Assembly (NCBI GenBank): GCA_018005585.1
Contig: JAGMZX010000030.1
Location: forward strand, 1 to 46,408
Source: Candidatus Hydrogenedentota bacterium
GTDB taxonomy: Bacteria > Hydrogenedentota > Hydrogenedentia > Hydrogenedentales > JAGMZX01
Direction: 5' to 3'
Length of the DNA stretch: 46,408 bases
A model generated the notes under the pieces. That model did not search any database, was not told the DNA's origin, and saw only the letters and a list, made by a program, of their open reading frames with translations. Below, in pieces: positions 1 to 46,408 of the stretch. The position numbers and the translations under genes are program-made. The first letter of the stretch is position 1, and every line of letters begins with the position of its first letter.

Positions 1-345
1 CTTGCGGATGAGCGGGCCGCGCCACGTCACGCCTGTCAGGTCGTTGCCCTTCTCCAGATACAGCACGTCGCCCTCGACGCGGACCTTGCCCGGCGCGGCG
101 AAGTCCGAAACACGCCACCCTTCGCTCCATTGCATTGATCCGGGCAGCACCTGCCCCGCCGCGCCCGCATTGTGGCGCAATTTGAATCCCGGAACGGGCG
201 CCAGTTTCGCGGTGTCGTCGGTCGGCGTATCGGTGGCCGGTTCTTCCGTCTCTGCCCGGCCTTCCAGGCGCCCCAGCAACAACAACGCGGGCAACAGCAC
301 ACAAAGCCAGGCCAGACGACTCGTCCTCGCAGGAACGCGCACCAT
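1..345 (-). CDS. Secreted protein, N-terminal part only (window edge cuts the 3' end)
   Basis: The first 115 codons are visible; the gene continues beyond the window start. The ATG at 343-345 is preceded by a GAGG ribosome site (rc GGGAGGCTTAAA-ATG). Residues 1-30 form a signal peptide: an Arg-rich start, then a Leu/Ala-rich core (CVLLPALLLLG). A Glu/Thr/Asp-rich linker follows to about residue 48. Residues 55-115 alternate hydrophobic and polar residues (VEGDVLYLEKGNDLTGVTWRG), resembling the first strands of a concanavalin-like beta-sandwich such as DUF1080 or GH16-type modules. The neighbour on the other strand also carries a DUF1080 module, so a role in extracellular glycan binding or cleavage is plausible. 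That function is inferred; secretion and coding status are well supported. Confidence 0.75.
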   Translation of the reverse strand, partial: MVRVPARTSRLAWLCVLLPALLLLGRLEGRAETEEPATDTPTDDTAKLAPVPGFKLRHNAGAAGQVLPGSMQWSEGWRVSDFAAPGKVRVEGDVLYLEKGNDLTGVTWRGPLIRK

Positions 346-393
346 TTTAAGCCTCCCTCAGCCGATTATCGTGTTGTGACGCGGCTTCGATTC

Positions 394-399
394 ATTATA
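394..399 (-). promoter_or_regulatory. Consensus -10 hexamer for the minus-strand secreted protein
   Basis: The minus strand reads TATAAT at this position, a perfect sigma70-type -10 box in a GC-rich intergenic region (346-630). Transcription would begin near 387, giving a leader of about 42 nt before the ATG at 345. No good -35 is visible at 16-18 nt. Seen in sequence; activity is inferred. Confidence 0.5.
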
Positions 400-630
400 C
401 ACGCTTGGCGGCCGGGCCGTCCTTCTGCACGGGTGTCTTCCCGCGTGTTCTGCTCACAAGTTACAGCACGCATTCTCATTACCCCGATCTTCCGGCTGGT
501 CCGTCAGGCGCCGTTTCTTCCATGACATAGTGCGCTTGATATTGGGGCACGGGCTGGGCAAGGATGCCGCAGGCGGGCGGAACGGGAAGACTATCGCCGC
601 GCCGTTTTTCCAAACACGAAGGAGACAGCC

Positions 631-3345
631 ATGAAGTGTGCCGCCACGGTGCTTGTCGTGCTCGTTCTGGGCGGGTCCGGTTGCGCGAGGGGCGCGGACG
701 CGCCCGCGCTGCCGGAGCTCAGCGACAAGACTCTTGTGGTCTGGGCGCGGCCCGCGAACCTGACGCAGCAGGGCGGCAGCGCACTGACCATCGAACAGCG
801 CGGCATTTTTGACGCCATCGTGCTTGGCGAGCGCGCGCCGGGCAAGTGGATGGCCGGCAGCAACAATTTCCTGCGCACACAGGATGACCAGAGCGCAAAC
901 GCTGTGGAAACGGCCGGGCCGGACATGCTGGTGCAGGTTGCCATCGCGTACGCGGGCAAACGCGTGACGCTGCACCGGGACGGCGCCGTCTATGCGGTTT
1001 ACGAGGTGGCCGAACCGCAGACCTTCGCGGAAGGCAGCATGGTCCTTATCGGGCTGCGTCACCTGGACCGGCGCGGCCAGCAGAACGCCTATTTCGCCGG
1101 TGCGATTGAAGAGGCCCGCATTTATGACCGCGCGTTGATCGGGGCCGAAATCGCGGCGTTGAAGCCGAATATGCCCTCGGAACCCGCGCCGCTGGCCTGC
1201 TGGGACTTTGAAGACGGCGCCGCCAGAGACACCATGGGCGTGTTTGCCGATGGCTTGCTCCTGGGCGGTGCGCGCATCGAGGGCGGGCGTCTTGTGCTCG
1301 ACGGGATGTCCGCGTACATGAGAACGCCCGATGACGCCAGCGCGGGCGGCGCGTCGCCGCTGCATTTCCGGCCCGCGGCCGGGGTGATGGCCGACACGAT
1401 CCCCTTTTACTGGAAAGGCGAGTATCACATCTTCTACTTGCGCGGCGGCATCGGCAAAGTACCTTGGGAACATGTGGTGTCCAGGGACCTGGTCCGCTGG
1501 CGCGAACTGCCGACGGCGCTTTTGTCCGACGGCGCGCCGGACAGCCCCGATGGCGGCCACATGTTCACCGGCAGCGTCATTGAGAAGGACGGGACCTTCC
1601 ACATCTTCTATACCGGCCATAATCCCCAGAATCCAGAGGGACAGGAATTCACGATGCACGCCACGAGTCCGGATCTCATCACCTGGACCAAACACCCGGA
1701 AGACAAACTCGGGCCGGATGGCGTCATCTATTCAAATGCGCCGCACAACCGCAATTGGCGCGATTCATATGTGTTCCGGAATGACGCCGAGCAGCAATAC
1801 TGGATGCTGGTCATCGCCGACGGCGTGCGGGAGAAAAAGCCCGTGCAAGGGCTGCTCACATCGAAAGACCTCGCTGCCTGGACCTATGAGCAGCCGCTTG
1901 CGGGCGCAGATGGCCAGGAATGTCCCGACCTGTTCCGTATCGGCGGCACGTGGTATCTCCTCGGCGGCGACCACTACCTGTGCGCGCCACATCCGCGCGG
2001 GCCTTACACGCGCCCTGCGTTCAGCGTCATCGACCGGCCCGGTGTTTACGCGGCCAAGCGCATGTTCGACGGGCAGCGGCACATCTGGACCGGCTGGGCG
2101 TGGGACACCGCGACGCTGCGCGATGGCGAGAATGGCATCTGGGGCGGCGACCAGTGTCTGCCCCGCGAACTGCATCCCGGCCCGGACGGGCAGCTCTTCT
2201 GCAAACCCGCGCGCGAGGTCGAGGCCGCCTTCTCAAACACGGTGAGACCCAATCCGGAAATCCTGGAAGGCGCGTGGGACAGGAGCGGCGGCAAGCTCAC
2301 GGGTGCGCCAGAAGGGGCTGGCATCGCCCGGTGCCGCTGCGCCGTCCCGGCGGATTACATGTTTACCTGCAAGTTCCGTCTCGACCGCAAGGGGCAAGTG
2401 ACCTTTCTGATGCGCCAGCGCGATGACGGCCGCGCGTACCGCTTCTCGGTGCGACCGGACGCGCAGTCGGCGGCGTTGTCGGGCGAGAATATCGACAGGG
2501 TGCATGACCACGTCGCCGTGAATACGGACGAACCCATCACTGTGAAGGGGTTTGTGCTCGGCAGCCTGATTGAGTGCTTCCTCAACGACGACTATGCGTT
2601 CACGCGGCGCGCGTACAATCTGCGCTCGGGCAGCCTCGGCCTGGAAGTCGAGAACGGCGCTATCGAGATCCTCGACCTGTCCGTCAGTTCGCCTGCCGAC
2701 ACGCCGCTTCCCTTGGACGACTCGGGGTTTGTCCCCATTTTTGATGGCAAGACTTTGACGGGGTGGGAATCGCCGGACATGAGCTACTGGAGCATCGAGG
2801 AGGGAGCGATTACGGGCCGCATTACGCCGGAGCATCCCTGCACGGTCAATCAGTATCTCGTGTGGGAAGGCGGCGCGCTGGACGATTTCGAACTGAAGAT
2901 GAACTACCGGATGTTCGGCGCGTCGGCTTCGAACGGCGGCTTCCAGTTCCGCAGCGCCTTGCTTCCCGGCCACGACATCGCCGGCTACCAGATGGACAAC
3001 AACCTCCAGACCGACTGGCTTGTGCGGCTCTACGACGAACACGGCCGCGAGACCCTCGCCTGGCGCGGGCAGCGCACAGCCATCGGGCCGGACGGCGCCG
3101 TGAACACCGTGTCCCTCCCCGAAGCGGGGGGGCCCGCGCCGTTCAGGCTTGAGGAGTGGCACGAATACCGGCTTATCTGTTGCGGTGCGCACATCAGCCT
3201 GTATGTCAATGGCCAACTCATGGCTGACGTGGTGGACGACGACCCGGCGCAGCGCGACCGTTCCGGGATCCTCGGCCTGCAGTTGCACAGCGGCGACCCG
3301 GTAACCGTGCAATTCAAGGATCTGCTGCTCAAGAGACTGCGTTAG
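631..3345 (+). CDS. Secreted multidomain GH32-like glycosidase with LamG and DUF1080 modules
   Basis: 904 aa. A signal peptide (about 1-25, small residues around Cys18) is followed by a LamG/concanavalin-like domain (about 28-220), a five-bladed propeller of the GH32/GH43 fold (about 240-535), a GH32 C-terminal-type beta-sandwich (545-690) and a DUF1080 (3-keto-disaccharide hydrolase-type) domain (699-904). The DUF1080 start is marked by PIFDGKTLTGW and its end by GILGLQLHSG. Candidate GH32 catalytic residues are Asp255 in MADTIPFYW, Asp378 in WRDSYVF and Glu430 in QECPDLF, matching the family order nucleophile, RD stabiliser, EC acid/base. The start has an AGGAGA site 7 nt upstream. Probable role: extracellular hydrolysis of fructan or a related plant or algal polysaccharide. 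Having DUF1080 on the same chain as GH32 suggests sequential attack or binding. Substrate is unproven. Confidence 0.85.
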   Translation: MKCAATVLVVLVLGGSGCARGADAPALPELSDKTLVVWARPANLTQQGGSALTIEQRGIFDAIVLGERAPGKWMAGSNNFLRTQDDQSANAVETAGPDMLVQVAIAYAGKRVTLHRDGAVYAVYEVAEPQTFAEGSMVLIGLRHLDRRGQQNAYFAGAIEEARIYDRALIGAEIAALKPNMPSEPAPLACWDFEDGAARDTMGVFADGLLLGGARIEGGRLVLDGMSAYMRTPDDASAGGASPLHFRPAAGVMADTIPFYWKGEYHIFYLRGGIGKVPWEHVVSRDLVRWRELPTALLSDGAPDSPDGGHMFTGSVIEKDGTFHIFYTGHNPQNPEGQEFTMHATSPDLITWTKHPEDKLGPDGVIYSNAPHNRNWRDSYVFRNDAEQQYWMLVIADGVREKKPVQGLLTSKDLAAWTYEQPLAGADGQECPDLFRIGGTWYLLGGDHYLCAPHPRGPYTRPAFSVIDRPGVYAAKRMFDGQRHIWTGWAWDTATLRDGENGIWGGDQCLPRELHPGPDGQLFCKPAREVEAAFSNTVRPNPEILEGAWDRSGGKLTGAPEGAGIARCRCAVPADYMFTCKFRLDRKGQVTFLMRQRDDGRAYRFSVRPDAQSAALSGENIDRVHDHVAVNTDEPITVKGFVLGSLIECFLNDDYAFTRRAYNLRSGSLGLEVENGAIEILDLSVSSPADTPLPLDDSGFVPIFDGKTLTGWESPDMSYWSIEEGAITGRITPEHPCTVNQYLVWEGGALDDFELKMNYRMFGASASNGGFQFRSALLPGHDIAGYQMDNNLQTDWLVRLYDEHGRETLAWRGQRTAIGPDGAVNTVSLPEAGGPAPFRLEEWHEYRLICCGAHISLYVNGQLMADVVDDDPAQRDRSGILGLQLHSGDPVTVQFKDLLLKRLR

Positions 3346-3689
3346 CGCGTGGAGGTTGTGGACGAGGTCAGCACGAGGGGCGGCTCGGGCGCGATGACGT
3401 GTGGGACGCCAACTGGCCGGCGGCGGGCTCCTCCGTCGGGGTCTTGGCGATGCGGCCCGGCGCGGACACCGCCAAGTCGTCTCCACGGAATCTTCCAGAA
3501 GCCATCGCAAGGCGTGATTCCCGCTTCTTGCAGGAGCGAGGCCCGTCTCGCCCTTGCGAAACGCGGTCACAGTCAGCACGAACTGAAAACGGAAACGCCC
3601 CCTTTCAACAAGGGGCTCTTGGAAGGAACATCCACGTGGGTTTGATGAGAATCGGGCGGAAACGAAGTGAAAATGCCCGAAAGAGAGAG
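3346..3689. other. Intergenic stretch without recognisable gene
   Basis: These 344 bases between the GH32-like gene and tRNA-Pro hold only short open frames with no recognisable domain and no ribosome site. A small hairpin (CCCCTT / AAGGGG with a 5-nt loop, near 3601-3617) lies in it but has no following T-run, so it is a weak terminator candidate at best. Nothing else is seen. Confidence 0.4.
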
Positions 3690-3768
3690 TGGTCGGGGTG
3701 ATTGGATTTGAACCAACGCTCTCTTGACCCCCAGTCAAGCGCCTTAGACCGGGCTAGGCCACACCCCG
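3690..3768 (-). tRNA. tRNA-Pro (anticodon GGG), CCA encoded
   Basis: On the minus strand the cloverleaf folds completely. The acceptor stem CGGGGTG pairs with CACCCCG, and the discriminator A is followed by a genomically encoded CCA. The D arm is GCCT/AGGC. The anticodon stem CTTGA/TCAAG holds the loop CTGGGGG, giving anticodon GGG (reads CCC/CCU, proline). The T arm is GTTGG/CCAAT with loop TTCAAAT, closing on a G-U pair. Without CCA it spans 3693-3768, 76 nt. An extended -10 promoter lies 18 nt upstream. It is divergent from miaB, which modifies a different set of tRNAs (A37 of those reading UNN codons), so the pairing is probably positional. Confidence 0.95.
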
Positions 3769-3786
3769 ACAACGTGTACCATGAGA

Positions 3787-3816
3787 ATCATAGCAGACCC
3801 TGGGCCGCAGGCACAA
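3787..3816 (-). promoter_or_regulatory. Predicted promoter of tRNA-Pro
   Basis: The minus strand carries the extended -10 TGC-TATGAT (TATGAT at 3787-3792) and a poor -35, TTGTGC (3811-3816), with an 18-nt spacer. Initiation near 3780 would leave a leader of about 12 nt before the tRNA. The TGC-TAT core is the same as at the miaB and 36201 promoters. Confidence 0.5.
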
Positions 3817-3878
3817 GGCGCGGGCGATTGTTGCCTGGCGTGGCAAGCCGCCGGTGCCGCGCGCCCGGCCGGGTGTCT

Positions 3879-3908
3879 TTGAGCGCCCCTACGGCTCGAT
3901 GCTATACT
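3879..3908 (+). promoter_or_regulatory. Predicted promoter of miaB
   Basis: TTGAGC (3879-3884), an 18-nt spacer and the extended -10 TGC-TATACT (hexamer 3903-3908). Transcription would start near 3915, inside the palindrome at 3907-3922. This is the best-formed promoter upstream of a protein gene in the first 10 kb. Confidence 0.55.
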
Positions 3909-3922
3909 GAACGCGTGTTCAG
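3907..3922. promoter_or_regulatory. Inverted repeat CTGAAC-N4-GTTCAG over the miaB start site (LexA-box-like)
   Basis: The arms CTGAAC and GTTCAG are perfect inverted repeats separated by GCGT. The core GAAC-N4-GTTC matches the Gram-positive type LexA box, and the outer CTG...CAG recalls the enterobacterial type. It touches the -10 hexamer and covers the predicted +1, a typical repressor position. No lexA gene is in the window, so the binding protein is unknown. Confidence 0.35.
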
Positions 3923-3978
3923 TTGCGTCTACGGGCGCCCTCGCAGCGATGACAACACCTGCCCGCGGAATCGTGTCC

Positions 3979-5319
3979 ATGCCGGAAAAAGCCTACATCA
4001 AGACGTTCGGCTGTCAGATGAACGAGCATGACAGCTTCCGAATGATGGACCTCCTGCGCGAGGCGGGATATGGCATTGCCGAATCGCCGGACGACGCGTC
4101 GGTCATCCTGCTGAACACGTGCAGCGTGCGGCACAATCCGGAAAACAAGGTGTACAGCTTTCTGGGCGCGCTGCGGCGGCGGAAGATGCAGCGGCCGGAC
4201 ATCATCGTGGGCGTAGCGGGCTGCGTCGCGCAGCAGGAAGGCGAACGGCTGCTCGAACGGGAGAAAGCGCTGGACCTCGTCTTCGGCCCGGATAACCTGT
4301 TCCGCTTGCCGGAGATGCTTGAAGCCGTGAAGCGGGGCGAGCGCGTGTGCGCGACGCAATGGCTGCCGCGCGAGCGGAAGATTCAGAATTTCATCCCGGA
4401 GGAATGGGTGGAGCGGGGCCATGTGGACGGCGTGAAGGCGTACATCGCCATCACGAAGGGGTGCAACAACATGTGCACCTTCTGTATCGTGCCGCACACG
4501 CGCGGGCGCGAAGTGAGCCGCGAGGCGGAGAATATCGTGCGGGAAGCGCGCAGTCTGGTCGCCCGCGGCGCGAAGGAAATCTGGCTGCTCGGCCAGAACG
4601 TCAACTCGTATCAGGCTTCGCGCAACTACCGGTTCCTCGAACTGCTCGATGAATTGTCGCGCCTGGAAGGGCTCGAGCGCATCCGGTTCACGGCGCCGCA
4701 CCCGAAAGACTGGAACAAGGAATTGTCGGACCTCATGGCGGCGCGCAAGCGCATCTGCAAGCATTTGCATCTGCCGTTCCAGGCGGGCTCGGACCGCATA
4801 CTGTCCATGATGCGGCGCAACCATACGCTTGAAGAGTATCTCGACAAGGTGCGCTACTTGCGCTCAGTTGCGCCGGGCGTCGAAATCACCACGGACCTCA
4901 TCGTTGGTTTTCCAACGGAGAGCGAAGCGGAATTCGAGCGTACGCTCTATTGTCTGGAACAAGCGCGCTTCAGCCAGGTCTATCCGTTCAAGTATTCGCC
5001 GCGTCCAGGCACGCCCGCGGCGGGTCTCAACGATGACGTGCCGCGCGAAACCAAGGAAGAGCGCTTGGCTCGCGTGATCGCGGTTCAGGATCGCATCAAC
5101 GAGGAAAGCCAGCGTGCGCTGGTGGGCACGACGCAGGAGGTGCTTATCGACGGCGCGCATCCGAGGAAGCGGCATGTGATGAGCGGGCGCACGGACGGAT
5201 ACCGCGCCATCAGCGTGCGCGGCGCAACGCTCGAGATTGGCGACCTCGTTTCCGTGCGCGTCGCCGGTTATGCCGGGCACTGGCTCGAAGGCGAACTGGC
5301 GGACGTGACTTGCGCGTAG
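3979..5319 (+). CDS. miaB: tRNA-2-methylthio-N6-dimethylallyladenosine synthase MiaB
   Basis: 446 aa from the ATG at 3979; an in-frame ATG at 3949 would add ten residues, but homologues normally begin just before YIKTFGCQMN. Neither start has a clear ribosome site. Order: UPF0004 domain with auxiliary-cluster cysteines (Cys12 in FGCQMN, then LNTCSVR and AGCVAQ), radical SAM barrel with CNNMCTFC (Cys162, Cys166, Cys169), and a C-terminal TRAM domain (about 380-446). MiaB inserts sulfur and a methyl group at C2 of i6A37 in tRNAs that read UNN codons, using SAM and two 4Fe-4S clusters in the cytoplasm. CIVPHTRGRE and the LGQNVNSY signature fit MiaB rather than RimO or MtaB. It ends 7 nt from the converging lactonase gene. 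Confidence 0.96.
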   Translation: MPEKAYIKTFGCQMNEHDSFRMMDLLREAGYGIAESPDDASVILLNTCSVRHNPENKVYSFLGALRRRKMQRPDIIVGVAGCVAQQEGERLLEREKALDLVFGPDNLFRLPEMLEAVKRGERVCATQWLPRERKIQNFIPEEWVERGHVDGVKAYIAITKGCNNMCTFCIVPHTRGREVSREAENIVREARSLVARGAKEIWLLGQNVNSYQASRNYRFLELLDELSRLEGLERIRFTAPHPKDWNKELSDLMAARKRICKHLHLPFQAGSDRILSMMRRNHTLEEYLDKVRYLRSVAPGVEITTDLIVGFPTESEAEFERTLYCLEQARFSQVYPFKYSPRPGTPAAGLNDDVPRETKEERLARVIAVQDRINEESQRALVGTTQEVLIDGAHPRKRHVMSGRTDGYRAISVRGATLEIGDLVSVRVAGYAGHWLEGELADVTCA

Positions 5320-5326
5320 TGCGGGT

Positions 5327-6469
5327 TCAGTAGAACGTCACGCACACCGGCTTGGGGATTTCCATACTCTGACCAACGGGGGAGAGCGCGCCCGATTCCG
5401 CGTCGATGCGGAACAGCACCACGGTATTCGTGTCCTGGTTCGCCGCGACCAGAAAACGCCCCGAGGGATCGATATTGAAATTGCGCGGCGTGCGCCCCTG
5501 CGTGGATGTCTCGCCCAACGGGGTAAGCCGGCCCGTGTCTGCGTCCACGGCGAAGGCCGCGACGCTGTCATGTCCGCGGTTCGAGCAATAAACGAACCGG
5601 CCCGACGGATGCACGCGGATCTCCGCGGTCGTGTTCTGGCCGTCGAATCCTTCTGGCAGCGTGCCCACGGAATGCAACATATCGAGCCGGCCCTGTGTCG
5701 CGTCATAAGCGAATGCGGTGACAGTGCTGCCCAATTCGTTCACAACGTAAGCGAAGCGTCCACTTGGATGAAACGCGAAATGCCGCGGACCCGCGCCGGG
5801 AGCAAGCGCCGCGAAGGGCGGGACATTCGGCTCGAGCGTGCCGCCCCGGTCGTCGTAGCGATAGACAAGAATCTTGTCAAGGCCGAGGTCCGCGGCGAAT
5901 ACGAAACGCCCGGCCGCGTCGAGCGTCACGGAATGCGCGTGCGGTCCTTCCTGGCGCTGCGGGTTGATGCTCGATCCTTCGTGCTGGACGAATGCGCAGG
6001 CCTCGCCGAGCCGGCCTGCTTCGTCGATGGGCAGCACGACGACACTGCCGCCGCCGTAATTCGCCGCGAGAACGTGGCGGCCCGCGCGGTCCACCGCAAC
6101 ATGGCACGGCCCCCGGCCCACGGACGACGCGGCGTTGAGGAACGTAAGCTTGCCCGTGACGGGGTCGATGGCAAAGGCGTTGATCGTGCCCGGGCCGCCC
6201 TCGCCCACGGCATACAGGTGAGGCTTGCTCGGATGGACCGCGAGGAACGACGGGCCCTTCGCACGCCCGGCAAGGCCGAGGTATTCGAGGCGGCCGTCCT
6301 CCGCGTGGAGTCTCAGCAGAAAGATACCCTCGTCCGGACCGCTGGCGTAAGTGCCTATATAGACGAACAGAGGCCTCGAGGCTGTTTCCCCAGCGGCGGC
6401 GAACCCGGCTTGTGTGAGACCGCTCAGACTCACGGAGATCAGGCCTGCCAAGACCAACTCGTTTCTCAT
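5327..6469 (-). CDS. Secreted lactonase-family beta-propeller (6-phosphogluconolactonase-like)
   Basis: 380 aa. A signal peptide (about 1-25, ending near AGFAAAGE) precedes a seven-bladed propeller of the lactonase/YbhE family. Blade-like repeats recur: FVYIGTYASGPDEGIF, LTFLNAASSVGRGPCHVAVD, GPRHFAFHPSGRFAYVVNELGS, and HPSGRFVYCSNRGHDSVAAF near the end. The GPRH and RGHDS motifs are typical of this family. Cytoplasmic relatives hydrolyse 6-phosphogluconolactone, but an exported copy is more likely to act on another sugar lactone, for instance one made by the neighbouring oxidoreductase. The start has AAGGAT 6 nt upstream. It is divergent from the aldo/keto reductase with overlapping promoters. 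Family is clear; substrate is not. Confidence 0.88.
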   Translation of the reverse strand: MRNELVLAGLISVSLSGLTQAGFAAAGETASRPLFVYIGTYASGPDEGIFLLRLHAEDGRLEYLGLAGRAKGPSFLAVHPSKPHLYAVGEGGPGTINAFAIDPVTGKLTFLNAASSVGRGPCHVAVDRAGRHVLAANYGGGSVVVLPIDEAGRLGEACAFVQHEGSSINPQRQEGPHAHSVTLDAAGRFVFAADLGLDKILVYRYDDRGGTLEPNVPPFAALAPGAGPRHFAFHPSGRFAYVVNELGSTVTAFAYDATQGRLDMLHSVGTLPEGFDGQNTTAEIRVHPSGRFVYCSNRGHDSVAAFAVDADTGRLTPLGETSTQGRTPRNFNIDPSGRFLVAANQDTNTVVLFRIDAESGALSPVGQSMEIPKPVCVTFY

Positions 6470-6498
6470 GGCATATCCTTCGGCTGTGCGTGCCCTCC

Positions 6499-6511
6499 AC
6501 TATGGCATAAT
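6499..6511. promoter_or_regulatory. Overlapping divergent extended -10 elements
   Basis: The minus strand reads TGC-CATAGT (hexamer 6499-6504) toward the lactonase gene. The plus strand reads TGG-CATAAT (hexamer 6506-6511) toward the aldo/keto reductase. The two nearly abut, so the genes would compete for polymerase or be co-regulated. No good -35 is visible for either. Confidence 0.4.
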
Positions 6512-6553
6512 GAGCCGCAAGGTTCCATTATCAAACGCGGAGGCAGCCAAGTC

Positions 6554-7525
6554 ATGAAGCGTCGCGAATTCATGGGAAAATTCGCCGCGTCAGCGGCTCT
6601 CGCCGCAAGCGGCGCGGCATGGCGAGGGGCGGCGAGTGCCCGGGAGAACATTTCGTCGGCGGCTGTCTTGCCTCGGCGGTCTATCGGCGCGAGCGGGATC
6701 GAGGTCTCCGTGATCGGCTTCAGCGGCATTGTGGCGCGTGACAATACGCCGGAAGCCGTGGCGCAAGTCGTGCACGATGCGATCGAGGCGGGCGTCAACT
6801 ACTTCGACACGGCGGCTTCCTATGGAAATTCGCAAGAGATGCTTGCCCCGGCGCTCAAGCCATTCCGCAAGGACATTGTCCTCGCCACGAAAACGCGCGA
6901 GCGCACGCGCGAAGGCGCGCGGCGCGAGTTCGAGCAGTCGTGCGCTATTCTCGGCACGGACTACTTCGACCTGTACCTCGTGCATGGCATTCAGCATGTG
7001 GCCGCCGATGTAGACCCCGTGTTTGCGGCGGAAGGCGCGATGGAATACCTGCTCGAACGGAGGCGGGCCGGTCAAATCCGGTTGCTGGGATTCTCCGCGC
7101 ATTCAGATGCCGCGGCTCTTGCAGCCCTGGACCGCCACCCGTTCGACTTCTTCTATTACCCGGTCAGTTATGCGCCGTGGCTGAAGGCCGGCTTCGGGCC
7201 GTCCGTGCTGGCCGCGGCACGGGAGAAAAGCATCCCGTGTATTGCGCTGAAAGCGTTGGCGCGGCAGAAATGGCCGGAAGGCACGCCGTCCGAAAAACGG
7301 CAGGGCAAGCGCTGGTACGAGCCGATTGAATCGCGCGAAGAAGCCTCGCTCGCGCTAAGATGGGCGCTCAGCCAGGCGATCGTGAGCGTGCTTCCGCCCG
7401 GCGATGAGAGACTCTATCGCGAAGCCCTCGCCCTGCGCGACAATCTGTCTCCGATTACCGTGGAAGAGACGGAACGGCTGGGTGTGCTGGCGCAGAGCAT
7501 GAACCCGCTGTTCCCCCGTGCGTGA
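6554..7525 (+). CDS. Tat-exported aldo/keto reductase
   Basis: 323 aa. It opens with a twin-arginine signal (MKRREFMGKFAASAALAAS, Ala-rich core to about residue 35). The AKR barrel follows and keeps the catalytic tetrad: Asp and Tyr in YFDTAASYGNS, Lys in LATKTRER and His in YLVHGIQH. The Tat signal suggests the protein is exported folded with NAD(P)H bound. Such exported AKRs are frequent next to Gfo/Idh/MocA enzymes in saccharolytic planctomycete-like bacteria. ATG 6554 is preceded by GGAGG about 11 nt away. An open frame extends far upstream, but it lies opposite the lactonase gene and is not the coding start. The sugar or aldehyde substrate is unknown. Confidence 0.88.
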   Translation: MKRREFMGKFAASAALAASGAAWRGAASARENISSAAVLPRRSIGASGIEVSVIGFSGIVARDNTPEAVAQVVHDAIEAGVNYFDTAASYGNSQEMLAPALKPFRKDIVLATKTRERTREGARREFEQSCAILGTDYFDLYLVHGIQHVAADVDPVFAAEGAMEYLLERRRAGQIRLLGFSAHSDAAALAALDRHPFDFFYYPVSYAPWLKAGFGPSVLAAAREKSIPCIALKALARQKWPEGTPSEKRQGKRWYEPIESREEASLALRWALSQAIVSVLPPGDERLYREALALRDNLSPITVEETERLGVLAQSMNPLFPRA

Positions 7526-7806
7526 GGGGGAAGAGGGGGGAGCAGTGAGCCGGGACTGTTCCTACTCTGTCTCTATCCGAAAAACGGCGACGAGGTGGAC
7601 GATATCAAGGAACTGGCGGTTCGGGAAGAGGCGGCGGCCGGGTCCGTGAAAAAGGGCTCAAGGACCGCACGGGCCGGGTTCTTGCATACGACGATGTTGC
7701 CCAATACACCAATTGGGCGTGAGTGGTCCGCCAAACGATGGCTGTCATGACGCAAATCGGCGCTGCCATCGACGGGAATGGCGCATGGCCCGTCACGTGA
7801 GGTCTT

Positions 7807-8967
7807 TCAGGGGCTGGACTCCGCGGCGTTCGCCGGGTCCCAGATGGTTGCGGCTATGTAGCGCTCGGGCCCCGTCTTCAAGTCATTGAAATAATAGATG
7901 GTGACGACTTTACCGTCGGGCCGCTGGACGCTTCGGCAGTAGCCGATGTCGCGGTTGGCGCCGTCGTCGCGCAAGACGATGGGCGCGCTCCAGGTCTGGC
8001 CGCCGTCGTTACTCAATTTCGCGCAGATGCTGAATGGCGCGGCGCGGTAGCCGTAAGTGAGGCACAGGCGTGTGTCCCGCAACCTGACCAGGCTTGGCGG
8101 GTTCCCCTCCCCGAGGGTGTCCACGGGGTCGTTCAAATACGCCCAACTCGCGCCGTTATCATGCGACACATAGGCGTTCAGCCAGCGGTTGTACGACTCT
8201 CGGCGGCGCACCACGGTGAACAATGCGTTCTCCGAGAGGCGTACTGTTGCAGGCATGATCGCGAACCCGTCATGCTCCGGTCCAATCCAGGACAAGAACT
8301 CCCACGTCTTGGCGCCGTCCGTTGTACGGGCGCAGAAAGGCCGGCCTTCTTTGCCGTTGCTCTTTGCCGCGGTCAGGAACACCGTGCATGCGCGGGGCCC
8401 GTCCACGATGTAGTCCGTGCGCGCCGCCACGCCCTGCGCGTCGAAGTCTGGGAAAGCAAAAGGCCCTTTCCAGGTGTGTCCGCGGTCATAAGAGTAGTAA
8501 AAGCGCGCGGGGCCCGCATCGACGCTCGACATGCGCAGCGTCATCGCGAAATCCGGGTGTGTGAAGTCCACGCCGCCGGGGCAGGGCGTTGCGGGGGGGA
8601 CCGCTATCCCGGGAAGTTCCGTGCCGTGCAGCGCACGGCCTTGAGGAAGAAGGTATCCGCGGCCGTTCGGATGCTCGACGGTCCATGTCTCGCCTCCGTC
8701 CAGACTGCGCGCGAGGCAGTGTTCTTCGGGTTTCTCGCGGTCGATGTGGTGCCGGTCGGGGCCGAGGTCCTTGTAATGGCCGCGCGAGAAGCCGACAAGT
8801 ATCTCGTTGTCCCAAATCCAGATGCCGTGGTTGGCGGGCCAGCCGCCGAACCGGCCAGGCTCGTAGTAAACCATGACGTGCTTTTCCACAAAATCGGACT
8901 TCGGCTCCGGCTGCGCGGCAAGCAAACAACACACTATTGTCATCATGACGACGCGCTCCTTCTTCAT
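7807..8967 (-). CDS. Secreted BNR/Asp-box protein, sialidase-like
   Basis: 386 aa from ATG 8967; ATG 8991 in the same frame adds eight residues, and neither has a clear ribosome site. A short signal peptide (KKER then VVMMTIVCCLLAA) leads into a six-bladed sialidase-like propeller. At least five Asp boxes are visible: SLDGGETW, SYDRGHTW, TTDGAKTW, SHDNGASW and SNDGGQTW. An Arg (GRFGGWPANHG region) and a Tyr-rich end could serve catalysis, but I cannot assign the Arg triad with certainty. It may be an exo-sialidase or only a sialidase-fold binding protein. It is the last gene of a minus-strand run with the heparinase-like and beta-helix genes, which argues for a role in glycan breakdown. Confidence 0.82.
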   Translation of the reverse strand: MKKERVVMMTIVCCLLAAQPEPKSDFVEKHVMVYYEPGRFGGWPANHGIWIWDNEILVGFSRGHYKDLGPDRHHIDREKPEEHCLARSLDGGETWTVEHPNGRGYLLPQGRALHGTELPGIAVPPATPCPGGVDFTHPDFAMTLRMSSVDAGPARFYYSYDRGHTWKGPFAFPDFDAQGVAARTDYIVDGPRACTVFLTAAKSNGKEGRPFCARTTDGAKTWEFLSWIGPEHDGFAIMPATVRLSENALFTVVRRRESYNRWLNAYVSHDNGASWAYLNDPVDTLGEGNPPSLVRLRDTRLCLTYGYRAAPFSICAKLSNDGGQTWSAPIVLRDDGANRDIGYCRSVQRPDGKVVTIYYFNDLKTGPERYIAATIWDPANAAESSP

Positions 8968-9052
8968 CTTTGCGCTTTGCGTATTTCTCATGTCCGCTGC
9001 GATGAGACACTGGAAATTCAAGCGAAGGAGATAGTGTTCTCTTTCGCATGAA

Positions 9053-11089
9053 CTACGGTTCCAGGAACGCGCTGGCTTCGCGGCGTGTGTCCGTCCAATC
9101 GAGTTCCAGCCAATGTCCGTTGCACCGGAAGACCGCCTGATCGCACGGGAACGACGCTTGCGCATAGGGATTCTCGTAGCGCGGGTAGTTGTCCAGCGTC
9201 ACAACAGCGCCGTTCTGCCGCAACGGACCGGTCCAGCCGAAGGAGAGGCGACCTTGTGACGGTGACTCATAGCTGACACGCAGACCAGTGACACTAATGC
9301 GGGCGCCAAGAATGCGGTCCACGAATGCCTCAAAATCGCCGTCCGTCGCGCGCCTGCCCATCTCGCAGATGTAGACGTTCCGCCGCCCTCGCACGATCAA
9401 TTCCCGGCCCTGATCTTCGCCCGGCCGGTCCTGCCAACGGTATGGACGATGCGAATACAAGGCGAGATATCCGTCGCCGCGCCGCGCGAACACCCAGCCG
9501 CCCCGTTCGATGCATTCATCGAAACAATCGCGGGGCAGCCACGCATGCGTGAAGAAAAGTGCGGTCGGCACGTAGAGACTTGGCCAGCGCGTGATGTTGT
9601 ATATCTCGAGCACGACATTCCCGACCTGTGCCGCGCGCGGCAACACGCCGTAGCCGGTCCAGTAGTTGGGTGATTTCCCCAGCCGCCGCGCCGGATGCGA
9701 AGTGAAGCAGACGGCATCGGGGCCGAGCGTGGCCTGCCAGATATGCTGCTGATCGCCGCCGAAGCCCCGCCGGTAGTCCTGGGCGGTGCTCAACAGGAAG
9801 TCCGGCGTCCTGTGCGTGTAGATGTTCACTTCCTCGCGCGTGTTGCGGCATGCGTCCTGTTGGAAGAAGATGCTCGCGAGCGGCAGCACGCCCCAGTTCC
9901 GGCCCTGCAACAGCAGTTGCTGAAACGATTTCGCTTCCGAGAAGAATTCGTTCTCCCACCAGCCGAAGCTGTCTAGCATATCAACCCACAGGTTTATTGT
10001 CCGCGGATGCGCGTACGCTTCCAGGCTCAGCCACGTCATTCCGTCCTCGAGATTGTCGAAGCGGAGGCCCCACTGCGCGGCGTCGCGAACGCGGATACCC
10101 ATGCGCTGCCGATGCACCATGGCCTCATGATTTTGCGTTTCCGATATTTCGTACAGGACGCGCGGCACGTGGTAATTCCTGGACAGGGCCAGGCAGACTG
10201 CGCTCATGCCGCGGCCTTCGATGCCGCCGCGGCCGAACGCCATCCGCTGGGTGTCCGATGTGTTCTCGGCGCGCGCGTGTTTCCGTTCGCGCTCATACGT
10301 GCGTCCGTGCGTGCCGCCGAACACGCCCCGGAACGAATTGCAGGCCATGTCCGCCAGCAGCAGGTGGGCCACCATCGCTGCTCGTGCAGCCATCTCGGGG
10401 TCGCCGCAGAAATCAACGAGGTTGAGCAGCGCCGTCAGGTCCGCGTCATAGTAGACGTTCGACAGCCACTCGCTGAACCCTGAGCGGAACCGCAGTTCGA
10501 GCCACCGCAACACGCGCGGGCGCATCACCGCCATCTGTTCGCGGCCTGTCCTGCCCGAGTTCGTGAATACGGCGTCGGGGAAATACTGGCCCGCGAGGTA
10601 GCCTGCCGAGGCGAACAGGATGTGGTGGTTTTCCGACCACGTGCACATCGAGTCCGTCCCCGGTTCGTCGGGCCAATACTTGAACCCGAGCGCCGAGCGC
10701 TGTACGCGCTCCCATTGCGTGGCTGTGAGACCCCGTGCTTCGGGGAACTGGTACAGCAGGCGAAGGACGGCATGCATGTCGAAATCGGCGCAATCGCGCC
10801 GGCTGTCGATCTCATTCAGGCTCGCCTCGAAGGCGGACCATTCCGCGGCTTCGCCCGCCGCCAGCCACGCGAGCTGGGCATACGCGCCTCCGCGGCCGCC
10901 GTTGACCAGATGCGAGAGGTATTCCGCGCGCCGCGCGGCGAAGTCTGGCAGGAGCACGACCTGATCGAAACCGGGCTGGTCCGCCTGGCAGGGCGGCCGG
11001 GGCTGTGCCGCGGCGATCACCGGGCAGAGGATCAACAGCGCCAGCGCCGCAACCGCGACCGGGATTCGAATCAGGCTTCGATTCGTCAC
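9053..11089 (-). CDS. Secreted heparinase II/III-like (alpha-toroid plus beta-sandwich) protein
   Basis: 678 aa with a clear signal peptide (about 1-28, VAALALLILCPVIAAAQP). The N-terminal two thirds are helical, with aromatic/His motifs such as TWSENHHILFASAGYLAGQYF, of the kind seen in alpha/alpha-toroid polysaccharide lyases and related uncharacterised families. The C-terminal third is beta-rich (RGRRNVYICEMGR onward). The start is GTG at 11089, overlapping the TGA of the beta-helix gene by four bases (GTGA), so translation is coupled. Assignment to the heparinase II/III superfamily is from fold-like patterns, not from an identified catalytic site. A role in cleaving uronic-acid-containing polysaccharides is inferred from this and from its neighbours. 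Confidence 0.75.
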   Translation of the reverse strand: MTNRSLIRIPVAVAALALLILCPVIAAAQPRPPCQADQPGFDQVVLLPDFAARRAEYLSHLVNGGRGGAYAQLAWLAAGEAAEWSAFEASLNEIDSRRDCADFDMHAVLRLLYQFPEARGLTATQWERVQRSALGFKYWPDEPGTDSMCTWSENHHILFASAGYLAGQYFPDAVFTNSGRTGREQMAVMRPRVLRWLELRFRSGFSEWLSNVYYDADLTALLNLVDFCGDPEMAARAAMVAHLLLADMACNSFRGVFGGTHGRTYERERKHARAENTSDTQRMAFGRGGIEGRGMSAVCLALSRNYHVPRVLYEISETQNHEAMVHRQRMGIRVRDAAQWGLRFDNLEDGMTWLSLEAYAHPRTINLWVDMLDSFGWWENEFFSEAKSFQQLLLQGRNWGVLPLASIFFQQDACRNTREEVNIYTHRTPDFLLSTAQDYRRGFGGDQQHIWQATLGPDAVCFTSHPARRLGKSPNYWTGYGVLPRAAQVGNVVLEIYNITRWPSLYVPTALFFTHAWLPRDCFDECIERGGWVFARRGDGYLALYSHRPYRWQDRPGEDQGRELIVRGRRNVYICEMGRRATDGDFEAFVDRILGARISVTGLRVSYESPSQGRLSFGWTGPLRQNGAVVTLDNYPRYENPYAQASFPCDQAVFRCNGHWLELDWTDTRREASAFLEP

Positions 11090-12864
11090 TCTGGCCTCGG
11101 GCCGGCCTTTGCGGCCGCTTCGACCGGAAACGCGGGGTCGCCCGGCGCGATGCCGAAGGTATTCTCGCGCAGGTCGAGGTTCTCGGGGCCGGTCTGATTG
11201 AATCTAACCGGGTCGCCCGAGGTGTTGTAGATGATATTTCCTTCCACGAGGTACCCTTTGCTCCCTTGGTCAAAGAAGATGCCGTTGTTCGGCGCGCCGC
11301 CATGGGCGAACGCGCTCCGGTGCACGTCATACAAGAGGTTTCCGCGCAACACCGTGCCGGGCTGCAACCCGAGCGTATAGATCCCGCCGCCGTCCGCGAG
11401 CATCTTCATGACGTCATGCACGTCGTTGTATTCGACGAGGCAACTTCGCTGGCTGGTTTCGGATTCGTCCCAGCGGAAGCCGATGGAGATGCCCGTGTAC
11501 GGCATGTCCGTCACGAGGTTGTGCGTGATGCGGGTGCCGTCGCAGAACGCGTCGAAAATGCCGACACAGCCGTGATTCACCGCGCCGCAACGCCGCACCG
11601 TGCAATCCGCAACCGCGTTGTTCCGCGGCACGAACCGCGGTTCCAGCCAATCTGCGGACAGAGAGGAATCGCCCGCCAACTCCTTGCGGCGGGACCATTC
11701 CTCGCCGCGCCAACCCACCATGATGCCGTTGCCCCCGATGTCTTCGAGGCTGCAATGACCGGCGATATTGTCGCGGCAAGCCGCGCCGAAAACGATGCCG
11801 CACGCCCCGGTATGCGCAACACGGCATCGCTTCATGCGGCAACCCTCGGCATACTCGAACTCAATCGCGCCGGGCAGCACGAACGCCGGCGCTTCCATCG
11901 TCGTGCCGTGGTGGCCGGCCTGAATGCCGACATACCCGAACTCGGGCAAGGGCCATTCCGTGTGCTGGAACGTCAACCCGACGAAGCATACGTTGCGCAC
12001 CGGCGCTTCGGGCGCGCCGCGAACGACCAGCAGCCGTTCCAGACGCGGGGCGACCATCTCCTCCGCGTTGGGGTCTTCGCCGTCCGCCGCGTAATACGTC
12101 AAGACCCCGGTGCGGCGGTCCAGATACCACTCGCCCGGCTCGTCGACCAATTCGGGTGCGTTCTCGACATGGCAGGGTTTGCCGGGGCTTGTGGTCGTTG
12201 CGTCGCCATGGCCGATCCAGCCCGCGGGATGCCGGGTATGGATGACCGCTCCGTCGTTGGAGGCAATGCGCGCGCGTGTAATCGACCAGTTCTGGTAAAC
12301 GACCAGTTCCGCGTCGCCATTGGCGAGGCCGCCCGCGGGCGGCGCTTGATCCAGCGTGATGGCCGTCACCTCCGGGTTGACTGCCGTAACGTGCAGCAGA
12401 CCGTTCCCATTCGGGAAACGTCCGCGCGGCAAGCGCTGGCCGCCTCGGAATAACTGGCGAAAACACCACGTTCCGGACGCGACATCCGGCAGCGTAGCCG
12501 TCCAGCGCCCGTCCGCTCCCTTTTTCCAGCCGGTAATTCGCTCTCCGCCGCTGAAAATTGGCTGCTCTTTCTCATACGCGGTGTAGAGGATGCTGTGGCC
12601 GCCGGCGCCGGAATCCTGCGGCCCCAGCGTAAACGGTGCATCGAGGTAATACACGCCGCCGCGAACATACACGACCACGTCCGCGTCGAGTCCCTGATAG
12701 ACAAGATGCCGGACGGCGTCCCGAGCGCGATGCAGTGTTGCGAATGGCGCCTCAATCGTGCCTTCGGCGCGGTCATCGCCGTGCGGAGCGACGTAAAATG
12801 CGGCGGGCGATACAGCGCCCGCGCAGGCGAACGCCTGGACCAGCAGAATCACGGTTTGCAGCAT
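11086..12864 (-). CDS. Secreted right-handed beta-helix protein (GH141 / pectate-lyase-like)
   Basis: 592 aa from the ATG at 12864, which has GAGGG about 10 nt upstream; the open frame continues upstream without coding character. A short signal peptide (MLQTVILLVQAFACAGAV) precedes FYVAPHGDDRAEGTIEAPF, the usual opening of GH141-type and PL-like beta-helices (coin: ShGSDaNpGT-x-PFaTl). An early beta-sandwich insert (about 90-260) is followed by many short helix coils with N/G turns (GNGIMVGW, HNLVTDMPYTGISIG, EYNDVHDVM, GGGIYTLG, RGNLLYDVH). GH141 members cleave fucosylated or xylan-type glycans; others in this fold are lyases. It is the first gene of a translationally coupled run with the heparinase-like gene. 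Confidence 0.83.
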   Translation of the reverse strand: MLQTVILLVQAFACAGAVSPAAFYVAPHGDDRAEGTIEAPFATLHRARDAVRHLVYQGLDADVVVYVRGGVYYLDAPFTLGPQDSGAGGHSILYTAYEKEQPIFSGGERITGWKKGADGRWTATLPDVASGTWCFRQLFRGGQRLPRGRFPNGNGLLHVTAVNPEVTAITLDQAPPAGGLANGDAELVVYQNWSITRARIASNDGAVIHTRHPAGWIGHGDATTTSPGKPCHVENAPELVDEPGEWYLDRRTGVLTYYAADGEDPNAEEMVAPRLERLLVVRGAPEAPVRNVCFVGLTFQHTEWPLPEFGYVGIQAGHHGTTMEAPAFVLPGAIEFEYAEGCRMKRCRVAHTGACGIVFGAACRDNIAGHCSLEDIGGNGIMVGWRGEEWSRRKELAGDSSLSADWLEPRFVPRNNAVADCTVRRCGAVNHGCVGIFDAFCDGTRITHNLVTDMPYTGISIGFRWDESETSQRSCLVEYNDVHDVMKMLADGGGIYTLGLQPGTVLRGNLLYDVHRSAFAHGGAPNNGIFFDQGSKGYLVEGNIIYNTSGDPVRFNQTGPENLDLRENTFGIAPGDPAFPVEAAAKAGPRPE

Positions 12865-13001
12865 GACATTGCCCTCGCAATTGGTTTTCAGACGCGCCCT
12901 AAGATAGCGCACCACCGGCGTCCCGGGAAACTCCTGCCCGCGGGACGCCAGACGGGCGCCGTGACTGCCGCGCGCGGATTCGCCATGTGCCGCGAGATTT
13001 G

Positions 13002-13010
13002 TGTTATTCT
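13002..13010 (+). promoter_or_regulatory. Extended -10 of the prepilin-like gene
   Basis: TGT-TATTCT, hexamer 13005-13010, gives a start near 13017 and a leader of about 35 nt with the GGAGGG site at 13039-13044. No -35 is recognisable. Confidence 0.4.
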
Positions 13011-13051
13011 GACGCAGAACATGCCGCAAGAAATGGACGGAGGGCTTGGGC

Positions 13052-13894
13052 ATGACGCGTCGTGGATTTACGCTTATAGAACTCCTCGTGGTGATTGCGG
13101 TCATCAGCATCCTCGCGGGGATGCTGTTGCCCGCTCTGGGGCGGGCGCGGGAGTCGGCGCGGCGGACAAGCTGCTCGAACAATCTGCGCCAGCTCGGGCT
13201 GGTGCTCGAGATGTACGCGAGCGAGCAGGGGGGCGCGTTTCCAGTGGTCCAGCCGTATATCGGCGACCAATGCGATGAAAAAAACACCAACGTACTGATG
13301 TTCGACGGCCGCGCGATTTATCCGGAATATCTGTCGGATATTCGCGTGCTGGCGTGCCCGTCGAGCCCCGACGCATCCGATCGCGTCAAGGCCGGCTCCT
13401 GGAATCGCCCCGACGGACCCGGTGGCCAAAGGCGCGGCGGCTCGGTCAATCCGTGCCTGCTCGACCAGACCTCCTATCTGTACACGGGCTGGCTCCTGCG
13501 CACCGAAGACATCGCGGAGGTCGGCACCCGCGACCTATCGGAAATATTTCTTACGGCATTCAGGGATGTGTTGGAGAGCAAGGACCCCGGCCTGTTGGAC
13601 CAGCCCTGGATGTTCGTCGACGATTTCGCGAAAGAGCACGAAATCATGCGCCTGCGCCAGGGGCTCAATCGCTTCCTGATCGAAGACATCAACGAACCGT
13701 CCAAGACTTCCCGCGCGGAGAGCGCCGTTGCCGTGATGTTTGACCGCGTTGACTTCGACCCCCAAGGGTTCAATCACGTGCCCGGCGGCGGTAATGTCCT
13801 TTACATGGACGGGCACGTCGAATTCTTGCGTTACCCGGGCGAATTCCCCGTTAGCCGGGCATGGGCCGAATTCATCGACCTGATGAACCTCTGA
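13052..13894 (+). CDS. Prepilin-like protein with N-terminal methylation motif and H-x-DG C-terminal motif
   Basis: 280 aa. MTRRG followed by [21 protein letters not shown] is a type IV prepilin leader: cleavage after Gly5, N-methylated Phe6, Glu at mature position 5. The arm ending [12 protein letters not shown] and the NLRQLGL motif are typical of the DUF1559-like/pseudopilin paralogues that are numerous in Planctomycetota, Lentisphaerota and Hydrogenedentota. Near the C-terminus, [18 protein letters not shown] is the prepilin-associated H-x9-DG motif, here with ten residues between His and DG. Start ATG 13052 has GGAGGG 7 nt upstream; a TTG at 13046 lies too close to that site. No pilus assembly genes are nearby. 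It is probably a stand-alone surface or secretion pseudopilin. Confidence 0.92.
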
Positions 13895-13922
13895 ACAGGC
13901 GCCGGCGCGATGTACGGCTGGG

Positions 13923-14732
13923 TCAGCGGCCTCCCCATTGCCAGACCAGCTGCGCGATCTCCGGGCTGTTCTCTTGCGCGAGCATCAAGGGCGTCTTGCC
14001 CGCCGCGTCCTTCTTGTTCACGTCGGCGCCCTGCGTCACCAGGATTCGGACCATCTCCAGAGCCCCCGCCTGGATAGCCAGATGCAGGGGCGTGTTGCCG
14101 GCGCCATCCAGTGCGTCCGGGTCTGACCCAGCCGTCAGCAGGGGAAAGAGCACGTCCAACTGCTTGTGACGGACAGCCAGGTGCAGCGGAGTGTTGGCCT
14201 CTCCGTCACGTTCGTTGACGGACAGTCTGCCGCCGGCCCCGTAGCGGCTCCAGTCCTCCATGGCGGCGCGAAACAGGGTCTCATTGCCCTTGATCGCCGC
14301 GATGTGAAGCAATGTATGGCCCTCGGGCGTCTTCCGGTCGAGCTTGCCACCGTTAGCGAGCAGGAACCGCACCATTTCAACCTGCCCGTGCCACGCGGCC
14401 AGTTGCACGGCGTCCCAGCCGTCATTCGTCGTCAGAGTGGGGTCGGCGTAATAGCTGACCAATAACCGGGCCATCTCGAGGTTCCCGTGGCGCGCGGCGC
14501 GGTGCAGCGGTGTTACGCCGTCCGCGTCTTGCAGGTTCGCGCGCGCGCCGGAGCGCAACAGCTTCTCGACTGCGGCGAGGTCGCCGTCGCGCGCGGCGCG
14601 ATGCAGCGCCGTGAGACCGTGCGCGTCCTGCCGGGCCGGGTTGTTCGGACGGCACGCGCACAGCGCCAGCGCCACGAACACGGCGGTCGCGCGCAAGCCC
14701 ATATACAGCGGTCTTGTCCTTTTCTTGAACAT
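13923..14732 (-). CDS. Ankyrin-repeat lipoprotein
   Basis: 269 aa. The lipoprotein-type signal has KKRTR, a hydrophobic stretch and LCAC, the second Cys being the likely lipidation site (about residue 27). Seven ankyrin repeats follow, each with the TPLH-type start: HGLTALH, DGVTPLH, DGWDAVQ, EGHTLLH, EANTPLH, AGNTPLH and AGKTPLM. The array stops just before the C-terminus, so the protein is essentially an exposed ankyrin solenoid tethered to a membrane. Ankyrin repeats bind proteins; the partner is unknown. ATG 14732 has GGAGAG six bases upstream. It converges with the prepilin-like gene (28-nt gap with the palindrome GCGCCGGCGC) and is divergent from the methyltransferase. Confidence 0.92.
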   Translation of the reverse strand: MFKKRTRPLYMGLRATAVFVALALCACRPNNPARQDAHGLTALHRAARDGDLAAVEKLLRSGARANLQDADGVTPLHRAARHGNLEMARLLVSYYADPTLTTNDGWDAVQLAAWHGQVEMVRFLLANGGKLDRKTPEGHTLLHIAAIKGNETLFRAAMEDWSRYGAGGRLSVNERDGEANTPLHLAVRHKQLDVLFPLLTAGSDPDALDGAGNTPLHLAIQAGALEMVRILVTQGADVNKKDAAGKTPLMLAQENSPEIAQLVWQWGGR

Positions 14733-14823
14733 GGCACTCTCCAATTATCACAATACAGATGAAGCGCCGCCCCTGCAAGGGCAGCCGCCGTGCCGGCGGC
14801 GAGGCGCGGAGCCGGTGCCGTCC

Positions 14824-15564
14824 GTGGAGAAGGAAGAATACGCCATCCTGGACCGCGTCCAGGACGCTCATTGGTGGTATCGCGGCTTATGCGCGATGCT
14901 TGAAGACGCGCTGGATAACGGCTTGCCGACAGGCCATCGCGATGCACGGCTATGCTGCGACGCGGGCTGCGGCGCGGGTGTCGCCTTTCCGGTGTTGCGC
15001 CAGTCGGCGCGGGTCATCGGCGTCGATTGCGCGGAGGAGGCGCTGCGTTTCTGCGTTCTTCGTGGCGAGCACAGGCTTGCCCGGGCTTCCGTGACGGCCA
15101 TTCCTCTTGCCGATGCGTGTTTCGACCTCGTCGTGTCCTGCGACGTGCTCTATCATCGCGGTGTACACGATGAGGCATTGGCTGTGCGCGAAATGTGCCG
15201 CATCCTCAAACCGGGCGGCCTCCTGCTTGTCAATGTTCCCGCCTATGAATGGCTGCGTTCCTCGCACGACGCCGCCATACATACCGGCAGGCGTTTCACC
15301 CGTGCGCAAGTGATTCGTTTGCTTGATCAGAACGGATTCGAAACGGTCCGAGCGACGTACTGGAACACGCTGTTGTTTCCCATCGTCGCCGCGGTTCGTG
15401 TTTGGCGCAGGGCGGTCCCGCGTGCCCAGTCGGACCTGAGCGGCCCCCGGCCCGGCTGGCGCCAGGCCGCTCCCGCGGCCGTGCTTACCCTGGAACGGCG
15501 CATCCTCAGGCGGATTTCGCTCCCGTTCGGAGTGTCTATCTTCGCCGTCGCGCGCAAGGCGTAA
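14824..15564 (+). CDS. Class I SAM-dependent methyltransferase (Methyltransf_11 type)
   Basis: 246 aa from GTG 14824. This start places EKEEYAILDRVQDAHWWYRG at the N-terminus, as is usual in this family of sugar/lipid methyltransferase-like proteins. An in-frame ATG at 14731 would overlap the ankyrin gene's start codon, lacks a ribosome site and opens with AT-rich codons, so it is less likely. Motif I is CDAGCGAGVAFPVL, followed by the acidic residue in VIGVDCAEEAL, motif post-II FDLVVSCDVLYH and motif III LKPGGLLLVNVPAYEWL. The C-terminal helices include a hydrophobic stretch (TLLFPIVAAVRVW) that could touch the membrane. The acceptor is unknown. The HWWY opening is common in methyltransferases linked to polysaccharide or lipid modification. 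Confidence 0.87.
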   Translation: MEKEEYAILDRVQDAHWWYRGLCAMLEDALDNGLPTGHRDARLCCDAGCGAGVAFPVLRQSARVIGVDCAEEALRFCVLRGEHRLARASVTAIPLADACFDLVVSCDVLYHRGVHDEALAVREMCRILKPGGLLLVNVPAYEWLRSSHDAAIHTGRRFTRAQVIRLLDQNGFETVRATYWNTLLFPIVAAVRVWRRAVPRAQSDLSGPRPGWRQAAPAAVLTLERRILRRISLPFGVSIFAVARKA

Positions 15565-15611
15565 GCCAGGCTGCCTGCGTTTTCCGTCGTATCAGCGTCC
15601 TGCGCGGCCCG

Positions 15612-15642
15612 TTGGTATGTTATTGCCTGTACGCGTTATACT
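15612..15642 (+). promoter_or_regulatory. Possible promoter of the sensor-kinase operon
   Basis: TTGGTA (15612-15617), a 19-nt spacer and TATACT (15637-15642). The -10 is good; the spacer is long. Initiation near 15649 gives a leader of about 98 nt before ATG 15747. Confidence 0.35.
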
Positions 15643-15746
15643 TGCGGCGGGTTGGAACGGGGACAAGACTATTTCCCTTTCCGCCCGGGCCGTATGGCTA
15701 TCCCGGGGAGCACGCGCCCGGACCTTTCCTGCGGCAAACGGAGACA

Positions 15747-18700
15747 ATGGCGAATACGCGCAAAAAACTGGCCCGGCGCAGCATCGAGCGGCGCATCCTG
15801 ACATCCATCCTGTGGGTGGGCGTCATTCCCATGGCCATTGCGCTCACCCTTGGGTATTTTGCCGCGCACGAGGGGCAACGCATCGCCGTACAGCAGAACC
15901 TGGAAACGGCTGCGAGCAAGACCGCGCTGGGCGTGCAACTGGCCATCAAGGGCCGCCAGCGCGGCGTTGTCCGGCTGACGCAAGACCCGATTATCACGGA
16001 GGCGCTCGGCCGCCTGCGTCTTGGCGAGACGATGGACCGGGACGCCGTCATGCAACGGCTCAGAAGCGAAACCTCGGCCGCTGCCGACCTTCAGTCCCGA
16101 TTCCATCTCTACGATGCCGCTGGCCGGCACCTTGTGGGGACGGACGCCGCTTCGCCAGATGAAGAGGATCACCCCGAATGGGTGGGAACCATCGATTCCG
16201 TGCAATTCAAGAGCCTGTACCCCGCGTCCACGGGCGAAGGGTATACCGCCCGCGTCGTCGGCCCCGTGTATGCTCCCGGCTCCGAAACGGTTCTCGGTTT
16301 TGTCGCGGATGACCAGAATATCGAAGACTTGCTTCGTTTTGTGCTGCGCCAGGGCAGCTGGGAAGAAGGCCCGGTCGGCAGCAACGACGTCTACGAGGTA
16401 GTCTACCTGGGCGACCTGTTTTCCGCTACTGCATACCTCGATTCCGGCGTCGACCCTTCCGACCCGGACGTCACAGTCAGTCCCGTGGTCGAGACCAGCG
16501 TTGATCCCCAGCTGGCCGAGCTTTTGCGCAATGCCAGGAAGGACTTCGATTCCTTCTCGATCTGGAATTACCGGAGCCGCGGCGAGAGCATCCACGCGCT
16601 CATCGCCTATCACCGTCTCATGCCGGAGCGCAACCTCTTTATCGTGGTGTACCGGCCGCGCATGACCGTCTTCGCCAATATCAACCTCGCCGCGGTCATC
16701 AGCTTTGTTGTCAGCGTTATCATCATTGCGCTCTTCTGTATCGTCGCCTACCGCAACGTCCACAACAACATCATTCGCGCCGTTTCGCTGCTCAATGAAG
16801 GCGCGCAGATCATCAAGCAGGGGGATTACGAGCTTAAACTCAAGATTGGCACGGGCGACGAGATTGAACAACTTGCCAATTCCTTTAATGAGATGGCGTC
16901 GGCGTTGCGCCGTAATATCAAACAGCTCGAGGAATCAGAAGAAAAGTACCGCAGTCTGATTACCTCGATGCGTGACGGCATCTACCAGACCGATCCCGCC
17001 GGCCGCATCCTCTTCATGAATCCGGCGGGCGTCGAAATACTTGGTTTCCGCACCGTGGACGACGTCATGAGCCGTCATCTGCGCGAACTGTTCGTCGAGG
17101 AGGATGATTTTGTGCGGCTCACGCGCGAATTGGCCCGCCGCGGCTACATCGAACGCACCCGCGTCTGGATGCGCCGCAGTGACGACCGCGCCATTTGCGT
17201 CGAGATTACGGCGAACCGGGTCGAGAGCCGCGAAGGCGCGATCCTCGGCATGGAAGGCGCGTTTCGCGATGTGACGCAGAGCGTGCGTCTTGAACAGGAG
17301 GCCCGCGAACGGTCGGAGCGTATCAGCGCGATCAACCAGATTGCGAACGTCATCAACTCCAGCCTCGAGGCCGGGCGCGTCTACGAAAGTATCGTTGGCG
17401 AAGTGCGGAAGGTTGTCACGTTCGACTATGCCTCCGTTTCCCTCCAAGGGAAGGACGGGGACGGTTTTGAGACCCGGCAACTTTGGCCGGAGCCGGACGA
17501 CGGCGGGGCCGCCGTGGTGCGCCGGGAAGAAGACTCGTCCTGTGTCGCATGGGTCGCGCGCGAAGGCCATACCTTGATCGTTGACAACCTCGGCGGCGCT
17601 TCCGCGGAACTCGCGCGCCAGTTCCCGCCAGGCACCTTGAGCTGTCTGTGCACGCCCCTGCACGCGAATGAGCGCATCATCGGCTCCCTCAACCTCGGGG
17701 CCGCCCGCAACAGCGCGTTTACTACGCACGACATCGAAGTGATGGAACAGATGGCCCCGCACGTCGCCATCGCCATTCGCAACGCGGTCCTGATGGACAA
17801 CCTCCAGCATTCGCTCGACGAGGTCACGCAGGCCCGCGAAGAACTCCACCGCGTAAATGAGGAACTCAAGACCCTCGACGAGATGAAGACGAATCTGCTC
17901 TCCAACGTCTCGCACGAACTGCGCACGCCCCTTGTCGCCGTCATGGGGTATACCGACATGATCCTCAACGGCAAGGCGGGCCCCGTGAATGAGACGCAGC
18001 GGGAGTATCTCGGCATTACGCTGCGCAACGTCGAAAAGCTCGTCACCTTGATCGAGAATCTGCTGGACTTCTCCCGGTTGCACCGTGGCCAGGAGGAACT
18101 CGTGTTCGATGTGTTCGACATGGTCGATTGCGCCCTCACCAGCATTCAGATCATCCAGCCCGTGGCCGACAGCCGCGGCATTGCTGTGACGCTGAACGCG
18201 CCGCCGGAGCCCGTGCTGGTGGAAGGCGACAAGGGGAAACTGGGCCAAGTCTTCAACAATCTGCTTTCGAACGCGGTGAAGTTCAATCGGCAGGGCGGTC
18301 AGGTGTGCGTGGATATCCGCATCAACGGCGACAACGTCGAGGCGTCCGTCAGCGACACGGGCATTGGCATCCCGAAAGAGGCGCAAGACAAGGTGTTTAC
18401 CCGCTTCTATCAATACGACGCCACGTCCACGCGCAAATATGGCGGCACCGGCATCGGCCTTTCCATCAGCCAGGACATCATGCGCCTGCATGGCAGCCGT
18501 ATCACGATCCGCAGCGAAGAGGGTCGGGGCAGCACCTTCCTGTTCACGCTGCCGCTGAGCAATGTGCGCCACCCCGCGCCGGAGGGGCAGACGCCGCCGC
18601 TGCCCTTGCCGGTGGAAACGCACCTGCTCGTGTGCCTCGTGACGCAAGACCGCGCCCTGAGCGGGCAAGTGCGCAACATGCTTCTTTCCGAGCGCATGGA

Positions 18701-19382
18701 TATCATCCACGCCGCGTATCCGGCGTTCGCGGTGACGCTGGTCAACCGGTACAACCCCGACTGCATGATCGTCGATACGCAGGTCGGCCCGCTGGGAAGC
18801 GTCGTACTCGACGAAATCCTCGCCGACCCGTCGGCGTCAAGCGTCCCGGTGATTCTATTGACCAACGACGACCACCTGTATGCCCGGTATCGTAACGTCG
18901 TCGCGGGGCGCATCAAGCGGGGGTTTCGGCGGAGCACACTGCTCAGCGGCATCCACTACGCCCTGAGCAAAGGCGTTAGCACAGGCGAACAATTGGGTCA
19001 CAAGATTCTTACCGTCGACGATGACCGCGAAATCTGCACCTTTATCCGCCGGTGTCTGGAACCGGAAGGTCATGTGGTCGACCAGTGCGCCAGTGGCGAG
19101 GAAGCGCTCGAGCGGATGGCCACGGGCGAATATTGGCTGGTGTTGCTCGACATCGCCATGCCCGGCCTTGACGGGTGGGAAACCTGCGCCCGCATCAGGG
19201 CCAACCCGGCCCTCGCGGGTGTCAAAGTCTACCTCGTGACGGCCAAAGCCGTCGACAAGACCCTGCAGCAAATCCAGGAATCGGGAGCGGATGGATACCT
19301 GCTCAAACCGTTCAAAGCTGAAGACCTCTTAACGCTGATCCAGGGCTTTGAAACGTCACGAGGCGTGAAACTATCACCGTGA
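15747..19382 (+). CDS. Hybrid sensor histidine kinase (cache-type sensor, HAMP, PAS, GAF, HisKA, HATPase, two receivers)
   Basis: 1211 aa from ATG 15747 (GGAG site upstream). TM1 is about 20-40. An extracytoplasmic cache-like sensor runs from about 41 to 311, TM2 from 312 to 334, then HAMP (335-390), PAS (397-510) and GAF (515-680). HisKA has His723 in VSHELRTP; the ATPase has LLSNAVKFN, SDTGIGIP and GGTGIGLS. The first C-terminal receiver (955-1070) keeps an Asp1010 but has TQD instead of the acidic pair and lacks the usual Lys-Pro, so it may be inactive. The second receiver (1085-1205) is complete: VDDDRE, Asp1135 in LLDIAMPG, LLKPF. It detects a periplasmic signal and relays phosphate internally. 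Its stop overlaps the next gene's GTG, coupling it to two ABC exporters. Confidence 0.95.
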   Translation: MANTRKKLARRSIERRILTSILWVGVIPMAIALTLGYFAAHEGQRIAVQQNLETAASKTALGVQLAIKGRQRGVVRLTQDPIITEALGRLRLGETMDRDAVMQRLRSETSAAADLQSRFHLYDAAGRHLVGTDAASPDEEDHPEWVGTIDSVQFKSLYPASTGEGYTARVVGPVYAPGSETVLGFVADDQNIEDLLRFVLRQGSWEEGPVGSNDVYEVVYLGDLFSATAYLDSGVDPSDPDVTVSPVVETSVDPQLAELLRNARKDFDSFSIWNYRSRGESIHALIAYHRLMPERNLFIVVYRPRMTVFANINLAAVISFVVSVIIIALFCIVAYRNVHNNIIRAVSLLNEGAQIIKQGDYELKLKIGTGDEIEQLANSFNEMASALRRNIKQLEESEEKYRSLITSMRDGIYQTDPAGRILFMNPAGVEILGFRTVDDVMSRHLRELFVEEDDFVRLTRELARRGYIERTRVWMRRSDDRAICVEITANRVESREGAILGMEGAFRDVTQSVRLEQEARERSERISAINQIANVINSSLEAGRVYESIVGEVRKVVTFDYASVSLQGKDGDGFETRQLWPEPDDGGAAVVRREEDSSCVAWVAREGHTLIVDNLGGASAELARQFPPGTLSCLCTPLHANERIIGSLNLGAARNSAFTTHDIEVMEQMAPHVAIAIRNAVLMDNLQHSLDEVTQAREELHRVNEELKTLDEMKTNLLSNVSHELRTPLVAVMGYTDMILNGKAGPVNETQREYLGITLRNVEKLVTLIENLLDFSRLHRGQEELVFDVFDMVDCALTSIQIIQPVADSRGIAVTLNAPPEPVLVEGDKGKLGQVFNNLLSNAVKFNRQGGQVCVDIRINGDNVEASVSDTGIGIPKEAQDKVFTRFYQYDATSTRKYGGTGIGLSISQDIMRLHGSRITIRSEEGRGSTFLFTLPLSNVRHPAPEGQTPPLPLPVETHLLVCLVTQDRALSGQVRNMLLSERMDIIHAAYPAFAVTLVNRYNPDCMIVDTQVGPLGSVVLDEILADPSASSVPVILLTNDDHLYARYRNVVAGRIKRGFRRSTLLSGIHYALSKGVSTGEQLGHKILTVDDDREICTFIRRCLEPEGHVVDQCASGEEALERMATGEYWLVLLDIAMPGLDGWETCARIRANPALAGVKVYLVTAKAVDKTLQQIQESGADGYLLKPFKAEDLLTLIQGFETSRGVKLSP

Positions 19383-21157
19383 GAACCCGATCGCTTCCGC
19401 CTGCTGCCGTTCCAGACCGGCCCTTTCTGACCCTGTTGCGCTACAATGCGCCGTATTGGCGGGAATACGCCGCCGGCGCCGCGCTCGCGTCCATTCACGC
19501 GCTTCTCGGACTGGCCATGCCCCTGGTAGTCCGCGGCGTGGTCGGCGCGTTCGAATCCCGAACCATAACGGGAACGGGGCTGGCGGGTTTTGTCTGCGGA
19601 TTGATAGGGGTGTTTCTTGTGGCGGGCGTGGCGCGCTATTTCCAGCGCACGCTGATGATTAACGCCTCGCGCAAGTTTGAGTACGACCTGCGCAACGATT
19701 ACTACGCCCGCGTGCTGGCCTTGTCGCGCGCGTTCCTTAACCGGACCAGCACCGGCGACATCATGGCCCGCGCCACGAACGACATCAATTTCGCGCGCGA
19801 CTTCATCGGCCCCGGCATCATGTATACGATTGACATGCTGCGTGTGCCGGCAAGCCTCGGCATGATGCTTTGGCTAAGCGTGAAATTGACCTTCATCGCC
19901 CTTGTGCCGCTGCCGTTTCTCTCCATCGTTGTCTATGTGCTCGTCCGTTACATCCACCGTCAGTCCCGGATTGTGCAGGAACAGTACGGAACAGTAACCG
20001 CGCGTGTCCAAGAAAACCTTGCGGGCGCGCGTGTCGTGAAGGCCTATGGCATCGCCGACCGCGAAGTGGCGCGTTTCCGCGAGGAATCCGAACGATATAT
20101 GCGCGAAAACCTGCGTCTGGTGGCCATAACCTCCTTCGCGTGGCCGCTGATCGGGCTGTTGATTGGCGGCGCCATCCTGCTCATCATCTGGCGCGGTGGT
20201 GGTTACGTGATTCAGGGCTCTCTGCGTGTAGCGGACCTGACGGCCTTTCTCGTCTGCCTGATCATGCTTGCACTGCCCCTGGCCCAATTCGGCTGGGTGC
20301 TTACCCTGTACCAGCGCGGCGCGGTCGGAATGAACCGCATCAGCGAGGTGCTCGCGACGGAACCGGACATTCGGGACGGCGCGAGCACACGCCGCGACGC
20401 CTGTATCACGCACGGGGCGATCCGGTTTGAAGAGGTTTCTTTCGCGCACGGGCCGACGCCCGTACTGCAGAACGTATCGTTCGAAGCGCCCGCGGGCCGG
20501 GCCCTGGCCATCGTCGGGCCCACCGGTTCCGGCAAGAGCACCGTCGTGGCCCTGTTGACCCGCGAATACGATCCCCAGTCCGGGCGCATTTGCATCGACG
20601 GCGTCGACCTGCGCGAACTGCCCTTGGCCGTTCTGCGCGACGCTGTCGGCTGCGTGCCCCAGGATACCTTCATCTTTTCCGACACCATTCGGCGCAACCT
20701 TCTGCTGGGGCGGACCGGCGCCACCGATGCGGAGCTGCGCGATGCGTGTGAAGTAGCCCAGTTCGCGCCCGACGTGGCCGGGATGGCTATGGGATACGAC
20801 ACGCTGCTCGGCGAGCGCGGCATTAATCTGTCTGGCGGTCAGAAGCAACGCCTGGCCCTGGCCCGCGCCATTGTGCGCAACCCGCGCGTTCTCATCCTGG
20901 ACGATGCCCTGTCGAGCGTCGACACCCACACGGAAGAACGCATTCTGCGCGGTTTGCGCGGCGTCATGGCCGCCCGCACAAGCATTATCATCTCCCACCG
21001 CATCTCGGCGGTACGCGAGGCGGACCTTATCCTTGTTCTTCAGGACGGGCGCATTGTCGAGCGCGGCAGTCACGCCGCGCTTATCGCGCACGGCGGCCTC
21101 TATGCCGGCATGTACCGGCGGCAGTTGCTCGAGAAGGCCCTGGAAGACGAATCGTGA
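19379..21157 (+). CDS. ABC exporter half-transporter with degenerate catalytic residue
   Basis: 592 aa; GTG start within the GTGA overlap with the kinase stop. The N-terminal six-helix exporter domain (about 20-320) is followed by an ATPase domain (about 345-585). Walker A is GPTGSGKST (from residue 380), the signature LSGGQKQ is intact and Walker B is VLILDDALSSVD. Asp509 stands where the catalytic Glu normally is. In characterised heterodimeric exporters (TM287/288, BmrCD, LmrCD) one subunit has exactly this Glu to Asp change, making one ATP site non-hydrolytic. It is followed by a four-base overlap with the partner. Substrate is unknown: lipid, glycolipid, peptide or drug are all possible. 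Confidence 0.95.
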   Translation: MRTRSLPPAAVPDRPFLTLLRYNAPYWREYAAGAALASIHALLGLAMPLVVRGVVGAFESRTITGTGLAGFVCGLIGVFLVAGVARYFQRTLMINASRKFEYDLRNDYYARVLALSRAFLNRTSTGDIMARATNDINFARDFIGPGIMYTIDMLRVPASLGMMLWLSVKLTFIALVPLPFLSIVVYVLVRYIHRQSRIVQEQYGTVTARVQENLAGARVVKAYGIADREVARFREESERYMRENLRLVAITSFAWPLIGLLIGGAILLIIWRGGGYVIQGSLRVADLTAFLVCLIMLALPLAQFGWVLTLYQRGAVGMNRISEVLATEPDIRDGASTRRDACITHGAIRFEEVSFAHGPTPVLQNVSFEAPAGRALAIVGPTGSGKSTVVALLTREYDPQSGRICIDGVDLRELPLAVLRDAVGCVPQDTFIFSDTIRRNLLLGRTGATDAELRDACEVAQFAPDVAGMAMGYDTLLGERGINLSGGQKQRLALARAIVRNPRVLILDDALSSVDTHTEERILRGLRGVMAARTSIIISHRISAVREADLILVLQDGRIVERGSHAALIAHGGLYAGMYRRQLLEKALEDES

Positions 21158-23022
21158 GCGAAGGCTATCACCACGAAGACGAGGCGCCGCAACGCGCTTA
21201 CGACGCGCGGCTCATGCGCCGTCTGCTCGGCTACGTGCGGCCCTACCGTCGCTGGATGTTGACAGCCGTCGCGCTACTGTGTGTCGTCGCGGTCATCAGC
21301 AACCTCACGCCGCTCCTCATCATGTGGTCCGTGGACCGTTATATCGCCAGTGCGCCGAACGTGCCGGGAGCAGGCGCGGAACACGCGGCGGACACCCAGG
21401 CCGCCGATGCCAGCATGGACAGACTGTTCCGCCTGACAACCATCCTGGCCGGCCTGATAGTGACAGAGGCCATTCTCCGTTACATCCAATTGTTGATTGT
21501 GTCCTTCGTGGGCCAGCGCACCATGCTCGAGATGCGGGTGGGGCTTTTCAACCACCTGCAGCGCATGCCGCTGAGTTTTCTCGACCGCCACCCCGTGGGC
21601 CGCCTCATGTCGCGCGTCACCAACGACGTGGAGCGCATACAGCAGACTATCGTGTCCGGCGTCGTCGATGTCTGCAGCGACCTGCTCACCCTGGCCGCGG
21701 TCCTCTGTTTCATGTTCGCCATCAACTGGGAACTGGCGCTCATTTCGCTCAGCCCCGTGCCTCTTGTCCTCGTTGTGAGCGCCTTGTTCCGCAAACATGC
21801 ACAGCACTCATTCCTGGAAATCAGGCGCAAGATCGCCGGTCTCAGCGCGTACCTGCAGGAAACCCTCAGCGGCATGCGCGTCGTGCAGCTGTTCCGCCGC
21901 GAGCAAGCCTGCGCGGCGGAATTCGACCGCAAGAACGCGGACCATCGCGACGAGTGGTTCCGGCAGGTGCGCAACTTCGCCCTGTATTTTCCCGCCGTGG
22001 ATTTCCTGGGCGCGCTCTCCGTTTCGCTGATAATCCTCTACTGCGGCGTTCAGTTCTTGCGCACGGAAGCCCTCGTGTCCGGCGTCGCCTCCGTGGGCAC
22101 CCTGTTCGGCTACGTATTCTGGGCCGAACGCTTCTTCGGACCCATTCGGGCCCTGGCCGACCGCTACAACATGCTGCTCGAAGCGATGGCCTCATCTGAG
22201 CGTGTCTTTCAACTCCTGGATACCGCGCCTGACATACTGGACAAGCCGGGCGCGGCCGCTCCGCCCCAATGCGCGGGCAGGGTCGACTTCGATGGTGTGG
22301 GATTTGCCTACGAAGAAGGCCGGCCTGTGCTCCAGGATATCGACCTGCATATTGCGCCGGGGGAACGCGTCGCCATCGTGGGGCATACCGGCGCAGGCAA
22401 GAGCACGCTCATCAGCCTGCTTACCCGCTTCTACGACGTCACGGAAGGCGCCATCTGCGTCGATGGCGTCGATGTGCGGGACTACGAGCAGGTCGCGCTC
22501 CGCCGCAGGATTGGACTTGTGCTGCAGGACGTCTTTCTGTTTTCCGGTTCCGTCGCGGAAAACATCCGCCTGGGCAACCGCGATTTGGACGACGCCGTGG
22601 TGCGACAGTGCGCCGCCTATGTGAACGCGGCCCGATTCATCGAGCGGCTGCCCGGCGCATACGCATATGAAGTGGGCGAGCGCGGCTGCAATCTCTCGAC
22701 GGGGCAGCGTCAGCTCCTTGCTTTTGCGCGAGCGCTTGCGCACGGCCCGCGCATTCTCGTGCTCGATGAGGCAACCTCGAGCGTGGACCCCGAATCCGAG
22801 GCGCTTATCCAGGACGCAATCAACAAGCTCCTGGCGGGCCGCACGTCGATCGTCATCGCGCACCGCCTGAGCACCATTCAGCACTGCGACCGCATCGTGG
22901 TCCTGCATCACGGCCGTATCCGCGAAATGGGCACGCACCAGGAACTCCTGGCCCTCGGCGGCTTGTATCGCACCCTATATGAGTTGCAGTATAGAGACCA
23001 GGCGCTCACGGAGAGGACATGA
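21154..23022 (+). CDS. ABC exporter half-transporter, hydrolytic partner
   Basis: 622 aa; GTG start overlaps the previous stop (GTGA). Exporter membrane domain about 25-350 with a periplasmic insert rich in Ala/Asp (about 68-90) between the first two helices, then an ATPase domain (about 370-615). Walker A is GHTGAGKST (from 410) and Walker B is LVLDEATSSVD with the catalytic Glu539 present. The signature reads LSTGQRQ instead of LSGGQ. In heterodimeric exporters the degenerate site is built from the Asp-bearing subunit and the atypical signature of the partner. The two proteins therefore complement each other as expected of one transporter. It overlaps the following unknown gene by four bases (ATGA). 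Confidence 0.95.
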   Translation: MSEGYHHEDEAPQRAYDARLMRRLLGYVRPYRRWMLTAVALLCVVAVISNLTPLLIMWSVDRYIASAPNVPGAGAEHAADTQAADASMDRLFRLTTILAGLIVTEAILRYIQLLIVSFVGQRTMLEMRVGLFNHLQRMPLSFLDRHPVGRLMSRVTNDVERIQQTIVSGVVDVCSDLLTLAAVLCFMFAINWELALISLSPVPLVLVVSALFRKHAQHSFLEIRRKIAGLSAYLQETLSGMRVVQLFRREQACAAEFDRKNADHRDEWFRQVRNFALYFPAVDFLGALSVSLIILYCGVQFLRTEALVSGVASVGTLFGYVFWAERFFGPIRALADRYNMLLEAMASSERVFQLLDTAPDILDKPGAAAPPQCAGRVDFDGVGFAYEEGRPVLQDIDLHIAPGERVAIVGHTGAGKSTLISLLTRFYDVTEGAICVDGVDVRDYEQVALRRRIGLVLQDVFLFSGSVAENIRLGNRDLDDAVVRQCAAYVNAARFIERLPGAYAYEVGERGCNLSTGQRQLLAFARALAHGPRILVLDEATSSVDPESEALIQDAINKLLAGRTSIVIAHRLSTIQHCDRIVVLHHGRIREMGTHQELLALGGLYRTLYELQYRDQALTERT

Positions 23023-24314
23023 TTCAAGCCCCTGACGGCGGCTCGAGACGCAAGGGTCCGCAGATGGACGATCACATAATTCAGGTCCGCTTGGAAACCG
23101 GGGACCGGAACCATATTCTCAGACAGGCCTCCCCTTCGCCGGAATTGCGGCGGATGTTGCGGCTCGGCCTCGTAGATGGCAACACGGTCGTCTGCCGCAT
23201 GACGTCCCTGGACGTTGCCGAATTGCTCGACTGCATGTTTACGCTCTCGGAGAACGCCCCCAGAAAAGAAGACCGCGAACACTTCCGGCGCGTCTTGGTC
23301 CAGTTGACGGGGGAAATGAATGAAGAAGCGTCCGGCGGCGAGGCGCGCACGGACGCACCCGGCTTCGTTGAACCGCGCCACCCGTGGGCCGAACCGCCGC
23401 GGGATAATGGAAACGGAACTATGCCACAGATGGCAGGGCCGGATGTTGAGGCGCTGGCCCGTCTTGGGGACGAACCGATGCCCGAACTCTGCGACTTGTC
23501 GTTGCCGGAGCTCATCGCCCTGATAGATGGCGGCATTGGAGCGGACTCCAGCGTCGTGCTGCTGAATACGGACGTTGAGGCGGCGGCGGTGGAGGGGACC
23601 CGATTTCTCCGGAATGCCCGCACCTTTCTCCATGCCGTGGACGAGATGGGGCATATCAAGGCGACGGATGCCGGCAATCTGAATCGCGCCTTTGTCTCGC
23701 AGATGCTTGACAATCTCGACCTGGTGAAGGGTTATCGGGACAGGATTCGCCATTTCTGCAAGGCCATCAGGGAGTCCGACGTGCATCCCATTCACGTCCT
23801 GCGCATTGTGCTGACCCTCGCGGGGTTGCTCAGTCTGCGGCACGGACGGTTCCGCGTGACGCGCAAGGGCAAGAGCCTCATGAGGGAAGAGCACCTCACT
23901 CAACTCTATGCGAGGCTTTTCTTGACCTTCATTGACAAATTCAATCTGGCTTGCCTCGACTGCGGGCCTGAGTGCCCAGAAATCCAGGACGCCTACTGCT
24001 ACACGCTTTACGCCGTGGCGCGCAAACTCAAGAAATGGGTCACGCCCAAGGCCATGGCGCAGCGCGTTCTGTTGCCGATGACCTACAAGTTGCTGAATCC
24101 CGTTGAATATGACATCGCGACATTGCTCACCAATACACGTATCCTGGAGCCGCTCGCGGAATTTGGCCTGCTTGAGGTCGAATACGCATATGAGCCCAAG
24201 GTGTTTTGGAGTGAACCGAAGCGCGTTCGCAAGACGCCCCTCTTCGACCGGTTCATAAGTTTCTCGTTCCCGGACACGGCGCTGGAAGAAGAGCAGGGCC
24301 CCTCGGGGCCGTAA
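23019..24314 (+). CDS. Unknown protein translationally coupled to the ABC exporter
   Basis: 431 aa, family not recognised. The ATG lies in the ATGA overlap with the second exporter gene; an internal Met at residue 16 (MDDHIIQVRLETG) could also start it. Residues 18-110 look like a small alpha/beta domain, 110-150 is a low-complexity Pro/Glu/Asn linker and 155-431 is mainly helical. It contains VLTLAGLLSLRHGRFRVTRKGKSLM, which reads like a winged-helix pair ending in a basic wing. Next comes a cysteine cluster, CLDCGPEC, then AYCYTLYAVARKL. No membrane helix or signal. Residues 190-431 somewhat recall the C-terminal part of proteins carrying a plasmid pRiA4b Orf3-like domain; this is a weak impression. 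Coupling to the exporter suggests a cytoplasmic regulator or accessory factor. Confidence 0.8.
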   Translation: MIQAPDGGSRRKGPQMDDHIIQVRLETGDRNHILRQASPSPELRRMLRLGLVDGNTVVCRMTSLDVAELLDCMFTLSENAPRKEDREHFRRVLVQLTGEMNEEASGGEARTDAPGFVEPRHPWAEPPRDNGNGTMPQMAGPDVEALARLGDEPMPELCDLSLPELIALIDGGIGADSSVVLLNTDVEAAAVEGTRFLRNARTFLHAVDEMGHIKATDAGNLNRAFVSQMLDNLDLVKGYRDRIRHFCKAIRESDVHPIHVLRIVLTLAGLLSLRHGRFRVTRKGKSLMREEHLTQLYARLFLTFIDKFNLACLDCGPECPEIQDAYCYTLYAVARKLKKWVTPKAMAQRVLLPMTYKLLNPVEYDIATLLTNTRILEPLAEFGLLEVEYAYEPKVFWSEPKRVRKTPLFDRFISFSFPDTALEEEQGPSGP

Positions 24315-24335
24315 CAAACGAAGAGAGGACCGAAT

Positions 24336-25196
24336 ATGGAAGCAGTGACCTTCGTCATGCTGTTGATTGCCACGGACCAATTGCAGCAGCTACAGGGCGT
24401 ACAGGTGGTCGACGCCCGGCCCATCGAAGCCTATGCCGCCGCGCATTTGCCTGGCGCGCTGCACCTCGACCCCGCCACACTCTCGGAGGAACGGGACGGC
24501 GTACAGGGATTGCTGAAACCCGTCGAGACGCTTGCCGCGCTGTTGTCTGAAGCCGGGTTGCAGCCCGCCCGTCACGTTGTCGTCTATTCCGGAATGGACA
24601 AGCCGGACGACCTCAAGAATGCGGCCCGGCTGTTCTGGATTCTGGAATATCTGGGTTTCCCCCGAGTATCGGTGCTGGACGGCGGTTTCGCAAAGTGGCG
24701 GGCTGAGGGCCGTCCTGTCGAAGCGGGGGCGCCGCCCGTGCCCCCGGAACCCGTGCCGGAACTCTCTCTGACGCCCCGCCCGGAATTGCTCGCTGTCCGC
24801 GAAGACGTGCTGGCGATTATCGGAACATCCCGCGGAACGTTGGTGGACATGCGGGCGCCGGAGGAATACGCCGGTCTCGCGAAGAAGGATTTCGTGTTGC
24901 GCGCCGGGCACATCCCGGGCGCGTGCAACCTGCCTGCAACCGACTTCGCCGTCAAGATGGGCAGCGATATCGCGCCCTACTACACTCTGCGGCCTGTGAC
25001 TGAATTGAAGCAGGCCATTCAAGGAGACGCCTCCGCGCCGGTCATCACCTACTGCAATACCGGCCGCGACGCGTCCGTGGGTTATCTCGTGTACCGCTTG
25101 GCCGGAATTGACCGGGTTGCCGTGTACGACGGTTCCATGGCGGAGTGGGGGAATCACCCCGGCCTTAGTGTCGCGGGCCATGCGACGCAAGAGTGA
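24336..25196 (+). CDS. Two-domain rhodanese (thiosulfate/3-mercaptopyruvate sulfurtransferase type)
   Basis: 286 aa; ATG 24336 with GAGAGG upstream, 21 nt after the unknown gene. Two rhodanese domains are present (about 12-125 and 150-280). Each has a DARP/DMRAPEEY CH2A-type entry and a GHIPGA-type turn (AAHLPGALHLD, AGHIPGACNLP). The N-terminal domain has Ser at the active-site loop (VVYSGMDKPD) and is non-catalytic. The C-terminal loop has Cys240 in TYCNTGRDAS, the persulfide-carrying residue. The loop CNTGRD differs from CRKGVT of thiosulfate sulfurtransferases and CGSGVTA of mercaptopyruvate enzymes, so the donor is uncertain. No signal peptide; cytoplasmic sulfur transfer or cyanide/sulfide handling is likely. 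Confidence 0.9.
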   Translation: MEAVTFVMLLIATDQLQQLQGVQVVDARPIEAYAAAHLPGALHLDPATLSEERDGVQGLLKPVETLAALLSEAGLQPARHVVVYSGMDKPDDLKNAARLFWILEYLGFPRVSVLDGGFAKWRAEGRPVEAGAPPVPPEPVPELSLTPRPELLAVREDVLAIIGTSRGTLVDMRAPEEYAGLAKKDFVLRAGHIPGACNLPATDFAVKMGSDIAPYYTLRPVTELKQAIQGDASAPVITYCNTGRDASVGYLVYRLAGIDRVAVYDGSMAEWGNHPGLSVAGHATQE

Positions 25197-25241
25197 CCGG
25201 TCCAAGTGTGTCTGCATCCATAAAGCGGAGAGGAAGTGAGC

Positions 25242-26417
25242 ATGGAGTATCGTCGCTTTGGAGGAACGGAGCTTCAAATCCCCGTAATCACCTGCGGCGC
25301 AATGCGCTTTCAGCAGAGCTGGAAAGACGACGACCCGGTCTCAGACGAAAGCCAGCGCAATGTCGAGGAATGCATCCGCCATGCCCTGGAACTCGGCATC
25401 AACCATATCGAGACGGCCCGCGGCTATGGCACCAGTGAATATCAACTCGGGAAGGTGTTGCCTTCCCTGCCGCGCGACCGCATCTACGTGCAAACCAAGG
25501 TCGGACCCAGCAAGAATGTCGCCGAATTCGCCGAGACCTTCGAGAGGTCCATGAGTCTGTTGCATCTGGACTACGTCGACCTCTTCTCGTTCCACGGCGT
25601 GAATGACGATGCGGTGCTCGAAGCCGCCATGGTCTGCATGGATACGGCGCTGGCCTGGAAACGGGAAGGGCGTATCCGCGACATCGGTTTCAGCACGCAC
25701 GGCGGCGTCGAAACGGTGCGCAAAGCGATAGAAACCGGCGCATTCGAACATGTTAACCTGCACTGGTACTTCATTTACCAGGACCATTGGGAAAACATCC
25801 TCGAAGCGCGCCGGCGCGACATGGGCGTCTTAATTATCAGTCCTAATGACAAGGCAGGCATGCTCTACAAGCCGAGCGAGAAGCTGCTGCGCTTGTGCGA
25901 CCCGCTGCACCCCATGGTCTTTAACGGCCTGTTCTGCCTGGCCCGGCCCGAAGTGCACACCATCAGCGTGGGTGTTTCGCGCGCCGCGGATTTCGACACG
26001 CACATGGAGACGGTCGCGCTCCTGCCGCGCGCCCGGGAGATGGTGGCGCCTATTGAGCGCCGGCTTCACGAGGAAATGACGCGAACTCTCGGGGAAGACT
26101 GGGTGGCCACCTGGGATCAGGGGTTACCGCGCTGGGACGAGGCGCCCGGCGAGATGAACATCGAGTGGATTCTGCGGTTGCGCAATCTGGTGCTCGCCTT
26201 CGACATGATTGAGTATGCCAAGATGCGCTACAACCTGCTCGGCAACGGCGGCCACTGGTTTCCTGGCAACAAGGCGGACCGCGTGCAGGAGCTTGACCTC
26301 GGCGCGTGCCTGAAACGGTCGCCTCACGCGCATAGAATTCCCGACTATCTCATGGAAGCGCATAGAATGCTGGAAGGCGAGCCCGTAAAACGCCTGCAAA
26401 AAAACGAACAGCAATGA
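25242..26417 (+). CDS. Aldo/keto reductase, large variant with C-terminal helical extension
   Basis: 391 aa from ATG 25242 (GGAGAGG eight bases upstream; a GTG two codons earlier is weaker). The AKR barrel (about 1-275) opens MEYRRFGGTELQIPVITCGAMRF. Tetrad positions read Glu and Tyr in HIETARGYGTSE, Lys in VQTKVG and His in FSFHGVND. The usual Asp is replaced by Glu. About 110 extra residues follow (GEDWVATWDQGLP... to the end), with conserved-looking Trp and RYNLLGNGGHWFPGN. It lacks the cysteine cluster found in some longer AKRs. No signal peptide. Position 45 nt after the rhodanese suggests co-transcription with the kinase operon, but a functional link is not evident. Confidence 0.88.
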   Translation: MEYRRFGGTELQIPVITCGAMRFQQSWKDDDPVSDESQRNVEECIRHALELGINHIETARGYGTSEYQLGKVLPSLPRDRIYVQTKVGPSKNVAEFAETFERSMSLLHLDYVDLFSFHGVNDDAVLEAAMVCMDTALAWKREGRIRDIGFSTHGGVETVRKAIETGAFEHVNLHWYFIYQDHWENILEARRRDMGVLIISPNDKAGMLYKPSEKLLRLCDPLHPMVFNGLFCLARPEVHTISVGVSRAADFDTHMETVALLPRAREMVAPIERRLHEEMTRTLGEDWVATWDQGLPRWDEAPGEMNIEWILRLRNLVLAFDMIEYAKMRYNLLGNGGHWFPGNKADRVQELDLGACLKRSPHAHRIPDYLMEAHRMLEGEPVKRLQKNEQQ

Positions 26418-26430
26418 ACTCCGGACCACG

Positions 26431-26457
26431 CCGGGCCCGCACGTGCAACCGGCCCGG
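26431..26457. terminator. Hairpin between convergent genes, possible bidirectional terminator
   Basis: CCGGGCC (26431-26437) pairs with GGCCCGG (26451-26457); the 13-nt loop itself contains GCACGTGC. Some T residues follow on the plus side (GTTTCTT near 26464). It sits between the aldo/keto reductase stop (26417) and the stop of the opposing regulator (26479). Confidence 0.45.
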
Positions 26458-26478
26458 CCAGGACGTTTCTTGAGGGGC

Positions 26479-27066
26479 TCAGTCGAGCGCGCGGCCACGC
26501 CCAATCAGTTCGCGCACCTTCTCGATAAGCTGTTCGATCTTGAAGGGCTTGGCGAGATACTCGTCGGCGCCACACGAAAAGATGCGCTCGATGTCGCGCT
26601 CTTTCGTCAGGCAGGTGACGGCCATGATAGGGATGCTGCGCGTCATTTCATTGTCCCGTAACGCTTTACAGACCTCGAACCCATTGATTTCGGGCATCAG
26701 GAAGTCCAACAGGATGAGGTCCGGCGTTAGTTGCGCCGCTTTCAGCCCCACCTCCGTCGCGTTGCTGACCTTGACCAGTTCGAAGCCCTCATCATTCAGG
26801 ATCTTTTCCATCAGCGCCAGCGCATCGGGGTCATCGTCCACAATCATGATGCGCTTTTTCACGGGACCCTTCTCCCGTGGGAACATGTCATATTTCTCCC
26901 GGAACCGGTCCAGGTCGTCCTCTAGAATCCGGTAGTGGCCTCCCGGCGTGCGCGATGCCTTGATCAGACCCTGCTTAATCCAGTTCTTGATGCTGTGATG
27001 CGTCACGTGGCAGATCTTAGCCGCTTCAAATGTCGTATACGCTTTCTGTTCGCGGTCCCCGGCCAT
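26479..27066 (-). CDS. DNA-binding response regulator with N-terminal excisionase/MerR-type HTH and C-terminal receiver
   Basis: 195 aa from ATG 27066, which has GGAGGA upstream. Residues 8-55 form a small winged HTH of the excisionase/MerR class: YTTFEAAKICHVTHHSIKNWI, then KQGLIKASRTPGGHYRI, where PGGHYRI is the wing. Residues 70-195 form a receiver: acidic pocket Asp77/Asp78, phosphoacceptor Asp121 in LLDFLMPEINGFE, Thr in AVTCLT, Lys in YLAKPF. The order HTH then receiver is the reverse of OmpR or NarL regulators. It binds DNA presumably in response to phosphorylation. No kinase is adjacent on its strand; the hybrid kinase 7 kb away is a candidate partner only by proximity. Converges with the aldo/keto reductase gene. 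Confidence 0.92.
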   Translation of the reverse strand: MAGDREQKAYTTFEAAKICHVTHHSIKNWIKQGLIKASRTPGGHYRILEDDLDRFREKYDMFPREKGPVKKRIMIVDDDPDALALMEKILNDEGFELVKVSNATEVGLKAAQLTPDLILLDFLMPEINGFEVCKALRDNEMTRSIPIMAVTCLTKERDIERIFSCGADEYLAKPFKIEQLIEKVRELIGRGRALD

Positions 27067-27299
27067 TGCTATTCCTCCGTCGCGTCGACGACCCCCGTTA
27101 TGCGCGCCAAGGCACAGATACATCACGGATGCTTTGTCTGCGCCAAAATTCACATTATGCGAGGTTTGTTAAGATTGTACACGAGTAGCAGCGCACTTGT
27201 CAACTCAGTCCTGACGAATATCGCTGTTTTCGCCATTCAGCCGGGCTTGTGCGGCACGTCCTGTCCAGTAGATTTTCTGGAATCAGCGTTGCCCAACCG

Positions 27300-29084
27300 C
27301 TACAGCAAAGCGCCCTGAAGAAGGGTCTGAACTTGAGAGACAAGGGCCAGTTCCTGGCTTTCCAGGCCGGAAATCAGCAACTGGGCTTGAATCCAAGGAT
27401 ACAACCCGAGGACCAGCCGATGGGCGATGACGTACGCGCACAAAAGAACAATAAACGACGCGGCGAGAATGCCGTAGTAACGGCGCAGGAAGCTGGCGTA
27501 CGTCCGGAGGCGGGATGCCCGGTTTGAAGAAGCGCCGGAGGCCCCGGTTTTCCCGGCTGCACGGTTCTGGGTAGTGGCGGGCCGCACCAGGCGGGGATAA
27601 ACGAGGCCCGCGGCCATAGCAAGCGCGATGACTCCGTACCAGGCATAGGTGAGCACGACCAGCCAGACTCCCGGTTGTCTGGTTGCCAGCTGGAGCAGAA
27701 GAAAACCCAGGAGAAATACGAAAAGCACGCCAAACGCCGCCGCAACGCACGTCAACGCCCATATCGGATGCGGAATGGCCCAGGCCATTCGCCCGGCGTG
27801 CATCCGTTTGGCGAGGATATAGACAATGAGATAGGCCAGGAAGAGCGCGGCGGCCGTCTGCAGGCAGAGAACGCCCGGCCGGTTCACGACAATAGCGTGT
27901 TCCCGGGTCCGTTCCTCTCGCTGGTCATCAAAGGCCTGGAGTTGCGCCTGGGCATCCTCGAGCACGGCCAGCCGCCGTGCCGCTGCGTCGCGTTCCGCGG
28001 CGGGCAGCGAAAGACTATTCATGCGCAGACGGAGTGCTTCCTCCTGGAAGAGGATGCCCATCCGCGCCTGGAGGGTAATCGGCGCCGTTGCTTCCTCGTC
28101 GGATTCCGGGTTTCCGGCTTCCGGGGGGGGGGCCTTTTCGGCGCTTGCCCGCGTTTCGTGACGGTTTGCCGTCTCTATTGCCCTTGGGATGGGGGCAATG
28201 CCGAGCATGCGCATGCCAAGCGCTTCGATTTCCTGCAGCCACGCATCGGTGTCGATCGGCGGCTGCGGTGTTTCGCCGCCGGACGGCGCGGATGAGGGAG
28301 CAGTCGAGCGTCCGCCCATGCGGCGCGCTGCCTGGTCGCAAACCAGGTCCTTGAGCTTTACCAGGGGCGCCAGGACGCGTTCCGTGAGGCGGCGCTGCAT
28401 CTTGGCGTACCATGTGCCTTGCCGGGGCAGCGTGGCGTGCCATAACGGTTCCGGTGTGTGGACGCGCATGGCCGGGTTGTCGTTCGTTTGCCGAATCAGA
28501 CTCAAGGCTTCCTGCATCTCGCCCAGTTGTGCGCGTGCCGCTGCCTCAAGATAGATGGGCAGCGCGTCCTCTGGGTCTGTAAACCGGCGCGCATCGCGGA
28601 AGAGGTCGCGTGCGCGGGTGCACTGTCCGTCCAGGAACAGAGCGCACCCGAACATCATCAGGATAAAGGGATTTTCCTTGTCGGCGCTGAGCGCCTGCTC
28701 ATACCGTTCTATGACCAGGGGGTCCACTGCGTACGATTCGTATATGCCTTGGCGTTCCCGGTCCCAGGTGCCATCTTCGATGAACGCGAGCGCGGCGAGA
28801 TAAGCGCCATAGCGGGGGTCTTGGGGGATCTTGCCGTCTTTCGGGACGAGGTTGCGCAACAGCGCCCGCGCCGAATCGTCTTCCAGCAGTAGCGCCATCC
28901 GGTACAGCCGCTCCGGTTTTGGGTACCGGAGGTAGTTTTCCGAGAACCACAGGGTGACCGTTGTCATTACGCACGCCAACACGGCAAAGCGGAACGCATG
29001 CCGGACGCGTCGCGCGCCCACCGAATCGGCGGGCCCGTCGGGCCGCTCGGATAACGGCGGATGTCCGTCCGCTTCAGGAATCAC
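27300..29084 (-). CDS. TPR-like multi-helix membrane protein carrying a C10 tract
   Basis: 594 aa; GTG start in the GTGA overlap with the pgi stop. One membrane helix near 28-46 is followed by a helical, TPR-like region (about 85-205: YEQALSADKENPFILMMFGCALF, ARDLFRDARRF, AAARAQLGEMQEALSLI). A Pro/Ser/Glu-rich linker (255-335) and a coiled-coil stretch (335-385) come next. Four membrane helices follow in the last 200 residues (about 395-415, 425-455, 462-485, 540-570). Codons for KAPPPE in the linker contain ten consecutive C on the coding strand. Not a recognised family; the plan suggests an inner-membrane scaffold with a soluble repeat domain. It is last in a five-gene minus operon. Confidence 0.82.
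   Translation of the reverse strand: MIPEADGHPPLSERPDGPADSVGARRVRHAFRFAVLACVMTTVTLWFSENYLRYPKPERLYRMALLLEDDSARALLRNLVPKDGKIPQDPRYGAYLAALAFIEDGTWDRERQGIYESYAVDPLVIERYEQALSADKENPFILMMFGCALFLDGQCTRARDLFRDARRFTDPEDALPIYLEAAARAQLGEMQEALSLIRQTNDNPAMRVHTPEPLWHATLPRQGTWYAKMQRRLTERVLAPLVKLKDLVCDQAARRMGGRSTAPSSAPSGGETPQPPIDTDAWLQEIEALGMRMLGIAPIPRAIETANRHETRASAEKAPPPEAGNPESDEEATAPITLQARMGILFQEEALRLRMNSLSLPAAERDAAARRLAVLEDAQAQLQAFDDQREERTREHAIVVNRPGVLCLQTAAALFLAYLIVYILAKRMHAGRMAWAIPHPIWALTCVAAAFGVLFVFLLGFLLLQLATRQPGVWLVVLTYAWYGVIALAMAAGLVYPRLVRPATTQNRAAGKTGASGASSNRASRLRTYASFLRRYYGILAASFIVLLCAYVIAHRLVLGLYPWIQAQLLISGLESQELALVSQVQTLLQGALL
28123..28132. repeat. Homopolymer of ten G (ten C in the coding strand)
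   Basis: Ten consecutive G on the plus strand lie inside the linker codons of the TPR-like membrane protein (about residues 317-321). The longest other G run I noticed is seven (near 3126-3132). A one-base slip would shift the frame before the four C-terminal membrane helices. Confidence 0.9.
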
Positions 29085-30457
29085 CCATTGCCTCCCATGA
29101 GGCGGCGTGCGATGCGCTTGCCCTCCTCGACGCCGGGCTGGTCAAAAGCATTGACATGATACAGCTGCCCCGCCATGGCGGTCTCGACTTCCAGCATATA
29201 CAACAATTGCGCCACCGTGTTTGCGTTGATTCGGGGCATGCTGATGCGGATTACGGGCCGCTGACTGTGCGTGAGCGCCTCAACCGTGCCCTCCAGCTCC
29301 GCGGCCATCAGCTCGTTCATCGTTGCGCCGTGCAGATAGGCGAGGTCCGGAACGCAGACGAGGCTATCCGGAACCGGGACCGTTTCGCTGAATTCCAGCA
29401 CTTCCAGCACCGTGAAGACCTTGTTATTCGGGCCTTCGCGGTACAACTGCACCTGTGAGTGCTGGTCGGTCGCGCCCAACGCCTTGACCGGTGTCTGGCC
29501 TACGTAGACTTCCTTGCCGTCGAGGTTGTTCTTCTTACCCAGACTCTCCGCCCAAAGCTGCCGGTACCAGTCCGCAACGTCCCGTAATCCGTCCGAATAG
29601 GGCATCATGACGGACATGGTTTTGCCTTTGCGGGTATCCAGCACGTACTGCAGCGCCGCGCAAAGGTACGCCGGGTTTTCTTGCAGGTCCGGCGAACTGC
29701 ACCGTGTGTCCATGACCGCACAGCCCGCGACCATGCCGTCGATATCCATGCCGAGCACCGCCGCGGGAAACAATCCCACAGGTGAGAACACCGAGAAGCG
29801 CCCACCGACGTTCACCGGTATGTCGAAGGTTGTGGTTTCATATTCCTCCGCCACCGGCTTGAGCAGGCTTGCGGGGGCGTCGGGGGCGGTGACGCGGTCC
29901 GGGCTTGTCGTAATTACGAGGTGGTCTCTGACGCCGGCCTTGCCCACTGCCCGTTCCAGCGCGTCCATGACTATCAGCAGCTGCAGCATTGTCTCGGCCG
30001 TTTCACCGGACTTCGAGATGGCGTTGTAGAGTGTCTTCTCCGGGGGGCACACGCTCATCATTCGTGCAAAGGTGACCGGGTCGATGTTGTCCATGACAAA
30101 GAGCCGCGGAGCGCCGCCGCGCGCCGTACTGTCGAGCAAGTTATAGTAGGGCGGGTTCAGCGCGGTATTCAGGGCGGAAAGGCCGAGCGCGGACCCGCCG
30201 ATGCCCAGCACGACGAGGTTCTCGTAGCCCATCCCTCGGAATCTTTCCGCTTCCGCCTTGACGCGTTCAATAACCTGCGTGTCCTTGTGGAGGTCATAAA
30301 AGCCCCGTACCTTGTCCACGCGGTCTTGCACGAGTGCCCCGTGCAGTTCGCGAACCCGGCCGGCCGTGCTGTCGAGTTCCGCGGGCGTGATGCCGTGGGC
30401 CTCACCGACCACGTCCGACATGGCGAGGCGGATGTCAATTCGGATGGCGTCATTCAT
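29081..30457 (-). CDS. pgi: Glucose-6-phosphate isomerase, short bacterial type
   Basis: 458 aa, the size of the short Bacillus/Thermus-type enzymes rather than the 550-aa enterobacterial type. Key motifs: VVLGIGGSALG (phosphate/sugar binding), NAISKSGETAETM (SIS-domain Ser/Thr loop), NVGGRFSVFSPVGL, GATDQHSQVQLY and a C-terminal LYHVNAFDQPGVEEGK, whose Lys is the conserved active-site base partner. It interconverts glucose-6-phosphate and fructose-6-phosphate in the cytoplasm. ATG 30457 is six bases after the DinG-like gene's stop, and its own stop overlaps the next gene's GTG, so it is embedded in a minus operon. Co-transcription with a helicase and a glycosyltransferase is unusual. Confidence 0.96.
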   Translation of the reverse strand: MNDAIRIDIRLAMSDVVGEAHGITPAELDSTAGRVRELHGALVQDRVDKVRGFYDLHKDTQVIERVKAEAERFRGMGYENLVVLGIGGSALGLSALNTALNPPYYNLLDSTARGGAPRLFVMDNIDPVTFARMMSVCPPEKTLYNAISKSGETAETMLQLLIVMDALERAVGKAGVRDHLVITTSPDRVTAPDAPASLLKPVAEEYETTTFDIPVNVGGRFSVFSPVGLFPAAVLGMDIDGMVAGCAVMDTRCSSPDLQENPAYLCAALQYVLDTRKGKTMSVMMPYSDGLRDVADWYRQLWAESLGKKNNLDGKEVYVGQTPVKALGATDQHSQVQLYREGPNNKVFTVLEVLEFSETVPVPDSLVCVPDLAYLHGATMNELMAAELEGTVEALTHSQRPVIRISMPRINANTVAQLLYMLEVETAMAGQLYHVNAFDQPGVEEGKRIARRLMGGNG

Positions 30458-30463
30458 GCGTCT

Positions 30464-33100
30464 TCAGTCCTCATGCAACTCGTCAAAGAATTCCGTCAAT
30501 TCCTGGAGCACCTCGTCGCGCGAACCGCGCACCATGCGCACCCCCGGCAGCGACTCCACGAAGATGCGGCCGTAAAACTTGGTCACGATCCGGGAGTCGA
30601 GCACCACGACCGCGCCCCGGTCCGTACGGCGCCGGATCAGCCGTCCGAATCCCTGCCGGAACTTTATTACGGCTTGGGGAACGGAGTAACTCAGGAAAGA
30701 GTTCCCGCCGCGGTCGTCGATAGCCTCGGCGCGTGCCTCCAGAATAGGCTCGGTAGGCACCCGGAACGGAAGCCGGGGCAGTATAACACACTGGAGCGCG
30801 CGCCCGGCAACATCGACACCTTCCCAGAAACTGTCCGTCGCGAACAGGACGCTCGCCGTGTCGCTTCGGAACCGTTCCAGCAACTGCGTGCGCGACGCCT
30901 CACCCTGCCGCAGCGGCGTGATATGCGAGGCGCGCAGATCGTCCCGCAAGCGCCGGTAGGTGTAGTCGAGTGCGTAGAACGAGGTGAAGAGCACAAACGC
31001 GTGCCCGCGTGTGATGCGCAATACTTCGCGCACGGCGTCCACGGATTCGTCCAGGAATCCTCGTTCGCTTGGCGAGACAAGGCCGGTGAAAATGCCGAGC
31101 AGCGCCTGTTCGCCGAAATCGAACGGCGTATCGAGGCAGACCGCGTTAAGCCGGTCGCGCGGGACCAGGTCCATGCCGAGGCGGCCGAAAAGGTAATCGA
31201 ATTCGCGCCGCACCGTAAGCGTCGCGGAAGTCATGACGATGGTCTTGAGATTGCTGTAGAGCCAGTCGGCCAACGGCTTGCCGACCTCGAGCGGACAGCG
31301 CGCAACTTTCACGAAACTGGGGTTCTCCGCGTCGATCTCGATCCAGCGCACGGTGTTCTCGGCCAGTTCCTCGCTGGTCGATTCCGCAAGCGCGAGCGCC
31401 AGCCGCTCGAGCCGCTTCGCGTAGGCGCTCAACTGGAGCATTTCCATTTCAATCGGCGATCCCTTCGATTCGGGATCCGGCGGAATGGCCTGCAGCAGCC
31501 GCAACAGCGCCAGGCAGGACTGGTTCAGCTTCGTGACCGCCTCGACGGACGGCAGCACGAAGTCCGCGTGCACGGCGCGCACGTCCGGGTCCTGCAGAGT
31601 ATTCGGTTTCAGTCGCCATTTGATATCACGGCCGATTTCGCCGCACTTGGCCGCGGCCAGCGCGCGCAGCGCGTCGAACGCGGTATTGAGCGTCTCTCGC
31701 GCCAGTGCAATCTCGGGCAGGACTTGTCGCTCAATGAGATCCTGGATCACCTCGAATGCGTCCACGGGCAGTTGAGGGCAATCCTTGACCAGCTTGAGGC
31801 GCAAGAACGGGATCAGGCCGCGTTCCTGACCGCGTTCCGTGCGCAGGAAGCGGGAAAGGGTGGCGAGCGCGCCCAGCCGGACCGCGGAAACGCCCATGTA
31901 CTCCGTCGCCGAGTCCTCAACGCTGTGCGCCTCGTCAAAAATCAGCCTTTGATAAGAAGGCAGAACCGACAAGGCCGAGAAATCGCCGAGTTCCCGCTTG
32001 ATCGCGAGGTCCGCGAACAGCATGTGATGATTGACGACGAGAATATCGGCCTTGGCCACCTGCCGGCGCGCGCGTGTGACGAAGCACTTCTGCTGGTCGG
32101 GGCATCGCCCCATCGCGCACGTATCCGATTCCGAGCAGAGCCGGTCCCACAGTTCCCGCTCTGGCACGAAGGGGAGGTCCTCGCGGTCGCCTTCCGCGGT
32201 TTTTTCCGCCCATTCCGCGATCGCCTCGACCTGCTCGCGCATCCGGTCGTCGTCGAATAGGGACGCTTCGGACAGGAGACGCTCCAGTTTACGCCAGCAA
32301 AGGTAATTTCCCCTGCCCTTGACGAGGCAACAGGTGAATGTCTCCTTGAGGCACTGCTGCAACAAGGGGATGTCCTTGTAGACGATTTGTTCTTGCAGGT
32401 TGATGGTTCGCGTGGATACGACCACCCGTTCCTTGTTGCGCACGGCCCAGAGCGCCGCGGGCAGCAGGTACGCGACGGTCTTCCCCACGCCTGTCGGCGC
32501 TTCCACGGCGGCGATGCCATCCTGGTTGAACGCCTGTGCGACCGCTTCCATCATCTCTTCCTGCTGCGGGCGCACCTCGAATTGCGGCAGCGTGCGCGCG
32601 AGCTTGCCGTCGGGACGGAAGAACCGGGCAAGTTCCTCTGGGTCCAGCCGCTCGGCTTGCTGCGGCAGAAAGGGCTCCACCACCACGTAGACGCGGCTCA
32701 GCCCGTTGTCGACTATGAGCACGCCGTGGCCGTGCACGCTGTAGACAGACGCCAGGTCGAGGTCGGCCTCGCTGGGCTCGAGATTGCCGGACGGGTGGTT
32801 GTGCAACACCACGTCGCGGACGCGGAGCCCCTCGAACAGCGCGGGCACCGCGTCGTCATTTCCCCGCGCGCAGACCCGCACCTCGCATACGCGTCCCGCC
32901 GCATCCAGCGCCCCCGCGAAGAAGACTTCGCGCCCGCCCGTCTCCACGATCGCATCGCGCATGTGATCAATCGCGGATGGCGTAATCCTGCGCAAGGCTG
33001 GTTCGCCGCGCACGTCTTTTCGGGGCATCGGTCCAGGCATGCTTTTCTTTCCCGTGCCGGATAGGCCTTCAATCTCGCGCGTCCCGGGGCAAGAGCGCAT
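30464..33100 (-). CDS. RadC-type JAMM domain fused to a DinG/XPD-family Fe-S helicase
   Basis: 878 aa from ATG 33100; ATG 33040 (20 residues shorter) is an alternative, and neither has a strong ribosome site. Residues 40-143 form a RadC-like JAMM/MPN domain: Glu58 in REVFF, then His100-x-His102-x10-Asp113 in HNHPSGNLEPSEAD, the full metal-binding set. Residues 150-878 are a DinG-type superfamily 2 helicase: Walker A EAPTGVGKT (201-208), KGRGNYLC with Cys268, then Cys328-x4-Cys333-x5-Cys339 (same spacing as the DinG cluster), DEAH at 389-392, SATL and the motif VI region QGFGRLIRRR. DinG unwinds DNA-RNA hybrids and recombination structures 5' to 3'. Gram-positive relatives carry an exonuclease N-terminal; here a JAMM domain takes that place. 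It is followed 6 nt later by pgi. Confidence 0.93.
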   Translation of the reverse strand: MRSCPGTREIEGLSGTGKKSMPGPMPRKDVRGEPALRRITPSAIDHMRDAIVETGGREVFFAGALDAAGRVCEVRVCARGNDDAVPALFEGLRVRDVVLHNHPSGNLEPSEADLDLASVYSVHGHGVLIVDNGLSRVYVVVEPFLPQQAERLDPEELARFFRPDGKLARTLPQFEVRPQQEEMMEAVAQAFNQDGIAAVEAPTGVGKTVAYLLPAALWAVRNKERVVVSTRTINLQEQIVYKDIPLLQQCLKETFTCCLVKGRGNYLCWRKLERLLSEASLFDDDRMREQVEAIAEWAEKTAEGDREDLPFVPERELWDRLCSESDTCAMGRCPDQQKCFVTRARRQVAKADILVVNHHMLFADLAIKRELGDFSALSVLPSYQRLIFDEAHSVEDSATEYMGVSAVRLGALATLSRFLRTERGQERGLIPFLRLKLVKDCPQLPVDAFEVIQDLIERQVLPEIALARETLNTAFDALRALAAAKCGEIGRDIKWRLKPNTLQDPDVRAVHADFVLPSVEAVTKLNQSCLALLRLLQAIPPDPESKGSPIEMEMLQLSAYAKRLERLALALAESTSEELAENTVRWIEIDAENPSFVKVARCPLEVGKPLADWLYSNLKTIVMTSATLTVRREFDYLFGRLGMDLVPRDRLNAVCLDTPFDFGEQALLGIFTGLVSPSERGFLDESVDAVREVLRITRGHAFVLFTSFYALDYTYRRLRDDLRASHITPLRQGEASRTQLLERFRSDTASVLFATDSFWEGVDVAGRALQCVILPRLPFRVPTEPILEARAEAIDDRGGNSFLSYSVPQAVIKFRQGFGRLIRRRTDRGAVVVLDSRIVTKFYGRIFVESLPGVRMVRGSRDEVLQELTEFFDELHED

Positions 33101-33146
33101 GATCCTGACAGGGGACGCCCTGTTCAGGCAACTCGGCGGGATGCGT

Positions 33147-34247
33147 TCACCCCTGGAAGAACTGGGTGATGGCCCGGCACACCGTTTCTACGGCAGACAA
33201 TGGGAGTTCGGGATACAGAGGCAGGGAGAGCGTCTCGCGGCAGGCCTGCTCCGCACGGGGAAACGCGCCCTCGCGATACCCGAGGCTGCCGTAGGCTTCC
33301 TGCAGGTGGATCGGGATAGGATAGTGCATGAGCGTGGCGATGCCTTGCTGTGCCAGGAACGCGCGCAACGCGTCGCGCCGGGGCGCGCGCACCGCGAACA
33401 GGTGATAATTGTGCCGCGCCCACGGCGCCTCGAAAGGCAGGGTGACAGGCAGGCCCGCCAAGCCTTGCTGATACGCGCGCGCCCGTTCGCGCCGCGCGGC
33501 ATTCCATCGGTCGAGATAAGGCAGTTTCGCGCGCAAGACCGCTGCCTGCAATTCGTCCAGTCGGCTGTTCACGCCTTCGATGCCGTGGCGATACCGTTCG
33601 CGTTCCCCGTAATTGCGCAGCATGCGCACCCGTTCGTCCACCGCGGGGTCGTTGGTCGCGATGGCCCCGGCGTCGCCGAAGGCGCCGAGGTTCTTCGTCG
33701 GATAGAAACTGAACGCCGCCGCGTCGCCCAGCGTGCCGCACTTGCGACCTTTATAGGCTGCGCCGTGAGCTTGCGCGCAATCCTCGATCACGAAAACGCC
33801 TCGTTCGCGCGCCGTGGCCAGAATCGGGGCCATGTCGCAGGGATGGCCGTACAGATGAACCGGAACCACCGCCTTGGTCTTGGGCGTAATAGCCCGCGCA
33901 ACCGCCGCCGGGTCGATCGTGCACGTGCGGGGGTCGATGTCCGCGGGCACGGGTCTTGCCCCTGCCGAGGCGACGCCCGCCGCTGTGGGCACGCATGTGT
34001 TCGCGGGGATAATTACCTCGTCGCCAGGTTTCACGCCAACGGCGGCCAGGGCCAGGTGCAGCGCCGAGGTGCCTGAGCCGACGCCGGCAACGCAGCCCGC
34101 GCCGAGATACGTTGCGAACTCGTGCTCGAAGGCGCGGCCTTCCTCGCCCAGGACGAACCACGCGCGCGCCAGCACCCGGTCCATGGCCGCGCGCAATTCG
34201 GGTTCCAGGTCGCGAACCTGCTGTTCGAGTTCGAAAAAAGGGATCAT
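33147..34247 (-). CDS. DegT/DnrJ/EryC1/StrS-family sugar aminotransferase
   Basis: 366 aa, family-typical length. PLP enzyme of fold type I: GSGTSALHLAL phosphate-binding loop, Asp156 in VIEDCAQAHGA contacting the pyridine nitrogen, and Lys185 in SFYPTKNLGAFGDAG forming the Schiff base. PANTCVPTA and the C-terminal MHYPIPIHLQEAY are characteristic. It converts a nucleotide-linked keto-sugar to an amino sugar using glutamate or glutamine, usually for lipopolysaccharide, S-layer glycan or capsule. Its ATG (34247) is six bases from the stop of the upstream glycosyltransferase, so both probably serve the same envelope glycan. Stop lies 46 nt before the JAMM-helicase start. Confidence 0.95.
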   Translation of the reverse strand: MIPFFELEQQVRDLEPELRAAMDRVLARAWFVLGEEGRAFEHEFATYLGAGCVAGVGSGTSALHLALAAVGVKPGDEVIIPANTCVPTAAGVASAGARPVPADIDPRTCTIDPAAVARAITPKTKAVVPVHLYGHPCDMAPILATARERGVFVIEDCAQAHGAAYKGRKCGTLGDAAAFSFYPTKNLGAFGDAGAIATNDPAVDERVRMLRNYGERERYRHGIEGVNSRLDELQAAVLRAKLPYLDRWNAARRERARAYQQGLAGLPVTLPFEAPWARHNYHLFAVRAPRRDALRAFLAQQGIATLMHYPIPIHLQEAYGSLGYREGAFPRAEQACRETLSLPLYPELPLSAVETVCRAITQFFQG

Positions 34248-34253
34248 GACCGT

Positions 34254-34970
34254 CTACACTTCCCGGCGCAGCAGTACAAGGCGCACCCATAACGCCGTCA
34301 GTTGACGGGCTACCCTCAGAATCCGCCGCAGTTGAAAGAACTGCGACTTGCCGTGGGCGCGCTGGAAATGATGCACGGGCACTTCTTTCACGCGGAAGCC
34401 CTGACGTTGTATCTTCGCCATCATTTCGCAGCAGATCACGCCGCTGTTGCTCACCAGCGTGACCTTGTCCAGTGCGCTGCGCCGGATCAGCCGGAAATCG
34501 CAATCCACGTCGCGCAGGCGCAGGCCAAAAGCGAACTTGACGATATAGTGATAGATCCGGCCGATGATGCGCCTGTACATGGGGTCGTTTCGGGTAATCT
34601 TGTAACCTTGCACTACGTCGATTTCGGGACCTGCCTCTCGCAGCAGCACGTCGAGTTCGCGCACGTCGTACTGCGCGTCGCCGTCGGTATAGAAGATCCA
34701 TTCGCGTGTTGCGGCTGCAAAGCCACTTCGCAACGCGCCGCCGTAGCCGCGGTTTTTCTCATGCCGGACGACCCGGACGTTGGGGTAGCGGCGCACGATT
34801 TCTTCGAGGAGCTCGCCGGTGTGTTCGCCGCTGCCGTCATCCACCAGGGTTATGTCATAGTCGAGGCCAAGACGTTCCGCCGTCTGGACCGTGAACATCA
34901 CCATTGAACCCATGGTGCCCCAATCGTTATAGCAAGGATAAAAGATGGAAACAGAGAACTGATTACTCAC
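34254..34970 (-). CDS. Family 2 glycosyltransferase (polyprenyl-phosphate sugar transferase type)
   Basis: 238 aa; GTG start at 34970 (VSNQFSVSIFYPCYND), no strong ribosome site. GT-A fold: the DDG motif in ITLVDDGSGEHTGELLEE binds the nucleotide sugar, KNRGYGGALRSGF follows, and the metal-binding DxD-type motif is in YTDGDAQYD. DVDCDFRLIRRSAL and a basic/hydrophobic C-terminus (LTALWVRLVLLRREV) resemble dolichol- or undecaprenyl-phosphate mannose/glucose synthases that lack full membrane helices. It probably transfers a sugar to a lipid carrier at the inner leaflet. First gene of the operon glycosyltransferase, aminotransferase, JAMM-helicase, pgi, membrane protein. Confidence 0.92.
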   Translation of the reverse strand: MSNQFSVSIFYPCYNDWGTMGSMVMFTVQTAERLGLDYDITLVDDGSGEHTGELLEEIVRRYPNVRVVRHEKNRGYGGALRSGFAAATREWIFYTDGDAQYDVRELDVLLREAGPEIDVVQGYKITRNDPMYRRIIGRIYHYIVKFAFGLRLRDVDCDFRLIRRSALDKVTLVSNSGVICCEMMAKIQRQGFRVKEVPVHHFQRAHGKSQFFQLRRILRVARQLTALWVRLVLLRREV

Positions 34971-35157
34971 GTTTGCTTTACCCCTCGATACCCAAAATGC
35001 CTCATGCTCCTTGGAACATTTCCACTGCTGTCTTCCAGTTCTGCGTGTTGGCTAATCCTGCATGCCTCACCCGGTATGCCGCGCGGGCTCAGTATACCGG
35101 CGGGGGGCGCGTTGGCAAAACGCCGGGCGCCGTCCCCTGGGAAGCGTTGCGCGAACC

Positions 35158-35166
35158 TGCTACTAT
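35158..35166 (+). promoter_or_regulatory. Extended -10 of the HAD hydrolase gene
   Basis: TGC-TACTAT, hexamer 35161-35166, no -35 in register. Initiation near 35173 leaves about 24 nt before GTG 35197, including GGGAGA. Confidence 0.4.
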
Positions 35167-35196
35167 CTCCGGCGGAGCATCCGGGAGAATCGGACC

Positions 35197-36156
35197 GTGG
35201 CTGCCAAAGGGCTTTTTCTTCAGAATGTGATTGCGTTGATCTGGGACTTCGACAAGACCCTGTCGCCGCAATACATGCAAACTCCGCTGTTCCAAGCGTT
35301 TGGCGTCAACGAGAAGCGCTTCTGGCGCGAAGTGCACGCGCTGCCCGCATACTACGGGCGGGCGGGAGTCCACGTGCAGCCGGACACGTGCTACCTGGGC
35401 CATTTGCTCACCTACGTGCAGGCGGGCCTGCTGCCGGGCCTGACGAACGCTCGCCTGCGTGAACTGGGCGCCGCAATCCGGTTCTTTCCCGGTGTCCCGC
35501 AGCTTTTCGACCGGTTGATCGCCGTTCTTGACCACGCCCAGTTCCGGGAAAGCGACCTGCGGCTCGAACACTATGTCGTCAGCACCGGTCTGGCCGAATT
35601 GATCCGCGGCTCGGCGATCTCGGACCGGCTCGCGGGGGTCTACGCCAGTGAGTTTATCGAGGCGCCCGCCGCGCCGGGCGCTGATTTCGATGGCCTCCCG
35701 GAATCCGGGCCAATCAGCCAGATCGCGACGTTCCTGGACCACACGACGAAGACGCGCGCCCTCTTCGAGATCAACAAAGGCGTCAACAAGCATCCCGAAA
35801 TTACCGTCAACGACATGATTCCGGAAGAAGAGCGGCGCGTGCCCTTCCGGAACATGATCTACATCGCCGATGGCCCGAGTGACATCCCGAGTTTCTCCGT
35901 TGTGCGCAGGAACGGCGGGCTGGCCTACGCGGTGTACGACGCCGCCTCGGACGAACAGTATGAGCAGGCCGTGCGCCTTCATGAAACGCAGCGCGTGGAC
36001 ATGATTGGCCCTGCGGACTACCGGGAAGACAGCCCGACTTCGAAGTGGCTCGCGCTGCAGGTGCGCCGCATCGCTGAACGCATCATGTCGGAGCGCAAGC
36101 GCGCGCTCGAGGGCCGGGTGCGCCCGAGCCCCACGCATATCGCCGATGACGATTGA
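35197..36156 (+). CDS. HAD-superfamily hydrolase
   Basis: 319 aa from GTG 35197 (GGGAGA about ten bases upstream; the open frame starts earlier but without ribosome site). Motif I is ALIWDFDKTLSP with the nucleophile and acid/base aspartates; motif II is YVVSTGLAEL (Ser/Thr); motif IV is MIYIADGPSDIPSF. An alpha-helical cap lies between motif I and II (WREVHALPAYYGRAG, PDTCYLGHLLTY). The order and DFDKTL motif fit a phosphatase such as phosphoserine phosphatase-like HADs, but the length and the ELINKG-type insert (EINKGVNKHPEITVNDM) belong to an uncharacterised subfamily. Cytoplasmic phosphomonoesterase is the most likely activity. Stop is followed 44 nt later by a glycosyltransferase. Confidence 0.88.
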   Translation: MAAKGLFLQNVIALIWDFDKTLSPQYMQTPLFQAFGVNEKRFWREVHALPAYYGRAGVHVQPDTCYLGHLLTYVQAGLLPGLTNARLRELGAAIRFFPGVPQLFDRLIAVLDHAQFRESDLRLEHYVVSTGLAELIRGSAISDRLAGVYASEFIEAPAAPGADFDGLPESGPISQIATFLDHTTKTRALFEINKGVNKHPEITVNDMIPEEERRVPFRNMIYIADGPSDIPSFSVVRRNGGLAYAVYDAASDEQYEQAVRLHETQRVDMIGPADYREDSPTSKWLALQVRRIAERIMSERKRALEGRVRPSPTHIADDD

Positions 36157-36185
36157 AGGCGGTCTATCAGAGCGGCGCGGCCTGC

Positions 36186-36194
36186 TGCTATACT
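36186..36194 (+). promoter_or_regulatory. Extended -10 placed for leaderless transcription of the second GT2 gene
   Basis: TGC-TATACT (hexamer 36189-36194) ends six bases before ATG 36201, so the expected +1 coincides with the start codon. No ribosome site precedes this ATG, which is consistent with a leaderless mRNA. The nine bases are identical to the miaB element. Confidence 0.45.
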
Positions 36195-36200
36195 GGCGGC

Positions 36201-37532
36201 ATGAGACCTCCCCTTGTCTACGTGCTCGTCATCAACTGGAACGGCCTCGAACATCTTGAGGAGTGCTTCGCGTCGCTGCTCGCGTGCCCGTACCCGAGCA
36301 TCCGGTTCTTCCTCATTGATAACGCGAGCACGGACGGTTCCGTAGCCTTCGTGCGGGACCGCTTTGGCTCAGACGAGCGCGTCGTTGTCCTGCAATGCCC
36401 GAGAAACCTCGGGTGGAGCGGCGGGAACAACGTGGGCCTGCGCCGCGCGCTCGAGGACGGCGCGGATTACGCGTTCCTGCTCAACAACGATACCGCTACC
36501 GCGCCAGACGCGATTCCGGAATTGGTCGCAACGGCGGAGGCGCGCCCCGAAATTGGCGCGCTGGCGCCGAAAATGCTCCTCTTCGACCAGCCGTTTCTGC
36601 TCAACTCGCTGGGGCTCGAATGCTCGATCATCGCGTCCAGCTGGGACCGCGGGCTTGGCCGGGTCGACGGGCCGCACTGGGACTTGCCCGGGCAAACCAT
36701 CGGCGTCTGCGGGGGCGCCTGGTTCCTGCGTGCGGCCGCGCTGCGCAAGACGGGCCTCTTGCCCGAAGATTTCGACATATACCTGGACGACCTGGACCTG
36801 TGCCTGCGCTTGTGGGATGGCGGCTATGAAGTGTGGACGTGCCCCGCCGCGCGTGTCCGGCACAAGTTCGGCGCGACCTACGGACAAGGCGAACGCGCGC
36901 GCCGCAAATACTTCCTCAGCACGCGCAACCGGTTCCGGCTCATGTTGCGGAATTTTCCCTGGTCGCGTATGGCCGCCTGTTTCCCCGCGATTGTGCTGGG
37001 CGAGTGCCGCGCCGTGGGCCGGGCGCTGCTCGATAAGGAATACTGGCGGGCAGGCCTTCATGCCCGCGCATGGCTTGACGCGCCCCTCTATGTCCCGCAC
37101 GCGCTCGCCGAACGCGCACGGCGCAGAAGGGCCGGCCTGGTGCGCGGGCGTTTCTGGCCGCTGGTGCGGCGGCGCCCGCTCTTTTGTCCCCGCATCCCGT
37201 TGCCGGAACGCGGCTGGTACCCCGAAATCGCGCATCAGGGCCGCCGGCTGCGGCCCATGTCCGCGCGCGCCTGGGAGGAAGTGCCGCCGGGGCGTTTGCG
37301 GCTTCTGCACGGCAATTGCTATCCTGCCCTCGGTCCCACCGAGGTGGTGGTTCGCGCCGAAGGCGCGGAACTCGCCCGTCTTTCCACAACCAGCTTGGAA
37401 GAGACGCGTGTGGAAGCGCGGGCCGGCCGGCTCGAGTTCGAGTCACGGCGGGTTTTCACGGCGCAGGAAACGGGCGCGGAGGTTGACCTGGGCGGCTGGA
37501 TAGGCATTGAACGGCTTGATACGCATGAGTGA
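36201..37532 (+). CDS. Family 2 glycosyltransferase (rhamnosyltransferase-like) with C-terminal beta domain
   Basis: 443 aa from ATG 36201 (MRPPLVYVLVINWNG, the usual opening of this group); a TTG at 36153 is less likely. GT-A motifs: FLIDNASTDGSVAF, NLGWSGGNNVGL, the DxD-type LLNNDTATAP, and GGAWFLRAAALRKTGLLPEDFDIYLDDLDLCLRL with the ED/DDLDLC catalytic region. This matches WbbL-type rhamnosyl- and related transferases acting on lipid-linked glycans. Residues 330-443 form an added beta-rich domain (LRLLHGNCYPALGPTEVV to the end) not needed for the fold. It ends in an eight-base ATGAGTGA overlap with an in-frame ATG of the next gene. Acceptor and donor unknown. Confidence 0.92.
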   Translation: MRPPLVYVLVINWNGLEHLEECFASLLACPYPSIRFFLIDNASTDGSVAFVRDRFGSDERVVVLQCPRNLGWSGGNNVGLRRALEDGADYAFLLNNDTATAPDAIPELVATAEARPEIGALAPKMLLFDQPFLLNSLGLECSIIASSWDRGLGRVDGPHWDLPGQTIGVCGGAWFLRAAALRKTGLLPEDFDIYLDDLDLCLRLWDGGYEVWTCPAARVRHKFGATYGQGERARRKYFLSTRNRFRLMLRNFPWSRMAACFPAIVLGECRAVGRALLDKEYWRAGLHARAWLDAPLYVPHALAERARRRRAGLVRGRFWPLVRRRPLFCPRIPLPERGWYPEIAHQGRRLRPMSARAWEEVPPGRLRLLHGNCYPALGPTEVVVRAEGAELARLSTTSLEETRVEARAGRLEFESRRVFTAQETGAEVDLGGWIGIERLDTHE

Positions 37533-37563
37533 TAACGAACAAGCAACCGGAGGAACCGGTCCC

Positions 37564-38427
37564 ATGCCGGCCGACGCCGCCGTGCGGCTCATGCTGGCGA
37601 GGGGATGCGTCGAAGCGGCGCTCAATGCGTGCCTGCCGCCCGCGGCGGAGGAGCCGCGGCGGGTGCATGAGGCGATGCGTTATGCCGCGCTCGGCGGCGG
37701 CAAACGGTTGCGGCCCCTGTTGCTGCTCGGCGTCTGTGACCTGGCTGCCGCTGAGTGGAACCAGGGGTTGGACGCCGCCTGCGCCATCGAGTTGTCCCAC
37801 GCCGCATCGCTCATCCTCGATGACTTGCCCTGTATGGACGACGCGCAACAGCGGCGCGGCCGCGCCTGCACCCACATTCAGTACGGGGAAGCGACCGCGA
37901 TCCTGGCCGCGATTGGGATGCTTGCGCGCGCCTTTGAACTGCTCGCGCGGAACGCACAGGCTGTGCGCCCTGCCTGCGCCGCCGAGGCATTGGGCGCGCT
38001 TGCGGCCGCCGTGGGCACGCGCGGCCTCGTGTGCGGCCAACACATCGACCTCGCGTTGACGGGATGCAAGCTTTCCCTCAACGAGTTGGAGCGAGAGCAC
38101 CGGCTCAAGGCGGGGGTTCTGTTCCTGGCGGCGGTGCGCATACCGGCTCTCTTGCTGGACCTGCAAAGCGGTGTCGTACAGGGATTGGAGGACTACGCGA
38201 GGAACCTGGGCCTTGCGTTTCAGGTCGTGGACGACCTTCTGGACGCGCGCGCGCCGCGCGAAGACGCGGGCAAGACGACCTTTGAAACCCATCTGGGCGC
38301 ATCGGGCGCGTGCGCCCGCGTGCACGTTTTGCTCGATCAAGCCGTAGATGCGCTTCGGCCCCTGGGCGGAGACGTATCCATACTGCGACGGATTGCGGAG
38401 TATGTCCGGGCAAGTATCCAATCATAG
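37564..38427 (+). CDS. Polyprenyl (farnesyl/geranylgeranyl) diphosphate synthase
   Basis: 287 aa from ATG 37564, which has GGAGG ten bases upstream; ATG 37525, overlapping the previous stop, would add 13 residues. All-helical prenyltransferase: GGGKRLRPLLL at the start of the catalytic core, first Asp-rich motif LILDDLPCMDD, RRGRACTH, and second Asp-rich motif FQVVDDLLD. HIDLAL replaces the more common Q-DL motif. It condenses isopentenyl diphosphate with allylic diphosphates. The residues before the first motif (SHAASLI) lack bulky Phe/Tyr at the -5 position, which tends to allow C20 or longer chains; this is inference. It may supply the lipid carrier used by the adjacent glycosyltransferases. 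Overlaps the following gene by 26 bases. Confidence 0.93.
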   Translation: MPADAAVRLMLARGCVEAALNACLPPAAEEPRRVHEAMRYAALGGGKRLRPLLLLGVCDLAAAEWNQGLDAACAIELSHAASLILDDLPCMDDAQQRRGRACTHIQYGEATAILAAIGMLARAFELLARNAQAVRPACAAEALGALAAAVGTRGLVCGQHIDLALTGCKLSLNELEREHRLKAGVLFLAAVRIPALLLDLQSGVVQGLEDYARNLGLAFQVVDDLLDARAPREDAGKTTFETHLGASGACARVHVLLDQAVDALRPLGGDVSILRRIAEYVRASIQS

Positions 38428-40750
38428 ACGCCGTGTCCTGGTGCGCGGGGCAATCATCGGTCTCCTGATGGCGCTGGCGGCGATGCTGGGATTGTGGCTC
38501 GGCGAACTGTCCGTGCCGGAAGCGCCGCCGCCGGAAGTGGCGCCGCCGCCCGCGCCCGGACTGTCTGGGGGGCGTCCGGCCGCGGCGGCACCCGTAATGG
38601 ACGCGAATGCGCCGCCGCTGTACTTCTTTGCAGAACCCGAGCGCGGCGGCGAATGGTCCATTGTCGAGGCGGAAATCGGCATGGCCGCGAAGACCGGCCT
38701 GCACCGCTACGTGGCGGCGGTCAGCCTGCCTTGGGCGGGCGAGACGGATTGCAGCGCATTGCTGGAACCGGCGGCGCACATTATCCAGGCCGACCCGCGG
38801 GCCGCGCTGCTGCTGAAAGTCAACCTGAATCCCACGGACGAGTGGCTGCGCGCGAACATGGACCATGCGGCGCGTATTGGCGGTCAAACGCGCCGTTACC
38901 CCACACCTGCGTCGCCCGTCTGGCTCGACGCCGCGCGCGCGGCGCTGGCCACGCTCATGGCGGCGCTGGAAGAAGACGCGTTCAAGGACCGCGTTATTGG
39001 GCTGGTCCTGTGCGCGCTGCAAGACGGGGCGTGGCAGCGGCCGGGCTGGGACGACTCCCCCGCGAATCTGAACGGGTTTCGCGCATGGTTGCGAGGGCAA
39101 TACGTGCAGGACGAACCGCTGCGCGAGGCTTGGGGGAATGCCGAGGTGACGATCGACACCGCGGCGATTCCGCAAGTTCTGGAGCCCGCGGCCACGGAAT
39201 CCGTTTTCTATGCGCTTCCGGAACAGGCATCTTATTCCGATTTTCTGCGCTATACGGCGGAAAGCACCGCGGATGCCATCGCGGCGCTGTGCGTGCACGT
39301 AAAAAGCGCCGCCAAGGCGCCCGTGAAGGTCTTCGCGCCGTACGGCTATACCTATGAGCTGCTTCGCAACGATACCGGGCATCTGGGCCTCGGCGTGGTA
39401 ATCGCCAGCGACCTGGACGGCTTCGTCGCGCCCATTTCCTACGCGAACCGCGGACTCGGCGGCGCGGGAAGCTTCATGGGGCCTGTGACGAGCGTGCTGT
39501 TTCACGGCAAGGAATGGCTGGTGGTGGACGATACGCGCACCGGCGTCGCGCGCGACCCGGAAACGGGGGAGATTGCGCGCATGAAGGGCCTGCGCAGCGA
39601 GGATGTCTTCAACGTGCAGCGGCGCAACTTTGCCTCGGCGCTAATCATGGGCCTCGGGGTCGTCTGGTCGGACCCCGAGGGCAAGGGTTGGCTCCACGAC
39701 GAAGAGCAATGGGAAGAATTTGGCCTGATGTATCAGGCGTACGCGAACGTCCTGGCGAAGGAGCGCGAGCCTGCTGCGGAAGCAGTCGCGGAAACCGGCG
39801 ACCCTGCGTGGGGCGTTCCCCCGTTCCCGCACGCGCGCAGTCTGGCCGTCGTCGTAGACGAAATCAGCCGTTTCTATCAGCGATGCGACGAGACCGTGAA
39901 TGAATTGCTCCTGCATCAGACGGTGGATGCCGCCCTGCGCAGCGGCATGCCGACCCGGTTTTGCCTCCTCCAGGACGTTCTCGACGACCGCATGGCGCCC
40001 GCGCCGGTGTACCTCTTCCTCAACGCGTTCTTCTTGCCGGATGACGACCGGAAGCGGCTGCACGAAATACTCACCCGTGAACAGGCGTCGGCCATCTGGA
40101 TGTACGCGCCCGGTTACCTGAACGGGCGCGAAGACGCGGCGAATATCAGCGCCACGACACAAATGGAGGTAAAGCAGTTCGACGGAGCCGCCAGGAGCGG
40201 CTCGTATTCCGTATTGCCCGGGCCCTGGGCGGCGCAGGACGCGCCTTTCGGACAAGCCCAGGACTGGGCGCCATTGTTCTATATCGACGACCCGGATGTC
40301 GACGTACTCGCGAAGTACGTGGACTCCGGCAAGGCCAGTCTGGGCATCAAGTTTCTGGACGAAGGCTGGACCTCCGTGTATGTGGCGGAGCCGCTTCTGA
40401 CGCCGCCCGTGCTCCGGGAGATCCTGCGTATTCTCGAGCAACCGATGTGTTTTCGCGAGGGTGCGTACGGCTTTTTCGACGCCGCCTGGATGGGCCGCGG
40501 TCTTCTCGCCGTCCATTCGCAGGAAAGCGGCGAGCGCGTGATGGACCTGAGCCGCTACTACGACGTGCAGGACCTGTTCGACGCCCGTATCGGCTGGCCC
40601 CAGAAGCGCTCATTTGTCATGAATCTCACTATCGGCGAGACGCGTCTGATGCAGCTCACGCCGCTGCCTCTCTCCGCTTACGGTCAAACGGAGCAGGCCG
40701 CCGAGGGCGAGGCGGCCGAGGGGGAGTCCGTCGTCACGGGCGAGTCGTAG
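38402..40750 (+). CDS. Membrane-anchored GH42-like (beta-galactosidase-like TIM-barrel) protein
   Basis: 782 aa from ATG 38402, inside the end of the prenyl synthase gene (26-base overlap). An Arg-rich start and one membrane helix (about 13-34, IIGLLMALAAMLGLWLG) are followed by a Pro/Ala-rich stalk (38-65). The barrel region includes FRAWLRGQYVQDEPLREAWGNAEVTIDTA, a pattern typical of GH42 enzymes, and ALIMGLGVVWSDPEGKGWL. A second half (about 480-750) resembles the class I glutamine-amidotransferase-like trimerisation domain plus beta domain of that family. The acid/base and nucleophile Glu cannot be fixed by eye. The end is low-complexity (EGEAAEGES). The likely role is a surface-tethered glycosidase, activity unproven. 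Confidence 0.75.
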   Translation: MSGQVSNHRRRVLVRGAIIGLLMALAAMLGLWLGELSVPEAPPPEVAPPPAPGLSGGRPAAAAPVMDANAPPLYFFAEPERGGEWSIVEAEIGMAAKTGLHRYVAAVSLPWAGETDCSALLEPAAHIIQADPRAALLLKVNLNPTDEWLRANMDHAARIGGQTRRYPTPASPVWLDAARAALATLMAALEEDAFKDRVIGLVLCALQDGAWQRPGWDDSPANLNGFRAWLRGQYVQDEPLREAWGNAEVTIDTAAIPQVLEPAATESVFYALPEQASYSDFLRYTAESTADAIAALCVHVKSAAKAPVKVFAPYGYTYELLRNDTGHLGLGVVIASDLDGFVAPISYANRGLGGAGSFMGPVTSVLFHGKEWLVVDDTRTGVARDPETGEIARMKGLRSEDVFNVQRRNFASALIMGLGVVWSDPEGKGWLHDEEQWEEFGLMYQAYANVLAKEREPAAEAVAETGDPAWGVPPFPHARSLAVVVDEISRFYQRCDETVNELLLHQTVDAALRSGMPTRFCLLQDVLDDRMAPAPVYLFLNAFFLPDDDRKRLHEILTREQASAIWMYAPGYLNGREDAANISATTQMEVKQFDGAARSGSYSVLPGPWAAQDAPFGQAQDWAPLFYIDDPDVDVLAKYVDSGKASLGIKFLDEGWTSVYVAEPLLTPPVLREILRILEQPMCFREGAYGFFDAAWMGRGLLAVHSQESGERVMDLSRYYDVQDLFDARIGWPQKRSFVMNLTIGETRLMQLTPLPLSAYGQTEQAAEGEAAEGESVVTGES

Positions 40751-40853
40751 CATCGCGCGGGGTCTTTGAAATCCGCCCGGGAGCGGAAACATGTCTCGAT
40801 TCGCCGCCGCGTCGTGACGTTTCGCGGAGACGGCGGCACGCAATCTGACTTTG

Positions 40854-40882
40854 TTGTCAGGGAGGATGCTTTGCGCTACCAT
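40854..40882 (+). promoter_or_regulatory. Promoter upstream of the FucI-like gene
   Basis: TTGTCA (40854-40859), a 17-nt spacer and TACCAT (40877-40882): five and four matches to the sigma70 consensus with optimal spacing. Initiation near 40889 gives a leader of about 56 nt. It separates the Tat-protein genes from the glycosyltransferase/prenyl synthase run. Confidence 0.5.
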
Positions 40883-40944
40883 GGGACGCGGTGGGAGGAG
40901 CCGGCGGGCATGCAACTGCGCCGGGTGCGCGGAAAGGGACTGCC

Positions 40945-42399
40945 ATGACGCATGACCACGAATGTTGCGGCGGAGGCATTTCGCGGCGGGGTTTTCTGCA
41001 GGCCATGAGCGTTTCTGCGGCGGGAGCCGCGGGGATACCGGGGCTGATCCCCGTCATGGCCGGGGGTCAGACAGCCGCAACCCGGGTAATACGGCCGGCC
41101 GTGGTGCGCGGCGCGTTCGTGTATCCCCCCACGAAGACCCTCGATGAAGCCGGGTATTACAGCTGGCCGGGCTCGAGTTTCGATGCGGAGGGCCGTCAGC
41201 GCGAATACGCGGCCCGCATCGACGCGATGCAGGCAAGACTCGGCATGACGATCACCATGGACGCCGCGCCGCTGGACACGGAAGAGGACGCCGCGCGCTT
41301 TATCGAGGACGTAAGGGCCGCGCCGCCGGACGGGCTGCTGTTGGTCCCGTTCAAGAAAGGTCACTGGGGCCGGGTGACGCGGATTATCGAGGAGACAAAG
41401 CTCCCCGCTGTGGTCCTGGCCACCTTGGGCGTGCTGCTCGTGGACCACGTCAATGAAGTGCGCGACGCCCCGGGCATCTACCTGATCAATTCCTTCGAGA
41501 ATCTGGACGCGGCCGAAAATGGTTTGCGCATGATTCGTGCCGCGCACCGTATGAAAGAAGCCCGCCTGTTGAACCTCGCGGGCGACATGGCGCGCGAGGA
41601 TATCGTGCCCGTGCTGGGCACAACCGTGCGCACGGCGCCGCTGCAGCGGTTTTACGATATCTATGAGCGGACGCAGATCGACGAGGCCGTGACCCAACTG
41701 GCGCGGGTCTATCGCGAAGGCGCAAAGGAAATCGTGGAGCCTGTCGAGGACGATATCACGCAGGCCGCGCGAGCCTATTTCGCGCTCAAGGCGCTGATCA
41801 CGGAGGAAGAGGCCAGTGCCGTCATGATGGACTGCCTGCCGGGGCTGAGCCGTCCGCACAAGCACGTGCCGCCCTGCATGGGCTTCATGTCTCTGCGCGA
41901 CGAAGGCATTCCGGCGGGGTGTCAGTCAGACCTCAACGCGACGCTGACGCTGATGCTGGTTCAGGAGCTGTTTGACCGTCCGGGGTTCCAGCAGAACGCG
42001 GGTATGGACACGGAGCGCAACCTGTATTTCGGCGCCCATTGCACAAGCCCTTCGAAAATGAACGGGCCAGGGACGGCGCCGGAGCCGTACATCCTGCGCA
42101 GCCACGCGGAAGCAGGGTGGGGCTGCGTGCCGCGAGTCCTGTTCACGCCGGGCCAGCCCGCCACGCTGGCCTTGTACAAGTCGTCGGAACAACCCGAGAT
42201 GATCGCTTACTCCGGGGAAATCGTGGAATGCCCGAGCATGCCGCCCGCGGGCGGATGCCGCACCAATCTGCTGATGAAAATCAAGGAAGTGGACGATGTC
42301 CGCGACGTGAAGGGCATGCACCAAGTTGTTTTCTACGGCGACCGCGCGCGCGACCTGCGGCAATTCTGTCGGCTTTATGGCATTCGAACGGTAGTGTGA
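40945..42399 (+). CDS. Tat-exported protein of the L-fucose/L-arabinose isomerase fold
   Basis: 484 aa from ATG 40945 (AAGGGA seven bases upstream). The N-terminus has HDHECCGGGISRRGFLQAM, a twin-arginine signal with a Cys/His-rich n-region. The body shows the layout of FucI/AraA-type isomerases: N-terminal alpha/beta domain (LLVPFKKGHWG, LATLGVLLVDHVNE, MIRAAHRMKEARLLNLAG), then ITEEEASAVMMDCLPG, PPCMGFMSLRDEGIPAGCQSDLNATLTLML and YFGAHCTSPSKM. In the isomerases the E/D and H of these positions bind the metal: here Asp in GCQSDLN and His in GAHC. Exported copies of this fold are uncommon, so an altered function (sugar binding or isomerisation outside the cytoplasm) is possible. It is followed 78 nt later by a Tat-exported Gfo/Idh/MocA enzyme. 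Confidence 0.82.
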   Translation: MTHDHECCGGGISRRGFLQAMSVSAAGAAGIPGLIPVMAGGQTAATRVIRPAVVRGAFVYPPTKTLDEAGYYSWPGSSFDAEGRQREYAARIDAMQARLGMTITMDAAPLDTEEDAARFIEDVRAAPPDGLLLVPFKKGHWGRVTRIIEETKLPAVVLATLGVLLVDHVNEVRDAPGIYLINSFENLDAAENGLRMIRAAHRMKEARLLNLAGDMAREDIVPVLGTTVRTAPLQRFYDIYERTQIDEAVTQLARVYREGAKEIVEPVEDDITQAARAYFALKALITEEEASAVMMDCLPGLSRPHKHVPPCMGFMSLRDEGIPAGCQSDLNATLTLMLVQELFDRPGFQQNAGMDTERNLYFGAHCTSPSKMNGPGTAPEPYILRSHAEAGWGCVPRVLFTPGQPATLALYKSSEQPEMIAYSGEIVECPSMPPAGGCRTNLLMKIKEVDDVRDVKGMHQVVFYGDRARDLRQFCRLYGIRTVV

Positions 42400-42477
42400 C
42401 GCGGCCGGTGACAAGAGGAAAAACCGGAACGTCCGCCGCGGCGCGAGCGGCGGCAAACACCTATGGAGGGTGGAGTA

Positions 42478-43770
42478 ATGAGTGGACTGTCACGCAGACG
42501 ATTCCTGGGCGCATCTGCCGCCGCGGTCGTCGCCGCGGGCGCCATGGCGCGCGGGACGGTGTTCGGGGCCAATGACCGCATCGGTGTATGCGTCGCGGGC
42601 GTGAACGGCCGCGGCACGGCGCACATCGGCGGATTCTCCGATTCGGACCGGTCGGAAGTCGTGGCACTGTGCGACCCCGACGAACAGGTGCTCGAACAGC
42701 GCGCGAAGGAACTGGAAAAGAGAACCGGCAAGGCGCCGAAGAAGTACGTGGATATCCGGGACGCGCTGGCGGATGAGTCCATTCACGTGCTCGGTATCGC
42801 CACGCCGAACCACTGGCACTCGCTCGCGACGGTATGGGCCTGCCAGGCCGGCAAGGACGTCTATGTGGAGAAGCCGCTCTCGCATGAAGTCTGGGAGGGC
42901 CGTCAAGTGGTCGCGGCGGCGAAGCAATACGGGCGGATTGTGCAGCACGGCACGCAACGCCGCTCGGAAAGCAACTGGGTCCGCGATATGGCGCTGCTCC
43001 AGTCCGGCGAGATTATTGGGCCGCTCTACATGGCCCGCGCCCTGTGCTACAAGCGCCGCGACGGCCTCACTGCGGCGGGGGACCAGGAACCGCCGGCGCA
43101 CCTGCACTGGCGCATCTGGCAGGGGCCCGCGACGGAGAAACCCTATAATCCCCTGTATGTGCACTACAACTGGCACTGGTTCTGGCACTACGGCAACGGC
43201 GACATCGGCAATCAAGGCGTGCATCAAATGGACGTCGCCGCGTGGGGCATGAACAAGGGGCTGCCCGTCAAGGTTCAAAGCGCGGGCGGGCGTTACACCT
43301 ACAAGGACCCGTGCGAAACGCCGAACACGCAGGTGGCGACGTTCACCTACTCCGACGGCACGATGACCGTCTTCGAGGTGCGCGGACGCTGGACAAACAG
43401 CGAGGAGGGCGTTGGCGTCGGAAACCTCTTCTATGCGGACCGGGGCTACTTCGTCGAGGGCAAGGGGTTCTTCAGTGAGAAAGGGGAAGCCATACCGGTC
43501 GACCCGGCGAAATATCCCGAACCGGAGTCCGCCGGGCCGTTCGAGAACTTCCTGCGCGCGGTGCGCGACCGCAATGACCAGCTTGTCCACGGCACGGCGC
43601 TCGAGGGGCACATCGCGTCCGCGCATTGCCATCTGGCCAATGTCGCCTACCGGCTCGGGCGCGCCATCGATTTCGACCCCGCGACGGAGACGTGTCCGCA
43701 CGACGAGGAAGCGAATGCGATGCTCAGGCGCGAGTATCATCCCGACTTCGCGGTTCCGCCGCTCGCGTGA
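42478..43770 (+). CDS. Tat-exported Gfo/Idh/MocA-family oxidoreductase
   Basis: 430 aa from ATG 42478; GGAGGG lies seven bases upstream and an ATG at 42463 overlaps that site, so the later start is preferred. Twin-arginine signal LSRRRFLGASAAAVVAAGA. Rossmann NAD(P) domain: IGVCVAGVNGRGTAHIGGF, an unusual loop with G-x-N-G-R-G, then VALCDPDE. The catalytic EKPL motif is VYVEKPLSHEVWEG and the C-terminal domain has YNWHWFWHYGNGDIGNQGVHQMDVA, with the His expected for catalysis. Members oxidise or epimerise sugars and are exported in many planctomycete-like bacteria, often with AKR, DUF1080 or sugar-isomerase partners, as here. Substrate unknown. Confidence 0.94.
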   Translation: MSGLSRRRFLGASAAAVVAAGAMARGTVFGANDRIGVCVAGVNGRGTAHIGGFSDSDRSEVVALCDPDEQVLEQRAKELEKRTGKAPKKYVDIRDALADESIHVLGIATPNHWHSLATVWACQAGKDVYVEKPLSHEVWEGRQVVAAAKQYGRIVQHGTQRRSESNWVRDMALLQSGEIIGPLYMARALCYKRRDGLTAAGDQEPPAHLHWRIWQGPATEKPYNPLYVHYNWHWFWHYGNGDIGNQGVHQMDVAAWGMNKGLPVKVQSAGGRYTYKDPCETPNTQVATFTYSDGTMTVFEVRGRWTNSEEGVGVGNLFYADRGYFVEGKGFFSEKGEAIPVDPAKYPEPESAGPFENFLRAVRDRNDQLVHGTALEGHIASAHCHLANVAYRLGRAIDFDPATETCPHDEEANAMLRREYHPDFAVPPLA

Positions 43771-43841
43771 CCGCGCGGTCCGGTTTATTGTACCCATAAG
43801 GGACTTAGGATTCCAGGCCCCTTTTATATTAGGAGTTAGAT

Positions 43842-45062
43842 ATGTTAGACAACGCGGTGCTTGACCGCTGCGCCGCCTTCTCGATGGACGGCATCCGCCA
43901 TGTGATCGAATCGTTCGGCCCGCGCGAGCCGGGCGGCGAGGGCGAAACGCGCGCCCAGGCGCATTTTGCCGGCCTGTTGAAGCCGTGGGCGGACGAAATC
44001 CGGACGGAGCCCTTCGCAGTGCGTCCGCCCGCGCTCATGGGCTTCATGCCCGTTGCGGGCGCGCTGTTTTTCGCCGCGATCCTGGCGTATTGGCTCTTCC
44101 CGGCGCTCGCGCTGCTGTTCACGGCGGGCGCGCTGCTGGTGGTTGTGCTGCAATTCGTGCTCTACCGCCAGTTCCTGGACCCGCTGTTCCCGGCGCGCGT
44201 CTCGCACAACGTCGTCGCAACGCGCCGCGCCGCGGGCGAGCGCAAACGCCGGATCATCGTGTCCGGACACGCCGACGCCGCCTATGAGTGGACTTTCAGC
44301 TACTACGGCGGCGTGGGCCTGTTGAAGCTCGCAATCGTGAGCATGCTGCTTGCCGGCGTCTTCAAGGTGGGGCTGGACGTGGCCTGCGTGTTGCTGAACG
44401 GTCCCTTGGCCGCGCCGCGGGGCATCTGGCGCGCGCTGGGATACGCGCAATGGGCGTGCGCGCCGTTCTTCGCCGGGATGTGCTTCTTCTCGAACTTCCG
44501 GCGCGTCGTTCCCGGCGCCAACGACAACCTGACGGGCGTGTTCGCCGCCGTGTCCGTCCTGAAGTACCTGCACGAGACGAACACACGCTTCGAGCATACG
44601 GAGGTGTCGTGCGTCATCACCGGCTCGGAAGAGGCGGGCCTGCGCGGCGCAAAAGCCTACGCGCGTGCGCACGGCGAGGAACTGCGCGGCGGCGAAAACG
44701 CCTTTCTCGCCCTTGAGACGTTTCGTGACCTGAAGCACATGGCCGTGTATCGGCGCGACATGAGCGGCGTGGTGCGCAATGATGCGCGCGTGTGCGCGCT
44801 GTTGCAGCGCGCGGGGCGCGAGTGCGGGCTGGACCTGCCGCTCGCGACGATCTACCTCGGTTCGTCGGACGCCGCGGCCGTGTCGCAGGCGGGCGTTCCC
44901 GCCGCCGCGCTCGCGGCCATGGACCCGGCGCCGCCCCGGTATTACCACACGCGCCTGGATGACGCGGACAACCTGGACCGCGAATGCATCGCGCAGGCCG
45001 TGCGCGTTTCCGTCGCCGCGGTCGAGCAGTTCGACCGCGAAGGACTGCAGCAGGCGCGGTGA
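43842..45062 (+). CDS. Membrane-embedded M28 family metallopeptidase
   Basis: 406 aa; ATG 43842 with AGGAG six bases upstream. The M28 catalytic set is recognisable: His143 (with Asp145) in VSGHADAAYEW, Asp228 in GANDNLTG, Glu263/Glu264 in TGSEEAGLRG, a Glu in LALETF and His in YYHTRLDD. Hydrophobic helices are inserted in the chain: about 66-108 before the catalytic domain and 156-185 and 200-217 between the His and the bridging Asp. This gives a polytopic peptidase that buries part of the catalytic domain. M28 enzymes remove N-terminal residues or act on related amides; the substrate is unknown. It ends 7 nt before a strong hairpin and the converging glycosidase-like gene. Confidence 0.9.
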   Translation: MLDNAVLDRCAAFSMDGIRHVIESFGPREPGGEGETRAQAHFAGLLKPWADEIRTEPFAVRPPALMGFMPVAGALFFAAILAYWLFPALALLFTAGALLVVVLQFVLYRQFLDPLFPARVSHNVVATRRAAGERKRRIIVSGHADAAYEWTFSYYGGVGLLKLAIVSMLLAGVFKVGLDVACVLLNGPLAAPRGIWRALGYAQWACAPFFAGMCFFSNFRRVVPGANDNLTGVFAAVSVLKYLHETNTRFEHTEVSCVITGSEEAGLRGAKAYARAHGEELRGGENAFLALETFRDLKHMAVYRRDMSGVVRNDARVCALLQRAGRECGLDLPLATIYLGSSDAAAVSQAGVPAAALAAMDPAPPRYYHTRLDDADNLDRECIAQAVRVSVAAVEQFDREGLQQAR

Positions 45063-45069
45063 CAGGCGG

Positions 45070-45100
45070 GGCCTTCCGCAATCACGGGGCCCGGAAGGCC
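45070..45100. terminator. Nine-base-pair hairpin between convergent genes
   Basis: GGCCTTCCG (45070-45078) pairs perfectly with CGGAAGGCC (45092-45100), 13-nt loop. It covers the stop codon of the minus-strand gene (45082-45084) and begins seven bases after the M28 stop. No T-run follows on either strand, so it is either a bidirectional GC-rich terminator or an mRNA 3'-end stabiliser. Confidence 0.45.
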
Positions 45101-46131
45101 GCGCGCAGCGCCTCGATATTCTTCGCGTCGCCGGTGGCCCCGGCGACGGGCAATGCCGTTTCCAGGCCGGGCTTGATGAATCCGTATAGGCCGGCATCCG
45201 CAAAACGCGGGTCCTGAAGGAAAGCCGCGGCGTCGTGTTTGCCGCCCCAGCCGCTCAGGCACTGGATCAGCCGGGTGTGCGCGCCCGCGGCCTGCCTTGC
45301 GGCTTCGAGCTTCGCCGCTTCCGGGGCTTCGTTCATGAGCCAGTCCACTTCCCGCAACAGCGTCGAGCCCGCGACCTGGGGATGTTCCAGGTCGTAGCAA
45401 CTCAGCCAGATAATGCAGTCCGGTTTTGCCGTCTTCGCGGCGGCGCGGATTGTCTTCCAGCAGCGGTCGAGGGCGCGGCGATTGAATTCGTTGACCCGGT
45501 CGGCGGTCATGGCCGCGTCTCCGGGGAATGGCTCGCCGAACAATTCCTGGTACATCCGCTTCTCGCAGTCGAGCCATGCGTATGGCTTGTCCGGGTAAAA
45601 GTGGGAACCGTTGAAAACCCAGTCGATCATGAATCCATCGATGCCCGTTGCTGTCAGGGCCTCGGGGATTACCCGCGACAGGTACTCGAGGTATTCCCGC
45701 GTGAATGGGATGGAGATCGCGCTCGGGATGCAGTGGCTTAGTTCAGGGTGCGTCTCGTCCCAGTGCGAGTTTGCGCCGATGCAGAAATAGCCCATGACCT
45801 TCATGCCCTCGGCATGGCCCAGTTCCGTCAGTTCCTTGAGGAAATCACCCTGCATGCCGGGCTGCACGGGCGCAACTTCGCTCCGGTACCACGCATAACC
45901 CGGGCAACTGACGCAGAAAGTCTGGATCGTGTTGACGCCGAGGTCGCGGTACCAGTCGAAATGTTCTTGCGGCGACGCCTGGGCGTACATGCCCGGCGTC
46001 GCGAAGCCGTCTGGCCCCCAGTTGAAATCGATGCAAAACGCCTTGATGCGCGGCTCGGCGGGCTTCACATCTTGTGCGGCGAGGGCGGCCGCATAACCAA
46101 CCGCCAACAGGGCGGACAACGCTGGTCTCAT
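45082..46131 (-). CDS. Secreted TIM-barrel glycosidase-like protein
   Basis: 349 aa from ATG 46131, which has AAGGAC six bases upstream; the open frame extends further but without a ribosome site. Signal peptide about 1-20 (ALSALLAVGYAAALAAQD). The body has barrel strands ending in short motifs: IKAFCIDFNWG, GVNTIQTFCVSC, MKVMGYFCIGANSHWDE, GIDGFMIDWVFNGSHF and IIWLSCYDLEHPQ. The Asp in GFMIDW at the end of strand 4 is where GH29-type fucosidases and related hypothetical glycosyl hydrolase families hold their nucleophile. Cysteines are frequent, unlike the neighbours. It probably acts on an extracellular glycan; exact family is not certain. Converges on the M28 peptidase gene. Confidence 0.8.
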   Translation of the reverse strand: MRPALSALLAVGYAAALAAQDVKPAEPRIKAFCIDFNWGPDGFATPGMYAQASPQEHFDWYRDLGVNTIQTFCVSCPGYAWYRSEVAPVQPGMQGDFLKELTELGHAEGMKVMGYFCIGANSHWDETHPELSHCIPSAISIPFTREYLEYLSRVIPEALTATGIDGFMIDWVFNGSHFYPDKPYAWLDCEKRMYQELFGEPFPGDAAMTADRVNEFNRRALDRCWKTIRAAAKTAKPDCIIWLSCYDLEHPQVAGSTLLREVDWLMNEAPEAAKLEAARQAAGAHTRLIQCLSGWGGKHDAAAFLQDPRFADAGLYGFIKPGLETALPVAGATGDAKNIEALRAAFRAP

Positions 46132-46202
46132 GGCAGGTCCTTTGCTTCTGGTTGCGGCGTGAGAATAGCGCGCGGCCCGCGACGGCGCAAGGGCCGCCGC
46201 GC

Positions 46203-46408
46203 TCAGGAACGCTCCTCTTGCGCGCCGTCTTGCTCGCGCGAGAGGACCAGGAAGGCGCAAGTCATCATGGCGAGGAAGACGGCGCCGGCCGGGTACGTCA
46301 ATCGCGGCATGGCCAGCGACGCGACAAGCTGCCCGGCCGTCGCGGCGACGAGGCCGCGCAGCAGGAACCGGCCGCGCGCGTCTTGTGTGCGGTCTATGGC
46401 TTGATACG
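46203..46408 (-). CDS. C-terminal end of a membrane protein (window edge cuts the 5' end)
   Basis: The last 67 codons of a gene that enters from the right, ending at TGA 46203-46205. The visible part has two hydrophobic stretches (FLLRGLVAATAGQLVASLAM and AGAVFLAMMTCAFLVLS) separated by PRLTYP, then a charged tail EQDGAQEERS. This reads as the last transmembrane helices and cytoplasmic tail of a polytopic inner-membrane protein, for instance an O-antigen ligase or transporter, but no family motif is visible. It lies 71 nt upstream of the glycosidase-like gene's start on the same strand. Coding status is supported by third-position GC bias and the intact frame. Confidence 0.65.
   Translation of the reverse strand, partial: YQAIDRTQDARGRFLLRGLVAATAGQLVASLAMPRLTYPAGAVFLAMMTCAFLVLSREQDGAQEERS

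Follow-up and report, generated by a model that had tools for sequence, protein, structure and literature searches.

What does a RadC-like JAMM domain do when it is joined, in a single polypeptide, to an iron–sulfur DNA helicase, and on what would it act? The question is raised by a gene on the reverse strand, at positions 30464–33100, of a 46,408-nucleotide stretch of DNA from an uncultured Candidatus Hydrogenedentota bacterium (the whole of this stretch is referred to below as the window). The reading that we favour, with a probability of roughly 0.55, is that the gene encodes a housekeeping YoaA-type iron–sulfur DNA helicase carrying an N-terminal, metal-dependent JAMM hydrolase that acts at stalled or damaged replication forks. 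The helicase would load onto single-stranded DNA at such forks in a YoaA-like manner, and the JAMM domain would cut something at the site to which the helicase brings it.

A RadC-like JAMM domain fused to an iron–sulfur helicase

The open reading frame begins with ATG, contains zero internal stop codons, and encodes 878 amino acids. Its chain consists of an N-terminal RadC-like domain (residues ~39–143; 32672–32986, reverse strand) followed by a DinG-type SF2 helicase with MD1, MD2, arch, and FeS domains (residues ~161–878; 30467–32620, reverse strand). The former is matched by the Pfam RadC family (PF04002) over residues 47–117 (E = 7.8e-6; 26.3 bits, cut-off 22.1), and the latter by Pfam Helicase_C_2 over residues 691–852 (E = 2.4e-44). 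An AF2 model of the complete protein has a mean pLDDT of 89.4, and one of the N-terminal domain 90.2. Residues 1–27 are modelled with low confidence and vary considerably among homologues; translation may therefore actually begin at M21 or M25.

The preliminary description of this locus, made from the DNA letters, had named Glu58, His100-x-His102, and, ten residues further on, Asp113 as JAMM metal ligands. Alignment bears this out and adds Ser110: E58, H100, H102, S110, and D113 are invariant in 86 of 86 non-redundant fusion homologues, a set picked for possession of the N-terminal domain, such that the figure describes conservation of sites within the domain and not how often the domain occurs. 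The fusion thus holds the complete JAMM/MPN+ catalytic set (E, H-x-H, S, D) on a JAMM fold, and would be expected to bind a metal ion. That the first ~145 residues do adopt this fold is indicated by a Foldseek search with the model of the N-terminal domain, in which RadC (2QLC) was the best match (E ~1e-4, TM 0.4–0.5) and JAMM isopeptidases such as CSN5 and Rpn11 came next; sequence-profile searches agree with the RadC assignment. RadC/YicR itself (PF04002; 2QLC) shares with the fusion both the JAMM fold and the signature HNHPSG-x-x-x-PS-x-x-D, but is a short stand-alone protein. The 6.08-Mb genome around the window encodes a separate stand-alone RadC of this kind, 231 amino acids long.

An assembly join, a frameshift, or a chance resemblance would be the trivial explanation for such a protein, and its probability is virtually nil. 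A break at the domain border was looked for and not found. Among 40 genomes from the window's order, 36 carry the same intact fusion, which recurs in at least 80 loci of a GTDB genome scan and at full length in 55 of 58 Desulfuromonadia genomes (the match is partial or split in the other three); this recurrence rules the artefact out. The matches listed from the GTDB scan span approximately nine phyla and include, going by record names, Hydrogenedentota, KSB1, Calditrichota, Desulfuromonadales/Geobacter, Planctomycetota (Brocadia among them), Dadabacteria, Auribacterota, Dependentiae, and Acidobacteria; one Acidimicrobiia record among these loci may be a binning error. A single covalent protein, as first described, is therefore what the locus encodes. 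One Desulfuromonadia genome (G117:C59:53783–56390) carries the fusion as two open frames of 230 and 780 amino acids, which reflects either a frameshift or a real split.

The architecture is not new. RadC-DinG/RAD3 fusions were mentioned in 2017, when a nuclease role was proposed (Iyer 2017; PMC5512222), and a recent review named a subgroup "RadC-like DinG", reported its E/H/H/D site, noted its similarity to YoaA, and stated that no research on it had yet been done (Cheng 2025; PMC11981726). The Hydrogenedentota protein is a new member of this subgroup: it has the domain order, the E/H/H/D site, the α7-type helix, and the YoaA-like helicase of the Desulfuromonas soudanensis model described in the review, differing in the organism from which it comes.

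The helicase half compared with YoaA and DinG

The Walker lysine K207 and the acidic pair D389/E390 are present in 86 of 86 homologues, as are cysteines C268, C333, and C339; the fourth cysteine, C328, is found in 83 of 86 and is replaced by serine in the other three. A [4Fe-4S] cluster and helicase activity, with 5′–3′ polarity, are predicted on the basis of these residues, and the putative cluster domain covers residues 268–339 (32084–32299, reverse strand).

The preliminary description ascribed to this half every feature of DinG, including the cysteine spacing of the E. coli enzyme. The helicase residues are indeed those of the DinG superfamily, and the spacing of the last three cysteines is shared, but the overall spacing of 59-4-5 is that of E. 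coli YoaA, against 73-4-5 in E. coli DinG. YoaA is also the closer relative in sequence (31% identity and 268 bits, versus 27% and 160 bits for DinG), and its helicase begins with the same F-x-P-D-G-x-L-A motif. Among NCBIfam models, YoaA (NF053712) is the top-scoring named helicase family at 571 bits, under its 680-bit cut-off, and the DinG models fall below theirs. The best structural matches to the AF2 model of the whole protein are DinG–ssDNA structures. At the C-terminus, the model contains a helix at residues 861–877 (30470–30520, reverse strand) that is the counterpart of YoaA α7 and includes an invariant F871. Judged from these sequence comparisons, the helicase half resembles YoaA more than it does DinG, and for this reason the role of DinG in resolving R-loops, to which the locus was initially tied, is not the most suitable guide to its function; the fork role of YoaA (PMC11981726) is the one on which our reading draws. 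E. coli YoaA lacks a JAMM domain, unlike the fusion, and ExoDinG of the Staphylococcus aureus type shares with it an N-terminal catalytic domain, which in that protein is an exonuclease and not of the JAMM type.

Organisms bearing RadC-like DinG have been described as devoid of HolC (PMC11981726). In agreement with this, HolC was found in none of the 40 genomes of the window's order. The HolC family (PF04364) is nevertheless encoded in six of 28 other fusion-bearing genomes (loci L069, L074, L081, L090, L096, and L097), all of them assigned to Pelobacter, Desulfuromonadales, Desulfuromonas, or Geothermobacter. Because these six Desulfuromonadales genomes carry HolC together with the fusion, the absence of HolC is a poor defining feature of the subgroup. 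The review recognizes YoaA by its α7 helix together with a HolC homologue encoded elsewhere in the genome; the helix is present here, and no HolC was found in the window genome. HolC is the partner of YoaA, and with none detected across the order, recruitment of the helicase there must differ from that in E. coli; the presence of HolC in some lineages bears on the mode by which the helicase is recruited.

The fusion is also close to a single-copy gene. No second Helicase_C_2 protein was found beside it in the window genome, it is the only such protein in those order relatives that have one (the remaining four of the 40 gave zero Helicase_C_2 matches), and of the 28 other genomes with the fusion, 27 encode no Helicase_C_2 protein scoring above the cut-off except the fusion itself. 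A solo DinG alongside the fusion is thus normally absent, and the fusion is apparently the principal DinG/YoaA helicase in those genomes.

Neighbourhood, regulation, and joint inheritance

The gene lies directly upstream of pgi, which encodes phosphoglucose isomerase (29081–30457, reverse strand) and which follows the fusion in 18 of 23 Hydrogenedentota loci with sufficient downstream sequence. The two are probably co-transcribed, though probably without a functional link. The neighbours in the window—pgi, an aminotransferase, and a glycosyltransferase—are uninformative on repair, and no operon is conserved across phyla, as the neighbours differ from lineage to lineage. A mobile or defence gene was considered and rejected, given that the phage and plasmid collections yielded no match over at least 80% of the query and that the neighbours are housekeeping-like. 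The window genome encodes LexA; no LexA operator is obvious by eye in the 46-base gap that precedes the gene at 33101–33146.

Three other genes in the window deserve mention. The reverse-strand gene at 27300–29084 encodes a 594-amino-acid protein that matches no Pfam family and seems to contain membrane segments, and it neighbours the fusion in another 22 loci of Hydrogenedentota; that at 26479–27153, on the same strand, places a MerR-type helix-turn-helix before a response-regulator receiver domain in a single protein; and an 800-amino-acid open reading frame without a Pfam match occupies 38348–40750 of the forward strand.

The preliminary description supposed that a covalent link would place the two domains in one pathway. 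Their evolutionary histories are in line with the core of this proposal. Mean pairwise identity is slightly higher in the JAMM part (0.50) than in the helicase (0.46), and the distance matrices of the two parts are strongly correlated (Mantel r = 0.87; the best of 1000 permutations reached 0.12), which indicates that the two parts have for the most part been passed on as a unit. Joint inheritance across phyla makes a shared function likely. The premise that RadC takes part in fork repair is weak: radC mutants show normal damage sensitivity (PMC11981726), and E. coli RadC, whose gene is called yicR, formerly radC, in a 2016 paper, is not established in repair.

Candidate substrates of the JAMM domain

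No activity of a RadC-type JAMM domain has been reported in the cited literature, and position and literature favour a nuclease, whereas the catalytic set and the structural matches are peptidase-like. We estimate that a nucleic acid substrate has close to an even chance, that protein is a tentative choice, and that another target or a regulatory role is improbable.

As a nuclease, the zinc centre of the JAMM domain would cut DNA or RNA strands that the helicase exposes or displaces, much as the N-terminal nuclease of ExoDinG or EndoDinG would, and this is a serious, if tentative, candidate. The domain occupies the position taken by nuclease domains in other DinG subgroups (PMC11981726), and JAB domains of the RadC clade have been proposed to be nucleases in which the ubiquitin-tail groove is missing (PMC5512222, a view shared by a 2012 paper, PMC3482391). 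In addition, an MBL-fold exonuclease-like gene directly precedes the fusion, in the same orientation, in 12 KSB1/Calditrichota-type loci (L051, L053, L054, L056, L058, L059, L063, L066, L068, L073, L099, and L101). It is related to TIGR04122, the family of the ligase-associated DNA damage response exonuclease (in an NCBIfam scan of one of these 12 genes, the score was below the family's cut-off), and such a neighbour is consistent with a role in DNA repair, yet it could already supply the nuclease function in these loci. The cited literature demonstrates no RadC-type nuclease activity, the Foldseek matches run from RadC to JAMM isopeptidases, and the DALI search of the review found no similarity to nucleases (PMC11981726).

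The same ordering of folds, with JAMM isopeptidases such as CSN5 and Rpn11 nearest after RadC, and the invariance of the full E, H-x-H, S, D set argue for a protease, a possible but less probable assignment in which the helicase would meet and unfold a DNA-bound or crosslinked protein that the fused JAMM domain then cuts. The model for this is FANCJ, a DinG-related iron–sulfur helicase that unfolds DNA–protein crosslinks for cleavage by SPRTN (PMC12279946). By that analogy, one bacterial polypeptide combining a FANCJ/XPD-type iron–sulfur helicase with a JAMM protease might repair DNA–protein crosslinks, which we regard as quite unlikely. SPRTN is not a JAMM enzyme, and the ubiquitin-tail groove is proposed to be missing from RadC-clade domains (PMC5512222).

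A structural role of the domain is a further possibility. An 822-amino-acid relative from Fusobacterium vincentii (NZ_CP084075; L116:1492–3960) has an N-terminal domain that aligns co-linearly (hhalign E 2.8e-7) with the JAMM domain and in which, in this one record, all of the JAMM ligands are lost (S, R, T, and E stand in place of E58, H100, H102, and D113, respectively), while the helicase residues and four cysteines are retained; catalysis is therefore dispensable in at least one lineage. A fold serving chiefly to position the helicase or to bind a partner, with a structural metal site, would explain the retention of the domain without any ligand, and has a parallel in the pseudo-exonuclease subgroup pExoDinG (PMC11981726). 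As a general account it is unlikely, however, in view of the five catalytic residues that stay invariant in 86 proteins from approximately nine phyla. The preferred reading, a YoaA-type helicase whose JAMM domain would hydrolyse a target at the fork, accommodates either kind of substrate.

RadC is a widespread bacterial family, and the value of the present protein lies in the question of what a JAMM domain of this type targets, not in the discovery of the fusion. The F. vincentii variant offers a natural ligand-dead comparison. Its near-single-copy status, its strict conservation, and its link to a helicase with understood relatives make the fusion a direct route to the target of RadC-type JAMM domains.
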